Of a stretch of 64,000 bases of DNA, positions 1 to 64,000 are shown piece after piece. A program made the position numbers and the translations under genes. How positions within the stretch are numbered: the stretch's first letter is position 1; each line of letters opens with the position of its first letter. Below the pieces are notes generated by a model. That model did no database searches. It saw nothing but the letters and a program-made list of their open reading frames with translations, and was not told where the DNA came from. The stretch lies in contig NZ_CP012154.1 of NCBI RefSeq assembly GCF_001187785.1, forward strand, positions 738,501 to 802,500. The letters run 5' to 3'. This stretch comes from Wenzhouxiangella marina (GTDB lineage Bacteria > Pseudomonadota > Gammaproteobacteria > Xanthomonadales > Wenzhouxiangellaceae).

Positions 1-669
1 ATCGTCTGTGATCTGGCCGATCAGGTCCCTGTGGATTTCGACGCGGACAGCGGGGATGTGCAAGCGACCGTGCTGGACCTGAGTGCCTGCTTGAGCGGGC
101 CGTCCATCCCCGGTTTGAGTACTGTGCTGCTGTCTCCGAACCCGGTGGCGGCTGGTGCCGATCTGCAGGTACTTTGGACGTCGACGAATGCGACCGTCTG
201 CGAACCGAGTCTGTCCTCGACCCTGCCTGGCTGGCCGGCGGAAAGCATCGGTCTGCAGGGCCCGGCGGTCTACACCGTGCCCGCGGGTGTGCCGACCGGC
301 GCCTACGCGGTCGAGGTGAGCTGTCAGAACGGCTCCGGGAGCGCCACCATCGGCGCCTTCGTGTCCGTCAATGGCTCCGGGCCGGGCGAGGCCCCGCCGC
401 CGCCGCAGCTGACGGTCAACGGCAGCGTCAGCGAAACGACGATCCAGGCCGGGGATTCGATCGACATCGTCTGGTCTTCGACCAATGCGGGATTCTGCTC
501 GGCCAGCGGCACGCTGCCTGGCTGGTCCGGCGATCAGACCCAGCTCGGGTCCCTGATGCTGACGACCTCCGAGAGCCTGCCGAACGGTCAATACACCGTT
601 GCATTGAATTGCTCGAACGCTGTCGGCGCCGGGCCAACGACGATCCGCACCGTGACCGTCTCGGAATAG
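1..669 (+). CDS. Secreted Ig-like repeat protein, 5' end outside the window
   Basis: The frame is open from the first base, so the start lies outside the window. The visible 222 codons hold two tandem modules of roughly 85-90 residues. Each has a W(T/S)STNA..C motif, then LPGW, then a segment with a second Cys near its end, as in Ig-like beta-sandwich modules with one disulfide. A proline-rich linker (EAPPPPQL) separates them. The function is unknown; a surface or secreted adhesin-like role is inference from composition. The stop TAG is immediately followed by another reading frame that continues the same kind of Cys/Trp-rich secreted sequence, so the stop may come from a one-base frameshift. 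The last codons before the stop read TVTVSE, a typical end of an Ig-like strand. Confidence 0.7.
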   Translation: MVCDLADQVPVDFDADSGDVQATVLDLSACLSGPSIPGLSTVLLSPNPVAAGADLQVLWTSTNATVCEPSLSSTLPGWPAESIGLQGPAVYTVPAGVPTGAYAVEVSCQNGSGSATIGAFVSVNGSGPGEAPPPPQLTVNGSVSETTIQAGDSIDIVWSSTNAGFCSASGTLPGWSGDQTQLGSLMLTTSESLPNGQYTVALNCSNAVGAGPTTIRTVTVSE

Positions 670-697
670 GGGTCCGGCCGAGTGTTCCGGCCGCGCC

Positions 698-1297
698 TTG
701 CTGGGCCAGGGGAGCCTGTCGAACTGGACCCGAAAGACCACGGCAAACAACAGTTGCGTCTGGGCCAATCCGCCCGGCTCGGGCGTCGTGGAGTCCGCTG
801 ACTGCACCAGTTTTGCTGACGTCTGGTCCGCGCCATGGCCCGCAGGGCCGACTCTGTTCCGCAATCTATTCGTGGAGGGCGGTCAGCCGGAGTTCATCGC
901 CATGGAGTTCAACAGTGGCGATATTCCGTCTGGCCACCAGGGATCGATCATCCTGGAGGTGCCCCAGTTCGGGGGTGCCGCTGCAGCGACGAAGATGTGG
1001 TCGATCTCCCGCTGCCCGGGAGATTTCAACAAGGACCTCATCGATGGGGAAATGGGGCCGGGTTGCGTTCGGCGAGACCAGTTCACGTTTGTCGAGAGTT
1101 TCCGTTGGGGCGGGCCGGACTTCATTGCAGCGAGCGATCGCTGCGGCCTGGAGCCCAACACGAGCTACTACCTCAATTTGATCTGGACCCAGGATCAGGC
1201 GGGAACGCCGCCCGCACAGATCACCCAGCACCCCATGTGCAGCGAGTTCGGTCTTTGCGGCACGAACACCGGAATCTCCGGGCTCTACACGCCATGA
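698..1297 (+). CDS. Probable frameshifted 3' part of the preceding secreted protein
   Basis: About 199 residues that look coding: Cys-, Trp- and Asn-rich secreted-type sequence with motifs NNSCVWANPP, CPGDFNKD and a final CGLEPNTSYYLN..W segment ending shortly after two more Cys. There is no ATG, no ribosome binding site and no signal peptide at its 5' end. The frame is open back to the stop of the upstream Ig-like gene, and removing one base near 668-672 would join the two (TVSE followed by GPAECSGR). I read it as the C-terminal domain of that protein, separated by an indel (real or sequencing error). A separate gene starting at the TTG at 698 is less likely. No function is recognised. Confidence 0.5.
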   Translation: MLGQGSLSNWTRKTTANNSCVWANPPGSGVVESADCTSFADVWSAPWPAGPTLFRNLFVEGGQPEFIAMEFNSGDIPSGHQGSIILEVPQFGGAAAATKMWSISRCPGDFNKDLIDGEMGPGCVRRDQFTFVESFRWGGPDFIAASDRCGLEPNTSYYLNLIWTQDQAGTPPAQITQHPMCSEFGLCGTNTGISGLYTP

Positions 1298-1543
1298 GCG
1301 AAAGCGTCGTGTCGAGTCGAGGGCGGCCGCTGGTGTAGGAAGCATCTCGGCCGCCGTCTGCACCCGGAGCGGCCCTGCAAGGCTCGCAACGCCAGGACCT
1401 CATCAACAATTCCTGTCAGTAGGCCTTGGCGGTTTCCCATCCAATGGCTTCAGGGGCCAAGCAGGCCGGCTACGGGGGCGTTTCGGTCGGGTGGGAGGGT
1501 GACGGGTTCGAGAAGCCGTCCCGGTCGGACCATCTAGCGCTGG

Positions 1544-1578
1544 GCGGGCTGCAGCTCGCTGTACGAGCTGCAGCCCGC
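1544..1578 (-). terminator. Perfect 15-bp hairpin after the leftward secreted-protein gene
   Basis: The arms 1544-1558 and 1564-1578 are perfect reverse complements with a 5-base loop, just beyond the stop at 1586 of the leftward gene. There is no clear U-tract on that strand, so it may be a terminator or a 3' stabilising hairpin. The rest of 1298-1585 shows no gene. Confidence 0.5.
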
Positions 1579-1585
1579 GCGTTCA

Positions 1586-4054
1586 TCAGGGTGCCGGGTC
1601 GGTGACCGTGTAGCCGGAGATGGTCTCGGTCACGGTGCTGTTGTAGGCGTCCCCGCTGTAGACGGCTTGGATGTCGTAGCTGCCCGCGCTCAGCGGCGGG
1701 ATGCTGCAGCTGGTCTGGGACGCCACGTCGATCGAGCACAGGACGTCGCCATTGGCTGCGTTTCTGATTTCGATCGAGCCGGTCGGATTGACGCCGCCGG
1801 ACAGGCTGGCAGTGGCGGTGATCGTCTGCGAGCTTTCCGCACCGCCCGAAGGATCGAGTTCGAAGGTCATGGCGGGCTCTGCGGCGGTGATCTCGAAGGG
1901 CGCCGAGCTCTGGACCACCGTGTTCCCCTGGATCCTGGCCGCGGCTTCGAGGGTGCGACCAGTTCCGATGATGCTGGCGCTCAGCGAGGACAGGTCGATG
2001 CCGTTGATGATCAACTCGCCCTGGGTGAAGGTGGTCGACCAGGGGCCGGTGATGATCTCGGTTCCGCCGGCGCCGCCTTTGCGCAGCTCCAGACGCAGGA
2101 GCGACTGGGAGTAGGAGGTCGCCGTGTTGCCGTACTGATCCTGAACGGTCAGCACCAGCGGCGGCAGTACTTCGTCGATGGCGAAGGAGCCTGCGCCGAC
2201 GTCGAAGCTCAGAACCAGCTGGCTCGGTGTGCCGGGGGCAACGTTGAATGGCGCCGTGTCGTTGATCTGGGTGCCGACGATGCTGGTGATCACCTGCAGA
2301 TTCTCTGCGCTCTGCGAGCCCGCCTCGAAGCCCACCAGGCCGTCGAGATCGGTCACCTGATTGCCCAGGCTGCATGCGATCGGTTCGGCAGGCGACGAGA
2401 CGAAGCCGGCGGACACGACGGCGCCCTGGACCGGGTTGCCGAACTGGTCGGTCACCTGGGCGGAGAACGGCGTGCAGATGCCGGCCGTGGCCTGAATGCT
2501 CGGGTCGAGAATCTCGATGTTCGCCGCCGCATCGGTATCGAAGTCGATGACCACCTGCGTCTGGGCACCGCCCGCGTCACGGACACCCGCCGAGACCTGA
2601 CGGTTCTGCGGGATGCTGAAGGTCAGTCGGACCTGACCGGCGGCTTCCGAGTAGAGGCCGAATTCCGCGCCTGCCGTCAGGGGATCGGTCGTCAGGAATT
2701 CGGTGGTGGCCGCTGCGGGTTCGATCCGGATTCGATCCTGGCCGGCAATCTGCGCGATCAGGCCATCGATCGTGGGAGTCGTGATCAGCACGTCCCAGTT
2801 CTGGGGGATTTCACAGTTGTCGCTGCAGTACTCGATGCTCGAGACTTCCACCGGGATGCCCTGCTTGGGGCTCGTCTCGCTCAGGGCGGGGTCGCTGTCC
2901 CAGGAGTGGACGGTCACGCCGACCGGCGTATCGTTGATGGGGTCGATGCCGGTCACGACCACGCCGTTGATCGGGTCGCCGGCATCGATCCAGGTACCAT
3001 TGCCGACGATCCAGACGCTGGCTTCGGCGGTGTCGCTGGCCGGCACGGTACCGAATGAAGCATCGAGGGCCACGGCGCCGGCCGACAGGCGCGCGAAGGA
3101 GCCGGTGGTGCTGTCGGCGCTGATCAGTCGTCCCGTGACCTCGATCCGGATCTCCGGCGTGTCACTGGTCAGCGGACCGATCTGGCCGCGCAGCACTTCA
3201 TCGTCCAGAATGAAGCCGTCGCAACGATTCGAGGGCTGGCAGCTGACGTCGACGAATCCACCGTCCGGCGCGAAGACCCCGCCGGCGAAGGCCGAGTTCA
3301 TCGGCAGCAGTTCCTGCAGACCGATGGAGGCGATGTCCGCCGAGCCCGGATCCAGGCGCACCACCAGGTCGTAGTTCAGGTTGGACTGGAACAGATCACC
3401 GGCCGTGGCCTGCGTGCGGCTGACGTTTTCGTAGACCAGGGTAAAACCGCGCGTGTCCATCCCGTTCTCCTCGAAGCGCGAGGAGAAGATGACGTCCTGG
3501 CTGATGATGTCTTCCATGCCGAACAGGCCGAGGGTGCCGTCCGGTGACTCGAAGAAGCAGGGGACGGAGCGGCCGGGATCAGCGAACAGCACGGGGACGT
3601 TGGGCAGGTCGGCCACGCCGAACGGGAAATAGGTCAGGAACTGGCTGCTGCTGTTGTTGATGATCGTGTCGATGACCGGGTGATCACTGGCGTCCTTGAC
3701 CAGCAGTCGCACGCCACCCGCGCCCGCGGGCAGGATGAAGCCGCTCGGCGGGCAGAACAGGCGCCCGTCGATCTGCAGCTGGATTTCGTTCTGCTCGTAC
3801 AGGATCGCCTGAACGGGATTCAGGCCCGAGGTGCCGCTCGATACGATCGGAAGGTCGGGGGCCGAGTCGAACAGAAAGCGCAGGCCGGTGTCGTTGTCCG
3901 GCAGATTGCGGAGGCTGGCCAGATTTTCCTCGCCTGCGAGCGTGCTGCGGGCGGCTTCAACGGTGTCCACTGCTGAAACCGAACCCATCCCGATCGCCAC
4001 ACAGGTGGCCAGCAGGGCTCGCGTAAGGGAATATCTTGAGCGGGCATTCATCAT
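1586..4054 (-). CDS. Secreted multi-domain protein with Ig-like C-terminus
   Basis: About 822 residues. I chose the ATG at 4054, preceded by GAAAGA, over a TTG four codons upstream. The N-terminus is a signal peptide (basic MNARSRYSLTR, then a hydrophobic stretch ending VSA). The first half matches nothing I recognise; it contains several Cys pairs (SVPCFF; CQPSNRC; YCSDNC). The second half is a series of Ig-like modules: one with VTDQFGNPVQGAVV, one with VQDQYGNTATSY, and a final repeat with the pattern GSIEIRN...C.I.....SC.IPPLSAGSYDIQAVYSGD. The protein is probably exported and surface-associated. It shares the VQD.YG/FGNP module type with the large secreted protein at 24.1-27.8 kb. It lacks the C-terminal DRFE or IPTL tails seen elsewhere in the window. 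Function is unknown. Confidence 0.75.
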   Translation of the reverse strand: MMNARSRYSLTRALLATCVAIGMGSVSAVDTVEAARSTLAGEENLASLRNLPDNDTGLRFLFDSAPDLPIVSSGTSGLNPVQAILYEQNEIQLQIDGRLFCPPSGFILPAGAGGVRLLVKDASDHPVIDTIINNSSSQFLTYFPFGVADLPNVPVLFADPGRSVPCFFESPDGTLGLFGMEDIISQDVIFSSRFEENGMDTRGFTLVYENVSRTQATAGDLFQSNLNYDLVVRLDPGSADIASIGLQELLPMNSAFAGGVFAPDGGFVDVSCQPSNRCDGFILDDEVLRGQIGPLTSDTPEIRIEVTGRLISADSTTGSFARLSAGAVALDASFGTVPASDTAEASVWIVGNGTWIDAGDPINGVVVTGIDPINDTPVGVTVHSWDSDPALSETSPKQGIPVEVSSIEYCSDNCEIPQNWDVLITTPTIDGLIAQIAGQDRIRIEPAAATTEFLTTDPLTAGAEFGLYSEAAGQVRLTFSIPQNRQVSAGVRDAGGAQTQVVIDFDTDAAANIEILDPSIQATAGICTPFSAQVTDQFGNPVQGAVVSAGFVSSPAEPIACSLGNQVTDLDGLVGFEAGSQSAENLQVITSIVGTQINDTAPFNVAPGTPSQLVLSFDVGAGSFAIDEVLPPLVLTVQDQYGNTATSYSQSLLRLELRKGGAGGTEIITGPWSTTFTQGELIINGIDLSSLSASIIGTGRTLEAAARIQGNTVVQSSAPFEITAAEPAMTFELDPSGGAESSQTITATASLSGGVNPTGSIEIRNAANGDVLCSIDVASQTSCSIPPLSAGSYDIQAVYSGDAYNSTVTETISGYTVTDPAP

Positions 4055-4066
4055 GTTGTCTTTCAA

Positions 4067-4273
4067 TCCGAAAGGTCAATAATTTGGCTGGACCAGCGCG
4101 ACGACCGGAGTTTCACGTTCCCTCGCCAAGCGCGCCGAAGGACAAAGGCGTCCCTCTCCCAGCATGCACGGCTTTATTCTACTGACTTGCTATGTTTTAA
4201 AACCATTGGAAAGCATAAAAGTTCCGTTAATTCAATTCGCTAAGGCCAAATAATCAGGGTTTTTGTCGGATTT
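4067..4273. other. AT-rich intergenic spacer upstream of the secreted-protein gene
   Basis: This 200-bp gap lies between the end of hrpA and the start of the leftward secreted-protein gene. Its central part (about 4180-4250) is much more AT-rich than the surroundings and probably holds the promoter of that gene. I could not assign convincing -35 and -10 boxes. Confidence 0.3.
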
Positions 4274-7200
4274 TCAGCCCTCGGCCTCGACCTCGGCCCA
4301 GGCCGCTTCGAGCCGGGCGGGAGAAACTTTGTGACGGGTGCCTAGTTTCTGGGCGAAGACCTGGATGCGGTACTCCTCGACCAGCCATCGATAGCGGTCC
4401 AGGGCCTCGGAGTAGATGCCGGACTCGTTCAAGTGGTCCAAATAGCGCTGCCACCAGGGCTCGACCTGGGCCATCCGGTCGTGATCGCGGCGCGGATCAT
4501 ACTCGATGATTTCGATGCGCTGGCCGATGGCTTCGAGATAGCGGGGGTATTCGGACAGACGTTCGGCGCTGAGATCGTCGAGAAAGCCGGCGTACATCAG
4601 ATCATCGAGCTGCGAGCGCAGGTCGGCATGGGCCCGCGGAACGGCATCGGCCAGGCTGTCGATCGCCACGCTCAGTTCGTGCCAGCGGATCAGACAGGCA
4701 TCGAGCTTGCCGGCCAGGGACTGATAGCGCTCGATCAGGCCCTGACGAACCTGTTTCAGCAGGGCATCGAAATCCCCGCGGCTGCGCACGGTCCAGGCCT
4801 CGCCCAGAAAGGTCTGCAGCGCCATTCCACGCAGGCTTTCGCTCAGATCACCGACGTCTTCGATCCGGGTCCAGGCGATCTGTGCGGCCTGGGACAGGCC
4901 GTTGTGCTTGCGCAGATACTTCCATTTGTCGCTCAGCGCCTGGCGCAACAGGGTGGTCACGCCTTCACGGTGTGCCTCGTGGGCGTCCGCCTCGCGGTCG
5001 AACAGGCGCACTCCGACCCGATTGCCCTGTTCGACCAGGGCGGGCCAGGCGCGATGGCCGCCTCGGGTGGTGATCAGCGCGGGGAGTTCCGGCAGCTCTG
5101 CCGCGCTCAAGCCGTCCTGCTGCCATTGGTCCGACTGGCGAGTCATGAACTCGGCTCGAGCGCGGTCGGCAAAACCCTCGATCAGCTCGCTCAGGTTCCG
5201 GCTCTCGCCGAGCAGCTTGCCGTCCTCATCGCGCAGGCGGACGCGCATGCAGAGATGGTCGGGAATCTTCTCTCGCTGAAAATCGGCGGCGTCGATCTCG
5301 AGGCCGCTCATTCTCGCAAGCTCCCGGGCCAGCGCCGTCTCCAGCGAGCGTTCCGGCACGATGTCTCGCCCCATGAGCGCTTCGTGGGCGGCGCGGGCAA
5401 AGTCCTTGATCGGCACCAGCGCGCGCCGCTTCGACTTGGGCAGGCTGCCGATCAGGGCCTCGATCTTGTCCCGCAGCAGGCCAGGGACCAGCCAGCTGAG
5501 CTGCGCGGGCTTGAGCTGATTGAGCAGGTGCAGGGGGCAGTTCAGCGTCACTCCATCGGCTTCACTGCCAGGTTCGAACCGGTAGTCCAGCGAGAAAGAC
5601 TCTCTGCCGATCCGGAGCCGGGCCGGAAAGGCATCGGCCTCGGCCAGCTCGGCCTCCTCGCGAAGCAGGGTGGCGCGATCGTAGAGCAGGCGGTCACGCG
5701 CTTCGGCCGTCAATCCTTCGTACCAGGCCGCGAAGGCCTTGGTGGTGTAGATCTGCTCGGGCAGTCGCTGGTCGAAGAAGTGCTCCAGTTCGGCCTCGGC
5801 GGCGAGCACGTCGCGCCGGCGACGCTTGTGCTCGTGTTCTGCAAGTTCGGCGCGCAGGGCGCGGTTGCGTTTCAGGAACTCCGCCCGGTGATGCATCTCG
5901 CCTCGGACCAGGGCGTGGCGGATGAACAGGCGGCGCGCGGTGACGGGGTCGTGCGGGCCGAAGTGCGTGCGCCGCTTCTCGACCAGGATCAGACCGTGCA
6001 GACTGATCTGCTCGTAACCCATCACCCGGCCCGAGCGTCGATCCCACCAGGGGTCGAAGACCCGGCGTTTGGTCAGGTGCGCCGCCTGCTGTTCGAGCCA
6101 GGCCGGCTCGATCGGTGCGACCAGGCGTGCGTAGGTGCGGCCGGTCTCGACCAGTTCGGCAGCCATCACCCAGGCCGGACTGCGCTTGCCGAGCACCGAG
6201 CCCGGGAAGATGCGGAATTTGTGGCCGCGGGCGCCCTGGTACTCGCCCTGCTCCTGATGCTGGCCGACCAGGCTGAGCAGGCCTGCAAGCAGGCTGCGAT
6301 GGATCGCCTGCTCCCGGGCCGGATCGCGCTGGTCCTCGGGCTGCGTCTTGCCCGTCTTCCAGCCCTCCTCGCGGGCGATCTGGGCCAGCTGTCCCTGCAG
6401 TTGTCCCCACTCGTGCAGGCGAGGCACGCTCAGAAAGTGCTTGCGTGCCAGACGATCGGCCTGGCTTCTCGAGTGGTCCCGGCGAGTGTCCTGCCACCAG
6501 TGCCAGAGCTTCAGCAGGGTCAGGAAGTCCGAGCCTTGGACCACGAATTCCCGGTGGGCCTGATCGGCCGCCTGCTGCTGATCGAGCGGGCGCTCGCGAA
6601 CGTCCTGCAGGCTCAAGGCGGCGACCAGGACCAGCACCTCGGCCAGGCAGCCCCGCTGCTGGGCTTCGATCAGAATCCGGCCGTGGCGGGCATCGACGGG
6701 CAGGCGGGCCAGCTGCTGGCCCAGGCGGGTCAGTCGCCGCTCCTCGTCGACGGCACCGAGCTCGACCAGGCTCTGCCAGGCCTCACCGATCAGGCGACGG
6801 GGTGGGGCGTCGATGAAGGGGAACTGCTCCGGGTCGCCCAGGCCCAGGGCCAGCATTTCCAGCACCACGCCGACCAGACCCGCGCGCTGGATTTCCGGCT
6901 CCGTGTAGTCGGGCCGGCGCTCGAAGTCGTCTTCGTCGAACAGGCGGATGCACAGACCCGGCCCGACGCGGCCACAGCGGCCGGCGCGCTGGTTGCAGGC
7001 CGCCTTCGAGACCGGCTCGATCGGCAGGCGAAGCACCCGCGAATGGGCGGCGTAGCGCGAGATGCGGGCCAGGCCCGAATCGATCACGAAGCGGATCCCC
7101 GGCACGGTCAGGGAGGTCTCGGCCACGTTCGTGGCGAGCACGATGCGCCGGCCGGTCCCGGGCCTGAAGATCGCGTCCTGGCTGGCGGTGGGCAGTCGGG

Positions 7201-8182
7201 CGTAGAGCGGCAGGATTTCCGTATGCGCCAGCGGCTGGCGGCGCAGGCTGCGCGCGACCTGGAAGATCTCCCGCTCGCCGGGCAGGAAGACCAGGATGTC
7301 GCCGCGTGGATCGACCCGGCTCGCGGCGTGGACTGCGCGCACGACCTGGGCGCCCAGGTCCTCGCCATCGTTGGGCGCCTGGTAGCGCATCTCCACCGGG
7401 TAGCTGCGGCCTTCGACGGTGATCACCGGCGCGTCGGTGAAATGCTTCGAGAAGCGTTCCGTGTCGATCGTCGCCGAGGTGATGATGAGCTTCAGGTCCG
7501 GGCGTCGGGGTAGCAGCTTCTTCAGATAGCCGAGCAGGAAATCGATATTGAGGCTGCGTTCGTGGGCCTCGTCGATGATCAGGGTGTCGTAGCGATCGAG
7601 GTGGCGGTCCTGATGGATTTCCGCCAGCGCCACGCCGTCGGTCATGAACTTGATCCAGGTCCGTTCCGAAACCTTTTCGTTGAAACGCACCTGGAAGCCG
7701 ACCAGGCCGCCGAGCTCGTCTCGCAGCTCCTGGGCGACGCGGCGGGCCACGGAGCGGGCGGCGATGCGTCGCGGCTGGGTGCAGCCGATCAGGCCACGCT
7801 GGCCGCGACCGGCCTGCAGGCAGAGCTGGGGCAGGCGGGTCGATTTGCCCGAGCCGGTCTCGCCGGCCACGATCAGCACCTGATGTTCGGCAATCGCTTC
7901 GATCAGCTCCGATTCGCGCTGACTGATCGGCAGATCGGGCGCCGGCTGCACCGTCGGCACGGTCTCGCCTCGCTGCTGCCGCAGGTCCCGGGATCGCGCC
8001 AGGCGCTGCTCGTACTGGGCCTGCAGGCGATCCCGCTTTTCGGTGGGGCCGCGAAAGCCCTCGAGCTGCCCGCGCCGGCGCTTCAGCCAGGCCAGGTCAC
8101 GCTGCATCAGGGCGTCGGGTTCGAGGGGGTCGAGAGGCATCTTTCTATTGTCGCAGAGCTGCATCGAAGGAGTGGTCATCAT
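4274..8182 (-). CDS. hrpA: ATP-dependent RNA helicase HrpA (DEAH-box)
   Basis: A 1302-residue DEAH-box helicase, the size expected for HrpA, which unwinds RNA and in Escherichia coli helps mRNA processing and rescue of stalled ribosomes. Walker A GETGSGKS lies at residues 107-114, DEAH at 204-207 and SAT at 236-238. The helicase C-terminal motif QRAGRCGR is followed by the HA2/OB region and the long HrpA-specific C-terminus. The sequence NIDFLLGYLKKLLPRRPDLK is nearly the same as in the E. coli protein. Start choice is uncertain: ATG codons at 8182, 8164 and 8140 are all possible, none has a good ribosome binding site, and the last begins MPLDPLEPD. It diverges from ltaE across a 137-bp gap. 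Confidence 0.95.
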   Translation of the reverse strand: MMTTPSMQLCDNRKMPLDPLEPDALMQRDLAWLKRRRGQLEGFRGPTEKRDRLQAQYEQRLARSRDLRQQRGETVPTVQPAPDLPISQRESELIEAIAEHQVLIVAGETGSGKSTRLPQLCLQAGRGQRGLIGCTQPRRIAARSVARRVAQELRDELGGLVGFQVRFNEKVSERTWIKFMTDGVALAEIHQDRHLDRYDTLIIDEAHERSLNIDFLLGYLKKLLPRRPDLKLIITSATIDTERFSKHFTDAPVITVEGRSYPVEMRYQAPNDGEDLGAQVVRAVHAASRVDPRGDILVFLPGEREIFQVARSLRRQPLAHTEILPLYARLPTASQDAIFRPGTGRRIVLATNVAETSLTVPGIRFVIDSGLARISRYAAHSRVLRLPIEPVSKAACNQRAGRCGRVGPGLCIRLFDEDDFERRPDYTEPEIQRAGLVGVVLEMLALGLGDPEQFPFIDAPPRRLIGEAWQSLVELGAVDEERRLTRLGQQLARLPVDARHGRILIEAQQRGCLAEVLVLVAALSLQDVRERPLDQQQAADQAHREFVVQGSDFLTLLKLWHWWQDTRRDHSRSQADRLARKHFLSVPRLHEWGQLQGQLAQIAREEGWKTGKTQPEDQRDPAREQAIHRSLLAGLLSLVGQHQEQGEYQGARGHKFRIFPGSVLGKRSPAWVMAAELVETGRTYARLVAPIEPAWLEQQAAHLTKRRVFDPWWDRRSGRVMGYEQISLHGLILVEKRRTHFGPHDPVTARRLFIRHALVRGEMHHRAEFLKRNRALRAELAEHEHKRRRRDVLAAEAELEHFFDQRLPEQIYTTKAFAAWYEGLTAEARDRLLYDRATLLREEAELAEADAFPARLRIGRESFSLDYRFEPGSEADGVTLNCPLHLLNQLKPAQLSWLVPGLLRDKIEALIGSLPKSKRRALVPIKDFARAAHEALMGRDIVPERSLETALARELARMSGLEIDAADFQREKIPDHLCMRVRLRDEDGKLLGESRNLSELIEGFADRARAEFMTRQSDQWQQDGLSAAELPELPALITTRGGHRAWPALVEQGNRVGVRLFDREADAHEAHREGVTTLLRQALSDKWKYLRKHNGLSQAAQIAWTRIEDVGDLSESLRGMALQTFLGEAWTVRSRGDFDALLKQVRQGLIERYQSLAGKLDACLIRWHELSVAIDSLADAVPRAHADLRSQLDDLMYAGFLDDLSAERLSEYPRYLEAIGQRIEIIEYDPRRDHDRMAQVEPWWQRYLDHLNESGIYSEALDRYRWLVEEYRIQVFAQKLGTRHKVSPARLEAAWAEVEAEG

Positions 8183-8319
8183 CGGGGTGCGGCGGCTGCT
8201 CGGGCGCGGCAGGTCGCAGGGCTGTGGACCCCATCGAGAGCGCCATTCGGTCGATGAGCTGAGCCCGCATCGCCCTGGATTGGCTACACTGCGGGCTGGA
8301 TGAATGCCCCACGCGAGCC

Positions 8320-9345
8320 ATGAACTTCAAGAGCGACAACGAAGCCCCCGCCCACCCGAGAATCATGCAGGCCCTGGTCGAGGCCAACGAAGGCTTTGCC
8401 ACGGCCTACTCCGACGATTGCTACAGTCGGCAGCTGGATGCGCGCCTGTCCGAGGTCTTCGAGACCGAGTGTCGCGTGCTGCCGATCTCCACCGGCACGG
8501 CCGCCAACTGCGTGGCGCTGGCCGAGATCATTCCGCCCTGGGGGGCGGTGATGTGTCATGCCCGGTCGCACATCCAGAACGACGAGGGTGGGGCGCCGGA
8601 GTTCTACACGGCCGGAGCCAAGCTGATGCCCCTGGCCGGCGAACACGGCCGGCTCCAACCTGAAGTGCTGGCTGCCGCGATCGACGGCGCCGGTGTCCAC
8701 GGCGTGCACAACGTCAAGCCGTCCGTGGTCTCGATCACCCAGGCCACCGAATGCGGCACGGTCTACCGGCCCGAACAGATCCGCGCCATCGCCGAGGTCG
8801 CCCAGGAGCGAGGCCTGCCGCTGCACATGGACGGCGCGCGCTTTGCCAACGCGCTGGCGTTTCTGGGCGCGAGTCCGGCGGAGCTCACCTGGAAGGCCGG
8901 GGTCGATGTGCTGAGTCTCGGCCTGACCAAGAACGGTGCCCTGAATGCCGAGGCCCTGGTGGTCTTCGGGCACCCGGAATGGCTCGAGGGCATGGAGCGC
9001 CGCCGCAAGCGCGGCGGGCATCTGCTGTCGAAGATGCGCTACGTGTCGGCCCAGATTCTGGCCATGCTGGACGATGAGCTCTGGCTTGAACTGGCCCGGC
9101 ATGCCAATGCCCGCGCGGCTGAACTGGCCGCCGCGATCGAAGCCAGCGGCGTTGCTTCGCTGCACTGGCCCGTCGAGGCGAACGAGGTCTTCATGAAGGC
9201 CGATCCGGCACGTCTGGCGCGTCTCAAGGCAGCGGGTTTCGAGTTCCACATCTGGCCCGGCCACGATGATCTGGCGCGCCTGGTCTGTTCCTTCGCCACC
9301 GAGCAGGAACAGGTCGAGGGCTTTGCCAGGGCGCTGGTCGAATAG
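8320..9345 (+). CDS. ltaE: Low-specificity L-threonine aldolase
   Basis: A 341-residue PLP enzyme of fold type I, predicted to split L-threonine/L-allo-threonine into glycine and acetaldehyde. The PLP-binding lysine is K204 in the family motif GLTKNGA; DGAR at 171-174 supplies the cofactor aspartate, and STGTAANC near 57-64 forms the phosphate-binding turn. The length and motifs fit the bacterial aldolase/beta-eliminating lyase family. A TACACT -10-like box lies at 8285-8290, about 30 bases before the ATG, without a clear -35 box. The gene stands alone, divergent from hrpA and convergent with lptB. Confidence 0.9.
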   Translation: MNFKSDNEAPAHPRIMQALVEANEGFATAYSDDCYSRQLDARLSEVFETECRVLPISTGTAANCVALAEIIPPWGAVMCHARSHIQNDEGGAPEFYTAGAKLMPLAGEHGRLQPEVLAAAIDGAGVHGVHNVKPSVVSITQATECGTVYRPEQIRAIAEVAQERGLPLHMDGARFANALAFLGASPAELTWKAGVDVLSLGLTKNGALNAEALVVFGHPEWLEGMERRRKRGGHLLSKMRYVSAQILAMLDDELWLELARHANARAAELAAAIEASGVASLHWPVEANEVFMKADPARLARLKAAGFEFHIWPGHDDLARLVCSFATEQEQVEGFARALVE

Positions 9346-9358
9346 AGAGTGGGGGGTG

Positions 9359-9570
9359 GCGGCGAGTGGCGTTGCCGACGGGCAGGTCGCGGCTCGGAAC
9401 GGCGCTGTCGATGCTTGCGTCCTTGGAGGAGCTTTGCTGCTATCGAATGGTGGTTGTGGCATCTGCGCATACGCGGGCCCAGCCCGGTGTCAGGGCCGCT
9501 GCAGCTGGCTGAAATTCCAGCGCAATCCGCCGCGAGCCGCGACCTGCCCGTCGGCAACGCCACTCGCCGC
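9359..9570. repeat. 212-bp element bounded by a perfect 38-bp inverted repeat
   Basis: Positions 9359-9396 and 9533-9570 are exact reverse complements (38/38), separated by 136 bp. It fills most of the gap between the converging ltaE and lptB genes. I see no flanking target duplication and no open frame that looks coding. It may be a non-autonomous mobile element (MITE-like) or a large transcript hairpin; the ends do not match any transposon family I can name. Confidence 0.75.
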
Positions 9571-9586
9571 TTGAGAAAGTTGGGGG

Positions 9587-10306
9587 CTAAAGGCGGAATT
9601 CCTGGCCGAGGTAGACGTTGCGGACGTTTTCGTCGGCCAGCACCTCTTCGGGCTTGCCGTGGGTCAGGACGCGGCCTTCGGAGATGATGTAGGCGCGGTC
9701 GCAGATGCCCAGGGTTTCGCGGACGTTGTGATCGGTGATCAGGATGCCGATGTGGCGCTCGGTCAGCTGCTTGACGATGCGCTGGATCTCGCCCACGGAA
9801 ATGGGGTCGACGCCGGCGAAGGGTTCGTCGAGGAGGATGAAGTTCGGATTGCCGGCCAGGGCGCGGGCGATTTCGACGCGGCGGCGCTCGCCGCCGGACA
9901 GGGACACGCCCATCTGATCGGCCAGGTGCGCCACGTTGAACTCGTCCATCAGGCGGCCCAACTCGTTGCGTCGGCCCTGACGATCCAGGTCCTTGCGCAG
10001 CTCCAGGATGGCCATGATGTTGTCGGCCACCGACAGCTTGCGGAAGATCGAGGCTTCCTGCGGCAGGTAGCCCAGGCCCTGGCGGGCGCGCTGATGCATG
10101 TTCGCTCGGGTGATGTCCTTTTCGCCGAGCTTGATGCTGCCGCCGTCGCTGGCGACCAGGCCGACGACCATGTAGAAGGTGGTGGTCTTGCCGGCGCCAT
10201 TGGGGCCGAGCAGGCCGACGATCTCCCCGCGGGCGACCTTCAGCGAGACGTCATGAACGACGGCACGGCCCCGATAGCGTTTGACCAGCTGTTCGGCGAT
10301 CAGCAT
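9587..10306 (-). CDS. lptB: LPS export ABC transporter ATP-binding protein LptB
   Basis: A 239-residue ATPase that powers LptFG to extract lipopolysaccharide from the inner membrane. Walker A GPNGAGKT is at 34-41, the ABC signature LSGGE at 136-140, Walker B ILLDEP at about 157-162, and the switch histidine at 193 (TDHNV). The sequence FAGVDPISV after Walker B is typical of LptB. It is the last gene of the yrbG-kdsD-kdsC-lptC-lptA-lptB operon and starts 4 bases after lptA ends. In many gammaproteobacteria rpoN follows lptB; here the operon stops and a convergent ltaE follows. Confidence 0.96.
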
Positions 10307-10310
10307 CGGC

Positions 10311-10853
10311 TCAGCCGTCTCCGTCGCCGTCGTTGGACTGCAGTCGTTCCGTCGCCGCCTCGGCGGTGTCCGGTTCGATCAGCAGGCGCACGCCACCGTC
10401 GCCGACCAGGCTCTGGGTGTCCAGATCGTAGACCAGCTGCTGGCCGCTGAACTCGCCCTGGACGTTCTGGATTTCGGCGTTGCCCAGCATGGTGATCAGA
10501 TTGGTGGTGAAGTCATAGAGAATCTGATCGGAACGGCCGCGCACTTCGCTGCCGTCCTCCAGTACGTCATCCCAGCGCGTGGGATTGCCGTACAGCTCGA
10601 CGCGGGCGATCCGGCCGTCCTCGCCGTTGAAGGATCGGGCCTCGTCGGCGGTGACGGTCAGCGTGCCGCGCAGGATGCGGACATTGCCGGTGAGCACGTA
10701 GGCGCCCGTGGGCACGTCCAGGCGGCCGTTGTCGCCGAAGATCTCGATCGGCAGGGCAGGCGGGTCATCCGCCAGTGCCGCTTGGGTCACGAGGGCGGCG
10801 AGCAGCAGGATGAGCTTCGATTTGTACGTCATCAGAAAATTCGACCGTTTCAT
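10311..10853 (-). CDS. lptA: LPS transport periplasmic protein LptA
   Basis: A 180-residue periplasmic protein of the LptA/OstA family, which forms the beta-jellyroll bridge carrying LPS to LptDE. There is an N-terminal signal peptide ([17 protein letters not shown]) followed by the OstA-like pattern [17 protein letters not shown] and a repeated ..L.GNAEI strand. The first ATG is at 10853; another at 10832 (MTYKSKL) would give a better-shaped signal peptide. Either start lies inside the 3' end of lptC, an overlap of 89 or 68 bases in a different frame. The C-terminal tail is acidic (DGDGDG). Confidence 0.9.
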
Positions 10854-11352
10854 TGTCCAGGTGCATCATCAGACCACCGGCATCCAGTTCGGTGCCCGGA
10901 CGGCTGAGCCGGACGGGAACGTCCGCGCTGATTGTACGCGCTGGGCGCTGGTGCTGCAGTGCCTCGGTCTCGAGGCGGACCGGTCCGGTGGGTGTGGCCC
11001 GTTCCAGCTGGACCTGACCGCTGAGCAGCAGCAGGGATTCCTCGCGCTGGAACTCGCCGTGATCGGCCCGGCCTTCCCAGGCCCCGCTGTCGTCCAGCAG
11101 GCTGAAGCGGGGTTGATCCAGGCGCACGGTCCGACTGTTCGCATCGTGCTCAAGACGCGGACCACGGATCCGGAGTTCGGGTCGACCCTGATCGTCATGG
11201 AACAGAGCCTGATAATCGCCCAGGCTGTAGTCGAAGCGCGTGTCGGGCAGGGCGAGCGTTGGCGTGGCGCGGTGCTCGGCCGGGAGCCACCAGCGAAAGG
11301 CGAAGACGCTGACCAGGCTGGCCGCGGCAGTGAGCACCAGGGCTCGTCTCAA
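10765..11352 (-). CDS. lptC: LPS export protein LptC, TTG start
   Basis: About 195 residues, the usual size of LptC, the single-pass inner-membrane protein linking LptBFG to LptA. Starting at the TTG at 11352, which overlaps the kdsC stop as TTGA, gives MRRALVLTAAASLVSVFAF, a basic start plus one membrane anchor. An LptC-like soluble region follows (FDYSLGDYQALFHDDQGRP and [22 protein letters not shown]). The frame is open further upstream inside kdsC, but that part has the low-complexity look of a wrong frame. The C-terminal end runs well into lptA and ends in a Pro/Arg/Gly tail. Family membership is inferred from position and motif pattern. Confidence 0.85.
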   Translation of the reverse strand: MRRALVLTAAASLVSVFAFRWWLPAEHRATPTLALPDTRFDYSLGDYQALFHDDQGRPELRIRGPRLEHDANSRTVRLDQPRFSLLDDSGAWEGRADHGEFQREESLLLLSGQVQLERATPTGPVRLETEALQHQRPARTISADVPVRLSRPGTELDAGGLMMHLDNETVEFSDDVQIEAHPAARRPRDPSGTGG

Positions 11353-11885
11353 ACGAAACTCTCCTGCCAGGACTCGAGGCGCCCGTGGCCGGCCAGAATG
11401 AGTTCGCAGATCTCGCGCACGGCGCCGCGGCCGCCGGGCAGGCTGCAGACGTGATCGGCGCGCTCGCGCAGGAAAGCGGCAGCGTCGGCCGGCACGCACT
11501 TCAGGCCGCAACGGCGCATTGCCGGCCAGTCGACCAGATCGTCGCCGGCGTAGGCCGTCTGCTCGAGGCCGACGCCACAGGCCAGCATCAATTCGTCGAG
11601 GGCGCTGGATTTATCGTTCCGTCCCTGGAGTACCCGTTCGATGCCCAGCTCGGCCATGCGACGCTCGACCAGATTGGACTGACGGGCCGTGATGACCGCC
11701 ACCTCGATGCCATGGCGCATCAGGGCCTTCAGGCCGAGGCCGTCCCGACTATGAAAGCTCTTCAGCTCGCTGCCATCGCTGGCGTAGGTGATGCGGCCGT
11801 CGGTCATCACGCCATCGACGTCGAACACCGCCAGACGAACCTCGGCGGCACGTTCCAGCAGGGTCTCGGACCAGGTAAGGCTCAT
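11349..11885 (-). CDS. kdsC: 3-deoxy-D-manno-octulosonate 8-phosphate phosphatase KdsC
   Basis: A 178-residue C0-type HAD phosphatase that makes Kdo from Kdo-8-phosphate for the LPS inner core. The catalytic motif DVDGV has the nucleophile D22 and acid/base D24; ITARQS gives the motif-II Thr, and GDDLVDWP gives motif IV. Length fits the tetrameric KdsC family. It overlaps kdsD by 4 bases (ATGA), so it is translated from the same message as kdsD, lptC and lptA. Confidence 0.95.
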   Translation of the reverse strand: MSLTWSETLLERAAEVRLAVFDVDGVMTDGRITYASDGSELKSFHSRDGLGLKALMRHGIEVAVITARQSNLVERRMAELGIERVLQGRNDKSSALDELMLACGVGLEQTAYAGDDLVDWPAMRRCGLKCVPADAAAFLRERADHVCSLPGGRGAVREICELILAGHGRLESWQESFV

Positions 11886-12868
11886 ACGACGCCCGCCTGC
11901 AGCAGGTCCTGGAAATTGAGTGCGCCGACGAGACGACCGTCTTCATCGGTGACGAGCAGGCCCTGGATGCGTTTCTGCTGCATCAGCTCCACGGCGGTGG
12001 CGGCCAGCTCGTTGCGATCGATGGTCTGCGGCGAGCGGCTCATGATCCGGCTGGCCGGGAAGGACGCCAGATCCCGAATCTCTTCGACGTGCCGCCGGAT
12101 ATCCCCGTCGGTGATCACGCCCACGGCGCGGCCCTCGTCGTCGACCAGAGCGCAGAGACCCAGGCGCGAGCGGGTCATCTCGACGATCGCCTGGGCGAGG
12201 TTTGCATCGGCGGGGACCCGCGGCAGCTCGTCACCCTGGTGCATCAGATCGCTGATGTGCAGCAGGAGCTTGCGACCCAACTTGCCGCCGGGATGCGAGC
12301 GTGCGAAGTCTTCGGCGGTGAAGCCGCGCGCGTCGAGCAGAGCGATCGCCAGGGCGTCGCCCATGGCCAGCTGGGCCGAGGTCGAGGCGGTGGGGGCCAG
12401 GCCCAGCGGGCAGGCTTCCTGGTCGACCGAAGTGTCCAGATGCAGGTCGGCGTGCCGGGCCAGGCTCGAGTCCGGGTTGCCGGTCATCGCGATCAGGGTG
12501 ACGCCCAGGCGCTTGATCACCGGCAGCAGTCGGACCAGTTCCTCGGTCTCGCCGGAGTTGGAAATGGCCAGGATCAGATCCTCGCGCCGTATCATGCCCA
12601 AATCGCCGTGGCTGGCCTCGGCCGGGTGGACGAAGAAGGCCGGCGTGCCGGTGGACGCCAGCGTCGCGGCGATCTTGTGGCCGATGTGGCCCGACTTGCC
12701 GATGCCGAGCACGATCAGATGGCCGGGGCAATCGATGATCCGTCGACAGGACTCGACCAGGGTGTCGTCGAGGCGATCGGCGAGCGCGGCGATCGCTTTG
12801 GCCTCGGTGTCGAGCACCTCGGCGGCGGCGGCGAGCAGGCGGTTGGCGTCCAGGGTGGTCTCGGTCAT
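11882..12868 (-). CDS. kdsD: Arabinose-5-phosphate isomerase KdsD
   Basis: A 328-residue enzyme converting ribulose-5-phosphate to arabinose-5-phosphate, the first step towards Kdo. An N-terminal SIS sugar-isomerase domain (about 40-185; GIGKSGHIG at 55-63, ASHGDLG, SNSGETEE) is followed by the family motif RSHPGGKLGR and two CBS domains (about 210-328; ITDGDIRR, VTDEDGRLVG). Domain order and length match KdsD/KpsF. It sits between yrbG and kdsC, the classical arrangement. Confidence 0.96.
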   Translation of the reverse strand: MTETTLDANRLLAAAAEVLDTEAKAIAALADRLDDTLVESCRRIIDCPGHLIVLGIGKSGHIGHKIAATLASTGTPAFFVHPAEASHGDLGMIRREDLILAISNSGETEELVRLLPVIKRLGVTLIAMTGNPDSSLARHADLHLDTSVDQEACPLGLAPTASTSAQLAMGDALAIALLDARGFTAEDFARSHPGGKLGRKLLLHISDLMHQGDELPRVPADANLAQAIVEMTRSRLGLCALVDDEGRAVGVITDGDIRRHVEEIRDLASFPASRIMSRSPQTIDRNELAATAVELMQQKRIQGLLVTDEDGRLVGALNFQDLLQAGVV

Positions 12869-12884
12869 GGTGGTCCTTGCGGGT

Positions 12885-13865
12885 TCAGCCCAGGCCCTGA
12901 TGAATGATGAGCCCCTGATAGATCAGGAAGACGGCCAGCATGGCCCCGGCGACCGGTCGGGTGATCAGCCCGGGGCCCGACCGACGCCAGATGGCCATGA
13001 ACAGGAAGATCGTCAGGGCGAACATCACGGCCACGTCGCGGTAGAGCAGGCTGGGCTCGATCTGCATCGGTGCGATCAGGGCCGCGATCCCCAGCACGCC
13101 GAGCAGGTTGAACATGTTCGACCCCAGGATGTTGCCGATCGCCAGATCGTCCTCCTTCTTCAGCGCGGCCGTGGTGGCCGCGGCCAGCTCGGGCAGGCTG
13201 GTGCCGAAGGCGATGATGGTCAGGCCGATCAGTGCATCGGACACGCCCAGGAACAGCGCCAGGGTGACGGCGCCGTCGACCAGGATGTGAGCACTCAGGG
13301 GCAGCAGGATCAGGCCGGTCGCGGTCCAGATCAGGGCCGTGCGCATGGGCATGCCCTCGGGCACTTCCTCGGTCAGGCTGGCGGCCATCGGATCATTGCC
13401 TTCGCTCTTGATGCCCAGCAGGACCATGCCGCCGACCAGGGCGAACAGACCCAGCGCCAGGATCGTGCCATCGCTTCGGCTGAGCTCGAGGTTGAGCATC
13501 AGGGCCAGGGTCAGGAACATGATGAAGGCCAGCACGGGGAACTCCCGCTTGAGCGTGACGCTCTCCACCTTGAGCGGATAGATCAGGCCCGTGATGCCCA
13601 GGATCAGGCCGATGTTGGCGATGTTGGAACCGATGGCATTGCCGATGGCCAGGGACGGTGATCCCCGCAGCGAGGCCAGGGCCGAGACCAGCATCTCCGG
13701 CGCCGAGGTGCCGAAGCCGACGATCGTCAGGCCCACGATCAAGGGCGACACGCCCAGATTGCGGGCCAGCGCGGACGCGCCCGAGATCAGGCGGTCGGCG
13801 GCCCAGATCAGCAGGACGAACCCGGCGGCGATCTGGAGCAGGGCGATGACGAGGGTGCTGGTCAC
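12885..13865 (-). CDS. yrbG: Calcium/sodium antiporter, YrbG family
   Basis: A 326-residue inner-membrane K+-dependent Na+/Ca2+ exchanger-like protein with about ten hydrophobic segments. The two inverted alpha-repeats are marked by GFGTSAPE (50-57) and AFGTSLPE in the second half, each followed by a (S/N)(N)(I/M)(A/F)N segment (GSNIAN, GSNMFN). It is the first gene of the leftward kds-lpt operon, as in E. coli. The acidic loop between repeats (KSEGNDPMAASLTEE) is short. The ion specificity cannot be read from the sequence. Confidence 0.9.
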   Translation of the reverse strand: MTSTLVIALLQIAAGFVLLIWAADRLISGASALARNLGVSPLIVGLTIVGFGTSAPEMLVSALASLRGSPSLAIGNAIGSNIANIGLILGITGLIYPLKVESVTLKREFPVLAFIMFLTLALMLNLELSRSDGTILALGLFALVGGMVLLGIKSEGNDPMAASLTEEVPEGMPMRTALIWTATGLILLPLSAHILVDGAVTLALFLGVSDALIGLTIIAFGTSLPELAAATTAALKKEDDLAIGNILGSNMFNLLGVLGIAALIAPMQIEPSLLYRDVAVMFALTIFLFMAIWRRSGPGLITRPVAGAMLAVFLIYQGLIIHQGLG

Positions 13866-13986
13866 TGTGTCTAATGAATTTCGCTATGGATGACGACCGG
13901 CCTGCGGACCGGGATGCGCTACACTGTCGGGCTTGGCTGCTGCCCGCCGCCTTGGCATGAACCCCTTCGCAGGATCAAGGTCGAAC

Positions 13987-15487
<1,501 letters not shown>

Positions 15488-15595
15488 CCCGTCCTGCGGT
15501 CAGCCCTCGGTGGCGTGACGACTGGCACGGTTCCCGCGCCGGTCGAACAGGTACAATAGCTTTCTAATACAAGTCATCTTTCGGAAGTCCGTCTC

Positions 15596-16255
15596 ATGTC
15601 TCTGAATCTCGATCAGGCCCGATTCAATATGGTCGAACAGCAGGTCCGCACCTGGGAGGTGCTCGACCCGCGCGTGCTCGATGTCCTGCGTGATGTTCCC
15701 CGTGAGGACTTCGTGCCGTCCCGCTACCGCAAGCTGGCCTTTGCCGACCTGCGCATTCCGCTGGCCCAGGGCCAGGTGATGATGAAGCCCCTCGAGGAAG
15801 GGCGGGTGCTGCAGGCCCTGGCGATCGAGCCCGGTCAGCGCGTGCTCGAGATCGGCACGGGCTCCGGCTTTCTGGCGGTCTGCCTGGCGGCCCTGGGCGC
15901 CGACGTGGTCACGGTCGATATTCACGCCGAACTGGCAGACTCCGCCCAGTCCCGGCTGTCGCGCCTCGGCATCGAGGGCGTGACGGTCCACACGGGCGAC
16001 GCGCTGGGCGAGTTCTCGCCCGAGGGCCAGTTCGATGCGGTCGTGGTCACGGCGTCCGCCGCCGAAGTGCCCGATCGCTTCAAGGCCTGGGTACGCCCGC
16101 AGGGTCGTCTGGTGGCCGTGCGCGGGATGAGCCCGGCGATGGAAACCGTGTGTCTGGTGCACACCGATGGAGATCGCTGGCGGGCCGACAGCCTGTTCGA
16201 AACCGACCTGCCGCGCCTGATCGGCGCCGAAGATCGGCCGCATTTTGATTTCTGA
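15596..16255 (+). CDS. Protein-L-isoaspartate O-methyltransferase family protein
   Basis: A 219-residue SAM-dependent methyltransferase of the Pcm family. Motif I LEIGTGSGFLA is at 85-95, then VTVDI (post-I acidic residue) and FDAVVVTASAAEVP. It resembles the shorter Pcm-like proteins often found directly upstream of tolC. The usual Pcm motif around SQPY is replaced here by AQGQVMMKP, so isoaspartate-repair activity is less certain than the fold. A TACAAT -10-like box lies at 15552-15557. The tolC gene begins 61 bases downstream. Confidence 0.85.
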   Translation: MSLNLDQARFNMVEQQVRTWEVLDPRVLDVLRDVPREDFVPSRYRKLAFADLRIPLAQGQVMMKPLEEGRVLQALAIEPGQRVLEIGTGSGFLAVCLAALGADVVTVDIHAELADSAQSRLSRLGIEGVTVHTGDALGEFSPEGQFDAVVVTASAAEVPDRFKAWVRPQGRLVAVRGMSPAMETVCLVHTDGDRWRADSLFETDLPRLIGAEDRPHFDF

Positions 16256-16316
16256 GTTCGTCGCGGCCTGAAGGCTGCGCGATCGACTCCGAAACCCTAT
16301 CCAAGGACCGGATCGT

Positions 16317-17660
16317 ATGAAAAAGACCATTCTCGCTGTAGGCATCTGCCTGTCCCTGTCTCCCCTGGCCGAGGCCGTCGACCTGATGGGGGTCTACGAG
16401 CTGGCCCAGGCGCACGATGCCGAGCTGCGCGCCGCCGAGCAGCGGCTTCGGGCCGCCGGTGAAGGCCCGGTGCAGGCACGCGCGGCGCTGCTGCCCAGCC
16501 TCTCCGCGTCCGCCAGCCGGACCCTCGGGGAATCCCAGGTGGAGATCGCCGGCACCAAGCTGGACGCCGAAGACACGGACGACGAGAGCTATTCCATCAG
16601 CCTTCGCCAGAGCATCTACGACGATGCCAACTACGGTCGCCTGGATGCCGCCAGGGCACAGTACACGGTCGCTCAGGCGCAGTACGCTCAGGCCTGGCAG
16701 GATTTCCTGCTGCGAGTCAGCGAGCGCTACTTCGAGGTGCTGACCTCACTGGACTCCGTGCGCTTCGCCCGAGCCGAGGAAACGGCCCTGCGTCGCCAGT
16801 TCGAGCAGGCCGAGCAGCGTTTCGAGGTCGGCCTGGCCGCGGTCACCGATGTCCACGAGGCGCGTGCCGTCTATGACGCAGCCCAGGCCCGCGTGATCCT
16901 GGCCGAGAATGCCGTCGAGGACGCGCGCGAGGCGCTGCGCGAAATCACCGGTACTCTGTTCGAGGAGTACGCTCGCCTGATCAACGAAGTCCCGCTGGAA
17001 ATTCCCGAGCCGGCCAGTGCCGCTGACTGGGTGGCCATCGCGATGGAAACGAGCCCGCAGATCCTGCAGCAGATCGGACAGCTGGATTCAGCCCAGGCCG
17101 ATCTGCGCGTGGCCCGGGCGGGCCATCTGCCGACCCTGGGCCTGACCGGAGGCTACACGCGCCGCGTGGACAATGAATGGGTCGGTCGTGATCCGATCAC
17201 CCAGGAAGCCCTGGCCTCGGCGGAACTCCAGGTGGACGGCTGGAGCGTCGGGCTCGAGCTGAGCGTGCCGCTTTTCCAGGGATTTGCCGTGCAGTCCCAG
17301 CGTCGCCAGGCCGGTTACAACCTGCGCGCCGCCGACCAGACCCTCGACCAGACCGAACGCCTGGTCGTGCGCCAGACCGAGAACGCCTTCCGCGCCATCG
17401 TCGCCGGCATGCGTGAGGTCCAGGCGCGTCAGCAGGCCCTGATCTCCGCCCAGAGCGCGCTGGAAGCGACCAATGCCGGCTTCGAGGTCGGTACGCGAAC
17501 CATCGTGGACGTGCTCCAGGCCGAGCAGCGCTTCTTCCAGGCCGAGCGCGACTACAGCCAGGCGCGCCACCAGTTCATTCTCAATCAGCTGCGTCTGAAG
17601 CAGGTGGCCGGTCAACTGGCCGAGGACGAATTGGTCCGGGTCAACCAGCTGCTGCACTGA
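16317..17660 (+). CDS. tolC: Outer membrane channel protein TolC family
   Basis: A 447-residue outer-membrane efflux/secretion channel. It has a signal peptide (KKTILAVGICLSLSPLAEA), then two repeats of the OEP fold with long heptad-rich helices (RFARAEETALRRQFEQAEQRFEVGLAAVTDV in the first half; QTERLVVRQTEN and SAQSALEATNAGFEVGTRTIVDVLQAEQ in the second). The pair FEVGLAAVTDV/FEVGTRTIVDV is the TolC equatorial signature. It probably serves as the outer-membrane partner for efflux systems such as the RND pair at 53.1-57.5 kb, which has no outer-membrane component nearby; that link is inference. Confidence 0.93.
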   Translation: MKKTILAVGICLSLSPLAEAVDLMGVYELAQAHDAELRAAEQRLRAAGEGPVQARAALLPSLSASASRTLGESQVEIAGTKLDAEDTDDESYSISLRQSIYDDANYGRLDAARAQYTVAQAQYAQAWQDFLLRVSERYFEVLTSLDSVRFARAEETALRRQFEQAEQRFEVGLAAVTDVHEARAVYDAAQARVILAENAVEDAREALREITGTLFEEYARLINEVPLEIPEPASAADWVAIAMETSPQILQQIGQLDSAQADLRVARAGHLPTLGLTGGYTRRVDNEWVGRDPITQEALASAELQVDGWSVGLELSVPLFQGFAVQSQRRQAGYNLRAADQTLDQTERLVVRQTENAFRAIVAGMREVQARQQALISAQSALEATNAGFEVGTRTIVDVLQAEQRFFQAERDYSQARHQFILNQLRLKQVAGQLAEDELVRVNQLLH

Positions 17661-17667
17661 TCGAGCG

Positions 17668-18918
17668 TCAGCGCTCGAGCCAGGGCTCGAGCTGGCGCAG
17701 GGTCGCACGCAGACTGCCGCGACCCTGTTCCACCACGGACAGGGCGGCCCGCCCCTGTTCCAGCGCCGTCTCCGGATGCTGCCAGAATCCGATCACGGCC
17801 GAGGCCAGTGCCTCGGCCGTTTGCATTGGAGTGAATGCCCCCGAGCCCTGCAGCGCCTCGGCCATTGCGCGCTGATTGTCCAGGTGAGGGCCGGCGAGCA
17901 CCGGCTTGCCGCAGGCGGCCGGCTCGAGCAGATTGTGACCGCCCAGTTCGACCAGGCTGCCGCCGACGAAGGCGACGGCAGAGGCCGCGTAGCAGGCTTG
18001 CAGTACGCCGATCCGATCGACCAGGACCACGGCGGTGTCGCGCTCGATGGTCTCGCCCAGGCGCTGCTGCTTCAGACCGGCAGCATCGATCAGTTCGGCC
18101 ACTTCAGCGGCGCGCTCGGGATGTCGGGGTGCGAGCACCAGCAGGCCATCCGGGCAGGCCTCGCGCGCCTGCCGATGCGCCTCGAGCAGGATCGCTTCTT
18201 CCCCGGGACGGGTGCTTCCGGCGGTCCAGGCTCGCCGCGCGCCCCACTGTGCCTGCAGCTCGCGGACCCGGCTGCCCAGGTCCTGCGGCAGGCTGGCATC
18301 GAACTTCAGATTGCCGGTCACGCGGCAGCGCGATTCCTCCAGACCCAGAAGAGTCAGTCGTTCGGCGTCACGCTCGCTCTGGCAGAGGGCCAGACGTACC
18401 GCATCGAGGGCCTGGCGGAACAGTGGTCGCAGACGCATCGAGCGCCTGAATCCGCGTTCGCTCAGGCGGGCATTGATCAGGATCAGATCGATGCCCGCGC
18501 GCTCGGCCTGATGGAAGAGTTCGGGCCAGAGTTCCGTCTCGACGACCAGGCCCAGCCGCGGCCTCAGTGCTTCCAGCCAGCGCTTCGTCGGGCCCGGCCG
18601 GTCGATCGGCGCCAGGCGGTGCGCCACCCGATCGCCGAACAGGGATCGGACCTGGCGGGCGCCGCTGAGGGTGAAGGTGCTGATCAGGATCTCGGGGTGC
18701 TCCGGGCGGGCGAGCAGGGCTTCGACGAGGGCGCGGACGGCATTGACTTCACCGACCGAGGCCGCGTGAATCCAGATCGGCGACTCGCCCGCGGGCTCGA
18801 CCTGGCCACGGCGTTCGATCAGGCGCTCGCGCTCCGTCCCATCGCTGGCATCCCGATGCAGGCGTCGGACCATCCAGGGTGAGGCCAGCAGGGCGAAGGA
18901 TCGATAGAGCCAGAGCAT
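17668..18918 (-). CDS. waaA: 3-deoxy-D-manno-octulosonic acid transferase WaaA
   Basis: A 416-residue GT-B glycosyltransferase adding Kdo to lipid IVA. There is an N-terminal membrane-associated segment, the general base E57 in HAASVGEVNA, ETELWPE in the N-domain and GNLKFD, then VGGSLVELGGHNLLEPAA in the C-terminal CMP-Kdo-binding domain. Length is usual for bacterial WaaA. It converges with tolC with only 7 bases between the stops. Together with kdsC, kdsD, lpt and the LpxL-like gene it makes this an LPS-rich stretch. Confidence 0.95.
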   Translation of the reverse strand: MLWLYRSFALLASPWMVRRLHRDASDGTERERLIERRGQVEPAGESPIWIHAASVGEVNAVRALVEALLARPEHPEILISTFTLSGARQVRSLFGDRVAHRLAPIDRPGPTKRWLEALRPRLGLVVETELWPELFHQAERAGIDLILINARLSERGFRRSMRLRPLFRQALDAVRLALCQSERDAERLTLLGLEESRCRVTGNLKFDASLPQDLGSRVRELQAQWGARRAWTAGSTRPGEEAILLEAHRQAREACPDGLLVLAPRHPERAAEVAELIDAAGLKQQRLGETIERDTAVVLVDRIGVLQACYAASAVAFVGGSLVELGGHNLLEPAACGKPVLAGPHLDNQRAMAEALQGSGAFTPMQTAEALASAVIGFWQHPETALEQGRAALSVVEQGRGSLRATLRQLEPWLER

Positions 18919-18942
18919 GGGCCGGGAGTGTACCCGAAGCCG

Positions 18943-19111
18943 CTAGCCCGCATTATTCATGAAGACGCTCGCGCCCTTGCCTGGTCCTTGTCCGCACAGC
19001 GAATTTTCCTCCCTCGGAAATACAGCATGGTATTCCGCTCGGTCGGAAAATCCCCTGTGCGAACCATTCCCTGCGCAATCATCGCGGCAATTCATGAATA
19101 ATGCGGGCTAG
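18943..19111. repeat. 169-bp palindromic element with 21-bp perfect inverted ends
   Basis: Ends 18943-18963 and 19091-19111 are exact reverse complements. Inside, 18993-19009 and 19045-19061 are reverse complements with three mismatches, and the centre again contains a short palindrome, so most of the element can fold into one hairpin. The outermost four bases are CTAG on both sides, which could be either part of the terminal repeat or a 4-bp target duplication. It fits a MITE, and its right end lies 22 bases before the LpxL-like start codon. I see no gene in it. Confidence 0.75.
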
Positions 19112-19133
19112 AGAAGATGGAATAATCGCCGCC

Positions 19134-20015
19134 ATGGCATTGATGTCCCGACTTCTGACCCATCTGGCCCTGATTCCCGCGCGTCTGCTGGGTCATCTGC
19201 CCCTGAGCCTCTCGCGGCGCTTGCTGGCCAGCCTCGCTCGACCGCTGCGGTGGGCGATGCGGCGCCGGAGTCACATCGTCGAGCGCAATCTCGAGCTGTG
19301 CTTTCCCGAATGGGATGAGGCACGGCGATCCTCGGTGGCTGCCGAGCATTTCCGCCAGCTGGCCGAGGCCGTGGCCGAGACGGCCTTCTGCTGGTGCCAC
19401 CGGGGGCGACTCGACGAGCGCTACGGCCAGATCGAGGGGCTGGAACACCTCGATCGCGCCCGCTCGGGCGGGCAGGGCGTCCTGCTCGTCACGGGTCACA
19501 CGACCTGTCTGGAACTGGGCGCCCGGCTGTTCGCCGAGTCCGTGCCCGTGCATGGGGTCTATCGGCCGCTGCGCAATCCCGTGCTCAATCGCTTTCAGAA
19601 CCGGGGGCGCGGACGCTACAGCCCGGGCATGATCGAGCGCGACAATCTGCGCGCCATGGTCCGCCATCTGCGCGCCGGGGAGGTGGTCTGGTACGCGCCC
19701 GATCAGGACTTCGGGCCCGAGCGCAGTCATTTCGCGCCCTTCTTCGACCTGCCCACGGCGACGGCGCGAGGCCTGCTCGAGCTCGCCCGGCTGGGTCGGG
19801 CCGTCGTCGTGCCGATGTATCCGATCAAGGCCGACGGGCGGGTGAGCGTTCATATCGCTCCCGCCTTCGAGGATTTTCCCGGGGAGGATCCGGTGGCGGA
19901 TCTGAGTCGCTACAACCGCTTCCTGGAAGCGCGGATTCGAACGGCGCCGGCCCAGTACTGGTGGTTGCATCGCCGCTTCAAGAGCCGTCCGGAAGGCGGT
20001 CCTTCGCTTTACTGA
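19134..20015 (+). CDS. Lipid A biosynthesis acyltransferase, LpxL/LpxM family
   Basis: A 293-residue member of the LpxL/HtrB lysophospholipid acyltransferase family, adding a secondary acyl chain to lipid A. The catalytic HX4E motif is H122-E127 (GHTTCLE); the second block has YRPLRNPVLN, and AP.FG (here YAPDQDFGPERS) matches the family block III. There is an N-terminal membrane-anchor region. ATG at 19134 is chosen because the frame upstream lies in the palindromic element; GGAATAATCGCC upstream gives only a weak ribosome site. Chain length and position (lauroyl or other) cannot be assigned. It is probably monocistronic. Confidence 0.9.
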   Translation: MALMSRLLTHLALIPARLLGHLPLSLSRRLLASLARPLRWAMRRRSHIVERNLELCFPEWDEARRSSVAAEHFRQLAEAVAETAFCWCHRGRLDERYGQIEGLEHLDRARSGGQGVLLVTGHTTCLELGARLFAESVPVHGVYRPLRNPVLNRFQNRGRGRYSPGMIERDNLRAMVRHLRAGEVVWYAPDQDFGPERSHFAPFFDLPTATARGLLELARLGRAVVVPMYPIKADGRVSVHIAPAFEDFPGEDPVADLSRYNRFLEARIRTAPAQYWWLHRRFKSRPEGGPSLY

Positions 20016-20028
20016 AGAGCGGGCGGAC

Positions 20029-22080
20029 TCAGCCTCGGGACAGCTCGAGCAGCTGGCGATACTTCTCGTAGGTGTAGCGCGTGTACAGCCAGCTCATCGT
20101 CCAGCCACCGCGCCCATCGAGAAATGCGGTCCTGAGGATCAGGTTGTCGAGCAGATTGAAGCCCGCCCTCAGCAGGGGCGTCATGGCCAGGCGGACCCGC
20201 TTTCCGCGCTCGTATCGCTCGCGGGCCTGGAGGCTGGCATAACGGCTCAGCTTCTGGCGCGCATGGGCGAGATCGCGGTAGACGTAGTGATCCAGTGGCG
20301 CCTCGAGAAAACCGATTCGAGCGCCTGGCTCGAGCACCACTTTCTCGTGTACGGCCACCGGCGTGAAGTGGCCCAGCTCGCGGCGGAACAGGCGCAGGGG
20401 CGCTCTCGCCCAGTGACCGAAGCTCAAGCGCTGGCCGAAGGCATGCGTCACCCAGCACAGGCGGTAGCCTTCGTGGTCGGGGGCGTCCTCGGCCAGCACG
20501 CGGTCGATCTCGCGACGGAGCGTCTCGCTGAGCGCCTCATCGGCGTCCATCGAAAGCACCCAGTCGCAGCGGGCCAGATCGAGCGCACGCTGCTTCTGCA
20601 GACCGAAGCCCGGCCAATCGGTTTCGTGCACCTGGTCCGTATAGCGGCGGCAGCGCTCCACGGTATCGTCGCTGCTGCCCGAATCGAGCACGATGATTTC
20701 ATCGGCCCAGCCGGCCACCGAGCCCAGGCAGCGATCGATTTCCCCGGCCTGATCCTTGCAGATGACGATCACGCTGATCGTGTGGCGTCGGCGGCTGTCC
20801 GGCGCGCTCAGTTCGACGCGGCGGCGAGCGTGCACCAGGCCGGCGGAAAGGGCCACGATGAGGCCGTACCAGACGATGCCGATATTGCGCTCGAACAGCG
20901 ATTCGGACAGGGCCATGATCGCGATCGTGCTCAAACCCGCCAGACCCGACCAGCCCAGATAGCGGGTGCGCTTCAATCCGGTCTGCCAGACGCGCCCATG
21001 GCGGCGGAGCGCGATGCCGAACATCAGCACCAGCGCGAACAGGCCGAGGGGACCGGCCTGGATCCAGGCCGACAGGTATTCGTTGTGCGGGTGTTCGTAA
21101 TCCTCGAAGTCCTCGGGGATTCGGCCCTCGGCGATGGCCTCGGTCACCCGCCGAGGGTAGGCGCCGGGACCGGAGCCGCTCAGGGGGTGTTCGGCAATCA
21201 CCTCGCCGGCCAGTTCCCACAGTGCCATCCGCCGGCCGATCGTGCCCTCGGCCTGCTCGCCGCGCACCAGAGCCGATAGATCATCCAGGCCGCTCATGGC
21301 TCGTTCGCTCATCGGGCTGGCCGGGCTGAACAGGAAGGCGGTGGCGATGGCCATGAAGGCCAGCGGGACCCCGAATCGCCAGACCGGCGGCTGGCTTCGT
21401 CCCAGGGTGAACAGGTAGATCAGCAGCAGCAGCGGCAGCACGACCCAGGCACCGCGGGAGCCGGACAGGGCGCTGGCCGAGATGGCCAGCAGCAGCGCCA
21501 GCACGGCCAGCAGGCGGACGCTGACCGGAAGGCTGACGTCACGCAGACGGGGCAGCAGCATCAGGGCGAAGGCCAGGGAAAGGCCGCCGAAGTACAGTGG
21601 GTTGGTCGTGCCGACCACGCGCTCGCCGAAGGGGCCGACCTGACCGCTGAGGAAGCTCCACCAGGCATACGCGCCGGCGATGATCGCACCGAGCGTCAGG
21701 CCGCGCCACCAGGCCGATTCGATCGTGTCCAGCTGTCGGATGAACAGCAGGATCGGGATGATCAGCAGCAGGCGGGCGATTCGTGTCACCGCCTCCAGGC
21801 CGGCCGGATCCAGGCCGTTGATGCCCCAGCCGAGAAGCCAGGCGACCACGAACAAGACGATGGCCATGCACAGCAGGCGCTCGATCGGGACGAGATCACC
21901 GGGGCGCCATTGCTTCGCGATGCTCAACCACACGATGGCGGTCAGGCCCAGCAGCAGAAAGCCGGCCCCGGCCAGTTTGGGCACGACCAGGCCCAGGGCA
22001 AGAGCGAGGAAGACCACCACCGCGGCGCCAGCCTGCAGCCAGGCGGGAGGTGAGCCGGAACGCGCTTCGGTGAGGTTCAT
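20029..22080 (-). CDS. O-antigen ligase-like protein fused to a family 2 glycosyltransferase
   Basis: 683 residues in two parts. Residues 1-420 are polytopic, with about ten hydrophobic segments and a large periplasmic loop containing SGSGPGAYP and HPHNEYL (330-336), the Wzy_C/O-antigen ligase pattern. Residues 434-683 form a GT2 domain: TISVIVICKDQAGEIDRCL, EIIVLDSGSSDDT and the metal-binding SMDADE (510-515), then a WaaE-like C-terminus with YRDLAHARQKLSRYA. The GT2 half resembles WaaE/KdtX-type LPS-core glucosyltransferases. The reading frame across the junction is continuous, so this is a genuine fusion in this sequence. It probably acts in LPS core completion; the sugar is unknown. Confidence 0.85.
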   Translation of the reverse strand: MNLTEARSGSPPAWLQAGAAVVVFLALALGLVVPKLAGAGFLLLGLTAIVWLSIAKQWRPGDLVPIERLLCMAIVLFVVAWLLGWGINGLDPAGLEAVTRIARLLLIIPILLFIRQLDTIESAWWRGLTLGAIIAGAYAWWSFLSGQVGPFGERVVGTTNPLYFGGLSLAFALMLLPRLRDVSLPVSVRLLAVLALLLAISASALSGSRGAWVVLPLLLLIYLFTLGRSQPPVWRFGVPLAFMAIATAFLFSPASPMSERAMSGLDDLSALVRGEQAEGTIGRRMALWELAGEVIAEHPLSGSGPGAYPRRVTEAIAEGRIPEDFEDYEHPHNEYLSAWIQAGPLGLFALVLMFGIALRRHGRVWQTGLKRTRYLGWSGLAGLSTIAIMALSESLFERNIGIVWYGLIVALSAGLVHARRRVELSAPDSRRRHTISVIVICKDQAGEIDRCLGSVAGWADEIIVLDSGSSDDTVERCRRYTDQVHETDWPGFGLQKQRALDLARCDWVLSMDADEALSETLRREIDRVLAEDAPDHEGYRLCWVTHAFGQRLSFGHWARAPLRLFRRELGHFTPVAVHEKVVLEPGARIGFLEAPLDHYVYRDLAHARQKLSRYASLQARERYERGKRVRLAMTPLLRAGFNLLDNLILRTAFLDGRGGWTMSWLYTRYTYEKYRQLLELSRG

Positions 22081-22139
22081 TCAGTCGTGGTCGGACGCCC
22101 AAGCCGAAACTGGCGTCGCCTGAGCGCCGAGGAGACGGC

Positions 22140-22385
22140 TCAGTCGTCGAGGACGTATTCGGCGCCGCAGTAGGGGCAGCTGGCTCGTCCGGTCTTCTCG
22201 ATCGGCAGGTAGACGCGCGGATGGGAATTCCAGAGCGCCATGTCGGGCGTCGGGCAGCTCAGCGGCAGATCCGCGCGCTTGACGTGGTATTCGCGCTCGG
22301 CATTGGCCGGACGCTGCGAGCTGGAATCGGGGTTGTGCGTCGGTGCGTTCATGCCCGGGGTTGCTCCACTGCTTGATTCAGACAT
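22140..22385 (-). CDS. CHCC-type zinc-finger domain protein
   Basis: 81 residues. The last 35 hold the zf-CHCC pattern related to mitochondrial NDUFS6: HPRVYLPIEKTG then CPYCGAEYVL, with an upstream Cys (LSCPTP). The N-terminal 35 residues are Ser/Asn/Pro-rich and look disordered. A shorter start at MNAPTHNPD is possible. Its cellular role is not known to me. It lies between the ligase fusion and purC on the same strand. Confidence 0.85.
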   Translation of the reverse strand: MSESSSGATPGMNAPTHNPDSSSQRPANAEREYHVKRADLPLSCPTPDMALWNSHPRVYLPIEKTGRASCPYCGAEYVLDD

Positions 22386-22416
22386 CGTGAACCGCTCATT
22401 GTAACCGAGCCGCGCT

Positions 22417-23295
22417 TCAGGTCGCGTCCATCAGACGGCGCGCGGCCTCTCGGTAACGCTCCTGGGTCTGATGGATGATCTCGGGCGGAAGTTTCGGCCC
22501 GGGCGCGGTCTTGTTCCAGTCCAGGGTCTCGAGGTAATCGCGGACGAACTGCTTGTCGAAGCTGGGCGGGCTGATGCCCAGACGCCACTGGTCCACGGGC
22601 CAGAAGCGGGAACTGTCGGGAGTCAGCAATTCATCGATCAGGTACAGCTCGCCGTCGTCGTCGGTTCCGAACTCGAACTTGGTGTCGGCGATGATGATGC
22701 CGTGGTCGCGCGCATAGGCGGCCGCTCGACGGTAGATCGCCAGCGAGACATCGCGCACGCGCAGCGCCAGCTCCGTGCCGATGAGGGACTGCATGCGGGC
22801 GAAATCGATGTTGATGTCGTGATCGCCCACCTGCGCCTTGGTCGACGGCGTGAAGATCGGTTCCGGCAGGCTGCCGGCCAGCTCCAGCCCGGCAGGCAGC
22901 TCGACGCCGCTGATCCGACCGCTGGCCTGATAGTCCTTCCAGCCCGAGCCGGCCAGGTAGCCGCGCACGATCGCTTCGACCGGCAATGGCTTGAGGCGCC
23001 GGACCAGCATGCTGCGCGGCCGCAGCTGATCGGCCAGCTCGCTGTTGCCCACGACCCGGGCCAGATCGCCTTCGAGCAGGTGGTTGCCGATGTGGTCGTT
23101 GAATTTCGTGAACCAGAAATTCGAGATGCGGGTCAGGATCTCGCCCTTGCCCGGAATCGTGTCGGGCAGGACGACGTCGAAGGCCGATAGACGGTCGGAC
23201 GCGACGATCAGCAGGCGCTCGTCGTCGACGGCGTAGATGTCTCGGACTTTGCCCTGGTGGAGCAGCTCCAGGGGCGGACGGGGATAATCGGACAC
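22417..23295 (-). CDS. purC: Phosphoribosylaminoimidazole-succinocarboxamide synthase
   Basis: SAICAR synthetase of purine synthesis (CAIR + aspartate + ATP). The GTG at 23295 gives [20 protein letters not shown], matching the family start (the GKVRDIY loop); upstream frame sequence has no similarity and crosses the rpe promoter. The longer yeast-type form of about 290 residues is present: [46 protein letters not shown] and [15 protein letters not shown]. It diverges from rpe with 55 bases between the start codons. Confidence 0.95.
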
Positions 23296-23350
23296 GATGG
23301 ACAGGTACAATGGCGGCCTGTCCGAATTATACGCGCAAGAGAGTTCGTCC

Positions 23351-24016
23351 ATGCCGCAGCCCCTGGTCATTGCACCCTCCATTCTTTCCGCCGACTTCGC
23401 CCGCCTGGGCGAGGACACCCAGGCCGTCCTCGATGCCGGCGCTGACTGGGTGCATTTCGATGTCATGGACAATCACTACGTGCCCAATCTGACCATCGGC
23501 CCGATGGTCTGCAAGGCGCTCCGCGATTACGGCATCACTGCGCCGATCGACGTTCATCTGATGGTCGAGCCCGTCGATCGGATCATTCCGGACTTCGCCG
23601 AGGCCGGCGCCAGCGTGATCAGCGTGCACCCCGAAGCCACTCGCCACGTCGACCGCACCCTGTCCCTGATCCGCGAGTGCGGCTGCCGGGCAGGTCTGGT
23701 CTTCAATCCCGCCACCCCCCTTGATATGCTCGATTGGGTGATGGACAAGGTCGACCTGATCCTGATCATGTCGGTCAACCCGGGCTTCGGTGGGCAGAAA
23801 TTCATTCCGGCCGCGCTGGACAAGCTGCGCCAGGCGCGCCAGCGCATCGACGCCTCCGGCTTCGATATCCGCCTCGAGATCGACGGTGGCGTCAAGCCCG
23901 ACAATGCCGCCGAGATCGTCGCGGCCGGTGCCGATACCCTGGTGGCGGGTTCGGCGATCTTCGGGGCCGAGGATTATGCGGCGGTGATCAGGGACTTGCG
24001 TTCGACCCGAGTCTGA
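23351..24016 (+). CDS. rpe: Ribulose-phosphate 3-epimerase
   Basis: A 221-residue TIM-barrel enzyme of the pentose phosphate pathway. The metal-binding set is visible: [24 protein letters not shown] and [10 protein letters not shown], plus the flexible loop [12 protein letters not shown]. The start at 23351 ([16 protein letters not shown]) fits the family; the upstream frame is not similar. A TACAAT -10-like box is at 23306-23311. Confidence 0.97.
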
Positions 24017-24098
24017 TGCAGGCTCCGGGATGCGACCCGATCCAGAGGAAGCCGGCACCCTTGTCGGCCGAGGGAACAGTCAAGTGGAGGAGCGAGCC

Positions 24099-27000
24099 TT
24101 GAGCATTATCAGACTGACGGTGGGCGGGGTCCTGCTGACCGCTGCCATGCTTCTTGCCGGCGATGCCCTGGCCGCGCGCGGTGTCAGCGCGCCGCAGGAC
24201 GTCACCATCAGCAATGAAGGTGATCCGACCTCCATCCTGACGGTCAGCAGCATCGCGCTGGACGACAGCACGCATTTCTCCCTGGTGCCCGGAGGGACCT
24301 GCCCGGCCACGCCCTTCGACCTCGCCGCCGGGGCCTCCTGCACGCAGCAGGTGGTCTTCGATCCCCAGGCCGTCGGCCCGCTCAGTGCCACCCTGCTGGT
24401 GCTCAGCGATGCGGACAGTGTCATCAACGACCAGGTGCTGCTGAGCGGCAACGGGACGCCGGCCCCGACGCCGGTCCTGAGCATCGCGCCCGATCCGCTG
24501 GACTTCGGTCTGGTGGCGGCCGCCGATCTCCCCGTCACCGGAGATTTCACCCTCAGCAACACCGGTGACGTCGGCACCACGCTGGACATCACCAGCGTCC
24601 TGTTGAGCGGCGACCCGGAATACAGCATCGTCTTCGATGGCTGTAACGGCACGACCCTGGCCGATGGCGATTCCTGCATCGTCACCATCCAGTTCAACGC
24701 CGCGACCGACGGCATGTTCACCGGTCAGATCGATGTGCAGAGCACGGCCAACAACGTGTCTGCGGCGATTCAGGGCGCCACCCAGATTCCGACCCAGCTG
24801 GCCTTCTTCGTCCAGCCGACCGACACCACGGTCAACCAGAGCATCAGCCCGGCCGTGGTGGTCGAGGTCCAGGATGCCTCGGGCACCCTGGTCAGCCTGG
24901 ACAACTCCACCATCATCCAGCTCAGTCTGGCCAGCGATCCCAGCGGGGTCGCGACGCTCGGCGGCACGGTGAGCGCCCAGGTCAGCGGGGGGCAGGCCAC
25001 CTTCGCCAACCTCAGCATCGATCAGGTCGGCACGGGTTTCTCGCTGCTGGCCGAAGACAGCCTGGCGGCGCTCAGCCCGGATACCAGTGTCCTGTTCGAT
25101 ATCACGGCGGGCGCCCCGGCTTCGCTCCAGATCCTCACCCAGCCCAGCGACACGGTGGTCGGTCAGACCATGGCCCCGGCCGTGACCGTGCAGGTCCTCG
25201 ACGCCTTCGGCTTCCCCGTCACCGCCGACAACAGCACCCAGATCAGCCTGGCGCTGAGCGGTGGCACACCCGGTGCGGTGCTCAGTGGCGGTGGTCCGGT
25301 CAGCGTGAGCGCGGGTGTGGCGAGCTTCGCGGGTCTGAGCGTGGATCAGGTCGGCACGGCCTACCAGCTGACGCCGTCGGGCTCACCGGGCGGGCTCGCT
25401 GGCCCGGCCAGTGCGGTCTTCGATGTGCTCGAGGCGGGCTCGGGAACGACCATCACGAGCGTGGCGCCGGCCGGCTCGCAGACCGTCGGCCAGGCCTACA
25501 CGGTCAACGTCAGCGTGACCGGCTTCAACCCGACGGGCATCGTGACCGTCACCGACGGCGCCGGGGCCAGCTGCCAGATCGTGCTGCCTGCGACCAGCTG
25601 CGATCTGACCTCGACCACCGTCGGTCCGAAGGTCCTGACGGCGAACTACCCGGGGGATGCCAACAACGGGCCGAGCAGCGACACCGAGAACTACACCATC
25701 ACCCAGGCGACGGCGCAGGTGCAGATCGACTCGATCGCGCCGCCCGTGTCCCAGGCGGTCAATACCCCGTACACGGTCAACGTCAGCGTGACCGGCTTCA
25801 ACCCCACCGGGACGATCACCGTCGACGACGGGGACGGCAACAGCTGCCAGATCGTGCTGCCGGCTGTCAGCTGTGACCTGACCTCGACCAGTGTGGGTCC
25901 GAAGACGATCACGGCCAGCTACCCGGGCGATGCCAACAACACCGCCGACAGCGATAGCCAGGCCTACCAGATCGTGGCCGGCGCGCCGGCGCAGCTGGTC
26001 TTCCTGGTCCAGCCCAGCGACGGTAGTTCGCAGGTCCCGCTGGTGCCGGCGGTCGAAGTCCAGGTGCAGGATGCCTTCGGCAACCCGGTGCTGTCCGACA
26101 ATTCCACCTCGGTTTCCATGAGTCTGATCGGGGGCGCCCCCGGCGCGACCCTGTCCGGCGGTGGGCCCGTGACGGCGGTGGCCGGCGTGGCCAGCTTCCC
26201 GACGCTCAGCGTGGACCTGGCGGCGACCGGCTATCAGCTTCAGGCCGCGGCCGCGGGCCTCAGTGGCGACACCAGTCAGGCCTTCGATATCGGGCCGGGC
26301 GTGCCGGTGGCGCTGCAGTTCGACGTGCAGCCGACCAACACCCTGGTCTCGGCGACGATGAGCCCGGCGGTGACGGTCAGCGTGCGTGATGCGGTGGGGA
26401 ATCTGGTCGATTCCGACAACACGGCCGTCGTCGAGCTGAGCCTGACCGGTGGCACGCCGGGTGCGGTTCTGAGCGGCGGTGGTCCGACGGTGGTCAGCGC
26501 GGGTGTGGCCAGCTTCGCGGCGCTGTCCGTGGATCTTTCCGGCACCGGCTATCAGCTGCAGGCCTCGCACTTCAACGGTGGCTTCAGCGGTGACACCTCC
26601 AACAGCTTCGCGATCACGGCCTCGGCCTCGACCACGAACATCGTTTCGATCACGCCGGCCGGCTCGCAGACGGTGGGGCAGCCTTACAGCGTGGAGGTGT
26701 CGGTCACCGGTGCCTCGCCGACGGGTCAGGTCACGGTCAGCGACGGAACCGGCGCCAGCTGTCAGTTCACGCTGCCGGCCACCAGCTGCAACCTGACCTC
26801 GACCAGCGCGGGGGCCAAGACGATCACCGCCAGCTACGCGGGCGATGACAACAACGCTTCGAGTTCGGACAGCCAGGCCTACCAGATCGACCAGGCGGCC
26901 TCGACGACCAGCATCATCAGCGTGGTGCCGGCAGCCGAGCAGATCGTCGATCAGCCCTACACGGTCAACGTGTCCGTCACGGGCTTCAACCCCAGCGGAC

Positions 27001-27836
27001 AGGTCACCGTGAGCGACGGTCAGGGCGCGTCCTGCCAGTTCACCCTGCCGCAGACCAGCTGCGCGCTGACGTCGACCTCGGTCGGTCCGGTGACGCTGGA
27101 AGCGAGCTATCCGGGCGACGCCAACAACCAGGCGAGTTCCGATACGGAGGCCTACGACATCGTTCTGGCCGATTCGACGACGACGATCCTGGGGATCACG
27201 CCGCCGAACGAGCAGGTCGTGGATCTGCCCTACACGGTCACCGTGAGTGTCACCGGTGATTCGCCGACCGGCACCGTGACCGTCGACGATGGCGCCGGTG
27301 CCCAGTGCACCTTCGATCTGCCGGATACGTCCTGCGATCTGGTCTCGACCACGGTCGGACCGCGCACGATCACGGCCAGCTATCCGGGCGATGCGACCAA
27401 CACGCCAAGCTCGGACACGGCGCCCTACGACATCATCAGCTCCGGTCCGGCCGAGCTGGTCTTCGCCGTCGAACCGACCCTGGGGATCATCAACGGCCCG
27501 CTGCTGCCCGGCCTGGTCGTGCACGTGCTCAACAGCCAGGGCGGCCTGGTCGGTGACGACAACACCACCGTGGTGCAGATCTCGATCGCGACCAACCCGA
27601 CCGGCGGCACCCTGAACGGGACCACGACCCTGCAGGTCACCAATGGCGTGGCCGATTTCGCCGATCTGAGCATCGATCGACGGGGGCAGGGCTACCAGCT
27701 GCAGGCCAGCGTCCTCAGTCGCGGCATTCCGTCGATCGTCACGGCGCCCTTCAACGTGGTCGATGACGGCATTCTGCAGGACCGCTTCGAAACGCCCACG
27801 GACGACATCTTCCGGGACCGCTTCGAGCTCCAGTAG
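24099..27836 (+). CDS. Large modular secreted protein with choice-of-anchor D and Ig-like repeats
   Basis: About 1245 residues from a TTG at 24099, chosen because GGAGG lies 8 bases before it and it starts a signal peptide (SIIRLTVGGVLLTAAMLLAG, cleavage after ALA). Reading in order: two choice-of-anchor D (ASPM/SPD-2/Hydin-like) modules to about residue 225; A modules of about 105 residues (pattern LSGGGPV..AGVASFA.LSVD); B modules of about 91 residues (Big_3-type Ig, pattern TVNVSVTGFNP.G..TV.DG, SC.LTST.VGP, YPGDANN). The order is roughly D-D-A-A-B-B-A-A-B-B-B-A. The end carries a doubled tail, LQDRFE and IFRDRFELQ. It is probably exported and surface-exposed; ligand unknown. It does not appear to be cotranscribed with rpe. 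Confidence 0.85.
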   Translation: MSIIRLTVGGVLLTAAMLLAGDALAARGVSAPQDVTISNEGDPTSILTVSSIALDDSTHFSLVPGGTCPATPFDLAAGASCTQQVVFDPQAVGPLSATLLVLSDADSVINDQVLLSGNGTPAPTPVLSIAPDPLDFGLVAAADLPVTGDFTLSNTGDVGTTLDITSVLLSGDPEYSIVFDGCNGTTLADGDSCIVTIQFNAATDGMFTGQIDVQSTANNVSAAIQGATQIPTQLAFFVQPTDTTVNQSISPAVVVEVQDASGTLVSLDNSTIIQLSLASDPSGVATLGGTVSAQVSGGQATFANLSIDQVGTGFSLLAEDSLAALSPDTSVLFDITAGAPASLQILTQPSDTVVGQTMAPAVTVQVLDAFGFPVTADNSTQISLALSGGTPGAVLSGGGPVSVSAGVASFAGLSVDQVGTAYQLTPSGSPGGLAGPASAVFDVLEAGSGTTITSVAPAGSQTVGQAYTVNVSVTGFNPTGIVTVTDGAGASCQIVLPATSCDLTSTTVGPKVLTANYPGDANNGPSSDTENYTITQATAQVQIDSIAPPVSQAVNTPYTVNVSVTGFNPTGTITVDDGDGNSCQIVLPAVSCDLTSTSVGPKTITASYPGDANNTADSDSQAYQIVAGAPAQLVFLVQPSDGSSQVPLVPAVEVQVQDAFGNPVLSDNSTSVSMSLIGGAPGATLSGGGPVTAVAGVASFPTLSVDLAATGYQLQAAAAGLSGDTSQAFDIGPGVPVALQFDVQPTNTLVSATMSPAVTVSVRDAVGNLVDSDNTAVVELSLTGGTPGAVLSGGGPTVVSAGVASFAALSVDLSGTGYQLQASHFNGGFSGDTSNSFAITASASTTNIVSITPAGSQTVGQPYSVEVSVTGASPTGQVTVSDGTGASCQFTLPATSCNLTSTSAGAKTITASYAGDDNNASSSDSQAYQIDQAASTTSIISVVPAAEQIVDQPYTVNVSVTGFNPSGQVTVSDGQGASCQFTLPQTSCALTSTSVGPVTLEASYPGDANNQASSDTEAYDIVLADSTTTILGITPPNEQVVDLPYTVTVSVTGDSPTGTVTVDDGAGAQCTFDLPDTSCDLVSTTVGPRTITASYPGDATNTPSSDTAPYDIISSGPAELVFAVEPTLGIINGPLLPGLVVHVLNSQGGLVGDDNTTVVQISIATNPTGGTLNGTTTLQVTNGVADFADLSIDRRGQGYQLQASVLSRGIPSIVTAPFNVVDDGILQDRFETPTDDIFRDRFELQ

Positions 27837-27950
27837 GCCTGGTTTCTCGGGCGGGCGGCCGGTGCAGAGCCGGTTCCCCCGCCTCGCTGGTCTGTCGACG
27901 GCGGGCCCGATACAATACGCCGCTCTTTCGTCTGCAGGCGTTGCACGGTC

Positions 27951-29425
27951 TTGAACCCCTCTCGATTCCAGGCCCTGGCCGATCAGGGCTACAACCGGAT
28001 CCCGGTCTATCGCAGCATTTCAGCGGATCTCGACACGCCGCTGTCGGTCTACCTGAAGCTGGCCGATGGGCCCTCTGCCTTTCTGCTCGAGTCGGTCCAG
28101 GGCGGCGAGAACTGGGGGCGCTACTCGATCATCGGCCTGCCTTGCCGTCGAGCCTGGCGCGCCACGGGCCGAACCCTCGAGAAGCTGGACTTCGGTCAGG
28201 TCGTGGAGCGGCGCGAGGACGTCGATCCGCTGACCGAGCTGGCCGGGGTGGTCGAGCAGGTGCGAGCGCCGCGCCTGGAGGAACTGCCGGGCTTTTCCGG
28301 CGGCCTGGTCGGCTATTTCGGCTACGAAATCGTGGCCCATCTCGAGTCCCGCCTCGACTTCTCTGCCAAGCCAGACGAGCTCGGCGTGCCGGAAATCCTC
28401 CTGCTGGAAGCCGAAGAGCTGGCGGTGTTCGACAATCTCGCCGGCCGCCTGAACCTGATCGTCCTGGCCGACCCCTCGGAGCCCGACGCCCATGCCCGGG
28501 CCGAGCGCCGCCTGGATCAGCTCAGTCATCGCCTGCGCTGCGGATCGCCGGGCTATCCGCCGGACCTGTCCCTGCCGGTGCCGGAAGAAAGCGACTACCG
28601 CTTCGAATTCGAGCAGGCCGACTTCAAGGAGGCCGTGCATCGCATCAAGGACTACATCCTGGCCGGGGATGTCATGCAGGTCGTCCTGTCCCAGCGCATG
28701 AGCGTCGACCTGGCGGCACGCCCCCTGGACGTCTACCGTGCCCTGCGCAGCCTGAATCCTTCGCCGTACATGTACTTCTTCGACTTCGGCGACTTCCAGG
28801 TCGTCGGCGCCTCGCCGGAGGTGCTGGTGCGCGTCCAGGGCGGCGAGGCCATGGTGCGGCCGATCGCCGGCACCCGGCCGCGCGGCAGGACGCCGGAGGA
28901 AGACCGCGCCCTGGAGCTCGAGCTCAAGGCCGATCCGAAGGAGCTGGCCGAGCACCTGATGCTCATCGACCTGGGTCGTAACGACATCGGGCGCATTTCC
29001 GAGACCGGTTCCGTGGTGCTCACGGACCAGATGGTCATCGAGCGCTACAGCCACGTCATGCACCTGGTCTCGGAAGTTCACGGCCGCATCGCCGACGGCC
29101 GCAATGCCATCGACGTGCTGCGGGCGACCTTTCCCGCCGGCACCCTGTCGGGGGCGCCGAAGGTTCGAGCCATGGAAATCATCGCCGAGCTCGAGCCCGT
29201 GCGCCGTGGCATCTATGCCGGTGCCGTCGGCTATCTGAACTGGTTCGGCGAGGCCGATCTGGCCATCGCCATCCGCACCGCCCTGGTGCGCCACGGGACC
29301 GTCCACGTCCAGGCCGGTGCCGGCATCGTCGCCGATTCCGATCCGGACCGGGAGTGGGAAGAAACCCTCAACAAGGGCAGGGCGCTGATCCGCGCCATCG
29401 CCGAAGCCAGCGGAGGCCTGCATCA

Positions 29426-29429
<4 letters not shown>
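27951..29429 (+). CDS. trpE: Anthranilate synthase component I
   Basis: A 492-residue chorismate-utilising enzyme, the first step of tryptophan synthesis. The N-terminal feedback region contains LLES (Trp-binding), and the chorismate domain has [48 protein letters not shown] and [11 protein letters not shown]. The start is TTG at 27951 ([19 protein letters not shown]). A TACAAT -10-like box is at 27911-27916, leaving a leader of only about 30 bases, too short for a leader-peptide attenuator. It overlaps trpG by GTGA. It is the first gene of trpEGDC. Confidence 0.97.
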
Positions 29430-30003
<574 letters not shown>

Positions 30004-30007
<4 letters not shown>

Positions 30008-31023
30008 GCGAACTCCGCGAAGCAATGACGAGAATGGCCGACGGCCAGCACCTCGACGCCGAACTGATGAGCCGCGCGATGCGCGAGATCATGACCGGCC
30101 AGGCCGAAGAGGCGCAGATCGGCGGCTTTCTGATGGCCCTGCGCGTCAAGGGCGAGACGCCGACGGAGATCGCGGCTGCCGCTGGCGTGATGCGCGAGCT
30201 GGCCGATCGCGTCGAGATCGACGCGGAGGGGCTGACCGACATCGTCGGTACCGGCGGTGATGGCGCGTCCCTGTTCAACGTCTCGACCGCTTCGGCCTTC
30301 GTCGCCGCCGCGGCCGGGGTGCGCGTGGCCAAGCACGGCAACCGCTCCGTCTCCAGCAAGTCCGGTGCCGCTGACGTCCTCGAAGCCGCCGGCTGTCGTC
30401 TGGATCTGAACGCCGAACAGGTGGCGGCCCTGATCGAGGAGCTGGGCGTGGCCTTCATGTTCGCGCCCAGTCATCACTCGGCCATGAAGCACGCCATCGG
30501 CGCGCGCAAGGCCCTCGGGCTTCGCACCCTGTTCAATCTGCTCGGTCCCCTCACCAATCCGGCGCTGGCCCCCAACCAGGTGCTCGGCGTGTTCTCCGGC
30601 GATCTGGTGCGTCCGATGGCCGAGGTGATGCAGGCCCTGGGCGCGCGTCATGTGCTGGTGGTCCACAGCGACGATGGTCTGGACGAGATTTCACCGGCCG
30701 CGCCGACCCGGGTGGCCGAGCTCTGCGACGGCCGGATCATCGAGTACCGGATCGACCCGACCGAGTTCGGTGTTCGCGTCGAGTCCCTGACGCCGCTGGG
30801 CGTCGAGACCGCGAAGGACAGCCTGGCGCTGATCGAGTCCGCCCTGGGCGGCCAGCCCGGCCCGGGAGCAGACATGGTGGCCCTGAACGCGGGCGCGGCC
30901 ATCTACGTGTCGGGCCAGGCGCCGGATCTGGGCGCCGGCGTCAGCCTGGCGCGCGAAGTGCTGGCCGATGGCCGGGGCCTGGATCGCCTGCGCCGCTACG
31001 CGCAGCGGAGCCACGGCCTGTGA
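30004..31023 (+). CDS. trpD: Anthranilate phosphoribosyltransferase
   Basis: A 339-residue enzyme transferring phosphoribose from PRPP to anthranilate. GTGGDG (82-87) binds the pyrophosphate, [16 protein letters not shown] is the family hinge, and DGLDEI is the metal site. The ATG overlaps the trpG stop as ATGA and the 3' end overlaps trpC as GTGA, giving tightly coupled translation. Confidence 0.97.
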
Positions 31024-31814
31024 GCGCGGACATCCTGGCCCGGATCCTCGAGGTCAAGGCCGACGAGGTCGTCGCCGGCAAGGCCCGTCAGTCGCAGTCC
31101 GAGCTGGAGTCCCGGATCGCCGATCTGCCGCCGCTTCGCGACTTTGCCAGCGCCCTGAAGGCCCGCGCGGCGGCCAGCCGGGACGCGGTCATTGCCGAGG
31201 TCAAGCGCGCCTCGCCCTCGGCGGGCATCATCCGCGCCGATTTCGACCCTGCCGCCATCGCCCGCAGCTACGAGGCCGGTGGCGCGACCTGCCTGTCGGT
31301 GCTCACCGACCAGCAGTTCTTTCAGGGTGACGATCGCTTCGTTGCCGAAGCGCGGGCGGCCTGCGGCCTTCCGGTGCTGCGCAAGGAATTCATCATCGAC
31401 CCCTGGCAGGTCTACCAGACCCGCGCCCTGGGCGCCGATGCCCTGCTGCTGATCGTGGCGGCCCTCGATGATGCGCAACTGTCCGAGCTCTCGAGCCTCG
31501 GCAAGGAGCTGGGTCTGTCGGTGCTCGTGGAAGTACACGACGAGGAAGAGATGGCGCGCGCCCTGGCCGTGCCCGGTGATCTGATCGGCATCAACAACCG
31601 CGACCTGCATCGTTTCGTGACCGACCTGGACACCACGCTTCGCCTGGCGCCGAGCGTGCCCGATGATCGATTGGTGGTCTCCGAGAGCGGGATCCACAGC
31701 AACGAGGATGTTCGTCGCCTGCAAGCGGGCGGCATCGGTGCCTTTCTGGTCGGGGAGTCCCTGATGCGTCAGCCCGAGCCCGGGGCGGCATTGGCTCGCT
31801 TGATCGGCGGCTGA
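31020..31814 (+). CDS. trpC: Indole-3-glycerol phosphate synthase
   Basis: A 264-residue TIM-barrel enzyme closing the indole ring. The catalytic-lysine blocks are present: AEVKRASPSAGII, VLRKEFIIDPWQVY and INNRDL; the C-terminal SESGI motif binds phosphate. The GTG start overlaps trpD. No PRAI (trpF) domain is fused, and trpF, trpB and trpA are not in the window, so the tryptophan genes are split over the genome. Confidence 0.97.
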   Translation: MSADILARILEVKADEVVAGKARQSQSELESRIADLPPLRDFASALKARAAASRDAVIAEVKRASPSAGIIRADFDPAAIARSYEAGGATCLSVLTDQQFFQGDDRFVAEARAACGLPVLRKEFIIDPWQVYQTRALGADALLLIVAALDDAQLSELSSLGKELGLSVLVEVHDEEEMARALAVPGDLIGINNRDLHRFVTDLDTTLRLAPSVPDDRLVVSESGIHSNEDVRRLQAGGIGAFLVGESLMRQPEPGAALARLIGG

Positions 31815-31831
31815 GGCCCGGTGGTCCGCCC

Positions 31832-31868
31832 GAGCTTGGGGATTCAGAGCTTGGGGATTCAGAGCTTC
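31832..31868. repeat. Two and a half copies of a 15-bp tandem repeat
   Basis: The 15-mer GAGCTTGGGGATTCA occurs twice head to tail (31832-31846, 31847-31861) and begins a third time. It sits in the 65-bp gap between the converging trpC and reductase genes. No function is evident. Confidence 0.85.
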
Positions 31869-31879
31869 CCTGAGGTCGA

Positions 31880-32920
31880 TCAGTCCCGGGCGGGCGGCAC
31901 GTCCGGCGCGAAATCGAAGCTATCGTAGAACAGGTGGGTTTCGGCCACGCCGGCCTTCAGAAAGGCGTTGCGGGCGGCGTGCACCATGGCCGGTGGGCCG
32001 GACATGTAGACATCGTGCGCCGATAGATCGGCCCGGTCGCGCAGCACGGCCTCGTGAACAAAGCCCGTTTCCCCACCCCAGCCCTCGTGCGGATCGTTGA
32101 GAACGGGGACGAATCGGAAGCTGGGGTGGATGCGTTTCCACTGCTCGATCAGGCGCTGGGCATAGAGATCGCTTTCGTGGGCCACACCCCAGAACAGGGT
32201 CAGGGGCCGCTCATCGCCGCTCTCGATCAGCTCCTCGATCATCGACTTCAGCGGAGCAAAGCCGGTGCCGCCGCCCATCATGATCATCGGTCGTTCGGAG
32301 TTCTTGCGCACGAAGAAGGTCCCCAGCGGGCCTTCCAGGCGCAGGATTTCCTTTTCCTGCATGTCGGAGAAGACGTGGCCGGTGAAGCCGCCGCCGTCGA
32401 CGTGCTTGATGTGCAATTCGATGAAGTCGGCCTCCGACGGTGCCGACGCGATCGAGAAGGCGCGCCGCTTGCCGCCCGGCATGAGAATGTCGATGTACTG
32501 CCCGGCCAGGAACTGGAGGCGGGCCGCCCGAGGCAGCTTCAGGCGCAGGCGCATGATCTCGGGCGTGAAACGTTCCATCGATTCGACCCGCGCCGGCAGC
32601 AGGCGCACGGGAATGTCGGCGACCTGCTCGATCTCGCGCACGTCGATGACCAGGTCCGACTCGGCCACCGCCTGGCAGGTCAGGCCGAAGCCGGCGCCGA
32701 GGTCCTCGAATTCCAGCGCCGTGGGTGGATTGTGCGGATAGCTCACGGTGCCTTCCTCGAGTCGGCACCTGCAGGAGGCGCAGGTGCCGTTCTTGCAGGA
32801 GTAGGGCAGGACCACGCCCTGGCGCAGCGCGGCGCTGAGCAGGGTTTCGCCGGCTCGGGCCTGGAACTGGCGGCCGCTGGCGGCCAGGGTGATGCGATGC
32901 GCTCGGGCTTGCTCGGTCAC
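31880..32920 (-). CDS. CDP-6-deoxy-delta-3,4-glucoseen reductase-like flavin/[2Fe-2S] reductase
   Basis: 346 residues in the order plant-type ferredoxin, FAD-binding, NAD-binding. Cluster cysteines are C42, C47, C50 and C82 (CKNGTCASC and TCQ). FAD motif RAFSIAS is at 153-159 and the NAD-binding GGGTGFAP at 216-223; the C-terminal YMSGPPAM motif is typical. This architecture is shared by AscD-type 3,4-glucoseen reductases, toluate/phenol reductases and NqrF-like parts. The glucoseen-reductase name is the customary one for such lone genes in related bacteria; no deoxysugar genes are nearby, so the true electron acceptor is unknown. Confidence 0.8.
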   Translation of the reverse strand: MTEQARAHRITLAASGRQFQARAGETLLSAALRQGVVLPYSCKNGTCASCRCRLEEGTVSYPHNPPTALEFEDLGAGFGLTCQAVAESDLVIDVREIEQVADIPVRLLPARVESMERFTPEIMRLRLKLPRAARLQFLAGQYIDILMPGGKRRAFSIASAPSEADFIELHIKHVDGGGFTGHVFSDMQEKEILRLEGPLGTFFVRKNSERPMIMMGGGTGFAPLKSMIEELIESGDERPLTLFWGVAHESDLYAQRLIEQWKRIHPSFRFVPVLNDPHEGWGGETGFVHEAVLRDRADLSAHDVYMSGPPAMVHAARNAFLKAGVAETHLFYDSFDFAPDVPPARD

Positions 32921-33058
32921 GGTGGCGTTCTCGATGATCGTTCTGGTCTGTGGAGGTGGGGACGATGCTGGCCGTTTACCAGCGCCGGCGGGCGGCCGGG
33001 GGCCGTATTTATGCTAATCTGCCCGGCTTTCCCAGCGACCGAGCATAAGCGAGCCAAG

Positions 33059-33433
33059 GTGAAAGGCTGGACACGATTGCACACCGCCGATCATCCGGTG
33101 GAGATCGGATTCGTCCGCGGGCTGCTCGAGTCCGAGGGCATCGAGACGCGGGTGCAGGGCATGGATCTGTGGACCGCGGCGGTGGAAATCTACTTCGCCG
33201 ACGGCGCCCGGCCCTCGGTCTGGGTGCGGGATGCCATGCTCGAGCGCGCCCGCCGGGTGCTGGCCGAGGCCGATCGCCGCGGCCAGGGGGAAGACTGGAC
33301 CTGTCCCGACTGTGGGGAGCGTCTGGAAGGCCAGTTCAAGGCCTGCTGGCGCTGTGCCAGAGACCGGAACGATGGTCATGACAATGATCACGACAATGGT
33401 CATGACGACGATGAGGGCAGCCTCCGTGCCTGA
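33059..33433 (+). CDS. DUF2007-like protein with zinc ribbon and His/Asp-rich tail
   Basis: 124 residues from the GTG at 33059. Residues 1-75 (LHTADHPVEIGFVRGLLESEGIETRVQG...PSVWVRD) match the DUF2007/signal-transducing-protein pattern, a small ferredoxin-like fold. Next comes a zinc-ribbon-like pair CPDC...CWRC, then a tail GHDNDHDNGHDDDEG written by a short tandem DNA repeat. The tail may bind metal, which is inference. The 3' end overlaps the next gene by 8 bases. It is first of four overlapping genes. Confidence 0.75.
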   Translation: MKGWTRLHTADHPVEIGFVRGLLESEGIETRVQGMDLWTAAVEIYFADGARPSVWVRDAMLERARRVLAEADRRGQGEDWTCPDCGERLEGQFKACWRCARDRNDGHDNDHDNGHDDDEGSLRA

Positions 33434-34178
33434 CTGGATTCGACTGCTCTGGCGCCTCCCCCTGCTGGGCCTGCACGTGTTCATCGGCATTCCCATCGTG
33501 CTGATCAGCTTTCTGCCGGGCATCCGAAACCTGCCCCTGGCGAGCATGCGCCTGCATCAGTGGACGCACCAGCTGTGGTCGCGCTGGATGCTGAAGATCT
33601 TCGGCGTGGCCCTGGATCAGCGGGGCCAGCTGCCCGTGGGGCCCTGCCTGATCGTCGCCAACCACATCAGCTGGCTGGATATCGTCGTCCTGCACGCGCT
33701 CTGGCCCATGTGGCTGGTGGCCAAGGCCGAGATTCGCGGCTGGCCGCTGGTCGGCAAGCTGGCGGATCTCGCCGGTACCCTGTTCATCCAGCGCGGCAGC
33801 GAGGCCTCCCGGCGGCGCATCGGTCGGCGCATGGCGGCCCTGCTCAAGCGCGGCGAGCGGGTCGGCATCTTCCCGGAAGGCGGTATCCGTCCGGAGCCTG
33901 GCGTGGGCCGTTTCCATGCGCGCCTGTTCGCACCGGCGCTCAGGGCCGATGTGCCGGTCGTGCCCGTGGCAATCCGGTATGATCGCGGCGGCGATCTGCA
34001 CGAGGTCATGGTCTTCGGTCCGGGAGAGAATTTCTTCGGCAACCTGTTCCGCCTGCTCCGCCAGGCGCCGAGCACGGTGCAACTGACCGTGGGGTCGCCC
34101 CTGAAGGGTCAGCTAGGGAATCGCAGCCAGCTGGCCCGGCAATGCAACGAGATCGTCAAGGGTTTCTATGACGCCTGA
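33426..34178 (+). CDS. 1-acylglycerol-3-phosphate O-acyltransferase-like (PlsC family)
   Basis: About 250 residues from GTG at 33426 (an ATG at 33411 is an alternative), with GAGGG about 9 bases before the GTG. The N-terminal hydrophobic stretch is followed by the catalytic HX4D motif (NHISWLD) and FPEGGIRP, the second PlsC block. It is predicted to acylate a lysophospholipid at the inner membrane. It ends with an 11-base overlap into the hydrolase gene. Confidence 0.88.
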   Translation: MPDWIRLLWRLPLLGLHVFIGIPIVLISFLPGIRNLPLASMRLHQWTHQLWSRWMLKIFGVALDQRGQLPVGPCLIVANHISWLDIVVLHALWPMWLVAKAEIRGWPLVGKLADLAGTLFIQRGSEASRRRIGRRMAALLKRGERVGIFPEGGIRPEPGVGRFHARLFAPALRADVPVVPVAIRYDRGGDLHEVMVFGPGENFFGNLFRLLRQAPSTVQLTVGSPLKGQLGNRSQLARQCNEIVKGFYDA

Positions 34179-35178
34179 ATCCAACCCGACGCGCCTGCGT
34201 CCCTATCAGCCGCGCGGCCTGCTGGGGAATCCGCACGTGCAGTCGCTGCTGACGTCGGGGCCGATCCGGCGCCTGCGCGTCCAGCGGCAGGCGGCGGACT
34301 ACCTGGCACGCAGCCAGCGGGAGGTTCTCGAGGCGGCCGATGGCACCAAGCTGCTGGGTTTCCGGAACGAAGCGATCGGCGATCGGCGTAATGCCCTGGT
34401 GATCCTGCTGCACGGCTGGGAGGGCAGCAGCGAATCGAACTACCTGCTGGCCGCCGCCCGTTCCCTCGATCAAATGGGTTTCGATACCTTTCGCCTGAAT
34501 TTCCGCGACCATGGACCGAGCCATCACCTCAACGTGGACCTGTTCCACTCCTGCCGTCTGCAGGAGGTGGTCGACGTCGTCGGACAGATCCGCCGGGCCT
34601 ACACGGCCGGGCCGGTGTTCCTGGTCGGTTTTTCCCTGGGCGGTAATTTCTCCCTGCGCGTGGCCCGGGCGGCGCCCGACCATGGCTTCGACCTGGATCG
34701 CGTCATCGCCGTCTCGCCGGTCATACGCCCGCGGCACGTTCTGGATGCCCTGGAGGGTGGACTGGCGATCTATCACGTCTATTTCGTGCGCAAGTGGCGC
34801 AAATCCCTGCAGCTCAAGCAGTCGCTCTACCCGGAGCGCTATGCGCTCGACGAGTGGTTCCGTCTGCGCTCCCTGCGCGAGCAGACCGATTGGCTGGTCC
34901 GGAATCTGACCGAGTTTCCGGACCTCGACGCCTACCTGGAAGGGTATTCGGTCGCCGGCGACTACCTGGCCGGCCTGACCGTACCTACCCGAATCATCAC
35001 TGCCGCCGATGACCCGATCATCCCGATCGGCGATTTCTCCGGACTGCCGCAGTCCGATGCCCTGAGTCTCGAAGTGCTCGAGCGGGGCGGCCACTGCGGA
35101 TTCATCGAGAACTGGCGGCTGGACAGCTGGATTGAACATCGGATCATCGACGAACTATGCCCATTGACCCGCAACTGA
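34168..35178 (+). CDS. Alpha/beta hydrolase, YheT family
   Basis: A 336-residue alpha/beta hydrolase. The nucleophile lies in GFSLGG, the catalytic aspartate in AADDPI and histidine in GGHCGF; the N-terminal LGNPHVQS block and LLHGWEGSS oxyanion region match the YheT/ABHD1 family. Substrates of this family are mostly unknown esters. It overlaps both neighbours (11 and 22 bases), suggesting joint expression with the acyltransferase. Confidence 0.88.
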   Translation: MTPESNPTRLRPYQPRGLLGNPHVQSLLTSGPIRRLRVQRQAADYLARSQREVLEAADGTKLLGFRNEAIGDRRNALVILLHGWEGSSESNYLLAAARSLDQMGFDTFRLNFRDHGPSHHLNVDLFHSCRLQEVVDVVGQIRRAYTAGPVFLVGFSLGGNFSLRVARAAPDHGFDLDRVIAVSPVIRPRHVLDALEGGLAIYHVYFVRKWRKSLQLKQSLYPERYALDEWFRLRSLREQTDWLVRNLTEFPDLDAYLEGYSVAGDYLAGLTVPTRIITAADDPIIPIGDFSGLPQSDALSLEVLERGGHCGFIENWRLDSWIEHRIIDELCPLTRN

Positions 35179-37202
35179 ACGACGAGCTCAAGCAGCTCCT
35201 CGGCAAGAAGAACTTTTCCGAAGCAGCCAGTCGCTGCCGCCGTGCTCTCGAATCCTCTCCGAAGGATCCGGACCTGCTGACCATGCTCGCCCTGAGCGAG
35301 CTGGAGCTCGGCGATCGAGCCTCGGCCCTGAGTCACCTCGAAACGGCCGTGGCCGCGGACGGGCAGCATTCGCCCAGCCGCTTCCAGCTCGGCCGCCTGC
35401 TGATCGGCGAGGATCGCGCGGATCAGGCGCGCGAGCACCTGACCCAGTGTCTGATCATCGACCCCAATCACGCAGGCGCGCGCACCCTGCTGGCCCGTCT
35501 GAAGGCCGCTCGCGGTCAGATCGAGGATGCGAGAACGGGTGCACGCACCGCGCTCCGGGCCGACCCCGACCACGTGCCGGCCCTGGTGCTGATGGCCGAG
35601 CTGGCGATGGAGGACGGGAACCTGGAGGAGGCCCGCAACCAGGCCTCTCGCGCCGCGCGCCTGGCGCCGGGCAATCCGGCCGCCCAGATGGTGCTTGCCA
35701 ACGTGCTCGAGCGGCAGGGGCATCTCGATTTTGCCGCTCAGGCCCTGCAGAACGCGATCCAGGCCAGTCCGGACGCCGTGGCGCCGAAGCGGGCGCTGGC
35801 GGAGCTGCTTGGTCGCCATGGCCAGGATCAGCAGGCGCTGGACATTCTCGAGTCGCTGATCGATGCGCACCCGTCCCGCTCCGACCTGCGCCTGATGCTG
35901 GCGCGAAGCCTGCGTCGCCTGCGGCGGATCGAGCCGGCGCTGGCCGAATACCAGTGGCTGATCGACGATGGACAGTCCGGGCCGGCGCTGGTGGTCGAGG
36001 CCGCCGAGTGCATGGCGCAGGCCGGGCGCGCGCTGGAGGCCCGGACCCTGATCACGCGCGAGTCCCTGGGGGATCGGGCGGATGCCCGTTTCCTGCTGGC
36101 TCGCCTGGATCTGGCCGATGGGAACGAGGATCATGCGCGCCGCGTGCTGTTGGAACTGGCCGACGGTGACGATGCGCGGATCGCCCGCCACGCTCGCTTC
36201 CTGCTGGCGGATTTGCTGGCCGAACAGGGCCGAGCCGACGAGGCCATCAAGCGCCTGCTTCAGGGTGAGGACGCGGATGCCGAAGCGCTTTGGAAGGCCG
36301 CGGGTCTGGCCAGCCAGGTCGGTGATCGGGCTCAGGAAAAGGCCTGTCTGGAGCGTCTGTTGGCCAGTGCCGGCGTGCCCGAGGCGCTGCGCCGCCGGGC
36401 GGCCTCGCGCCTGGCCGATCTGCTCGATCGTGCCGGTGACTATTCGGCCGCGGCTGAGCACCTCGAGCAGGCCGCGTGGCGGTCGGCCATCGAGCTGGCC
36501 GAGGACGCCGAAGAGATCGTGGAACTTGCCTTGTCTGCGGCAGAAGGAAGCCTGCCGAAAGTGCCGGTCGATGATGGTCGCCGAGCGCCATTGATCGTGC
36601 TCGGTTGGCCCGGCAGCGGACGCGAGGCGGTGATCGATGCCCTGGCGGCCTCGTCTGCCGTGGACGCCCTGGCGCTGCAGGACTGGCCGGCACGTCGTCA
36701 GATTCTTCTCGATGCGCTGGACAAGCTGGATCAGGGCGCACCGGACGAAGCGGCCCAGCGCCTGGTTCGGCGGCGCTACGCGCGCCGCGCCGGTGACCGG
36801 GGTGATGTGGCCTCCGTCACGCTGGAGTCCGGCGTGCTGTTCGCGCCGGAGTTGATTGCCGCGCTGCGCGCGTTTCCGGAGGCAAGGCTGGTGCGGGTCC
36901 AGGCCGACGCCGATGACCTGGAGATCTACTGGAAGCTGTCCGGCTTCGCCGATACGGAACGCATGAAGGCGGCCTACGAGCAGGACCGGGCGCAGATCGA
37001 CCGCCTCCTCGAGGCCTGGGATCGCCCGGTGCTCGAGTTGTCCATGGCCGACTGGTGCGCGCCGCAGCTTCCGGCGATCGAGCAACTGATGTGCGGGCTC
37101 GAACTCGAAGCCGACGCGTCGCAGCTCGATGCTGCACAGCGCGCCGTCGAAACCGCCGGCCTGCGCCCGGCCGGCCATGCGGCTCGCTATGCCGGTGCCT
37201 GA
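35157..37202 (+). CDS. TPR-repeat protein with degenerate sulfotransferase-like C-terminus
   Basis: 681 residues. From about 15 to 470 the protein is a run of TPR-like helical pairs (for example FSEAASRCRRALESSPKDPDLLTMLALSELE and EEARNQASRAARLAPGNPAAQ). From residue 478 it changes to an alpha/beta region beginning IVLGWPGSGREAVIDAL, which resembles the 5'-PAPS-binding loop of TPR-linked sulfotransferases but lacks the usual RSGTT. A later ESGVLFAPELIAALRAFPEARLVRV segment fits the middle of that fold. I infer a diverged, possibly inactive sulfotransferase domain. Last of the overlapping four-gene set. Confidence 0.7.
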   Translation: MPIDPQLNDELKQLLGKKNFSEAASRCRRALESSPKDPDLLTMLALSELELGDRASALSHLETAVAADGQHSPSRFQLGRLLIGEDRADQAREHLTQCLIIDPNHAGARTLLARLKAARGQIEDARTGARTALRADPDHVPALVLMAELAMEDGNLEEARNQASRAARLAPGNPAAQMVLANVLERQGHLDFAAQALQNAIQASPDAVAPKRALAELLGRHGQDQQALDILESLIDAHPSRSDLRLMLARSLRRLRRIEPALAEYQWLIDDGQSGPALVVEAAECMAQAGRALEARTLITRESLGDRADARFLLARLDLADGNEDHARRVLLELADGDDARIARHARFLLADLLAEQGRADEAIKRLLQGEDADAEALWKAAGLASQVGDRAQEKACLERLLASAGVPEALRRRAASRLADLLDRAGDYSAAAEHLEQAAWRSAIELAEDAEEIVELALSAAEGSLPKVPVDDGRRAPLIVLGWPGSGREAVIDALAASSAVDALALQDWPARRQILLDALDKLDQGAPDEAAQRLVRRRYARRAGDRGDVASVTLESGVLFAPELIAALRAFPEARLVRVQADADDLEIYWKLSGFADTERMKAAYEQDRAQIDRLLEAWDRPVLELSMADWCAPQLPAIEQLMCGLELEADASQLDAAQRAVETAGLRPAGHAARYAGA

Positions 37203-37245
37203 CCGTCATCCCGGAGTCACCCGGCGGCGGCGAGATTGCGGTAGC

Positions 37246-38238
37246 ATGCGGGTTTTGCCCGACCGCGCGACCGTGTTTCGAGCCCTGCTGATCACTCTGC
37301 TGTCTCTGACCTTTCTGACCGCCTGCTGTCCGGGCGAGCAGGTCGACGAGCGTGGCTGGCCGAAGGAGCTGGTGCTGGGTCTGGTGCCGGCGCTGGAAGC
37401 CGAGGCCCTGGTCGACAACCTGGATCCGTTGACCGAGCATCTCGAGGCCGAGCTCGGGATTCCCGTTCGCTCCTTCGTGCCGCAGGACTACACGGGCCTG
37501 GTCGAGGCCCTGGGTTCCGGGCGGGCCGACATCGGCATGTTGCCGCCCTTCGCGGCCATGCTGGGCGCGCGCCGCTACGACATCGAAACCATCCTCATCT
37601 CCGTGCGCAAGGGCGCGACGGGCTACCGGTCCCAGTGGTTCACCAATGACCCGTCCGTCTGCGAGGGCGAGGTCGAGATCGTCGAGCGCCGCTGCGAGAC
37701 GCGTGTCCCGGGGCGCACCGCCGAGATCCGCCGCTTTGCCCAGTGTCAGGCCGATCTGTCCATCGTCAACGGCGAGAGCATCGCCTTCGTCGATCCCAAT
37801 TCCACCTCGGGCTTCCTGTTTCCGGCCGTGCAGCTGATGGACATGGACATCAACCCCGAGCGGGACGTCAACAGCCTGTTCGTCGGCGGTCATGACGCCG
37901 CGGTACTGGCGGTCTACGCTGGAGACACGCGCTTCGGTGTGAGCTACGACGATGCCCGCAACATGGTCTGCGGGCAGTACCCGGACGTCGGCGAAAAGGT
38001 GATCGTGTTCAACTACGCGCCGATGCTGCCCAACGACGGTGTGCAACTGCGCCCCGGCCTGCCCGACGATCTGCGCCAGGCGATCATGGACGCCTTCATC
38101 GGCCTGGCCGAATCCCAGGCGCATCTGCCCGACGATCAGAAGACCCTCTGGGTGCTGTACGAGATCGACGGTTTCGTGCCCCTGACCCCCGGACTCTACG
38201 ATCCGGTCCGTGAAGCCTACGAACTGATGCGCCGCTAG
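37246..38238 (+). CDS. phnD: Phosphate/phosphite/phosphonate ABC transporter substrate-binding lipoprotein
   Basis: About 330 residues. The signal peptide ends in a lipobox-like LTAC (followed by a second Cys), so it is probably a lipoprotein. PhnD-type blocks: GLVPALEAEALVDNLDPLTEHLEAELGIPVRSF, DYTGLVEALGSGRADIGMLPPFA and AFVDPNSTSGFLFP. Between the second and third blocks lies an insert with three cysteines (CEGEVEIVERRC...FAQC) not usual in the family. Start is ATG at 37246; GTG at 37273 is an alternative and would shorten the signal peptide. The ligand could be phosphonate, phosphite or phosphate. Confidence 0.85.
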   Translation: MRVLPDRATVFRALLITLLSLTFLTACCPGEQVDERGWPKELVLGLVPALEAEALVDNLDPLTEHLEAELGIPVRSFVPQDYTGLVEALGSGRADIGMLPPFAAMLGARRYDIETILISVRKGATGYRSQWFTNDPSVCEGEVEIVERRCETRVPGRTAEIRRFAQCQADLSIVNGESIAFVDPNSTSGFLFPAVQLMDMDINPERDVNSLFVGGHDAAVLAVYAGDTRFGVSYDDARNMVCGQYPDVGEKVIVFNYAPMLPNDGVQLRPGLPDDLRQAIMDAFIGLAESQAHLPDDQKTLWVLYEIDGFVPLTPGLYDPVREAYELMRR

Positions 38239-38249
38239 CGAGATTGCGA

Positions 38250-39047
38250 ATGACTGAGACCCAAGGTTCGATCCGTTTTTCCAAGGCCAACATCGTTTAT
38301 CCGAACGGTGTGGTCGGCATGAAGGACCTCGATCTCGAGATCAAGCCCGGCGAGTTCGTCGTGGTGGTCGGTTCCTCTGGCGCCGGCAAGTCGACGCTGC
38401 TTCGGGCCGTCAACGGCCTGAACAAGCTCACCTCCGGGCGGGTCGAGGTCAATGGCAGGCAAGTGCCCAGCCAGGATGGTCGGGAGCTGCGCGAGTTGCG
38501 CAAGCAGATCGGGATGATTTTCCAGGACTTTCGCCTGGTCAAGCGGCTGAGCGTGATGTCCAATGTCCTGATGGGGCGCCTGGGTCACGTGCCCGGCTGG
38601 CGGACCCTGCTGAACCTCTGGCCGGCCGCCGATCGCGAGATCGCCATGCGCGCCCTCGAACGCGTCGGGATTCCCGACAAGGCCTGGGTCAAGGCCTCGG
38701 ACCTGTCCGGCGGGCAGCAGCAGCGCGTCGGCATCGCGCGCGCCCTGGCGCAGGAGCCGGCCATCATTCTGGCCGATGAGCCCGTCGCCTCACTGGACCC
38801 GGTCACCACCCATCAGGTCATGCAGGACCTGGTCCGGATCAATCGCGAACTGGGCATCACGACCCTGGTCAATCTGCACTTTCTCGACCTGGCCCGCGAA
38901 TACGGGCAGCGGATCATCGGTCTGCGCTTCGGCGAGCTGGTCTACGATGGCTCGGCCGACACCGTGACCGATCGTGATTTCGAAGAGATCTACGGGCGCG
39001 AAGTCCGTGAGGACGACGTCCTCGACGAGGGTCAGGCCAGCGCATGA
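38250..39047 (+). CDS. phnC: Phosphonate ABC transporter ATP-binding protein
   Basis: A 265-residue ABC ATPase. Walker A GSSGAGKS is at 41-48, with signature LSGGQQQRVGIARAL, Walker B IILADEPVASLDP and switch His in NLHFLDLA. The sequence LVKRLSVMSNVLMGRLG is typical of PhnC. The ATG at 38250 is chosen over a TTG two codons upstream. It overlaps the first permease as ATGA. Confidence 0.93.
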   Translation: MTETQGSIRFSKANIVYPNGVVGMKDLDLEIKPGEFVVVVGSSGAGKSTLLRAVNGLNKLTSGRVEVNGRQVPSQDGRELRELRKQIGMIFQDFRLVKRLSVMSNVLMGRLGHVPGWRTLLNLWPAADREIAMRALERVGIPDKAWVKASDLSGGQQQRVGIARALAQEPAIILADEPVASLDPVTTHQVMQDLVRINRELGITTLVNLHFLDLAREYGQRIIGLRFGELVYDGSADTVTDRDFEEIYGREVREDDVLDEGQASA

Positions 39048-39841
39048 GCGAGCCGCAACTCCATCGGGTTCCGGACCGCCCGCCGCGCAACTGGCCACTG
39101 TGGCTGGGCGTGATCGGCTTTCTCGTCGCCATGACGGTCTGGTCGGCGCACGGCATCGGCTTCTCCCTGTTCGAGCTGGTCTGCAACATCACCCGTGGCA
39201 GCCGCCTGCTGCAGGAAAGCTGGCCGCCGGACTTCGGCTTCATTCCGCGGCTCTACGAGCCGTTCATGGAAACGCTCTACATCGCCATCATCGGGACCGT
39301 CGTCGGCGGCATCCTGTCGATTCCGGTGGCCATCCTGGCGGCCCGTAACCTGACCTGGGGGCCGCTGGTCTGGTTCGCCGACCGCAATTTCATGAACATC
39401 CTGCGCACCCTGCCGGACCTGTTCTGGGCCATGCTGTTCGCCACGGCCGTCGGCTTCGGTCCCGTCGCCGGTGCCCTGGCGCTGTCGGTCTTCACCATCG
39501 CGGTCATCTCCAAGCTCTGGTCCGAATCCCTGGAGGCCATCGACATGGGCTTGCCCGAGGCGATCCGCTCGGTCGGTGGCACCTGGCGGGAGATGATCCA
39601 GTTCGGTGCCCTGCCACAGGGGCTGCCGCATTACGTCTCCTACGCGCTGTATGCCTTCGAGCTCAACGTGCGTGCCTCCATGGTCCTCGGCCTCGTCGGT
39701 GCCGGCGGGATCGGCATGATCCTGGAGACCCAGCGCGCCAACTTCGAGTACGAGCGCGTGACGATGATCATCCTGGCGGTGCTGATCGCCGTGCTGATCA
39801 TCGAAGAAATCTCCGAGGCCATCCGGAAGCGTCTGACATGA
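39044..39841 (+). CDS. phnE: Phosphonate ABC transporter permease PhnE, first copy
   Basis: A 265-residue permease with about six transmembrane segments and the BPD_transp_1 (EAA) loop SLEAIDMGLPEAIRSVGGTWREMIQFGALPQGLPHYVSY. The mid region ARNLTWGP...FMNILRTLPDLFWAMLF is characteristic of PhnE. It is translationally coupled on both sides by ATGA overlaps. Two adjacent non-identical permeases suggest a heterodimeric channel. Confidence 0.92.
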   Translation: MSEPQLHRVPDRPPRNWPLWLGVIGFLVAMTVWSAHGIGFSLFELVCNITRGSRLLQESWPPDFGFIPRLYEPFMETLYIAIIGTVVGGILSIPVAILAARNLTWGPLVWFADRNFMNILRTLPDLFWAMLFATAVGFGPVAGALALSVFTIAVISKLWSESLEAIDMGLPEAIRSVGGTWREMIQFGALPQGLPHYVSYALYAFELNVRASMVLGLVGAGGIGMILETQRANFEYERVTMIILAVLIAVLIIEEISEAIRKRLT

Positions 39842-40626
39842 ATACACGTGCCCTGACTCCTCCGGACCGTCGCATCGGCTGGGCGACCTGGACGACCTTC
39901 ATCATCGCGGTGCTGTTCTTCTGGGCGCTGTGGGCGATCGAGTTCTCGCCGGGCGCCATGCTGGAAGTCCCTGCGCAGGTGGCGCGGGTGCTGAGCTTCT
40001 TCTATCCGGCCGACATGGCCTATGGATGGAGCGCCGTGCTGCCCGCGATCGTCGAATCGATCCAGATCGCCTGGATCGGCACGATCATCGCGGCGATCCT
40101 GTCACTGCCGCTGGCCCTGTTCGGTGCACGCACCCTGTTCCCGCGCATGGCCCGGGTGGTCAAGCTGATCTCGGCGACCGCACGTGCCTTCCCCGAAATC
40201 CTGCTGGCCATCTATTTCGTGCCCATCGTCGGGCTGGGAGCCTTTGCCGGCGCCCTGGCCATCGGCATCTCCTCGGTCGGCATGCTGACCAAGCTGGGTG
40301 CCGAGGTCGTGGAATCGATCGATTTCGGTCCGGTGGAGGCAGTGGAGGCCTGCGGAGGTTCGCGCATCCTGGCCCTGCGCTATGCGGTGCTGCCCCAGGT
40401 TCTGCCCGAGATCGTCGCCCACTGGCTGTTCCGCTTCGAGCTCAACATTCGAGCGTCCGCGGTGCTCGGCGTGGTCGGGGCCGGGGGTGTCGGTGGGGTA
40501 CTGCTGAATACGCTGCGCTACCGCCACTTCGAGAAGGCCGCCGCCGTGCTCCTGCTGACCATCGTGGTCGTGCTCGCGATCGACATGATCTCCGGCGCCA
40601 TCCGCCGCCGCATCATCCGCGGCTGA
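39838..40626 (+). CDS. phnE: Phosphonate ABC transporter permease PhnE, second copy
   Basis: A 262-residue homologue of the preceding permease with the same topology: GARTLFPRMARVVKLISATARAFPEILLAIYFVP and an EAA loop around FGPVEAVEACGGSRILALRYAVLPQVLPEI. It is last in the phnDCEE cluster. No C-P lyase, phosphonatase or phosphite dehydrogenase gene is in the window, so the system is transport-only here. Confidence 0.92.
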   Translation: MNTRALTPPDRRIGWATWTTFIIAVLFFWALWAIEFSPGAMLEVPAQVARVLSFFYPADMAYGWSAVLPAIVESIQIAWIGTIIAAILSLPLALFGARTLFPRMARVVKLISATARAFPEILLAIYFVPIVGLGAFAGALAIGISSVGMLTKLGAEVVESIDFGPVEAVEACGGSRILALRYAVLPQVLPEIVAHWLFRFELNIRASAVLGVVGAGGVGGVLLNTLRYRHFEKAAAVLLLTIVVVLAIDMISGAIRRRIIRG

Positions 40627-40631
40627 TCGGA

Positions 40632-40651
40632 GAGGGCGCGCAGCCGCCCTC
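40632..40651. terminator. Hairpin between converging phnE and coq7
   Basis: A 7-bp GC-rich stem (40632-40638 with 40645-40651, 6-base loop) lies in the 23-bp gap between the two stops and touches the coq7 stop. No U-tract is evident, so a terminator role is only likely. Confidence 0.4.
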
Positions 40652-41288
40652 AGACCCGATAGGTAATCAGTTTCATCAGGCCAGCCGTGGCCGCCATCAG
40701 TCCCTGCACCGGGCCGGGTAGGGTGCGGGCACCGTGCTCGACGGCCATGTCGGCGTGGCGAGCTTCGTCTTCCTTCATCCGCGCCACGATGGCGCGAGAG
40801 CGCTGATCGGGCGCGGGCAGGGTGTCCAGGTGGTCATCGAGGTGGGATTCCACCTGCCGCTCCGTGGCTTCGACGAAGCCGAGGCTCCAGCGATCCCCGG
40901 CCAGGCCGGCCACGGCGCCGATCGTGAAAGAGCCGGCGTACCACAGGGGGTTCAGATAGCTCGGGCGGTCGCCGAGTTCATCCAGGCGCTCGGCGCACCA
41001 GGCCAGGTGGTCTTCCTCCTCGCGGGCCGCGTCGGCCATCTCCCGCCGTACCCGGTCCGAGCGGGCCGTGGCGGCCTGACCAGCGTACAGGGCCTGGGCG
41101 CAGACTTCACCCGTGTGGTTGATGCGCATCAGTCCGCCGGCGTGGCGGCGTTCGGTCTCGTCCATTTCCGCATCCGCAATGTCCGCGGCCGGCGAGGGCT
41201 GGGTGTCGTGGGGCGGCGGGCCGAGTGCGACCCGAAGGGCCTGATCGGCATGGCCGATCCAGCGGTCGAGGAGAGAGGCTTGGCGCAT
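40650..41288 (-). CDS. coq7: 2-polyprenyl-3-methyl-6-methoxy-1,4-benzoquinone monooxygenase (Coq7)
   Basis: A 212-residue diiron hydroxylase for the C6 (last) hydroxylation in ubiquinone synthesis. Iron-binding motifs are visible: NHTGEVCAQALY, EEEDHLAWC, EATERQVE..LDDHL and MKEDEARHADMA. The ATG at 41288 (MRQASLLDRWIGHADQALR) fits; the frame upstream is open but has no similarity. The protein is membrane-associated through its VQGLMAATAGLMKLITYRV end. It diverges from the DUF481 gene. Confidence 0.94.
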   Translation of the reverse strand: MRQASLLDRWIGHADQALRVALGPPPHDTQPSPAADIADAEMDETERRHAGGLMRINHTGEVCAQALYAGQAATARSDRVRREMADAAREEEDHLAWCAERLDELGDRPSYLNPLWYAGSFTIGAVAGLAGDRWSLGFVEATERQVESHLDDHLDTLPAPDQRSRAIVARMKEDEARHADMAVEHGARTLPGPVQGLMAATAGLMKLITYRV

Positions 41289-41418
41289 GAGTGAATCGCG
41301 ATCGTGGGCCGAAGCTCCAATTGTAGCGAGTCGTGATCGCCGCGTGATCACGCCGACATGGCGGCGGTCGAGGCTGCGGCTATAATCGCCGGCTGAATTT
41401 CCCGTGAGTTGATTTCCG

Positions 41419-42126
41419 ATGTTTCGAATTCGTGTTCTGACCGCAGTCGCGCTGCTGGCTGCCTCCCTGCCGGCGATCGCCGATCTGACGGGCAAAGGCG
41501 AACTCGGGTTGTTGTTCTCCCGAGGCAACAGCGAGACCGAGACCTTCAATACCCGGCTCGAGTTGACTTACGAGAAGGAGGCCTGGACCAACGAGTTCGG
41601 CACCAGCTTCGTCTACGGTCGCGACTCGGGCGAAACCAACTCGAACCGTTTCGTGGTCGGCAACCGCACCCAGTACAACTTCAGCGAGCGCAGCTACGTC
41701 GTGGGCGCGCTGCGTTACGATCGGGATCGCTTTTCCAGCTATGACTACCAGGGCACGGCATCCCTCGGCATCGGTCGCCAGCTCGTCGACAACGAGCGCC
41801 ACCGCCTGAAAGTGGAGTTCGGCCCGGGCTTTCGGGTCTACGAGCTGCGGGACACCGGTGATCGCGAAAGCGAGGCGATCCTGCGGGGCTTTGCCGACTA
41901 TGGCTGGACGATCTCCGAATCGACCGAGCTGACCAACAAGCTGCTGGTCGAAGCGGGGCAGGACAACACCTTCGCCGAGAACGTGCTGGGTCTGAGCGTC
42001 GCGATCAATTCACACCTGGCCCTGCAGGCCGGCCTGTCCGTGCGCCATAATACGGACGTCGAGCCGGGGCGCGACAAGACCGACACGCTCACGACCATGA
42101 ACCTGGTCTACAACTTCGGCGAGTGA
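41419..42126 (+). CDS. DUF481 family outer-membrane protein
   Basis: A 235-residue YdiY-like protein: signal peptide (VLTAVALLAASLPAIA), then alternating beta-strand sequence with GLLFSRGNSETETFNTRLELTYEK and repeated aromatic strand ends, finishing with NLVYNFGE, as in small outer-membrane barrels. A consensus TATAAT lies at 41381-41386, with only a weak -35 region upstream. Function is unknown; family members are tied to salt or acid stress. The GTGA overlap links it to the next gene. Confidence 0.85.
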   Translation: MFRIRVLTAVALLAASLPAIADLTGKGELGLLFSRGNSETETFNTRLELTYEKEAWTNEFGTSFVYGRDSGETNSNRFVVGNRTQYNFSERSYVVGALRYDRDRFSSYDYQGTASLGIGRQLVDNERHRLKVEFGPGFRVYELRDTGDRESEAILRGFADYGWTISESTELTNKLLVEAGQDNTFAENVLGLSVAINSHLALQAGLSVRHNTDVEPGRDKTDTLTTMNLVYNFGE

Positions 42127-42470
42127 CCGTGGCCTACTACCGCCAGCACTACTTCTTCTGCACCAATCAGCGCGCCGAGGGGGCCGAGCGTCCCTCCTGC
42201 GCGCAGTGCGATTCCGGTCGTCTGCGGGCCTATTTCAAGGCTCGCGTCAAGGAACTGGGCCTGCATCTGGGCCCGGAGCGAGTGCGCATCAACAGCGCCG
42301 GCTGCCTGGACCGATGCGAGGAGGGGCCGTGCCTGGTGGTCTACCCGGAAGGGGTCTGGTATACCTACGTCGATGAGGCGGATCTGGACGAAATTCTCGA
42401 GTCCCACCTGATCCGGGGCGAGGTGGTCGAGCGTCTCCGGTTGCCGGATGGGGTGGAAGAGAGTACTTGA
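42123..42470 (+). CDS. (2Fe-2S) thioredoxin-like ferredoxin
   Basis: 115 residues with the thioredoxin-like [2Fe-2S] ferredoxin pattern: [20 protein letters not shown] then [20 protein letters not shown]. Four cysteines (FFC, CLDRC and GPC among them) can bind the cluster. GTG at 42123 overlaps the DUF481 stop; a second GTG at 42129 is also possible. The partner is not known. It lies directly upstream of the rplM promoter. Confidence 0.88.
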
Positions 42471-42484
42471 TTCGCCCCGGGGCG

Positions 42485-42513
42485 TTGCTTCCGCCAGAAT
42501 CTTCCTGTAGAAT
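42485..42513 (+). promoter_or_regulatory. Predicted sigma-70 promoter of rplM-rpsI
   Basis: TTGCTT at 42485-42490, a 17-base spacer, then TAGAAT at 42508-42513, about 44 bases before the rplM ATG. Both boxes match four or more of six consensus bases. Confidence 0.6.
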
Positions 42514-42556
42514 TCCCGCTCTTTCGCGCAGCACCTTCAAAGCGAGTTTGATTCAA

Positions 42557-42985
42557 ATGAAAACCTACAGCGCCCGCCCGCAGGACATCCGACGTCAGTG
42601 GCACCTGATCGATGCCGACGGCAAGACCCTGGGTCGCCTGGCGACCGAAATCGCCCGACGTCTGCGAGGCAAGCACAAGCCGGAGTACACCCCGCACATG
42701 GATACGGGGGATTACATCGTGGTCATCAATGCCGAGAAGATTCAGGCGACCGGTCGCAAGATGAGCGACAAGATGTACCACCATCACACCGGCTACATCG
42801 GCAACCTGAAGTCGATCAGCCTGGAAAAGCTGCTGGCTCGCAAGCCGGAGCGCGTCATCCAGCTGGCCGTCAAGGGCATGATGCCGAAGGGTCCGCTGGG
42901 TCGTCAGATGCAGCGCAAGCTCAAGGTCTACGCCGGCAGCGAACATCCGCACGCCGCTCAGCAGCCGCAGGCGCTGGAACTGTAA
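42557..42985 (+). CDS. rplM: 50S ribosomal protein L13
   Basis: A 142-residue large-subunit protein that binds 23S rRNA early in assembly. The start [20 protein letters not shown] and the blocks [24 protein letters not shown] and [11 protein letters not shown] (here [11 protein letters not shown]) are family-typical. It is followed by rpsI after 24 bases, the universal pair. Confidence 0.98.
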
Positions 42986-43009
42986 GTCATCAAGGACTCA
43001 TTTAATACC

Positions 43010-43402
43010 ATGGCAACTGAACAATATTACGGAACCGGCCGCCGCAAGACCTCGACCGCACGCGTCTTCCTGCGTCGCGGCAACGGCCAGATCACCGTCA
43101 ACCGCAAGCCCCTGGACGAGTTCTTCGGCCGCAAGACCGCCCAGATGATCGTTCGCCAGCCCCTCGAGCTGGTCGAACTGATGGACAAGTTCGACGTCAA
43201 CGTCACCGTCAAGGGCGGCGGCACCACCGGCCAGGCCGGTGCCATTCGCCTGGGCCTGGCTCGCGCGCTGATGGAATACGACGCAGAGCTGCGTTCACCG
43301 CTGCGCCGCGCCGGTTTCGTCACTCGTGACGCCCGTGCCGTCGAGCGTAAGAAAGTCGGTCTGCACAAGGCCCGCAAGGCCACCCAGTACTCCAAGCGTT
43401 AA
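43010..43402 (+). CDS. rpsI: 30S ribosomal protein S9
   Basis: A 130-residue small-subunit protein whose C-terminal tail reaches the P-site tRNA. It has [21 protein letters not shown] and the end [17 protein letters not shown], the conserved KR terminus. AAGGA lies upstream of the ATG. Coexpressed with rplM. Confidence 0.98.
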
Positions 43403-43425
43403 TCGGAGCACTGCCAACGGTCCAA

Positions 43426-43499
43426 TGGGGGATCGTCTAGTGGTAGGACTACGGACTCTGACTCCGTCAGCGGGGGTTCGAATCCCTCTCCCCCAGCCA
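43426..43499 (+). tRNA. tRNA-Gln (anticodon CTG)
   Basis: 74 bases folding as a cloverleaf: acceptor TGGGGGA/TCCCCCA, anticodon stem ACGGA/TCCGT with loop CTCTGAC (anticodon CTG at 43458-43460), T arm GGGGGTTCGAATCCCTC, discriminator G and an encoded CCA. It lies 23 bases after rpsI. Its 3' end is echoed, inverted, in the repeats just downstream. Confidence 0.95.
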
Positions 43500-43539
43500 A
43501 GCATGAAGAAGCCCGCCTCGCGCGGGCTTTTTCATGCTT
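43499..43539 (+). terminator. Terminator hairpin after tRNA-Gln
   Basis: The stem is AAGCATGAA/TTCATGCTT outside and GCCCGC/GCGGGC inside, with a small A-rich/T-rich internal part including TTTTT. It begins at the last base of the tRNA and probably ends the rplM-rpsI-tRNA transcript. Confidence 0.65.
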
Positions 43540-43897
43540 GGGTGGGGGAGTTTGCGGATGAGAACCCAGGTTCGAACCGAGCGTAGCGAGGACGATGCGC
43601 AGGCCGCAACGCGGCCGAAGCAACCCGAAGCGGAGCGCAGGGCAAGCCGCGAAGCGGCGCAGTCAATCCCGAGCTACCAGACCACTACCTTGGCTGATCG
43701 AAGCCTCGTGCGGGCTTTTTCATGCTTGGCTGGGGGAGTTTGCGGATGAGAATCCAGGTTCGAACCGAGCGAAGTGAGGACGATGCGCAGGCCGCAAAGC
43801 GGCCGAAGCAACCCGGAGCGGAGCGCAGGGCAAGCCGCGCAGCGGCGCAGTCAATCCAGAGGTACCGGCTCGCTCCAGTCGCTGATCGAAGCCTCGC
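43522..43897. repeat. Two 188-bp direct repeats carrying inverted tRNA-Gln 3'-end copies
   Basis: Unit A starts at 43522 and unit B at 43710; they match closely over the 188-bp period (for example the AGTCAATCC blocks at 43661 and 43849). The first 29 bases of each, read on the minus strand, repeat the tRNA-Gln 3' end plus terminator start (tRNA 43488-43516): 28/29 for unit B, 27/29 for unit A. Each unit then has GGTTCGAACC, itself like a T loop. A GATCGAAGCCTCG block ends each unit. No protein gene is convincing here. Confidence 0.85.
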
Positions 43898-44084
43898 GCG
43901 GCCGATCGTCCGGCCAATCTTCACGGCTTCCGCGAAGGGGTCCTGGCCGTTCCAGAAAAAAAGGCGCAAAAAAAATGGCCTCGTTCCCGTCTCGTTTGCG
44001 TATTTCTACAGTGAGCACGCAAAAACCTCCATTTCATGCGGCTTTTCGCCGAAATGGGGCGCGGTGGCTAGGAAGGTGATCCGG
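43898..44084. other. Non-coding stretch with A-tracts and a hairpin
   Basis: No gene is seen. The region is less GC-rich than its surroundings, has two A-runs near 43958-43978, and contains a hairpin CCATTTC (44029-44035) with GAAATGG (44051-44057) around an inner GGC/GCC. It lies directly upstream of the promoter of the dockerin-like gene and may hold upstream control sites. Confidence 0.5.
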
Positions 44085-44113
44085 TTGCGGGTGTAGGTCG
44101 ATTGGGCTACACT
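44085..44113 (+). promoter_or_regulatory. Predicted sigma-70 promoter of the dockerin/cohesin-like operon
   Basis: TTGCGG at 44085-44090, exactly 17 bases, then TACACT at 44108-44113. Transcription would start near 44120, giving a leader of about 134 bases before the first gene. Confidence 0.55.
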
Positions 44114-44119
44114 CCGACC

Positions 44120-44243
44120 AACTGAGGCATGTCCTCAGCGCTTTTCGTTGCTTCGAGGGAGCGATCGAAAAGTGCCGGTGAGCCCGATGAGACTCACCCA
44201 AGGCGTGAAGAACATTGATGACTTCGCGGAATTCTTAACAAGA
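44120..44243 (+). promoter_or_regulatory. Structured 5' leader with three hairpins
   Basis: Hairpin 1: CTGAGG/CCTCAG (44122-44127, 44133-44138). Hairpin 2: CTTTTCG/CGAAAAG (44141-44147, 44166-44172) with an inner stem. Hairpin 3: GGTGAG/CTCACC (44177-44182, 44193-44198), possibly extended by GCC/GGC. It precedes a strong ribosome site (AGAGGTG). It does not match a riboswitch class I recognise. Confidence 0.45.
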
Positions 44244-44253
44244 GGTGTTACCG

Positions 44254-45174
44254 ATGAAACACGAAAACCGTCATGGCACGAGCCGCCCTGCTCAGGCCGT
44301 AAAGACCCTGCTGGCGGGCGTTGCCATGTCTGCTCTGCTCGGTCTGTCCATCAACGCTCAGGCGCAGACCTGTACCGTTGGCAACTGGGACGCTGCAACC
44401 GGCGTGTCCGATGCCGATACCGGTACCCAGGACACCGGCGCAACCAGCAACCGTCGTTTCGGCGGCCCCTGCGGTCTTCGCGTTCCCGTGGCTGGTGCCC
44501 CGGCCTTCGTGACCGACAACAGCCCGACCGCTGAAGGCACCTACATCGCCCGCTTCTACGGCTTCTTCGATAGCGCCGGCGCCAGCCCGGTCGTGGTCTT
44601 CGCTGCCGCTGACGGCACAGACACGGACCAGGTCCAGGTCTGGTACAACGTTCCGACCGCCAACGATCTGACCATGCGCGTGTTCCGCGCCGGTGGTTCT
44701 GACGACCTCACCTTTGCCGACGTCGGCACGGGCTGGCACTCGGTCGAACTGGTCTGGGAAGCTGCTGCAGCCGCAGACGTCCGCTTCTCCGTCAATGGCG
44801 CGGCCGACCTGACCGTGACCGCCGACACCAGCGGCATCACCCTGGCTTCGGCTCACCTGGGTAACGTAGACGGCGCCGGTGGCGGCACCTCGATGGACTT
44901 CGATGCCTTCGATTCGCGTCGCATCTCGCGTCCGGGTCGTCTTTGCCCGGGTCTGACCGACGAAGCTCGCGCCGTGCTGCCGGGTGACACCGGAGTTCGC
45001 CTGGCCGTGACCGATGCGCTGGCCATCTTCAATGAATTCGCCACCAACGGCAACAGCCCGGCTGCCGGCATGCCGGACTTCGACGAGAACGGTTCCGTGA
45101 ACCCGACCGACGTGATCGGCGTGTTCAACGCCTTCGCGACCAACCAGAACGAATGTGGCGTAAACATTCTGTAA
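44254..45174 (+). CDS. Secreted protein with C-terminal dockerin-like domain
   Basis: 306 residues from the ATG at 44254, 8 bases after AGAGGTG. There is a long signal peptide (basic first 18 residues, hydrophobic LLAGVAMSALLGLSINAQAQ). Residues 40-225 look like a ConA/LamG-type beta-sandwich (YIARFYGFF, WHSVELVWE, VRFSVNGA). Residues 231-301 resemble type I dockerins: two related segments VTDALAIFNEFATN and PTDVIGVFNAFATN. The second carries a canonical EF-hand loop D275-D286 (DFDENGSVNPTD); the first loop is degenerate. Cysteines at 231 and 301 bracket the module and could form a clasp. No enzyme active site is visible. It is 25 bases upstream of the cohesin-like gene. Confidence 0.75.
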   Translation: MKHENRHGTSRPAQAVKTLLAGVAMSALLGLSINAQAQTCTVGNWDAATGVSDADTGTQDTGATSNRRFGGPCGLRVPVAGAPAFVTDNSPTAEGTYIARFYGFFDSAGASPVVVFAAADGTDTDQVQVWYNVPTANDLTMRVFRAGGSDDLTFADVGTGWHSVELVWEAAAAADVRFSVNGAADLTVTADTSGITLASAHLGNVDGAGGGTSMDFDAFDSRRISRPGRLCPGLTDEARAVLPGDTGVRLAVTDALAIFNEFATNGNSPAAGMPDFDENGSVNPTDVIGVFNAFATNQNECGVNIL

Positions 45175-45199
45175 TCAAGCAATCTATTTGGAGCTGATA

Positions 45200-46759
45200 A
45201 TGAAAACCCTTAAGAACGCATTGTTTTGTGCAGCGGGCGCGATGCTCTTCGCCTCCACTGCGCAGGCTCAAACGTGGGTCTTCGACGACGTGATTGCGGC
45301 CGAAGGTTCCGCCACCGTCGATGTGCCCTGGACCTTCACCGCTGGTGGCGGCGCTCAGGCCAACTCCGTGGATGTGAGCTTCGGCGGCATCCTGACTGGT
45401 GTTGATCTGACCGACTGTCTGCTGGTCGAAAATTCCGATCTGGCCGCCTGTAACGACATCGGTGGCGGCGTGGTCCGTATCGCCTTCACCGGCCTGGGCA
45501 ACCCGGTTGGTGATGCGAACGGTATCCTGCGCTTCACCCTGGACGGTGCCGCCGTCGACGGTGATTCCGCTCCGGTCGACGCTGAGCCGGCTCCGGGTGG
45601 TTCCGATGTGCCGCCGATCATCACCGACGGTTCCGTGACCGTCCAGGGCGTCACCGCGATCCTGAACGTCACCCCGGCCACCATCAACTTCGGTAACCAG
45701 CAGACGGGGACCACTTCAGGCCCCCAGACGGTAACGGTGTCGAATGACGGCACCGACGGTATCGATCTGACCCTGTCCGCGATCAACTTCACCGGCGACT
45801 TCTCGCAGTCCGGTGGTTCCTGCACCCCGACCTCGGTTCTGGCCGACGGCGCGTCCTGCACCATCGACGTCGTGTTCAGCCCGACCGTCGACGGCGCCGC
45901 TGCCGGCTCCGTGGTGGTCGTAAGCGATGCTGCCACCGTGACCAACGACACCGTCACCCTGGATGGCCAGGGCGTTCCGGGCCCGCAGTCGACCCTGACC
46001 GTGACGCCGGATCCGATGGCCTTCGGTGTGGTTGATCTGGGTGCCATGCCGGCCACCGACACCTTCATCGCCGAAAACACCGGTGCTGGCGGTTCCTCGC
46101 TGACCATCTCGGCTGTGGCTCTGGCTACGGGCGCTGAGTTCACCATCACCTCCGATGGTTGCACCGGCACCACCCTGAACGCTGGCGACACCTGCTCGGT
46201 CGGTATCCAGTTCAACTCGGCGGTCAACGGTGTGTTCGCCGATACGGCCACCTTCACCTCCGACGCCAACAACAACCCGACGCCGGCCATCGCCATCACT
46301 GGTGAGGCTGACTCGACGGCTGTGCTGGCCGTGAACCCGCCGTTCGGTCCGGTCAACCTGGGCTTCGGTCCGGCTGGCAGCACCGTCAGTGCCAATGGTT
46401 CGCTGAGCAACAGCGGCTCCGCTGACGGCGCCTTCTCCTGCTCGCTGGGTGGGCCTGACGCCGCCGTGTTCTCGACCAACCCGGCTCCGCTGGCTGGCAC
46501 GGTCACCGCGGGTGGTTCGGTTCCGTTCTCGATCTCCTGCAACATCCCGACCTCTGGCCTGGATGGAGACACCTACAGCGCGACCCTGACCTGCACCAGC
46601 GCAGACGACGCGAACTTCAACGGTACGCACGATCTGAGCTGTGGCGTGGCGAACGCTCCGGCCCTGCCGGTCCCGACCATGCAGCCGTGGGCTCTGGTCC
46701 TGTTCGGCATGCTGATGCTGATGGTCGGTGGTCTGAGCATCCGGTTCTTCCGGGGCTGA
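45200..46759 (+). CDS. Cohesin-like, choice-of-anchor D surface protein with IPTL-CTERM-like tail
   Basis: 519 residues from ATG 45200, after GGAG at 45190-45193. A signal peptide ends AQAQ, like the upstream gene. Residues 25-150 read like a cohesin-type beta-sandwich: AEGSATVDVPWTF, NSVDVSFGG, C...C pair, VVRIAFTGLG, NGILRFTLDG and a closing GSVTVQG strand. Two choice-of-anchor D modules follow (about 153-260 and 268-370), then a third diverged one. The C-terminus PVPTMQPWALVLFGML...RFFRG has PT-x-x-x-W, a hydrophobic span and a basic end, as in IPTL-CTERM sorting signals. It is probably anchored or processed at the surface. The cohesin reading is pattern-based and not proven. Confidence 0.75.
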   Translation: MKTLKNALFCAAGAMLFASTAQAQTWVFDDVIAAEGSATVDVPWTFTAGGGAQANSVDVSFGGILTGVDLTDCLLVENSDLAACNDIGGGVVRIAFTGLGNPVGDANGILRFTLDGAAVDGDSAPVDAEPAPGGSDVPPIITDGSVTVQGVTAILNVTPATINFGNQQTGTTSGPQTVTVSNDGTDGIDLTLSAINFTGDFSQSGGSCTPTSVLADGASCTIDVVFSPTVDGAAAGSVVVVSDAATVTNDTVTLDGQGVPGPQSTLTVTPDPMAFGVVDLGAMPATDTFIAENTGAGGSSLTISAVALATGAEFTITSDGCTGTTLNAGDTCSVGIQFNSAVNGVFADTATFTSDANNNPTPAIAITGEADSTAVLAVNPPFGPVNLGFGPAGSTVSANGSLSNSGSADGAFSCSLGGPDAAVFSTNPAPLAGTVTAGGSVPFSISCNIPTSGLDGDTYSATLTCTSADDANFNGTHDLSCGVANAPALPVPTMQPWALVLFGMLMLMVGGLSIRFFRG

Positions 46760-46805
46760 GTCCTGACCGATTGATGTCCGGGGCTTCCCGGACATCATGA
46801 ACAAG

Positions 46806-46840
46806 AAAAACCGCCGAGGTTACCTCGGCGGTTTTTTTTT
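46806..46840. terminator. Strong rho-independent terminator
   Basis: A 9-bp stem CCGCCGAGG/CCTCGGCGG (46811-46819, 46823-46831) with loop TTA, preceded by A5 and followed by T9. It can act on both strands and separates the cohesin-like gene from the converging HExxH gene. Confidence 0.9.
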
Positions 46841-46869
46841 GCCGGGGAGACGCGCCGGGCGGGCTTTTT

Positions 46870-47349
46870 TCAGTGCAGGAGTTTCAGCAAGCCTCGCGCT
46901 TCCAGCCACTGCCTTGCGTCTTCGGCATCCTGTTCGAACCAGGCGCGGGCCGATCCCAGTCGAAAACTGTAGCCCCAGGCATCCATGTCTCGATAACAGC
47001 GCTCCCGGTCATATCCGGGCAGCCGGTCGGCGAGGAGGAGCTGCAGATAGCAGACCGCGTTTTCCTCATCGTAGTCACCGCCTGCGTCGGTGTGGAGCGT
47101 TTGCTGACGTTCCTTGTCCATGCATAGGTAGTGACAGGCCTCGTGCAGCATGGAGTGGATGGGTGTGTCCGGGCGAGCGAAAAGCGTGTTGCCGATCAGC
47201 CCTGCTTCCGAGTCACCCCAGAAGCTGCCCGGGATTTCAGCTCCTGGTTCGACGGCTTCGTAGCGCATACCCACGCGCTCGAGAAAGCGGCGGATTTCGG
47301 ATTCAGCGAATTCGGCGATCGTCGCCACGGACTCGGCCTGATCGGTCAT
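46870..47349 (-). CDS. HExxH-containing putative zinc metallo-protein
   Basis: 159 residues, no signal peptide, acidic. HSMLHEACHYLCMD contains HExxH (H69, E70, H73), and DYDEENAVCYLQLLL 20 residues later could give a third acidic ligand (E95 or E96). The C-terminal MDAWGYSFRLGSARAWFEQD is well structured and looks conserved. The pattern is reminiscent of EpmC/YfcM-like and SprT-like folds, but I cannot assign it to either. Cytoplasmic; substrate unknown. It diverges from the histidine kinase gene. Confidence 0.75.
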   Translation of the reverse strand: MTDQAESVATIAEFAESEIRRFLERVGMRYEAVEPGAEIPGSFWGDSEAGLIGNTLFARPDTPIHSMLHEACHYLCMDKERQQTLHTDAGGDYDEENAVCYLQLLLADRLPGYDRERCYRDMDAWGYSFRLGSARAWFEQDAEDARQWLEARGLLKLLH

Positions 47350-47396
47350 AGTGGGTCCATTGTCCTGTCGAGGGCGAAACCACTTATGATAGGCGC

Positions 47397-48578
47397 ATGA
47401 GTTCAGGACGATCGCAATCCCTGCACCGTTTTCTCGAGTGGCAGCCGGTGGACTGGCTTCGCTATTTCGGGCTGTTGGTCTGGGTGCTGGCTGCGATTCC
47501 CCTGGTGCTCTTTCCCTGGCTGACTTCCGAGCCCCCGTCGCAGCAGGACATTCTTGGCTGGTGGTCCGGTGCGATTCTTTTTCTGCTCGCCCTTCTTCAT
47601 CCCACGGTTCGCCTGCAGTGGCGAGCGGCCTTGTGGCGGCGGATCATGGTGCTGGGCGTGCTGTCGGTCTCTGCCTTTGCGGTGAGCTACTTCACGCGCT
47701 CGGCCATCGGTAGCCTGCTGGCGATGGTGGTGGCGGCATTTCTACCCTGGATGCTGCCGGTGGTGCTCAGTGTCGGGTGGATGATCGTTCTGGCCATGGC
47801 CTTCGGGCTCTGGGCCTTGTGGACGCCCGAAGGCAGCTGGTTGCTCGCGCTGGTTTTCTTTCTTATGAACTTCGGGCTGACGCTGTTTCCCTTCATCGCT
47901 TCCCTGCTGGCCTTGAAGCAGGTGCAGGCAAAAGGCGAACTCCGACGGCTGAATTCCGAGCTTCTGGCGACCCAGAATCTGCTGGCCGAGAACACGCGAA
48001 TTGCCGAGCGGGTCCGCATTTCCCGCGAACTGCACGATCTGGTGGGGCATCATCTCACGGCGCTGTCGCTCAATCTCGAAGTGGCGAGCCACCTCAGTTC
48101 CGGCAAGGCCAAGGAACATGTCGAGCAGGCGACTTCGCTGGCGAGGTTGTTGCTGGCCGATGTTCGGGAAGTGGTCAGTGACATGCGAGAGGACGATCAG
48201 GTCGATCTGCGTGGCTCCCTCCAGATGCTGGCCCAGGGCGTGCCTGAACTGGAGATTCATCTCGATATTCCCGATTCGGTCTCACTGACGGACCCGCGAC
48301 GGGCGCAGATCCTGTTGCGCGTCGCGCAGGAACTGATTACCAATGCCGTGCGTCATGCCTCTGCGAGTAATCTTTGGATTTCCCTGGAATCCGGCAGCAA
48401 TGGGCTCAGCTTGAAAGCGCGGGATGATGGACGAGGGGTCTCCGAGCTGATGCCGGGGAATGGTTTGAACGGGATGCGGGAGCGATTGAAAGAGCTCGGT
48501 GGTCGCGTCGACATAGCAACCCGGCCCGGGGCCGGTTTTCAGGTGCGGGCGTGGATGCCCCTGGAGGGAAGTGCATGA
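47397..48578 (+). CDS. Sensor histidine kinase, NarL/DesK-type (HisKA_3)
   Basis: 393 residues. The first 175 hold about five to six transmembrane segments with almost no periplasmic domain, so the signal is probably sensed within the membrane. A coiled linker (LLAENTRIAERVRI) leads to the phosphoacceptor H213 in SRELHDLVGHH, then the N box with N316 (ELITNAVRHA) and G boxes DDGRG (343-347) and GNGLNGMRERL. The arrangement resembles DesK/LiaS kinases. TTGTCC and TATGAT upstream are spaced 19 bases, and the TATGAT ends only 6 bases before the ATG, which could mean a leaderless message. It overlaps its regulator by ATGA. Confidence 0.9.
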   Translation: MSSGRSQSLHRFLEWQPVDWLRYFGLLVWVLAAIPLVLFPWLTSEPPSQQDILGWWSGAILFLLALLHPTVRLQWRAALWRRIMVLGVLSVSAFAVSYFTRSAIGSLLAMVVAAFLPWMLPVVLSVGWMIVLAMAFGLWALWTPEGSWLLALVFFLMNFGLTLFPFIASLLALKQVQAKGELRRLNSELLATQNLLAENTRIAERVRISRELHDLVGHHLTALSLNLEVASHLSSGKAKEHVEQATSLARLLLADVREVVSDMREDDQVDLRGSLQMLAQGVPELEIHLDIPDSVSLTDPRRAQILLRVAQELITNAVRHASASNLWISLESGSNGLSLKARDDGRGVSELMPGNGLNGMRERLKELGGRVDIATRPGAGFQVRAWMPLEGSA

Positions 48579-49216
48579 TCAAGGTCATGCTGGTGGATGA
48601 TCAGACCCTGGTTCGACAGGGGGTGCGGTCCTTGCTGGCCCTGGCCGAAGACATCGAAGTGATCGGTGAGGCTTCGGACGGAGAAAGCGCAATCGAGAAG
48701 GTGCCGGAGCTGGCGCCGGACGTGTTGTTGCTGGACATGCGCATGCCCGGCAAGAACGGTCTGGAGGTCTTGATGGCACTGAAGGAGGCCGAGCAGTTGC
48801 CGCCGACCATCATCCTGACCACCTTCGACGATGACGAACTGGTCCTCGGCGGGATTCGTGCCGGTGCCCGAGGGTACCTGCTCAAGGACGTCGCCCTGGA
48901 GGAGTTGCTCGAAGCCGTGCGCTCCGTGGCAGCCGGGAAGACCATCGTCAAGCCCGCCGTGACCCAGCGTCTCCTGAAAGGGCTGGGGAAGGTGCGAAAT
49001 GAATTCAGCAGTCTGGATCAGCCCGACCCCCTGACCGAGCGAGAGACGGAGATCCTGAGGCTGATGGCCGGTGGCTATTCCAACAAGGAAATCGCCAATG
49101 CACTGAACGTGGCGGAGGGGACGGTCAAGAACCACGTCTCCAACGTCCTGTCGAAAATGGGCGTGCGGGATCGAACCCGCGCCGTGCTGAAGGCCTTCGA
49201 GAACGGTGTGATCTGA
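48575..49216 (+). CDS. LuxR/NarL-family response regulator
   Basis: A 213-residue regulator. The receiver domain has phosphoacceptor D54 in LLLDMRMPGKNGLEV and K104 in YLLKD; the C-terminal LuxR helix-turn-helix has LTERETEILRLMAGGYSNKEIANAL and GTVKNHVSNVLSKMGVRDRT. It is the cognate partner of the overlapping kinase. Its targets cannot be read here; the neighbouring M28 peptidase and the converging HExxH gene are possible but unproven. Confidence 0.93.
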   Translation: MIKVMLVDDQTLVRQGVRSLLALAEDIEVIGEASDGESAIEKVPELAPDVLLLDMRMPGKNGLEVLMALKEAEQLPPTIILTTFDDDELVLGGIRAGARGYLLKDVALEELLEAVRSVAAGKTIVKPAVTQRLLKGLGKVRNEFSSLDQPDPLTERETEILRLMAGGYSNKEIANALNVAEGTVKNHVSNVLSKMGVRDRTRAVLKAFENGVI

Positions 49217-49280
49217 GCCCGACGCTGGGACACGCGGCCTGCGCTACAATCAGCGGCTGTGTCACTCGTGCAGGATCACC

Positions 49281-51014
49281 ATGAAAAAGCTCAACGCCGC
49301 CGCCATCGCGGCATTTTCCCTGACGCTGGCTGCCTGCCAGGGCTCAGACCCTGAAGCCGCCTCCAGCGCGTCCACCGAAGTCGAGCCCACGCCTGCCCCT
49401 GAAGTGGTCGAGGTGGTGGAGACCGTCGCATCGGCGCTGCCGCCGATCCCCGGCGATGGCATCGATGTCGATCGCTACGCGGAGCATCTGCGGATCCTGG
49501 CCTCGGACGAATTCGAAGGCCGCGCCCCCGGGACTCGTGGTGAACGTCTGACTCTGGACTACCTGGTCGGCCAGTTTCTCGAGCTCGGCCTGGCCCCGGG
49601 CAACGGTGACAGCTATCTGCAGCCCGTGCCGATGGTGGAATTGACGAATGTCGAGCGCTCGGATCTGACGGTCCAGCAAGGCGATGAAAGCTTCACCCTG
49701 AACTATCCCGAGCAGATGATCATCGGCTCCCGTCGTCTGGGCACGGACCCGCACGGCGTGTCCGATTCCGGGCTGGTCTTCGTCGGCTATGGCGTGGTTG
49801 CCCCGGAGTACGGTTGGAACGACTACGAAGGCCTGGATGTCGAGGGCAAGACCGTGGTCATCCTGGTCAACGATCCCGGCTTCGAGACGGGCAACGAAGA
49901 CCTTTTCAATGGCCGGGCCATGACCTACTACGGTCGCTGGACCTACAAGTACGAAGAGGCCGCTCGTCAGGGGGCCTCTGCCGCACTGATCGTGCACGAG
50001 ACCGAGCCGGCCTCCTACCCCTGGGAAGTCGTGATCAATTCCTGGTCGGGCGCGCAGTTCGAGCTGGGTGAACCCAGTGGCGAGCCGATCATGCCGCTGG
50101 AGGGCTGGATCACCGTCGACACCGCGCGTGAGCTCTTCGAGCGTGCGGGCCTGGACTTCGAGGCCGAGAAGGCCCGTGCCCAGACGGCGGAGTTCGACCC
50201 GGTCAGCCTGGGCATGAGCGTCAGTGGCAGCGTCCGCAACAGCATTCGCCGGGGCGAGTCCTACAACGTCGTGGCCAGCATCCCGGGCACCGAACGCCCG
50301 GACGAGGCCATCGTCTACGTCGCGCACTGGGATCATCTGGGTCGCAACATGGCCCTGCCGGGGACGACGGGCATCTACAACGGCGCGGTCGACAACGCCT
50401 CCGGCACCGCGGCGATGCTCGAACTGGCTCGCCTCTATCAGGAAGCCGGCGCGCCGAAGCGCACCGTGACCTTCCTCGTGGTCACGCTGGAGGAGTACGG
50501 TCTGCTGGGTTCTCGCTACTACGTCAACAACCCGGTGATTCCGACGGACCATACGGTCGCCGCGATCAACATGGATGCGATGAGCCTGATCGGCCCGACG
50601 AACGATGTGGTCGTGGTCGGCTACGGTTCCTCCGAACTCGAGGACATTCTCCTGCCGGCGGTCGAGGCGCAGGGCCGCGTGATGGTGCAGGAGCCGACCC
50701 CCGAAGCCGGTTTCTACTACCGCTCCGATCACTTCAATTTCGCCCGCGTGGGCGTGCCGGCCCTGTACGCCAAGGGTGGCGTCGACCATCGCGAGCTCGG
50801 CACGGAATACGGCATGGCCCAGCAGCGCGAGTACCGCGACGTGGCCTACCACAAGCCCGCCGACGTCTTCAACCCGGACTGGGATCTGCGTGGCGTCGCC
50901 GAAGATCTGGAGCTGCTCTACATGGTCGGCCGTGAGCTGGCCGATGGCGAGCAGTGGCCGAACTGGCGTGAAGGCAATGAGTTCAGAGCCATTCGGGACG
51001 CGGACCGTCCCTGA
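49281..51014 (+). CDS. M28 family metallopeptidase lipoprotein
   Basis: 577 residues with a lipobox ending LAAC (C19), then a Ser/Pro/Glu-rich linker. A PA-like insert (about 150-290, GLVFVGYGVVAPEYGWNDYEGLDVEGKTVVI) precedes the M28 zinc site: VAHWDHLG, GAVDNASGTAAMLELA, EEYGLLGSRYYV and a later SDHFNF. The zinc ligands H, D, E, D and H are present. It is predicted to be an outer-membrane-anchored aminopeptidase. A TACAAT box is at 49245-49250. Confidence 0.92.
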   Translation: MKKLNAAAIAAFSLTLAACQGSDPEAASSASTEVEPTPAPEVVEVVETVASALPPIPGDGIDVDRYAEHLRILASDEFEGRAPGTRGERLTLDYLVGQFLELGLAPGNGDSYLQPVPMVELTNVERSDLTVQQGDESFTLNYPEQMIIGSRRLGTDPHGVSDSGLVFVGYGVVAPEYGWNDYEGLDVEGKTVVILVNDPGFETGNEDLFNGRAMTYYGRWTYKYEEAARQGASAALIVHETEPASYPWEVVINSWSGAQFELGEPSGEPIMPLEGWITVDTARELFERAGLDFEAEKARAQTAEFDPVSLGMSVSGSVRNSIRRGESYNVVASIPGTERPDEAIVYVAHWDHLGRNMALPGTTGIYNGAVDNASGTAAMLELARLYQEAGAPKRTVTFLVVTLEEYGLLGSRYYVNNPVIPTDHTVAAINMDAMSLIGPTNDVVVVGYGSSELEDILLPAVEAQGRVMVQEPTPEAGFYYRSDHFNFARVGVPALYAKGGVDHRELGTEYGMAQQREYRDVAYHKPADVFNPDWDLRGVAEDLELLYMVGRELADGEQWPNWREGNEFRAIRDADRP

Positions 51015-51068
51015 GCTAAACCGGAGACATTGGTCGGGCCGGTGACGCCGGCTCGACCGCTCTGCTTC

Positions 51069-51091
51069 CAGCCCGCCGGGGACGGGCTGGC
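51069..51091. terminator. GC-rich hairpin after the M28 peptidase gene
   Basis: CCAGCCCG/CGGGCTGG-type inverted repeat in the gap between the converging peptidase and small acidic gene. No T-run; role as terminator is tentative. Confidence 0.4.
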
Positions 51092-51118
51092 GGCCCGGGA
51101 TGAAGGACTCGGCTGGGC

Positions 51119-51427
51119 TCAGGCCCGCCCGACGTCGTTGTCCATTGGCGAGTGCAGGTATTCGCTTTCCTCGGCCGATTCCATCACCTGACGCACGAGT
51201 TCTTCCAGGCGTTCGCGCGAACTCATCATGTCGTCTTCGTCCGGGAAGTCCTGGGGCTGATGGGCGTACAGCCAGTAATGCACCGCGCCGGCGATCAGTC
51301 CGTCAGCCAGCGCCCAGGGATCGGCGTCCGGGTTCTCGGCAGCCAGGCGGTTGCCGAGATCGACGACGGCATCGGCCGCCTGGTCGAAGAGTGCGCTGTT
51401 CTGATCGTCGTCTTCCATTTCAAACAT
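51119..51427 (-). CDS. Small acidic hypothetical protein
   Basis: 102 residues, strongly acidic (start MFEMEDDDQNSALFDQAAD; C-terminal SAEESEYLHSPMDND). It is probably helical and cytoplasmic; I recognise no family. The ATG at 51427 lies inside the patatin gene's last codons (8-base overlap), so the two are coupled. A longer frame upstream exists but falls within the patatin gene and has poor composition. Confidence 0.75.
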   Translation of the reverse strand: MFEMEDDDQNSALFDQAADAVVDLGNRLAAENPDADPWALADGLIAGAVHYWLYAHQPQDFPDEDDMMSSRERLEELVRQVMESAEESEYLHSPMDNDVGRA

Positions 51428-52349
51428 GCTCGATTCCCTGGTCCGGCGCGGGCTGCGCGAACACGTCGCGTGCCAGTCTGGAGCCGCACTCGATGATCTC
51501 GTTGGCCCGGTGGAATTCATGAATCATGGCGATGTTCTTCGGCACCTGAACCACCAGATCCGGTTGGAAAATGGCCAGATGCTGCCTCGAGATCACCGAT
51601 TCCATCGTATCCAGCGATCGTAGCATGACCGCGAACAGGCCCGGCTGATCCGGTTTGGGTGGCCGGTCCGAGCCGAGGCCGTCGACGAAGTCCCGGAACT
51701 TGTCCATCAGGCCGTTGCGATCTTCCTCGTTCCCGTTCCCTTTTCCGTTCTTCTTCTTGCCGTTCTCGTCATAGGCCGGGTCCGGCGGGCCGTTGACGTC
51801 GACCACCACCGTCAGATCGGTCATGTGCCGCAGCGTCGGGGCGACGGGGATAGGGTTCAGAATGCCGCCGTCGACCAGGATGCGATCGCGGTAGCGATGC
51901 GGGGTGAACACGCCCGGGATCGCGATGGAGGCGCGAATGGCGTCGAACAGGGGGCCGCGATCCAGCCAGACTTCGCGCCCCTGGTCGAGGTCCACGGCCA
52001 CGGCCGTGAAATCGATCTCCAGGTCCTCGATATCGGTTTCGCCGGCCAGCTCGGACAGCTTGTTGATGATCTTGCGACCCTTGATCAGTCCACCGCCGGA
52101 GAAGGTCCAGTCCACCAGGGACAGCACATCGGACTGCTCCAGGCCACAGACCCAGTCCCGATAGGCGGGGAGTTTGCCCGCGGCATAGATCCCGCCCACC
52201 AGGGCGCCCATGGAGCTGCCGGCCAGGGCCTCGATCTTCGCGCCGGCACGTTCCAGCTCTTCGATCGCACCGATGTGCGCGAGGCCGCGTGCACCGCCGG
52301 AGCCGAGCACCAGCGAGACGGTCTTGCCCTGAAGTGAATGCCTGCCCAT
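51420..52349 (-). CDS. Patatin-like phospholipase family protein (RssA-like)
   Basis: A 309-residue patatin-like hydrolase. Oxyanion loop GSGGARG (16-22), nucleophile S46 in GSSMG and aspartate D160 in VDGG make the Ser/Asp dyad. A charged Lys/Asn/Glu-rich loop (NGKKKNGKGNGNEED) separates the core from the C-terminal helical part. It is predicted to be a cytoplasmic or membrane-surface lipid acyl hydrolase; natural substrate unknown. Start MGRHSLQGKTVSLVLGSGG is the only sensible one. Confidence 0.88.
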   Translation of the reverse strand: MGRHSLQGKTVSLVLGSGGARGLAHIGAIEELERAGAKIEALAGSSMGALVGGIYAAGKLPAYRDWVCGLEQSDVLSLVDWTFSGGGLIKGRKIINKLSELAGETDIEDLEIDFTAVAVDLDQGREVWLDRGPLFDAIRASIAIPGVFTPHRYRDRILVDGGILNPIPVAPTLRHMTDLTVVVDVNGPPDPAYDENGKKKNGKGNGNEEDRNGLMDKFRDFVDGLGSDRPPKPDQPGLFAVMLRSLDTMESVISRQHLAIFQPDLVVQVPKNIAMIHEFHRANEIIECGSRLARDVFAQPAPDQGIEHV

Positions 52350-52428
52350 GGGTTCGAATTCTACGTCAATGCCTCGCTCGACTCATCCGACTTGCGCAGC
52401 TTGAGCGGCTTTGGCACCCTTGATCGGG

Positions 52429-53073
52429 ATGGACGCCACCGAACGCTACCGACAGACCTTCCGTCAGGCCGAGATTCCGTCCTGGTATTCCGGCCAGGCG
52501 CATTTCGCCTTCATTCTGCTGTTTTCCATCGGCGGCTCGGTCTGGGCGATCAGCCAGCTGAGCGTGCTCCAGCCCCTGGAGTGGCTGACCATTCCCTTGA
52601 CCTTCCTGTACGCCAATCTGGTCGAATACGCGGGGCACCGATGGGTCATGCACCGCAAGGTTCCAGGCCTGGGCCTGATCTACAAGCGCCATAGCGGCCA
52701 GCATCATCGCTTCTTCACCGATCAGGTGATGGAGCTGGAGAGCTGGCGTGACTGCAAGGTCGTGCTGTTTCCGGCCGTACTGATGGTGTTCTTCTTCGGC
52801 GCCTTCGCCCTGCCGGTGGGTCTGGTGCTGGCCTGGGGCTTCTCGGCCAACGTCGCCTGGCTGTTCGTGCTCGTGGCCCTGCTTTACTACCTCAACTACG
52901 AGTTGCTGCATCTGGCCTATCACCTGCCCGAAGATTCCCGGCTATTGGCGCTGCCTCTGCTTCGCCGGCTTCGTCAGCTGCACCATCGTCATCACGATCC
53001 TTCGCTGATGGCCCACCACAATTTCAACATCACCTATCCGATCGGCGACTGGCTGTTTCGCACGCGGGTCTGA
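52429..53073 (+). CDS. Fatty acid hydroxylase/sterol desaturase family protein
   Basis: A 214-residue membrane diiron protein. The His-box set is HRWVMH, HSGQHHRFF and HRHHDPSLMAHHNFN, among four or five transmembrane helices. The ATG at 52429 is chosen; a TTG six codons upstream is possible. Size and motif spacing suggest a small carotenoid/fatty-acid hydroxylase relative. The substrate cannot be assigned. Confidence 0.85.
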   Translation: MDATERYRQTFRQAEIPSWYSGQAHFAFILLFSIGGSVWAISQLSVLQPLEWLTIPLTFLYANLVEYAGHRWVMHRKVPGLGLIYKRHSGQHHRFFTDQVMELESWRDCKVVLFPAVLMVFFFGAFALPVGLVLAWGFSANVAWLFVLVALLYYLNYELLHLAYHLPEDSRLLALPLLRRLRQLHHRHHDPSLMAHHNFNITYPIGDWLFRTRV

Positions 53074-53094
53074 TTCCGGGCGATCCATCCCGTG

Positions 53095-53120
53095 CCCGGC
53101 GGCTCGATCGAGCCACCGGG
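53095..53120. terminator. Palindromic hairpin between converging genes
   Basis: CCCGG...CCGGG flanks the perfect palindrome GGCTCGATCGAGCC (53101-53114) in the 57-bp gap between the hydroxylase and RND genes. Confidence 0.45.
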
Positions 53121-53130
53121 TCCGACCTCG

Positions 53131-56100
53131 TCAGCTTGCCTCGGCCTCGTCGACGAAGCGGCGGCTCGGGTCGAAGCCGAAGGCGCGCATGATCCCCGCG
53201 ACGACATCATCCAGGATCAGGTAGAGAATCGGGATCAGGCCCAGGGTGATGACCGTCGCGAACAGGATGCCGAAGGCCAGCGAGGTCGCCATCGGAACCA
53301 CCAGCTGAGCCTGGGCGCTCGATTCCAGGAACACGATCGGTGCCAGGCCGAGGAAGGTCGTCATCGAGGTCAGGATGATGGCGCGGAAGCGAGAACGCGT
53401 CGCCTGGATGGCCGCCTCGATGCGCGATTGGCCGGCGCGACGGTGCCGGTTGACGAAATCGACCAGGATCAGGCTGTCGTTGACCACCACCCCGGCCAGG
53501 GCAATGATGCCGAACAGGCTGAGCAGGCTGACCGGAATGCCCATGATCCAGTGGCCGAGGATCGCGCCGACGATGCCGAAGGGAATGACCGACATGATCA
53601 GCAGCGGCTGCAGGTAGGACTTCAGGGGGATGGCCAGCAGGGCGTAGATCAGGAAGAAGGCGAAGATGGCGCCGACGACGAGGTCGCGGGTGACTTCCTG
53701 CTGGCTGCGCGTCGCGCCGCCCAGTCGATAGCGAACGTCGGGGTAGCCGCTGAGGATCTCCGGCAGCACCTGCTGGCGAAGTTCCGCCGCGATGCGACCC
53801 GGCTCGCCGATCTCCTTGTCGACGCGGCCGGTCACGCTGATCGAGCGCTCTCGGTCGAAGCGGCGGATGCTCGAGGGGCTGCTGCCGATCTCGACATCGG
53901 CCACGGCGCTGAAGGGAATCTCGTCGCCGGCCGGCGTGCGGATGCGCATCGCCTCCAGATAGCCTTCCGATTCGCGCTGCGCGCGTGGGTAGCGCACCAT
54001 CACGCGCACATCGTCCTGGCCGCGCTGGATGCGCTGCACTTCCTCGCCGAAGAAGGCCTGGCGGACCTGGCGGGCCAGGTCCTGCTGGCTCAGGCCAAGC
54101 ACCTCGGCTTCGGGACGGATATGCAGCTGCAGCTCACGCAGGCCGCCCTCGAAGGAATTGCGTACGTCGAAGGTGCCGTTGTACTCGAGCATCCGCGCCT
54201 CGAGCTCGGCCGCCGCGGCCTGGAGCTGCTCGAGATTGCGGCCGACCAGCTGGAAACTCAGGTCCGGGCCATCGCCGCCGGGGCCACCGGCGCCGCCGAT
54301 CTGCAGGGCGCGCACGCCCGGGATCTGCCCGACCGCATCACGCCAGCGGCGCTCGAAGTCGCGATTGGGAATGCGGTTTTCCTCGTCGCGGTTGAGCTCG
54401 ACGATCATGCTGCCGCTGGTGTCGCCGGACCAGGCAAAGACCGTCCGGATCACCGGCTCGTCGAAGCCGTTTTCCTGCTGCACCTGGGCGTCGATCTCGT
54501 GCAGCACTTCGGCCAGGTGGTCCATGTTGGCGTGCGTCACTTCGCTGGGCGTGCCCTCGTTCATCTCCAGGTTGACGCGCAGGAAGTCGCTGGCGAAATC
54601 GGGGAAGAAGACCACGCGCAGGAAGCCGCCGATGACCAGGCCGAGGGACAGGATGAAGATCGCGATGAAGCCCGCCAGGGCGACGTAGCGATTCTTCAGC
54701 AGCACTTTCAGCGAGGGCAGGTAGATCGTGTCGACCAGGTGGAACAGGCTCTCGGAGAACTTGCGCTGGAAGCGGATGAAGCCGTTGGTCGTGTCCTGGG
54801 CATGCGGCTTGAGCCGCATATGCGCCAGATGCGCCGGCAGGATCAGCTTGGATTCGACCAGGGAGAACAGCAGGCAGAGCACGACCACCCAGCCGATCGG
54901 CGCGAAGAACTGGCCCTGCACGCCCGAGACCATCAGGATCGGCGAGAAGGCCGCGATGGTGGTGAGCACGCCAAAGGTGGCGGGCACGGCCACCTTGTGG
55001 ACACCATTGACGACATTGTCGGCCGAATGTCCATGCTCGCGGATTTCCGTATAGGCGGATTCGCCCATGACGATGGCGTCGTCGACCACGATCCCGAGCA
55101 CGACCAGAAAGCCGAACAGGCTGATCATGTTGATGGTCACGCCCACCGCCGGCAGCATCCAGAGCGAGCCGAGGAAGGCGACCAGCAGGCCGACCATGAC
55201 CCAGAAGGCCAGCTTCAGGCGCAGGAACAGGGTCAGGATCAGAAACACCAGCAGGGCGCCGGCCAGCAGGTTCTCGCCCATCATCTTCAGGCGCTCGCCC
55301 AGGTAGTAGGCCGTGTCCGCCCACCAGGCCACGCTGATGCCTTCGGGCAGGCTGGCCTGGCTGCGGTCGATGTAGTCGCGCACTTCCCGGGAGACGGCCA
55401 AGGCGTTCTGCTCGCCCAGACTCATGACCTGAATGGCGACCGAGGGCACGCCATTGTGGCGGGCGTAGAAATCGCTCTCGACGAAGCCGTCGCGGACCTC
55501 GGCGATGTCGCGAACCCGCACCCGACTGCCGTCGGGGTTGGTGCGCACGACGATGTCCTCGAAGTCCCGGCCCACGTAGGCCTGGCCCACGGAGCGCAGC
55601 AGTACGTCGCCGCCGGGCGACTCGATCCGCCCGCCGGGCAGGTCGAGGGAGGAGGCGCGGATCGACTGGGCTACATCGCCCAGGGTCAGGTCATAGGCGC
55701 GCAGGGTTTCCTCGCGCACTTCGATGCCGATCTCGTAGCCTCGGGCACCGACCAGATCGGCGCGGGTGACCGAGGGCAGGGCGGTGATGTCGTCCCGGAT
55801 CTGGCGGGCTGCTTCCTTCAGGGTGCGTTCGTCCACGTCACCGAAGACCGAGACCCAGATCACCTGCTGGGTGAAGGTCGTGCGCTGGTAGGTCGGGCGC
55901 TCGGTCTCGGCCGGAAAGGTCGAGATCGAGTCGACGCGACCCTTGATCCGGTCGAGGACTTCGAGCACGTCGTAGGCCGAGTCCACCTCGACCCGGACCT
56001 GCCCCGAGCCTTCATTGGCCGTGGACACGATCTCGCGCAGGCCTTCCAGGTCCTGGATCGCCTCTTCGACCTTGATCAGGACGCCCTGCTCGACGTCCCG

Positions 56101-56292
56101 CGGCGTGCCGCCGCGATAGGGCACGGTGACCGTGACGTAATTGGTCTCGATCCTGGGCGTGACTTCCTTGGTGATTGTCCAGGCGGTGAACAGGCCGCCC
56201 AGGATCAGGCTGAACATCAACAGGTTGGCGGCGACCGGGTTGTGCGCGAACCAGGCGATGATGTTGCCGTACCAGTTGCGCTCCGGGTTCAC
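53131..56292 (-). CDS. Efflux RND transporter permease subunit
   Basis: A 1053-residue inner-membrane proton-driven pump of the AcrB/HAE type, with twelve transmembrane helices and two large periplasmic domains. The proton-relay pair D404-D405 sits in GIVVDDAIVMGES. N-terminal WFAHNPVAANLLMF and VPYRGGTPRDVEQGV are typical of this subgroup. Its start overlaps the adaptor gene's stop (ATGA). The substrate is unknown. No outer-membrane channel gene is adjacent; the distant tolC could serve. Confidence 0.94.
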   Translation of the reverse strand: MNPERNWYGNIIAWFAHNPVAANLLMFSLILGGLFTAWTITKEVTPRIETNYVTVTVPYRGGTPRDVEQGVLIKVEEAIQDLEGLREIVSTANEGSGQVRVEVDSAYDVLEVLDRIKGRVDSISTFPAETERPTYQRTTFTQQVIWVSVFGDVDERTLKEAARQIRDDITALPSVTRADLVGARGYEIGIEVREETLRAYDLTLGDVAQSIRASSLDLPGGRIESPGGDVLLRSVGQAYVGRDFEDIVVRTNPDGSRVRVRDIAEVRDGFVESDFYARHNGVPSVAIQVMSLGEQNALAVSREVRDYIDRSQASLPEGISVAWWADTAYYLGERLKMMGENLLAGALLVFLILTLFLRLKLAFWVMVGLLVAFLGSLWMLPAVGVTINMISLFGFLVVLGIVVDDAIVMGESAYTEIREHGHSADNVVNGVHKVAVPATFGVLTTIAAFSPILMVSGVQGQFFAPIGWVVVLCLLFSLVESKLILPAHLAHMRLKPHAQDTTNGFIRFQRKFSESLFHLVDTIYLPSLKVLLKNRYVALAGFIAIFILSLGLVIGGFLRVVFFPDFASDFLRVNLEMNEGTPSEVTHANMDHLAEVLHEIDAQVQQENGFDEPVIRTVFAWSGDTSGSMIVELNRDEENRIPNRDFERRWRDAVGQIPGVRALQIGGAGGPGGDGPDLSFQLVGRNLEQLQAAAAELEARMLEYNGTFDVRNSFEGGLRELQLHIRPEAEVLGLSQQDLARQVRQAFFGEEVQRIQRGQDDVRVMVRYPRAQRESEGYLEAMRIRTPAGDEIPFSAVADVEIGSSPSSIRRFDRERSISVTGRVDKEIGEPGRIAAELRQQVLPEILSGYPDVRYRLGGATRSQQEVTRDLVVGAIFAFFLIYALLAIPLKSYLQPLLIMSVIPFGIVGAILGHWIMGIPVSLLSLFGIIALAGVVVNDSLILVDFVNRHRRAGQSRIEAAIQATRSRFRAIILTSMTTFLGLAPIVFLESSAQAQLVVPMATSLAFGILFATVITLGLIPILYLILDDVVAGIMRAFGFDPSRRFVDEAEAS

Positions 56293-57548
56293 GATTCATC
56301 CTCCTCGGGAGCGGCAGCGAGCTCGCCGGCGGGCAGGACCCGGAGCTCGGGTTCCACCGATTCAGCACTGTCGCGCATGCGGACGGCCAGCCCCGGAATC
56401 GGGGCCTGGATGGCGGTCATGATGACCGGGTCGCCGGGCTTGATCGAATTCTGCAGATAGACCCGATCCGGCGTGCTGCGAATCACTTCCACCGATCGGA
56501 TCTCGAGCTTGCCCTCGGCGTCGATCAGGTACAGGCGATCGTCCTGACGCAGGGCCTGGCGCGGCAGCACGATCAGGCCGGTGGCGTCCCGGCCCTCGAT
56601 CTCGGCCTCGACGAAGGTGCCGATCTGCAGCGGGACCTGGCGCCGGGTCGAACGCAGACCGTAGGGGTCACTGATTTCTACCACCGCATAGCTCAGGCGG
56701 GTGTTCTCGTCGACCACGCCTTCCGTGCGGATGATCCGGCCTTCCCATTCGCCGCGCTGGCCCGCCACTTCGCCGCGCAGGCGGACCGGCGGCTGCCAGT
56801 CGCCGCTGCGGCCGGGGCTGGGCAGGTCGAGGTAGGCCAGGTCCTGGTTCGAGAGCGGCAGGCGGACTTCGGCGGTGGCGACGGAGAAGGTCACGCCCAG
56901 GGCCGTGCCCGGCGCCACGTACTGACCGAGGTCGACGTCACGAGAACGCACCAGTCCGTCGTAGGGCAGTCGGATTTCCGTGCGCTCGAGGTTGCGTCGA
57001 GCGCGCATCACGCCGGCTTCGGCGGCCTGCACGGCGGCTTCGGCTTCGGCCACCTGGGGCAGGCGGAGCACCAGCTCGCTGGGCTGGCGCGACTCGCCGT
57101 TCATTCGAATCCAGTCGCGCCGGGCCTGCTCGGAACGGGCCGTCTCGTCGGCCAGACGGGCCATCGCCGAGGCGAGCTCGGCCTCGGCCTGCAGCAGGGC
57201 GGCTTCGTAATCGCTGGGGTCGATCCTGGCCAGCACGTCCCCGGCCTCGAAGAAGCCACCGGCCACGAAGCGGTCGCTGATCTCGACCAGTCGCCCGCCG
57301 ACCTCGGCCGCCAGTCGTGTCTGGGTGACCGGGCGCACCGTGCCCTGAGCCTCGATGCGGAAGGGCCCGGCGGCTTCTTCGGCGGCGATCGCGTCGACCA
57401 GCATGGCGGCCTGGCTGACCGGCCGGGTCTCCGGCGCCGGTCGGCTCTTGGCCATCGAGCCCACGATGACGATCGCGCCGATGATGATGGCCAGACAGAC
57501 CACCACCACGATCAGCGCATTCCCGGAATTCCTGTGTTTCGATGCCAT
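56289..57548 (-). CDS. Efflux RND transporter periplasmic adaptor subunit
   Basis: About 419 residues from ATG 57548. An N-terminal membrane anchor (ALIVVVVCLAIIIGAIVIVG) precedes the adaptor fold: lipoyl half GTVRPVTQTRLAAEVGGRLVEI, helical hairpin around 140-200 (AELASAMARLADETARSEQARRD), second lipoyl half RTEIRLPYDGLVRSRDVDLGQYV and a beta-barrel domain. The C-terminal tail is acidic (APEEDES). No TetR or other regulator is adjacent. Confidence 0.92.
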   Translation of the reverse strand: MASKHRNSGNALIVVVVCLAIIIGAIVIVGSMAKSRPAPETRPVSQAAMLVDAIAAEEAAGPFRIEAQGTVRPVTQTRLAAEVGGRLVEISDRFVAGGFFEAGDVLARIDPSDYEAALLQAEAELASAMARLADETARSEQARRDWIRMNGESRQPSELVLRLPQVAEAEAAVQAAEAGVMRARRNLERTEIRLPYDGLVRSRDVDLGQYVAPGTALGVTFSVATAEVRLPLSNQDLAYLDLPSPGRSGDWQPPVRLRGEVAGQRGEWEGRIIRTEGVVDENTRLSYAVVEISDPYGLRSTRRQVPLQIGTFVEAEIEGRDATGLIVLPRQALRQDDRLYLIDAEGKLEIRSVEVIRSTPDRVYLQNSIKPGDPVIMTAIQAPIPGLAVRMRDSAESVEPELRVLPAGELAAAPEEDES

Positions 57549-57741
57549 GACTGTACGAGCCTGTTTCGGACTTTGCGGAGGATAGGCCCATGCTGGCATC
57601 GCGACGTGAGCGATACACGTGCCAGAAGCCATGTTCTGGCCGCTTCGGCGCTGGAATCTGCACTGGAATTTCCGGCCCTCCACCTCCATTCAGGTAGACT
57701 GGCGCCGTAATCCAATGCCGGCCTCGAAGCCGAGCTCAGCA

Positions 57742-58515
57742 ATGAACCAGGGAATCCAACTCAAGACCGCCGAGGACATCGAGGCGATGCGCGTGGCCGG
57801 CCAGCAGGCCGCCAGCGTTCTGAAGATGATCGCGGAGCACGTTCAGCCCGGGGTGACCACCGGCGAACTGGACCGGATCTGTCATGACTACATCGTCAAC
57901 GAGCTCGAGGCCATCCCGGCTCCGCTCAATTACCGCGGTTTTCCGAAGTCGATCTGTACCTCGGTCAACCACGTGGTCTGCCATGGCATTCCGAGTGACA
58001 AGAAGCTCAAGAACGGCGACATCGTGAACATCGACGTGACCGTGATCCAGAACGGCTGGCACGGCGACACCTCGAAGATGTTCTACGTCGGTGAGCCCTC
58101 GATCAAGGCCCGACGCATCTGCGAGGTCGCGCACGAGGCAATGAAGATCGGCATCGAGATGGTGCGGCCGGGCGTGACCCTCGGGGACATCGGCCACGCC
58201 ATCCAGACCTACGCCGAGGCGCAGCGCTGCTCCGTGGTTCGCGAGTACTGCGGCCACGGCATCGGGCGCGGCTTTCACGAGGCGCCCCAGGTGCTGCACT
58301 ACGGTCGCCCCGGCGAAGGCGTGGTGCTGGAGCCCGGCATGACCTTCACGATCGAACCGATGATCAACCTGGGCAAGGCGGCGACCCGCCTGCTGCCCGA
58401 CGAGTGGACGGTGATCACCCGGGATCGCTCGCTTTCGGCCCAGTGGGAACACACCATGGCCGTGACCGAGGACGGCGTCGACGTCCTGACCCGCCTGCCC
58501 GACGACCCGCTGTGA
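57742..58515 (+). CDS. map: Type I methionine aminopeptidase
   Basis: A 257-residue enzyme removing N-terminal methionine. The metal site is seen in NIDVTVIQNGWHGDTSKMF (two Asp), CGHGIGRGFHE (His), TIEPMI (Glu) and the C-terminal QWEHTMAV (Glu). ATG at 57742 gives MNQGIQLKTAEDIEAMRVAG, the usual start; upstream frame has no family similarity. It overlaps glnD as GTGA. Confidence 0.96.
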   Translation: MNQGIQLKTAEDIEAMRVAGQQAASVLKMIAEHVQPGVTTGELDRICHDYIVNELEAIPAPLNYRGFPKSICTSVNHVVCHGIPSDKKLKNGDIVNIDVTVIQNGWHGDTSKMFYVGEPSIKARRICEVAHEAMKIGIEMVRPGVTLGDIGHAIQTYAEAQRCSVVREYCGHGIGRGFHEAPQVLHYGRPGEGVVLEPGMTFTIEPMINLGKAATRLLPDEWTVITRDRSLSAQWEHTMAVTEDGVDVLTRLPDDPL

Positions 58516-61163
58516 CCGAACGCCTCAGCGCGGTTCCCGCCACCCGGCACTGTCTGGACCTGGCCGCGCTCAACGGCCTGGGCTCCGACCCTGCCGAGCT
58601 GGCGCCGGCCCTGCGCGAGGCCAGAACCGCCGCTGACGCCAGGCTTCAGCAGGCCTTCGAGCGAGACGTCGATATCCGTGAGCTGGTGCATGCCCGAGCC
58701 TGGGTCATCGAACAGCTGATCCTGCTGGCCTGGGAGCGCCTGGCGCCGGCGGGGGCCGGGCTCGAACTGGTCGCCGTGGGCGGCTTCGGCCGCGGCGAGC
58801 TGCATCCGCACTCGGACGTCGATCTGCTGATCCTGCTGCCCGATGACACCTCGCCCGAAGCACACGCCCAGCCGCTGGAGCGTTTCATCCAGGTGCTCTG
58901 GGATGCGGATCTGCATCCGGGTCAGAGCGTGCGCACGGTCGCCGACTGCGTGGCCGAGGCCGAGCGCGACGTGAGCGTGGCCACCAATCTCATGGAAGCT
59001 CGCCTGCTCGCCGGTGGAGGCAGCCTGTTCCGGGCCATGTGCAGGGCGACCGAGCCGCCGGGCCTGTGGCCGGCGGATGAGTTCTTCGCCGCCAAGGTCG
59101 AGGAGCAGGACGAGCGCCATGCCCAGTACGAGGACACGATCTACAACCTCGAACCCAATCTGAAGGACGGCCCGGGCGGCTTGCGTGATATCCAGATGAT
59201 CGGCTGGGTCACCCATCGGCACTTCGGCACCTCGACCCTGCACGGTCTGGTCGAGCACGGCTTCCTGAGCGAGCGCGAGCACGACGATCTCGTCGCCGGA
59301 CGGGACTACCTCTGGCGCGTGCGCTGGGCCCTGCATGCCCTGGCCGGGCGTTCCGAGGAACGCCTGCTGTTCGAATACCAGCGCCGCCTGGCCGAGGCCT
59401 TCGGCTTCGGTGACCCCACGGACAGCAATCAGCCCGTCGAGCAGTTCATGCAACGCTACTACCGCAACGTCATGCAGCTGGCGCGCCTGAACGAACGTCT
59501 GCTGCAGAGCTTCGACGAGGAACTGCTGGCCGGTCGCAAGCACCTGCCGTCCTCGGACATCGACGAGCATTTCCGCGTCCATCAGGGCTATCTGGAGCTG
59601 AAGGATCCGCACGCCTTCGTGATCCACCCGGAGCTCCTGATGCGCCTGTTCCTGGTGCTGTCGGAGCACCCCGACATCCTCGGCGTGCGCGCCTCGACGA
59701 TCCGCCTGGTGCGTGAGCACCTGTACCTGATCGACGAGGATTACCGCCGCGATCCGGCCATCCTGCACCAGTTCCTGACCCTGCTCAGGAGCCCGCGCCT
59801 GGTCTACAGCCAGCTGGCGCGCATGAATCGCTACGGCGTGCTGGCGGCCCTGCTGCCCGCCTTCGGCCAGATCACCGGACGCATGCAGTTCGATCTGTTC
59901 CACGTCTACACGGTGGATCAGCACACCCTGTTCCTGATCCGCAACCTGCGCCGCTTCGCCTACGGCAAGTATCCGGAGCAGTTCGGGCACGCGATCGAGG
60001 TCTTCAAGCGCATCGAACGGCCCGAGGTGCTCTATCTCGGGGCCCTGTTCCACGACATCGCCAAGGGCCGGGGCGGCGATCACTCCGAGCTGGGTGCCAG
60101 GGACGCGCGGGAGTTCGTCGACCAGCTGGACATGAGCGAGGCCGACCGCGAAATGGTGGTCTGGCTCGTCGAGGATCATCTGCTGATGTCCCGGACCAGT
60201 CAGCGCGAGGACATCACCGACCCTGAGGTTGTCCATCGCTTCGTCGAGCGCGTCGGCAGCCAGCGGCGCCTGAACCACCTGTTCGTCCTGACCGTGGCCG
60301 ACATCGCCGCGACCAGCCCCAAGCTCTGGAACTCCTGGAAGGACAGCCTGCTCTGGGAGCTCTACGTAGCGGCCAGCGAGGCCCTGAGCCGGGGTCCGGA
60401 CCAGGCCGTCGACCGCCAGGCCAGCGTGGCCGAGACGCGCGCCGAAGCCCTGGCCGGTCTGGTCGAGCGGGGCGCCGAGGCCTCGGACGTCGAAGGGCTC
60501 TGGTCGACGCTGCCCGACTCGGCCTTCCTGCGGCTCGATTCGGAGCAGCTGATCTGGACCAGCTCGGAAGTCCTGGCCGGCAGCAAACTGCCCCTGGTGG
60601 CCTGCCGCCGCCTGCCGGAGAAGGGCATCAGCGAGGTCTTCGTCCACGCCGAGGACTTCTCCGGCCTGTTCGCCGTCGTCGCGCGGGAACTCGATCGCAT
60701 GCAGCTCAACGTGCTGGCCGCGCGCGTGGTGACCAGCGAGGACGCCCGGAGCTGGGATATCTTCCAGGTCATGGACGCCAACGGCCAGCCGCTCAATCCC
60801 TCGGACGCGGCCAGGCTTCGTCAATCGCTGGCCGAGCAGCTCTCGGCCAAGGAAGTGCGCCCCCTGCCGCCGCGGCCGGTGCCGCGACGCCTGCAGCCCT
60901 TCATGGGGCGCTCGGAAATCAGCCTCGGCGAATCGCAGGGCCGCACGCGCCTGGACATCGCCGCCACCGATCGACCGGGCCTGCTGTCGGCCATCGCCGA
61001 GGCCATGGTCGCTCGCGGCCTGCGCCTGTTCGACGCCCGCGTGGCCACCTTCGGTCAGCGCGTCGAGGACGTGTTCCTGGTCGGCGAGGGCGACGGCCAG
61101 GCCCTGGATGCGGAGGCCTGTCAGGCGCTGGAAGCCGAACTGCGCAAGCGTCTGGACGTCTGA
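58512..61163 (+). CDS. glnD: [Protein-PII] uridylyltransferase / uridylyl-removing enzyme GlnD
   Basis: An 883-residue nitrogen sensor. The nucleotidyltransferase block is GGFGRGELHPHSDVDLLIL, the HD domain holds ALFHDIAKGRGGDHSELG, and two C-terminal ACT domains bind glutamine (FSGLFAVVARELDRM and DRPGLLSAIAEAMV). The GTG at 58512 overlaps the map stop; a longer frame in map is spurious. The map-glnD-dapD order is common in gammaproteobacteria. Confidence 0.96.
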   Translation: MTERLSAVPATRHCLDLAALNGLGSDPAELAPALREARTAADARLQQAFERDVDIRELVHARAWVIEQLILLAWERLAPAGAGLELVAVGGFGRGELHPHSDVDLLILLPDDTSPEAHAQPLERFIQVLWDADLHPGQSVRTVADCVAEAERDVSVATNLMEARLLAGGGSLFRAMCRATEPPGLWPADEFFAAKVEEQDERHAQYEDTIYNLEPNLKDGPGGLRDIQMIGWVTHRHFGTSTLHGLVEHGFLSEREHDDLVAGRDYLWRVRWALHALAGRSEERLLFEYQRRLAEAFGFGDPTDSNQPVEQFMQRYYRNVMQLARLNERLLQSFDEELLAGRKHLPSSDIDEHFRVHQGYLELKDPHAFVIHPELLMRLFLVLSEHPDILGVRASTIRLVREHLYLIDEDYRRDPAILHQFLTLLRSPRLVYSQLARMNRYGVLAALLPAFGQITGRMQFDLFHVYTVDQHTLFLIRNLRRFAYGKYPEQFGHAIEVFKRIERPEVLYLGALFHDIAKGRGGDHSELGARDAREFVDQLDMSEADREMVVWLVEDHLLMSRTSQREDITDPEVVHRFVERVGSQRRLNHLFVLTVADIAATSPKLWNSWKDSLLWELYVAASEALSRGPDQAVDRQASVAETRAEALAGLVERGAEASDVEGLWSTLPDSAFLRLDSEQLIWTSSEVLAGSKLPLVACRRLPEKGISEVFVHAEDFSGLFAVVARELDRMQLNVLAARVVTSEDARSWDIFQVMDANGQPLNPSDAARLRQSLAEQLSAKEVRPLPPRPVPRRLQPFMGRSEISLGESQGRTRLDIAATDRPGLLSAIAEAMVARGLRLFDARVATFGQRVEDVFLVGEGDGQALDAEACQALEAELRKRLDV

Positions 61164-61205
61164 AAGGCCAGCAAGAATTCACCTCGGATGCCAATGGACA
61201 CCGGA

Positions 61206-62039
61206 ATGTCGAACGAACACGCAACCCTGAAAGAGACCATCGAGCAGGCCTGGAGCGAGCGGGCCGATCTGTCACCCGCCAGGGCCAGCGCCGAACTACG
61301 CGGCGCCGTCGATGCCTGCCTGCGCGGACTGGAAGACGGCCGCCTGCGCGTGGCCGAGCCCGGCGCCGATGGCTGGGTCGTCAACGAGTGGCTCAAGCAG
61401 GCCATCCTGCTGCACTTCCGCATCACGGCCAATCGTGAAATGCCGGGGGGCGCCAGCCACTACTTCGACAAGGTCGATCTGCGCTTCGCCGATGACAGCG
61501 ACCGGGCCAGCGAATGCGGTGCCCGGGTCGTGCCGACGGCCACCGTTCGTCGTGGCGCCCACATCGGCCAGGACGTCGTGCTGATGCCCAGCTACGTCAA
61601 CATCGGCGCCTACGTGGGCGAGGGCTCGATGATCGACACCTGGGCCACCGTCGGCTCCTGCGCCCAGATCGGTGCAGGCGTGCACATCTCCGGCGGTGCC
61701 GGCATCGGCGGCGTGCTCGAGCCCCTGCAGGCCAACCCGACCATCATCGAGGACGGCTGCTTCATCGGCGCTCGTTCCGAAGTCGTCGAAGGCGTCATCG
61801 TCGAGAAGGGCGCGGTCATCGGCATGGGCGTCTTCCTGGGCCAGTCGACGCGCATCTACAATCGCGCCACCGGCGAGATCCTCACCGGTCGCGTCCCGGC
61901 CGGCTCCGTGGTCGTGGCGGGCAGCCTGCCGGCCGAGGACGGCAGCCACAGCCTGTACGCGGCCATCATCGTCAAGCAGGTCGACGAGAAGACCCGCTCG
62001 CGGACCTCGGTGAACGAGCTGCTGCGCGCGGCGCGCTGA
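61206..62039 (+). CDS. dapD: 2,3,4,5-tetrahydropyridine-2,6-dicarboxylate N-succinyltransferase
   Basis: 277 residues from ATG 61206 ([20 protein letters not shown]); ATGs at 61188 and 61194 are alternatives, but this gives a length close to E. coli DapD. A helical N-domain ([12 protein letters not shown]) is followed by the left-handed beta-helix of hexapeptide repeats ([30 protein letters not shown]) and C-terminal extension. It acts in lysine and diaminopimelate synthesis. Confidence 0.96.
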
Positions 62040-62073
62040 CTGGTCGTCGATGCGAATGGACTAGACTGCTGTT

Positions 62074-62412
62074 ATGAAAATCCATGGCATCAAGGCCTGC
62101 GATACCTGTCGCAAGGCGCTCAAATGGCTCGAAGCCGAGGGGCACGAGCATCACTGGCACGACCTCCGAGCGGACGGCATCGACGCCGAGACGATCCAGC
62201 GCTGGATCGATGGCGTGGGCCTGGAGGCACTGGTCAATCGGCGCTCGACGACCTGGCGCCAGCTCGACGAGGCCGATCGCGAAGCGGCCATGGACCCGGC
62301 CCGGGCGGCGGGCTTCCTGGCCGAGCATCCGACCCTGATCAAGCGGCCCGTCTTCGACGCCGGGGGTCGGATTCATGTCGGATTCAATGAATCCGTCAAG
62401 CAGGCCCTGTAG
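62074..62412 (+). CDS. ArsC family reductase (YffB/Spx-type)
   Basis: 112 residues with a thioredoxin-like fold. The motif CDTCRKALKWLE gives a CxxC pair, then WHDLRADGIDAETIQRWI, LVNRRSTTWRQL and RPVFDAGG. It resembles YffB. Its place between dapD and dgt is the same as in several relatives (dapE is absent here). The electron or thiol partner is not known. Confidence 0.88.
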   Translation: MKIHGIKACDTCRKALKWLEAEGHEHHWHDLRADGIDAETIQRWIDGVGLEALVNRRSTTWRQLDEADREAAMDPARAAGFLAEHPTLIKRPVFDAGGRIHVGFNESVKQAL

Positions 62413-62421
62413 ACTGACCTC

Positions 62422-63444
62422 ATGAGTGCGGTTCCCGAAACACCCATCCTGAGCCCGGTCGATCGCGAGCAGCGCGAGGCCCGCGAAGCCGAGCTCTCGC
62501 CCCTGGCCACGCGCTCGATCGAGTCGCGCGGACGCACACGGCCGGAAGACCCGGATCCCTATCGCAGCGAGTTCGAGCGCGATCGTGATCGAGTGCTGCA
62601 TTCCAAGGCTTTCCGGCGTCTGAAGCACAAGACCCAGGTCTTCATCAATCCCGAGGGTGACCACTTCGTCACCCGCATGACCCACACGCTGCAGGTCACC
62701 CAGGTCGCCCGCGCCCTGGCCGTGGCCCTGGGCCTCAATGAGGTCCTGACCGAAGCGATCTGCCTGGCCCACGACTGCGGTCACACACCCTTCGGCCATA
62801 CGGGCGAGGCGGCGTTGTCGGACTACGTCGAAGGCGGCGAATGGCTGCATTCGGCCCAGGGCGTGCGCCTGTTCGAGGTCCTCGAGCCCTGCAATCTGAG
62901 CTGGGAAGTGCTGGACGGCATCCGTGCCCACACCTGGCGCGTCAAACCGCCGCCGCATACGGCCGAGGGCTGGGCCTGCCGCTTTGCCGATCGCATCGCC
63001 TACCTGAACCACGATCTGCAGGACGCGCTCCGTGCGGGCGTGATCACCCGCGAGGACCTGCCCGCCGACGTCGTCGATGCGCTCGGGCCCGTTGAAGGCC
63101 GGAGCTGGATCAACACCATGGTCGAGGCGGTCATCCGCGAGTCCTGCAAGCGCGGCAAGGTGGCCATGGAGGCCGAGGTGCTGCTGGCGATGAAGACCTT
63201 CCGCGAGTTCATGTTCGAGCGCGTGTATCTCCGACCCGAGTCCGTGCAGCAGAACGACAAGGCGCGGGGCGTCATCCACCAGCTCGTCGAGTACCTGCTG
63301 GCCCACCCCGACGAGATCCCCGACAGCTATCGCATCGTCGAGGCCGACACCCTGACCCAGGTCCTCGACTACGTGGCCGGCATGACCGACCGCTACGCCC
63401 TCAACCTGCACGATCATCTGTTCCGACCCCGCGGTCTCGTTTGA
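62422..63444 (+). CDS. dgt: Deoxyguanosinetriphosphate triphosphohydrolase-like protein
   Basis: A 340-residue HD-domain dNTPase of the shorter (Dgt-like) class. Metal residues are in RMTHTLQV (His), LAHDCGHTPFGHTGE (His-Asp) and FADRIAYLNHD (Asp). The N-terminal RSEFERDRDRVLHSKAFRRLKHKTQVF is the family block. It hydrolyses dNTPs to deoxynucleosides and triphosphate. Translation probably follows the ArsC-like gene, with 9 bases between. Confidence 0.93.
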   Translation: MSAVPETPILSPVDREQREAREAELSPLATRSIESRGRTRPEDPDPYRSEFERDRDRVLHSKAFRRLKHKTQVFINPEGDHFVTRMTHTLQVTQVARALAVALGLNEVLTEAICLAHDCGHTPFGHTGEAALSDYVEGGEWLHSAQGVRLFEVLEPCNLSWEVLDGIRAHTWRVKPPPHTAEGWACRFADRIAYLNHDLQDALRAGVITREDLPADVVDALGPVEGRSWINTMVEAVIRESCKRGKVAMEAEVLLAMKTFREFMFERVYLRPESVQQNDKARGVIHQLVEYLLAHPDEIPDSYRIVEADTLTQVLDYVAGMTDRYALNLHDHLFRPRGLV

Positions 63445-63490
63445 CTATCAGCGCCGGGGTTTCGGGCTGATTCCAGCCTACGCCAGTGTG

Positions 63491-63520
63491 CTCTCGCAGA
63501 GGCGCAGAGGCGCGGAGAAA
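63491..63520. repeat. GCAGAGGC-type short repeat
   Basis: An octamer GCAGAGGC-type unit repeated twice and then degenerate, running into GGAGAAAGA, in the gap between dgt and the GGCT-like frame. It resembles dispersed short repeats often seen between genes in environmental proteobacteria; copy number elsewhere is unknown. Confidence 0.4.
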
Positions 63521-63555
63521 GACCAGTAAGATTCCATTCCCGACGTGGTTGGCGA

Positions 63556-64000
63556 TTGTTGTTCTATCTGGCTTATGGTTCCAATCTTCACCCTCGGCGC
63601 CTGATCGAGCGCCTGGGGCCGGTCGAGTGTCTCGGGCGCGTTCGCCTTCCCGGCTGGCGTCTGGTCTTCGACAAGCGCGGTTCGGATGGCTCGGCCAAGG
63701 CCAATCTGCGGGCCTGCCCCGGAACGGTTCATGAGGCCTGGGGTGCCGTCTTCGAGTTGCAGCCCGCACAGTACTCGATGCTGGATCACTTCGAAGGTGC
63801 GGGTCGGGGTTACGACAGCTTCGTCAACTCCCCACGCTGGAAGACCCCGACCCCGAGCGAGCCCGGATTCACCATCGATTATTGGATGGGCTGCACTGAG
63901 CTTGGGGACAGGTGCGAAGAAACTGATAAACCACGAAGGACACGAAGGGCACGAAGGAAGATCAAAAGCTTTTTTTGCTTTTCTTCGTGTCCTTCGTGCC
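63556..64000 (+). pseudogene. Probable broken gamma-glutamylcyclotransferase-like gene, runs off the window
   Basis: No ATG; a TTG at 63556 or 63559 begins LFYLAYGSNLHPRRLIERLG. This is the YGSN loop of the GGCT/AIG2 family, followed by GRVRLPGWRLVFDKRG and AWGAVFELQPAQYSMLDHFEGAGRGYD. So far it matches the family, but after this the expected middle part is replaced by SFVNSPRWKTPTPSEPGFTID, and the frame runs into the CACGAAGG repeat (translated RRTRRARRK) with no stop before the window edge. I read it as a disrupted gene whose 3' part was replaced. If the missing part lies beyond the edge, it could be a normal gene with a divergent C-terminus. Confidence 0.55.
63931..64000. repeat. CACGAAGG-type repeat with internal inverted arms
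   Basis: CACGAAGG-type octamers occur three times (CCACGAAGGACACGAAGGGC...), then the segment TTCTTCGTGTCCTTCGTGCC at the edge is the inverted form, with AAAAGC...GCTTTT around a T-run between them. A dispersed-repeat hairpin is likely; it is cut by the window end. Confidence 0.6.

Follow-up and report, generated by a model that had tools for sequence, protein, structure and literature searches.

According to the excerpts of PMC5244752 and PMC9012536, all domains of life include organisms with non-cellulosomal cohesin and dockerin modules, ANME archaea having many, and the function of such modules is described as unknown or as needing experiments. ANME-2a is reported in this excerpted work to have many cohesin and dockerin domains as well as archaeosortases. 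Here we describe a 64,000-nucleotide stretch of the Wenzhouxiangella marina genome (accession: NZ_CP012154.1, 738,501 bp–802,500 bp; referred to as the window), in which two adjoining genes, designated A and B, encode a putative dockerin protein and a putative cohesin protein respectively.

Like the ANME modules, the Archaeoglobus cohesin (2xdh) and NagJ (2jh2), the A-B locus combines cohesin and dockerin outside a cellulosome. It differs from ANME-1 and ANME-2a, for which the excerpts give tens of copies and some multi-cohesin proteins, in having one matched pair in one operon, and, as far as the same excerpts go, in that the cohesin protein B itself bears a sorting tail. Comparison with cellulosomal pairs (PDB 4uyp, 5nrm, 6kgc and 2vn6) revealed a shared cohesin fold, predicted across the whole B domain, and a dockerin whose two repeats have symmetric contact positions, like the dual-binding dockerins treated in the excerpt of PMC8063739. 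Unlike a cellulosome, which has several cohesins and several dockerin proteins, the window's genome had one of each, with no multi-cohesin scaffoldin and no dockerin on another protein. Cell-anchoring scaffoldins, in the excerpt of PMC11557425, are likewise cohesin proteins with a C-terminal anchor that take up a dockerin protein; that anchor is an SLH, LPxTG or transmembrane tail, whereas the anchor of B is IPTL-CTERM/XrtH-like. B also resembles the choice-of-anchor D and IPTL-CTERM proteins that accompany XrtH (NF012200, TIGR04174, TIGR04177), as it has the domain, a near-threshold tail and XrtH in its genome, and it differs from them by an additional N-terminal cohesin-like domain. An IPTL-CTERM tail has been predicted on a Methylomirabilis S-layer protein in the excerpted part of PMC8671808.

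Four features are new compared to cellulosomes: the modules pair one to one, the anchor is of the exosortase type, no enzyme is apparent and the matched change is rapid. A search of the open-licence literature found no description of this cohesin-dockerin pair, although the review of Peer et al. 2009 may list members of the family. In the same literature, cohesin, dockerin and exosortase appeared together only in the work on ANME archaea, IPTL-CTERM appeared only in the Methylomirabilis work, and nothing was found on Wenzhouxiangella dockerins, on cohesin and dockerin together with PEP-CTERM or on dockerin with choice-of-anchor. For cohesin and dockerin in gammaproteobacteria, the search covered titles and the opening parts of abstracts. 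A search for the names of the order together with dockerin or cohesin returned neither word in any match, among the matches listed.

Organisation of the A-B locus

Gene A (44254–45174, 306 aa) and gene B (45200–46759, 519 aa) were both encoded on the plus strand with a gap of 25 bases between them, in line with the original prediction of two adjoining genes, and ribosome-binding sites were identified by eye. The genes upstream of A, which we take to be those of ribosomal proteins L13 and S9, are followed by a tRNA gene (43426–43496) that lies between them and A. For the common promoter that had been proposed, the candidate is a promoter-like element TTGCGG - 17 - TACACT upstream of A (44085–44113, plus strand; hexamers at 44085–44090 and 44108–44113). 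The form TTGCRG - 17 - TACACT was exactly present in 10 of 16 loci of the genus and one base off in 3 more, but a strict sigma-70 consensus scan found no promoter upstream of A. Behind B there is a strong stem-loop with flanking A and T runs (46806–46836); the scan called it a minus-strand terminator and a T run follows on the plus strand too, which agrees with the terminator expected behind B. The expected structured leader was weak (z -2.14) and had no Rfam match, and the idea of a leader RNA was dropped because the genus alignment contained no conserved leader. Codon usage of the locus revealed nothing decisive.

The secreted protein encoded by A consists of a concanavalin A-like (LamG-like) jelly roll (44365–44931, plus strand; approximately residues 38–226) and a dockerin-like module (44947–45159, plus strand; approximately residues 232–302). 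The AF2 model of the jelly roll had a pLDDT of mostly 84–97, a Foldseek search with the beta-sandwich matched ConA-like folds, and 2 of 26 homologues matched Laminin_G_3 within an E limit of 1, with 3.3e-4 as the best value. The Foldseek rows included clostridial neurotoxin binding domains; this jelly-roll fold is widespread and says nothing on toxicity. A and B matched no enzyme family in Pfam or NCBIfam, which, with the modelled jelly-roll fold of A, fits the original description of the pair as non-enzymatic; A may yet be an enzyme, since its fold is also found in some polysaccharide lyases. Matches to A were present in 33 of 61 genomes, the window's own included, and in 94 of the 398 genomes of the order when partial matches were counted.

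Calcium ligands in both loops are typical of type I dockerins (PF00404), though not strictly required. The second dockerin repeat of the window's A contained an EF-hand calcium loop read from the sequence (DFDENGSVNPTD; 45076–45111, plus strand) and the dockerin region was flanked by cysteines on both sides, confirming the dockerin-like end with EF-hand loop and two cysteines that had been predicted. Its calcium ligands were kept in this second half-repeat only, the first loop being degenerate, and the module is therefore named dockerin-like; other rows of the dockerin alignment had calcium ligands in both loops. A profile of 27 C-terminal modules of A matched PDB dockerins (best 6.8e-7), 11 of 26 homologues matched PF00404 within an E limit of 1, the lowest value being 5.8e-10, and a profile built without the window sequence recovered the window's module with 57.7 bits. 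The window's A alone gave no dockerin match in single-sequence searches of Pfam, NCBIfam and PDB, and an NCBIfam scan of the window's proteins matched neither a cohesin nor a dockerin model. The HMM check proposed for the dockerin thus gave matches with the family profile and with part of the homologues but not with the window's own sequence against Pfam, and the assignment of a putative dockerin to A holds via family profiles. The AF2 model of mature A (pLDDT 82.4, pTM 0.80) placed two helices (214–225 and 246–257), with a spacing of 32 residues, behind a beta-sandwich; the helices correspond to two EF-hand-like loop-helix repeats as in dockerin type I, and the dockerin part of the model was of middling confidence (pLDDT blocks 57–83).

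Two types of dockerin were distinguished by eye in the genus (alignment A1, L039–L054). In the window's type, cysteines frame the pair of repeats on either side and the first loop is remodelled; the other type has a cysteine within the second repeat and, in most members, both calcium loops. Alignment A1 contained 27 of 30 A proteins (L061, L066 and L074 were missed by the cutting rule), A2 contained 26 (L068, with a wrong start, was also left out), A3 contained 26 of 28 (L070 and L074 were too divergent) and A4 contained 9 of 10 (L074 was left out). Seven dockerin-less A relatives from other families (L147–L153) all end directly after the jelly roll with a conserved SRRxTFIG-like or SRRxTYIG motif. 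A small genome of the window's genus also encodes an A without dockerin (L073:5632-6528, plus strand), with no cohesin gene detected nearby; by eye this A has a hydrophobic, IPTL-like C-terminal tail, which matched no NCBIfam model and was not accepted as an IPTL tail.

Analysis of B revealed, behind a signal peptide recognised by eye, a cohesin-like domain (45269–45652, plus strand; residues 24–151), Ig-like choice-of-anchor D domains (45653–46640, plus strand; borders approximate) and an IPTL-CTERM-like sorting tail (46670–46744, plus strand; residues 491–515). The cohesin jelly-roll fold is nine-stranded. A single-chain AF2 model of the cohesin-like domain was confident (pLDDT 94.1, pTM 0.86), and in a VIA-align search with it the best 26 rows were all cohesins, with Z to 13.8 and the cohesin fold extending across the whole domain, as anticipated from the predicted cohesin-like beta-sandwich. 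The family profile of the B domain matched PDB cohesins (best 1.7e-11) and, with E allowed up to 1, 10 of 26 homologues matched PF00963, the best with 1.9e-9. For the window's 9-member type of B, the profile placed cohesin first at E 0.1 and PF00963 was found in 2 of the 9 (best 0.015). The window's domain alone had no Pfam match and no cohesin match in single-sequence NCBIfam and PDB searches, and a profile of 7 B domains from other genera missed it. In the HMM check on the cohesin, the family profile thereby gave matches and the window's domain on its own gave none with Pfam; the assignment of a putative cohesin to B holds via family profiles together with the confident predicted fold.

The Ig-like region of B scored 112.9 bits with NF012200 (cut-off 45) in three stretches and 55.2 bits with PF22544. 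The C-terminal tail scored 17.3 bits with TIGR04174, under the cut-off of 20.5, which was passed by 2 of the 7 homologous B proteins scanned, L069 (22.8) and L064 (29.3). The window's genome encodes XrtH (G000:C1:360278-360742; 202.4 bits, cut-off 86); PF09721 found no exosortase in this genome but the specific XrtH model does match. The sorting tail that had been predicted is IPTL-like and accompanied by XrtH, but below the threshold of its model.

Matched presence, repeat symmetry and correlated divergence

The pairing of A and B is supported, at the level of sequence comparison, by conserved adjacency, matched presence, repeat symmetry and correlated divergence. The window's genome encoded a single dockerin, the next match having E 0.37, and a single cohesin, with no second match at E up to 1; the two adjoin. 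Among the 30 genomes of the window's genus, a dockerin was found in 18, a cohesin in the same 18 and neither in 12; detection is easier in the counted genomes because many of these had supplied sequences for profiles A1 and A3, and this applies to the locus counts likewise. One of the 18 positive genomes (G014) was weak in both modules, in one of the 12 negative genomes (G026) A was cut by a contig end, and G003, G016, G017 and G023 had more cohesin than dockerin matches.

The locus survey covered 80 loci, 76 with A and 4 without, with only 7 dockerin-less relatives from other families. Where a dockerin-bearing A had at least 700 bases downstream (n=63), a cohesin gene was next in 58 and the cohesin was in the same frame in 2 (L055 and L059). 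Cohesin was missed beside the remaining three, of which L058 gave a cohesin match of 2.4e-6 in another search, L135 seems by eye to have a cohesin and L123 had none found beside its A. A cohesin neighbour was found for 0 of 8 dockerin-less A genes, seven of which belong to three other families and do not count as independent cases, the remaining one being L073 of the window's genus.

Three loci encode single-frame proteins of approximately 2000 aa (L055:3756-9713, minus strand; L058:2884-9231, minus strand; L059:5804-11836, plus strand). Their order is cohesin-like, Ig-like, jelly roll, dockerin, a second cohesin-like stretch directly behind the dockerin, more Ig-like domains and FG-GAP-like repeats, the second cohesin-like stretch and the FG-GAP-like repeats being recognised by eye. 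Two or three dockerins per genome were observed in five genomes of the genus (G023, G006, G016, G017 and G028). The contact residues differ among the dockerins read from multi-dockerin genomes, which would insulate parallel systems.

The two half-repeats of each dockerin were compared with one another and with the half-repeats of all other proteins, using 24 of 27 dockerins and, in a larger set, 67 of 68 (L133 was left out). Of 13 positions, the 57 non-redundant dockerins had 7.35 alike within a protein and 2.15 between proteins (p at most 1e-5; the top of 100000 shuffles was 3.21). The agreement within proteins was strongest at loop positions 10, 11, 13, 14, 17, 20 and 21. Loop positions 16 and 19 were at background level and the symmetry is therefore not simply recent duplication of a whole repeat. 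The excerpt of PMC8063739 names positions 10 and 11 as those that determine specificity in the dockerins of cellulosomes. The dockerin of the window's A had 8 of 16 positions alike between its half-repeats. Since both half-repeats bear the same contact residues, two binding orientations are predicted, and the dockerin probably binds in both in most relatives. The symmetry was largely lost in L010 and L055–L061, whose half-repeats are largely unlike and for which single-mode binding is therefore predicted; L040 was also without symmetry.

Pairwise distances were compared between four segments, namely the A jelly roll, the A dockerin, the B cohesin and the rest of B, in 46 pairs from 68 dockerin-bearing A genes; the B body was long enough in 42, and several of the loci are from metagenome bins. 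Within the genus (n=14), dockerin and cohesin distances correlated with r 0.61 (partial 0.59, p 2e-4; jackknife of the raw value 0.54–0.66), compared to -0.23 between the dockerin and its own jelly roll, -0.11 between the cohesin and its own Ig body and 0.48 between the A jelly roll and the rest of B. The dockerin-cohesin partial correlation was 0.53 across the 42 loci and 0.57 in the 28 outside the genus. The separation was cleaner inside the genus, because outside it the cohesin also tracked the jelly roll (partial 0.27, p 8e-4) and the dockerin tracked the B body (0.21, p 0.003). With the dockerins sorted by eye into types I and II on the basis of their cysteines, type I, which is the window's type (n=9), gave r 0.57 (p 0.0014), and the correlation was not significant for type II (n=5; r 0.28, p 0.22). 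A comparison of L045 with L046 showed dockerins 72%, cohesins 41% and jelly rolls 36% alike, and one of L046 with L052 showed the jelly roll 64% and the tail 97% alike, with the dockerin at 37% and the cohesin at 20%. Correlated divergence of this kind could come from the exchange of one continuous piece of DNA or from compensating changes.

A small gene encoding a secreted protein of approximately 150 aa, designated C, was located between A and B in several loci of distant relatives (L062, L063, L064, L065, L066, L067, L068, L069, L070 and others). Its profile retrieved NagJ cohesin-like modules first (E 0.0099 to 0.018) and PF00963 matched 0 of 9 members at E up to 1. As the NagJ matches are weak and PF00963 did not match, C is called cohesin-like only, and its reading by eye as a second cohesin was not adopted. 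In the 20 operons with such an extra gene the dockerin-cohesin partial correlation was 0.67, and the extra cohesin-like domain tracked the dockerin with 0.52 in the same set.

A docking model and its alternatives

We consider it likely that B is a sorted surface socket on which A docks by its dockerin, and that the pair forms a fast-changing specificity cassette. B would be exported, its IPTL tail would be sorted by the exosortase XrtH, and it would be held at the surface with the cohesin outward. A would then be exported and its C-terminal dockerin would bind the B cohesin, presumably in a calcium-dependent manner. The lectin-like jelly roll of A would be displayed non-covalently at the surface, since A would be held there through its dockerin, and would meet its ligand, perhaps a polysaccharide. 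In the DNA, the dockerin that closes A adjoins the cohesin that opens B, and the two may constitute one cassette that changes quickly and in register, and in the window's genus independently of the rest of A and B. An extension of this model, which we regard as possible but doubtful, is that the cassette is swappable and the partner private, with A docking solely on a B from the same lineage and, where a genome has several operons, solely on the one from the same operon; a private A would therefore be neither stolen by neighbours nor mixed with theirs.

The fast, matched divergence across species and the two or three dockerins in five genomes of the genus would also suit a pair that works between cells, in adhesion or kin recognition, instead of as an anchor on one cell. 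This is improbable, as A has no visible anchor besides the dockerin, such that bridging would need the jelly roll to bind a surface, and as A and B are in one apparent operon. There is a similarly slight chance that the folds were inherited and the binding lost, leaving the cohesin-like domain as a beta-sandwich spacer or adhesin and the dockerin-like end as a calcium-stabilised cap; the divergence of the window's members, the degenerate first EF loop of A and the lack of a Pfam dockerin or cohesin match for A or B alone agree with such a loss, but repeat symmetry at contact positions, the lack of a neighbouring cohesin gene beside A genes without dockerin and correlated divergence are not expected without contact. 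That the correlation reflects only recombination of contiguous DNA, the match not being selected, is very unlikely: the two modules do adjoin and, within the genus, their distances do not follow those of the remainder of either gene, but the correlation persists where an extra gene separates A and B, the repeat symmetry is left unexplained, and the B signal peptide located between the modules does not track them, although it is too variable to weigh much.

If A docks on B as a sorted surface socket, a gammaproteobacterial lineage would have a minimal cohesin-dockerin pair that works one to one, with no further dockerin proteins, and XrtH sorting would gain a concrete job in presenting a docking socket. 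If the partner is also private, the pair would be a protein-level self-recognition tag that uses parts of the cellulosome type and depends on an exosortase for its sorting. The at least 57 naturally diverged dockerins, most with a cohesin adjoining, provide material from which the recognition code could be read and orthogonal plug-socket pairs could be drawn, and the role of cohesin and dockerin modules outside cellulosomes becomes testable in one operon.
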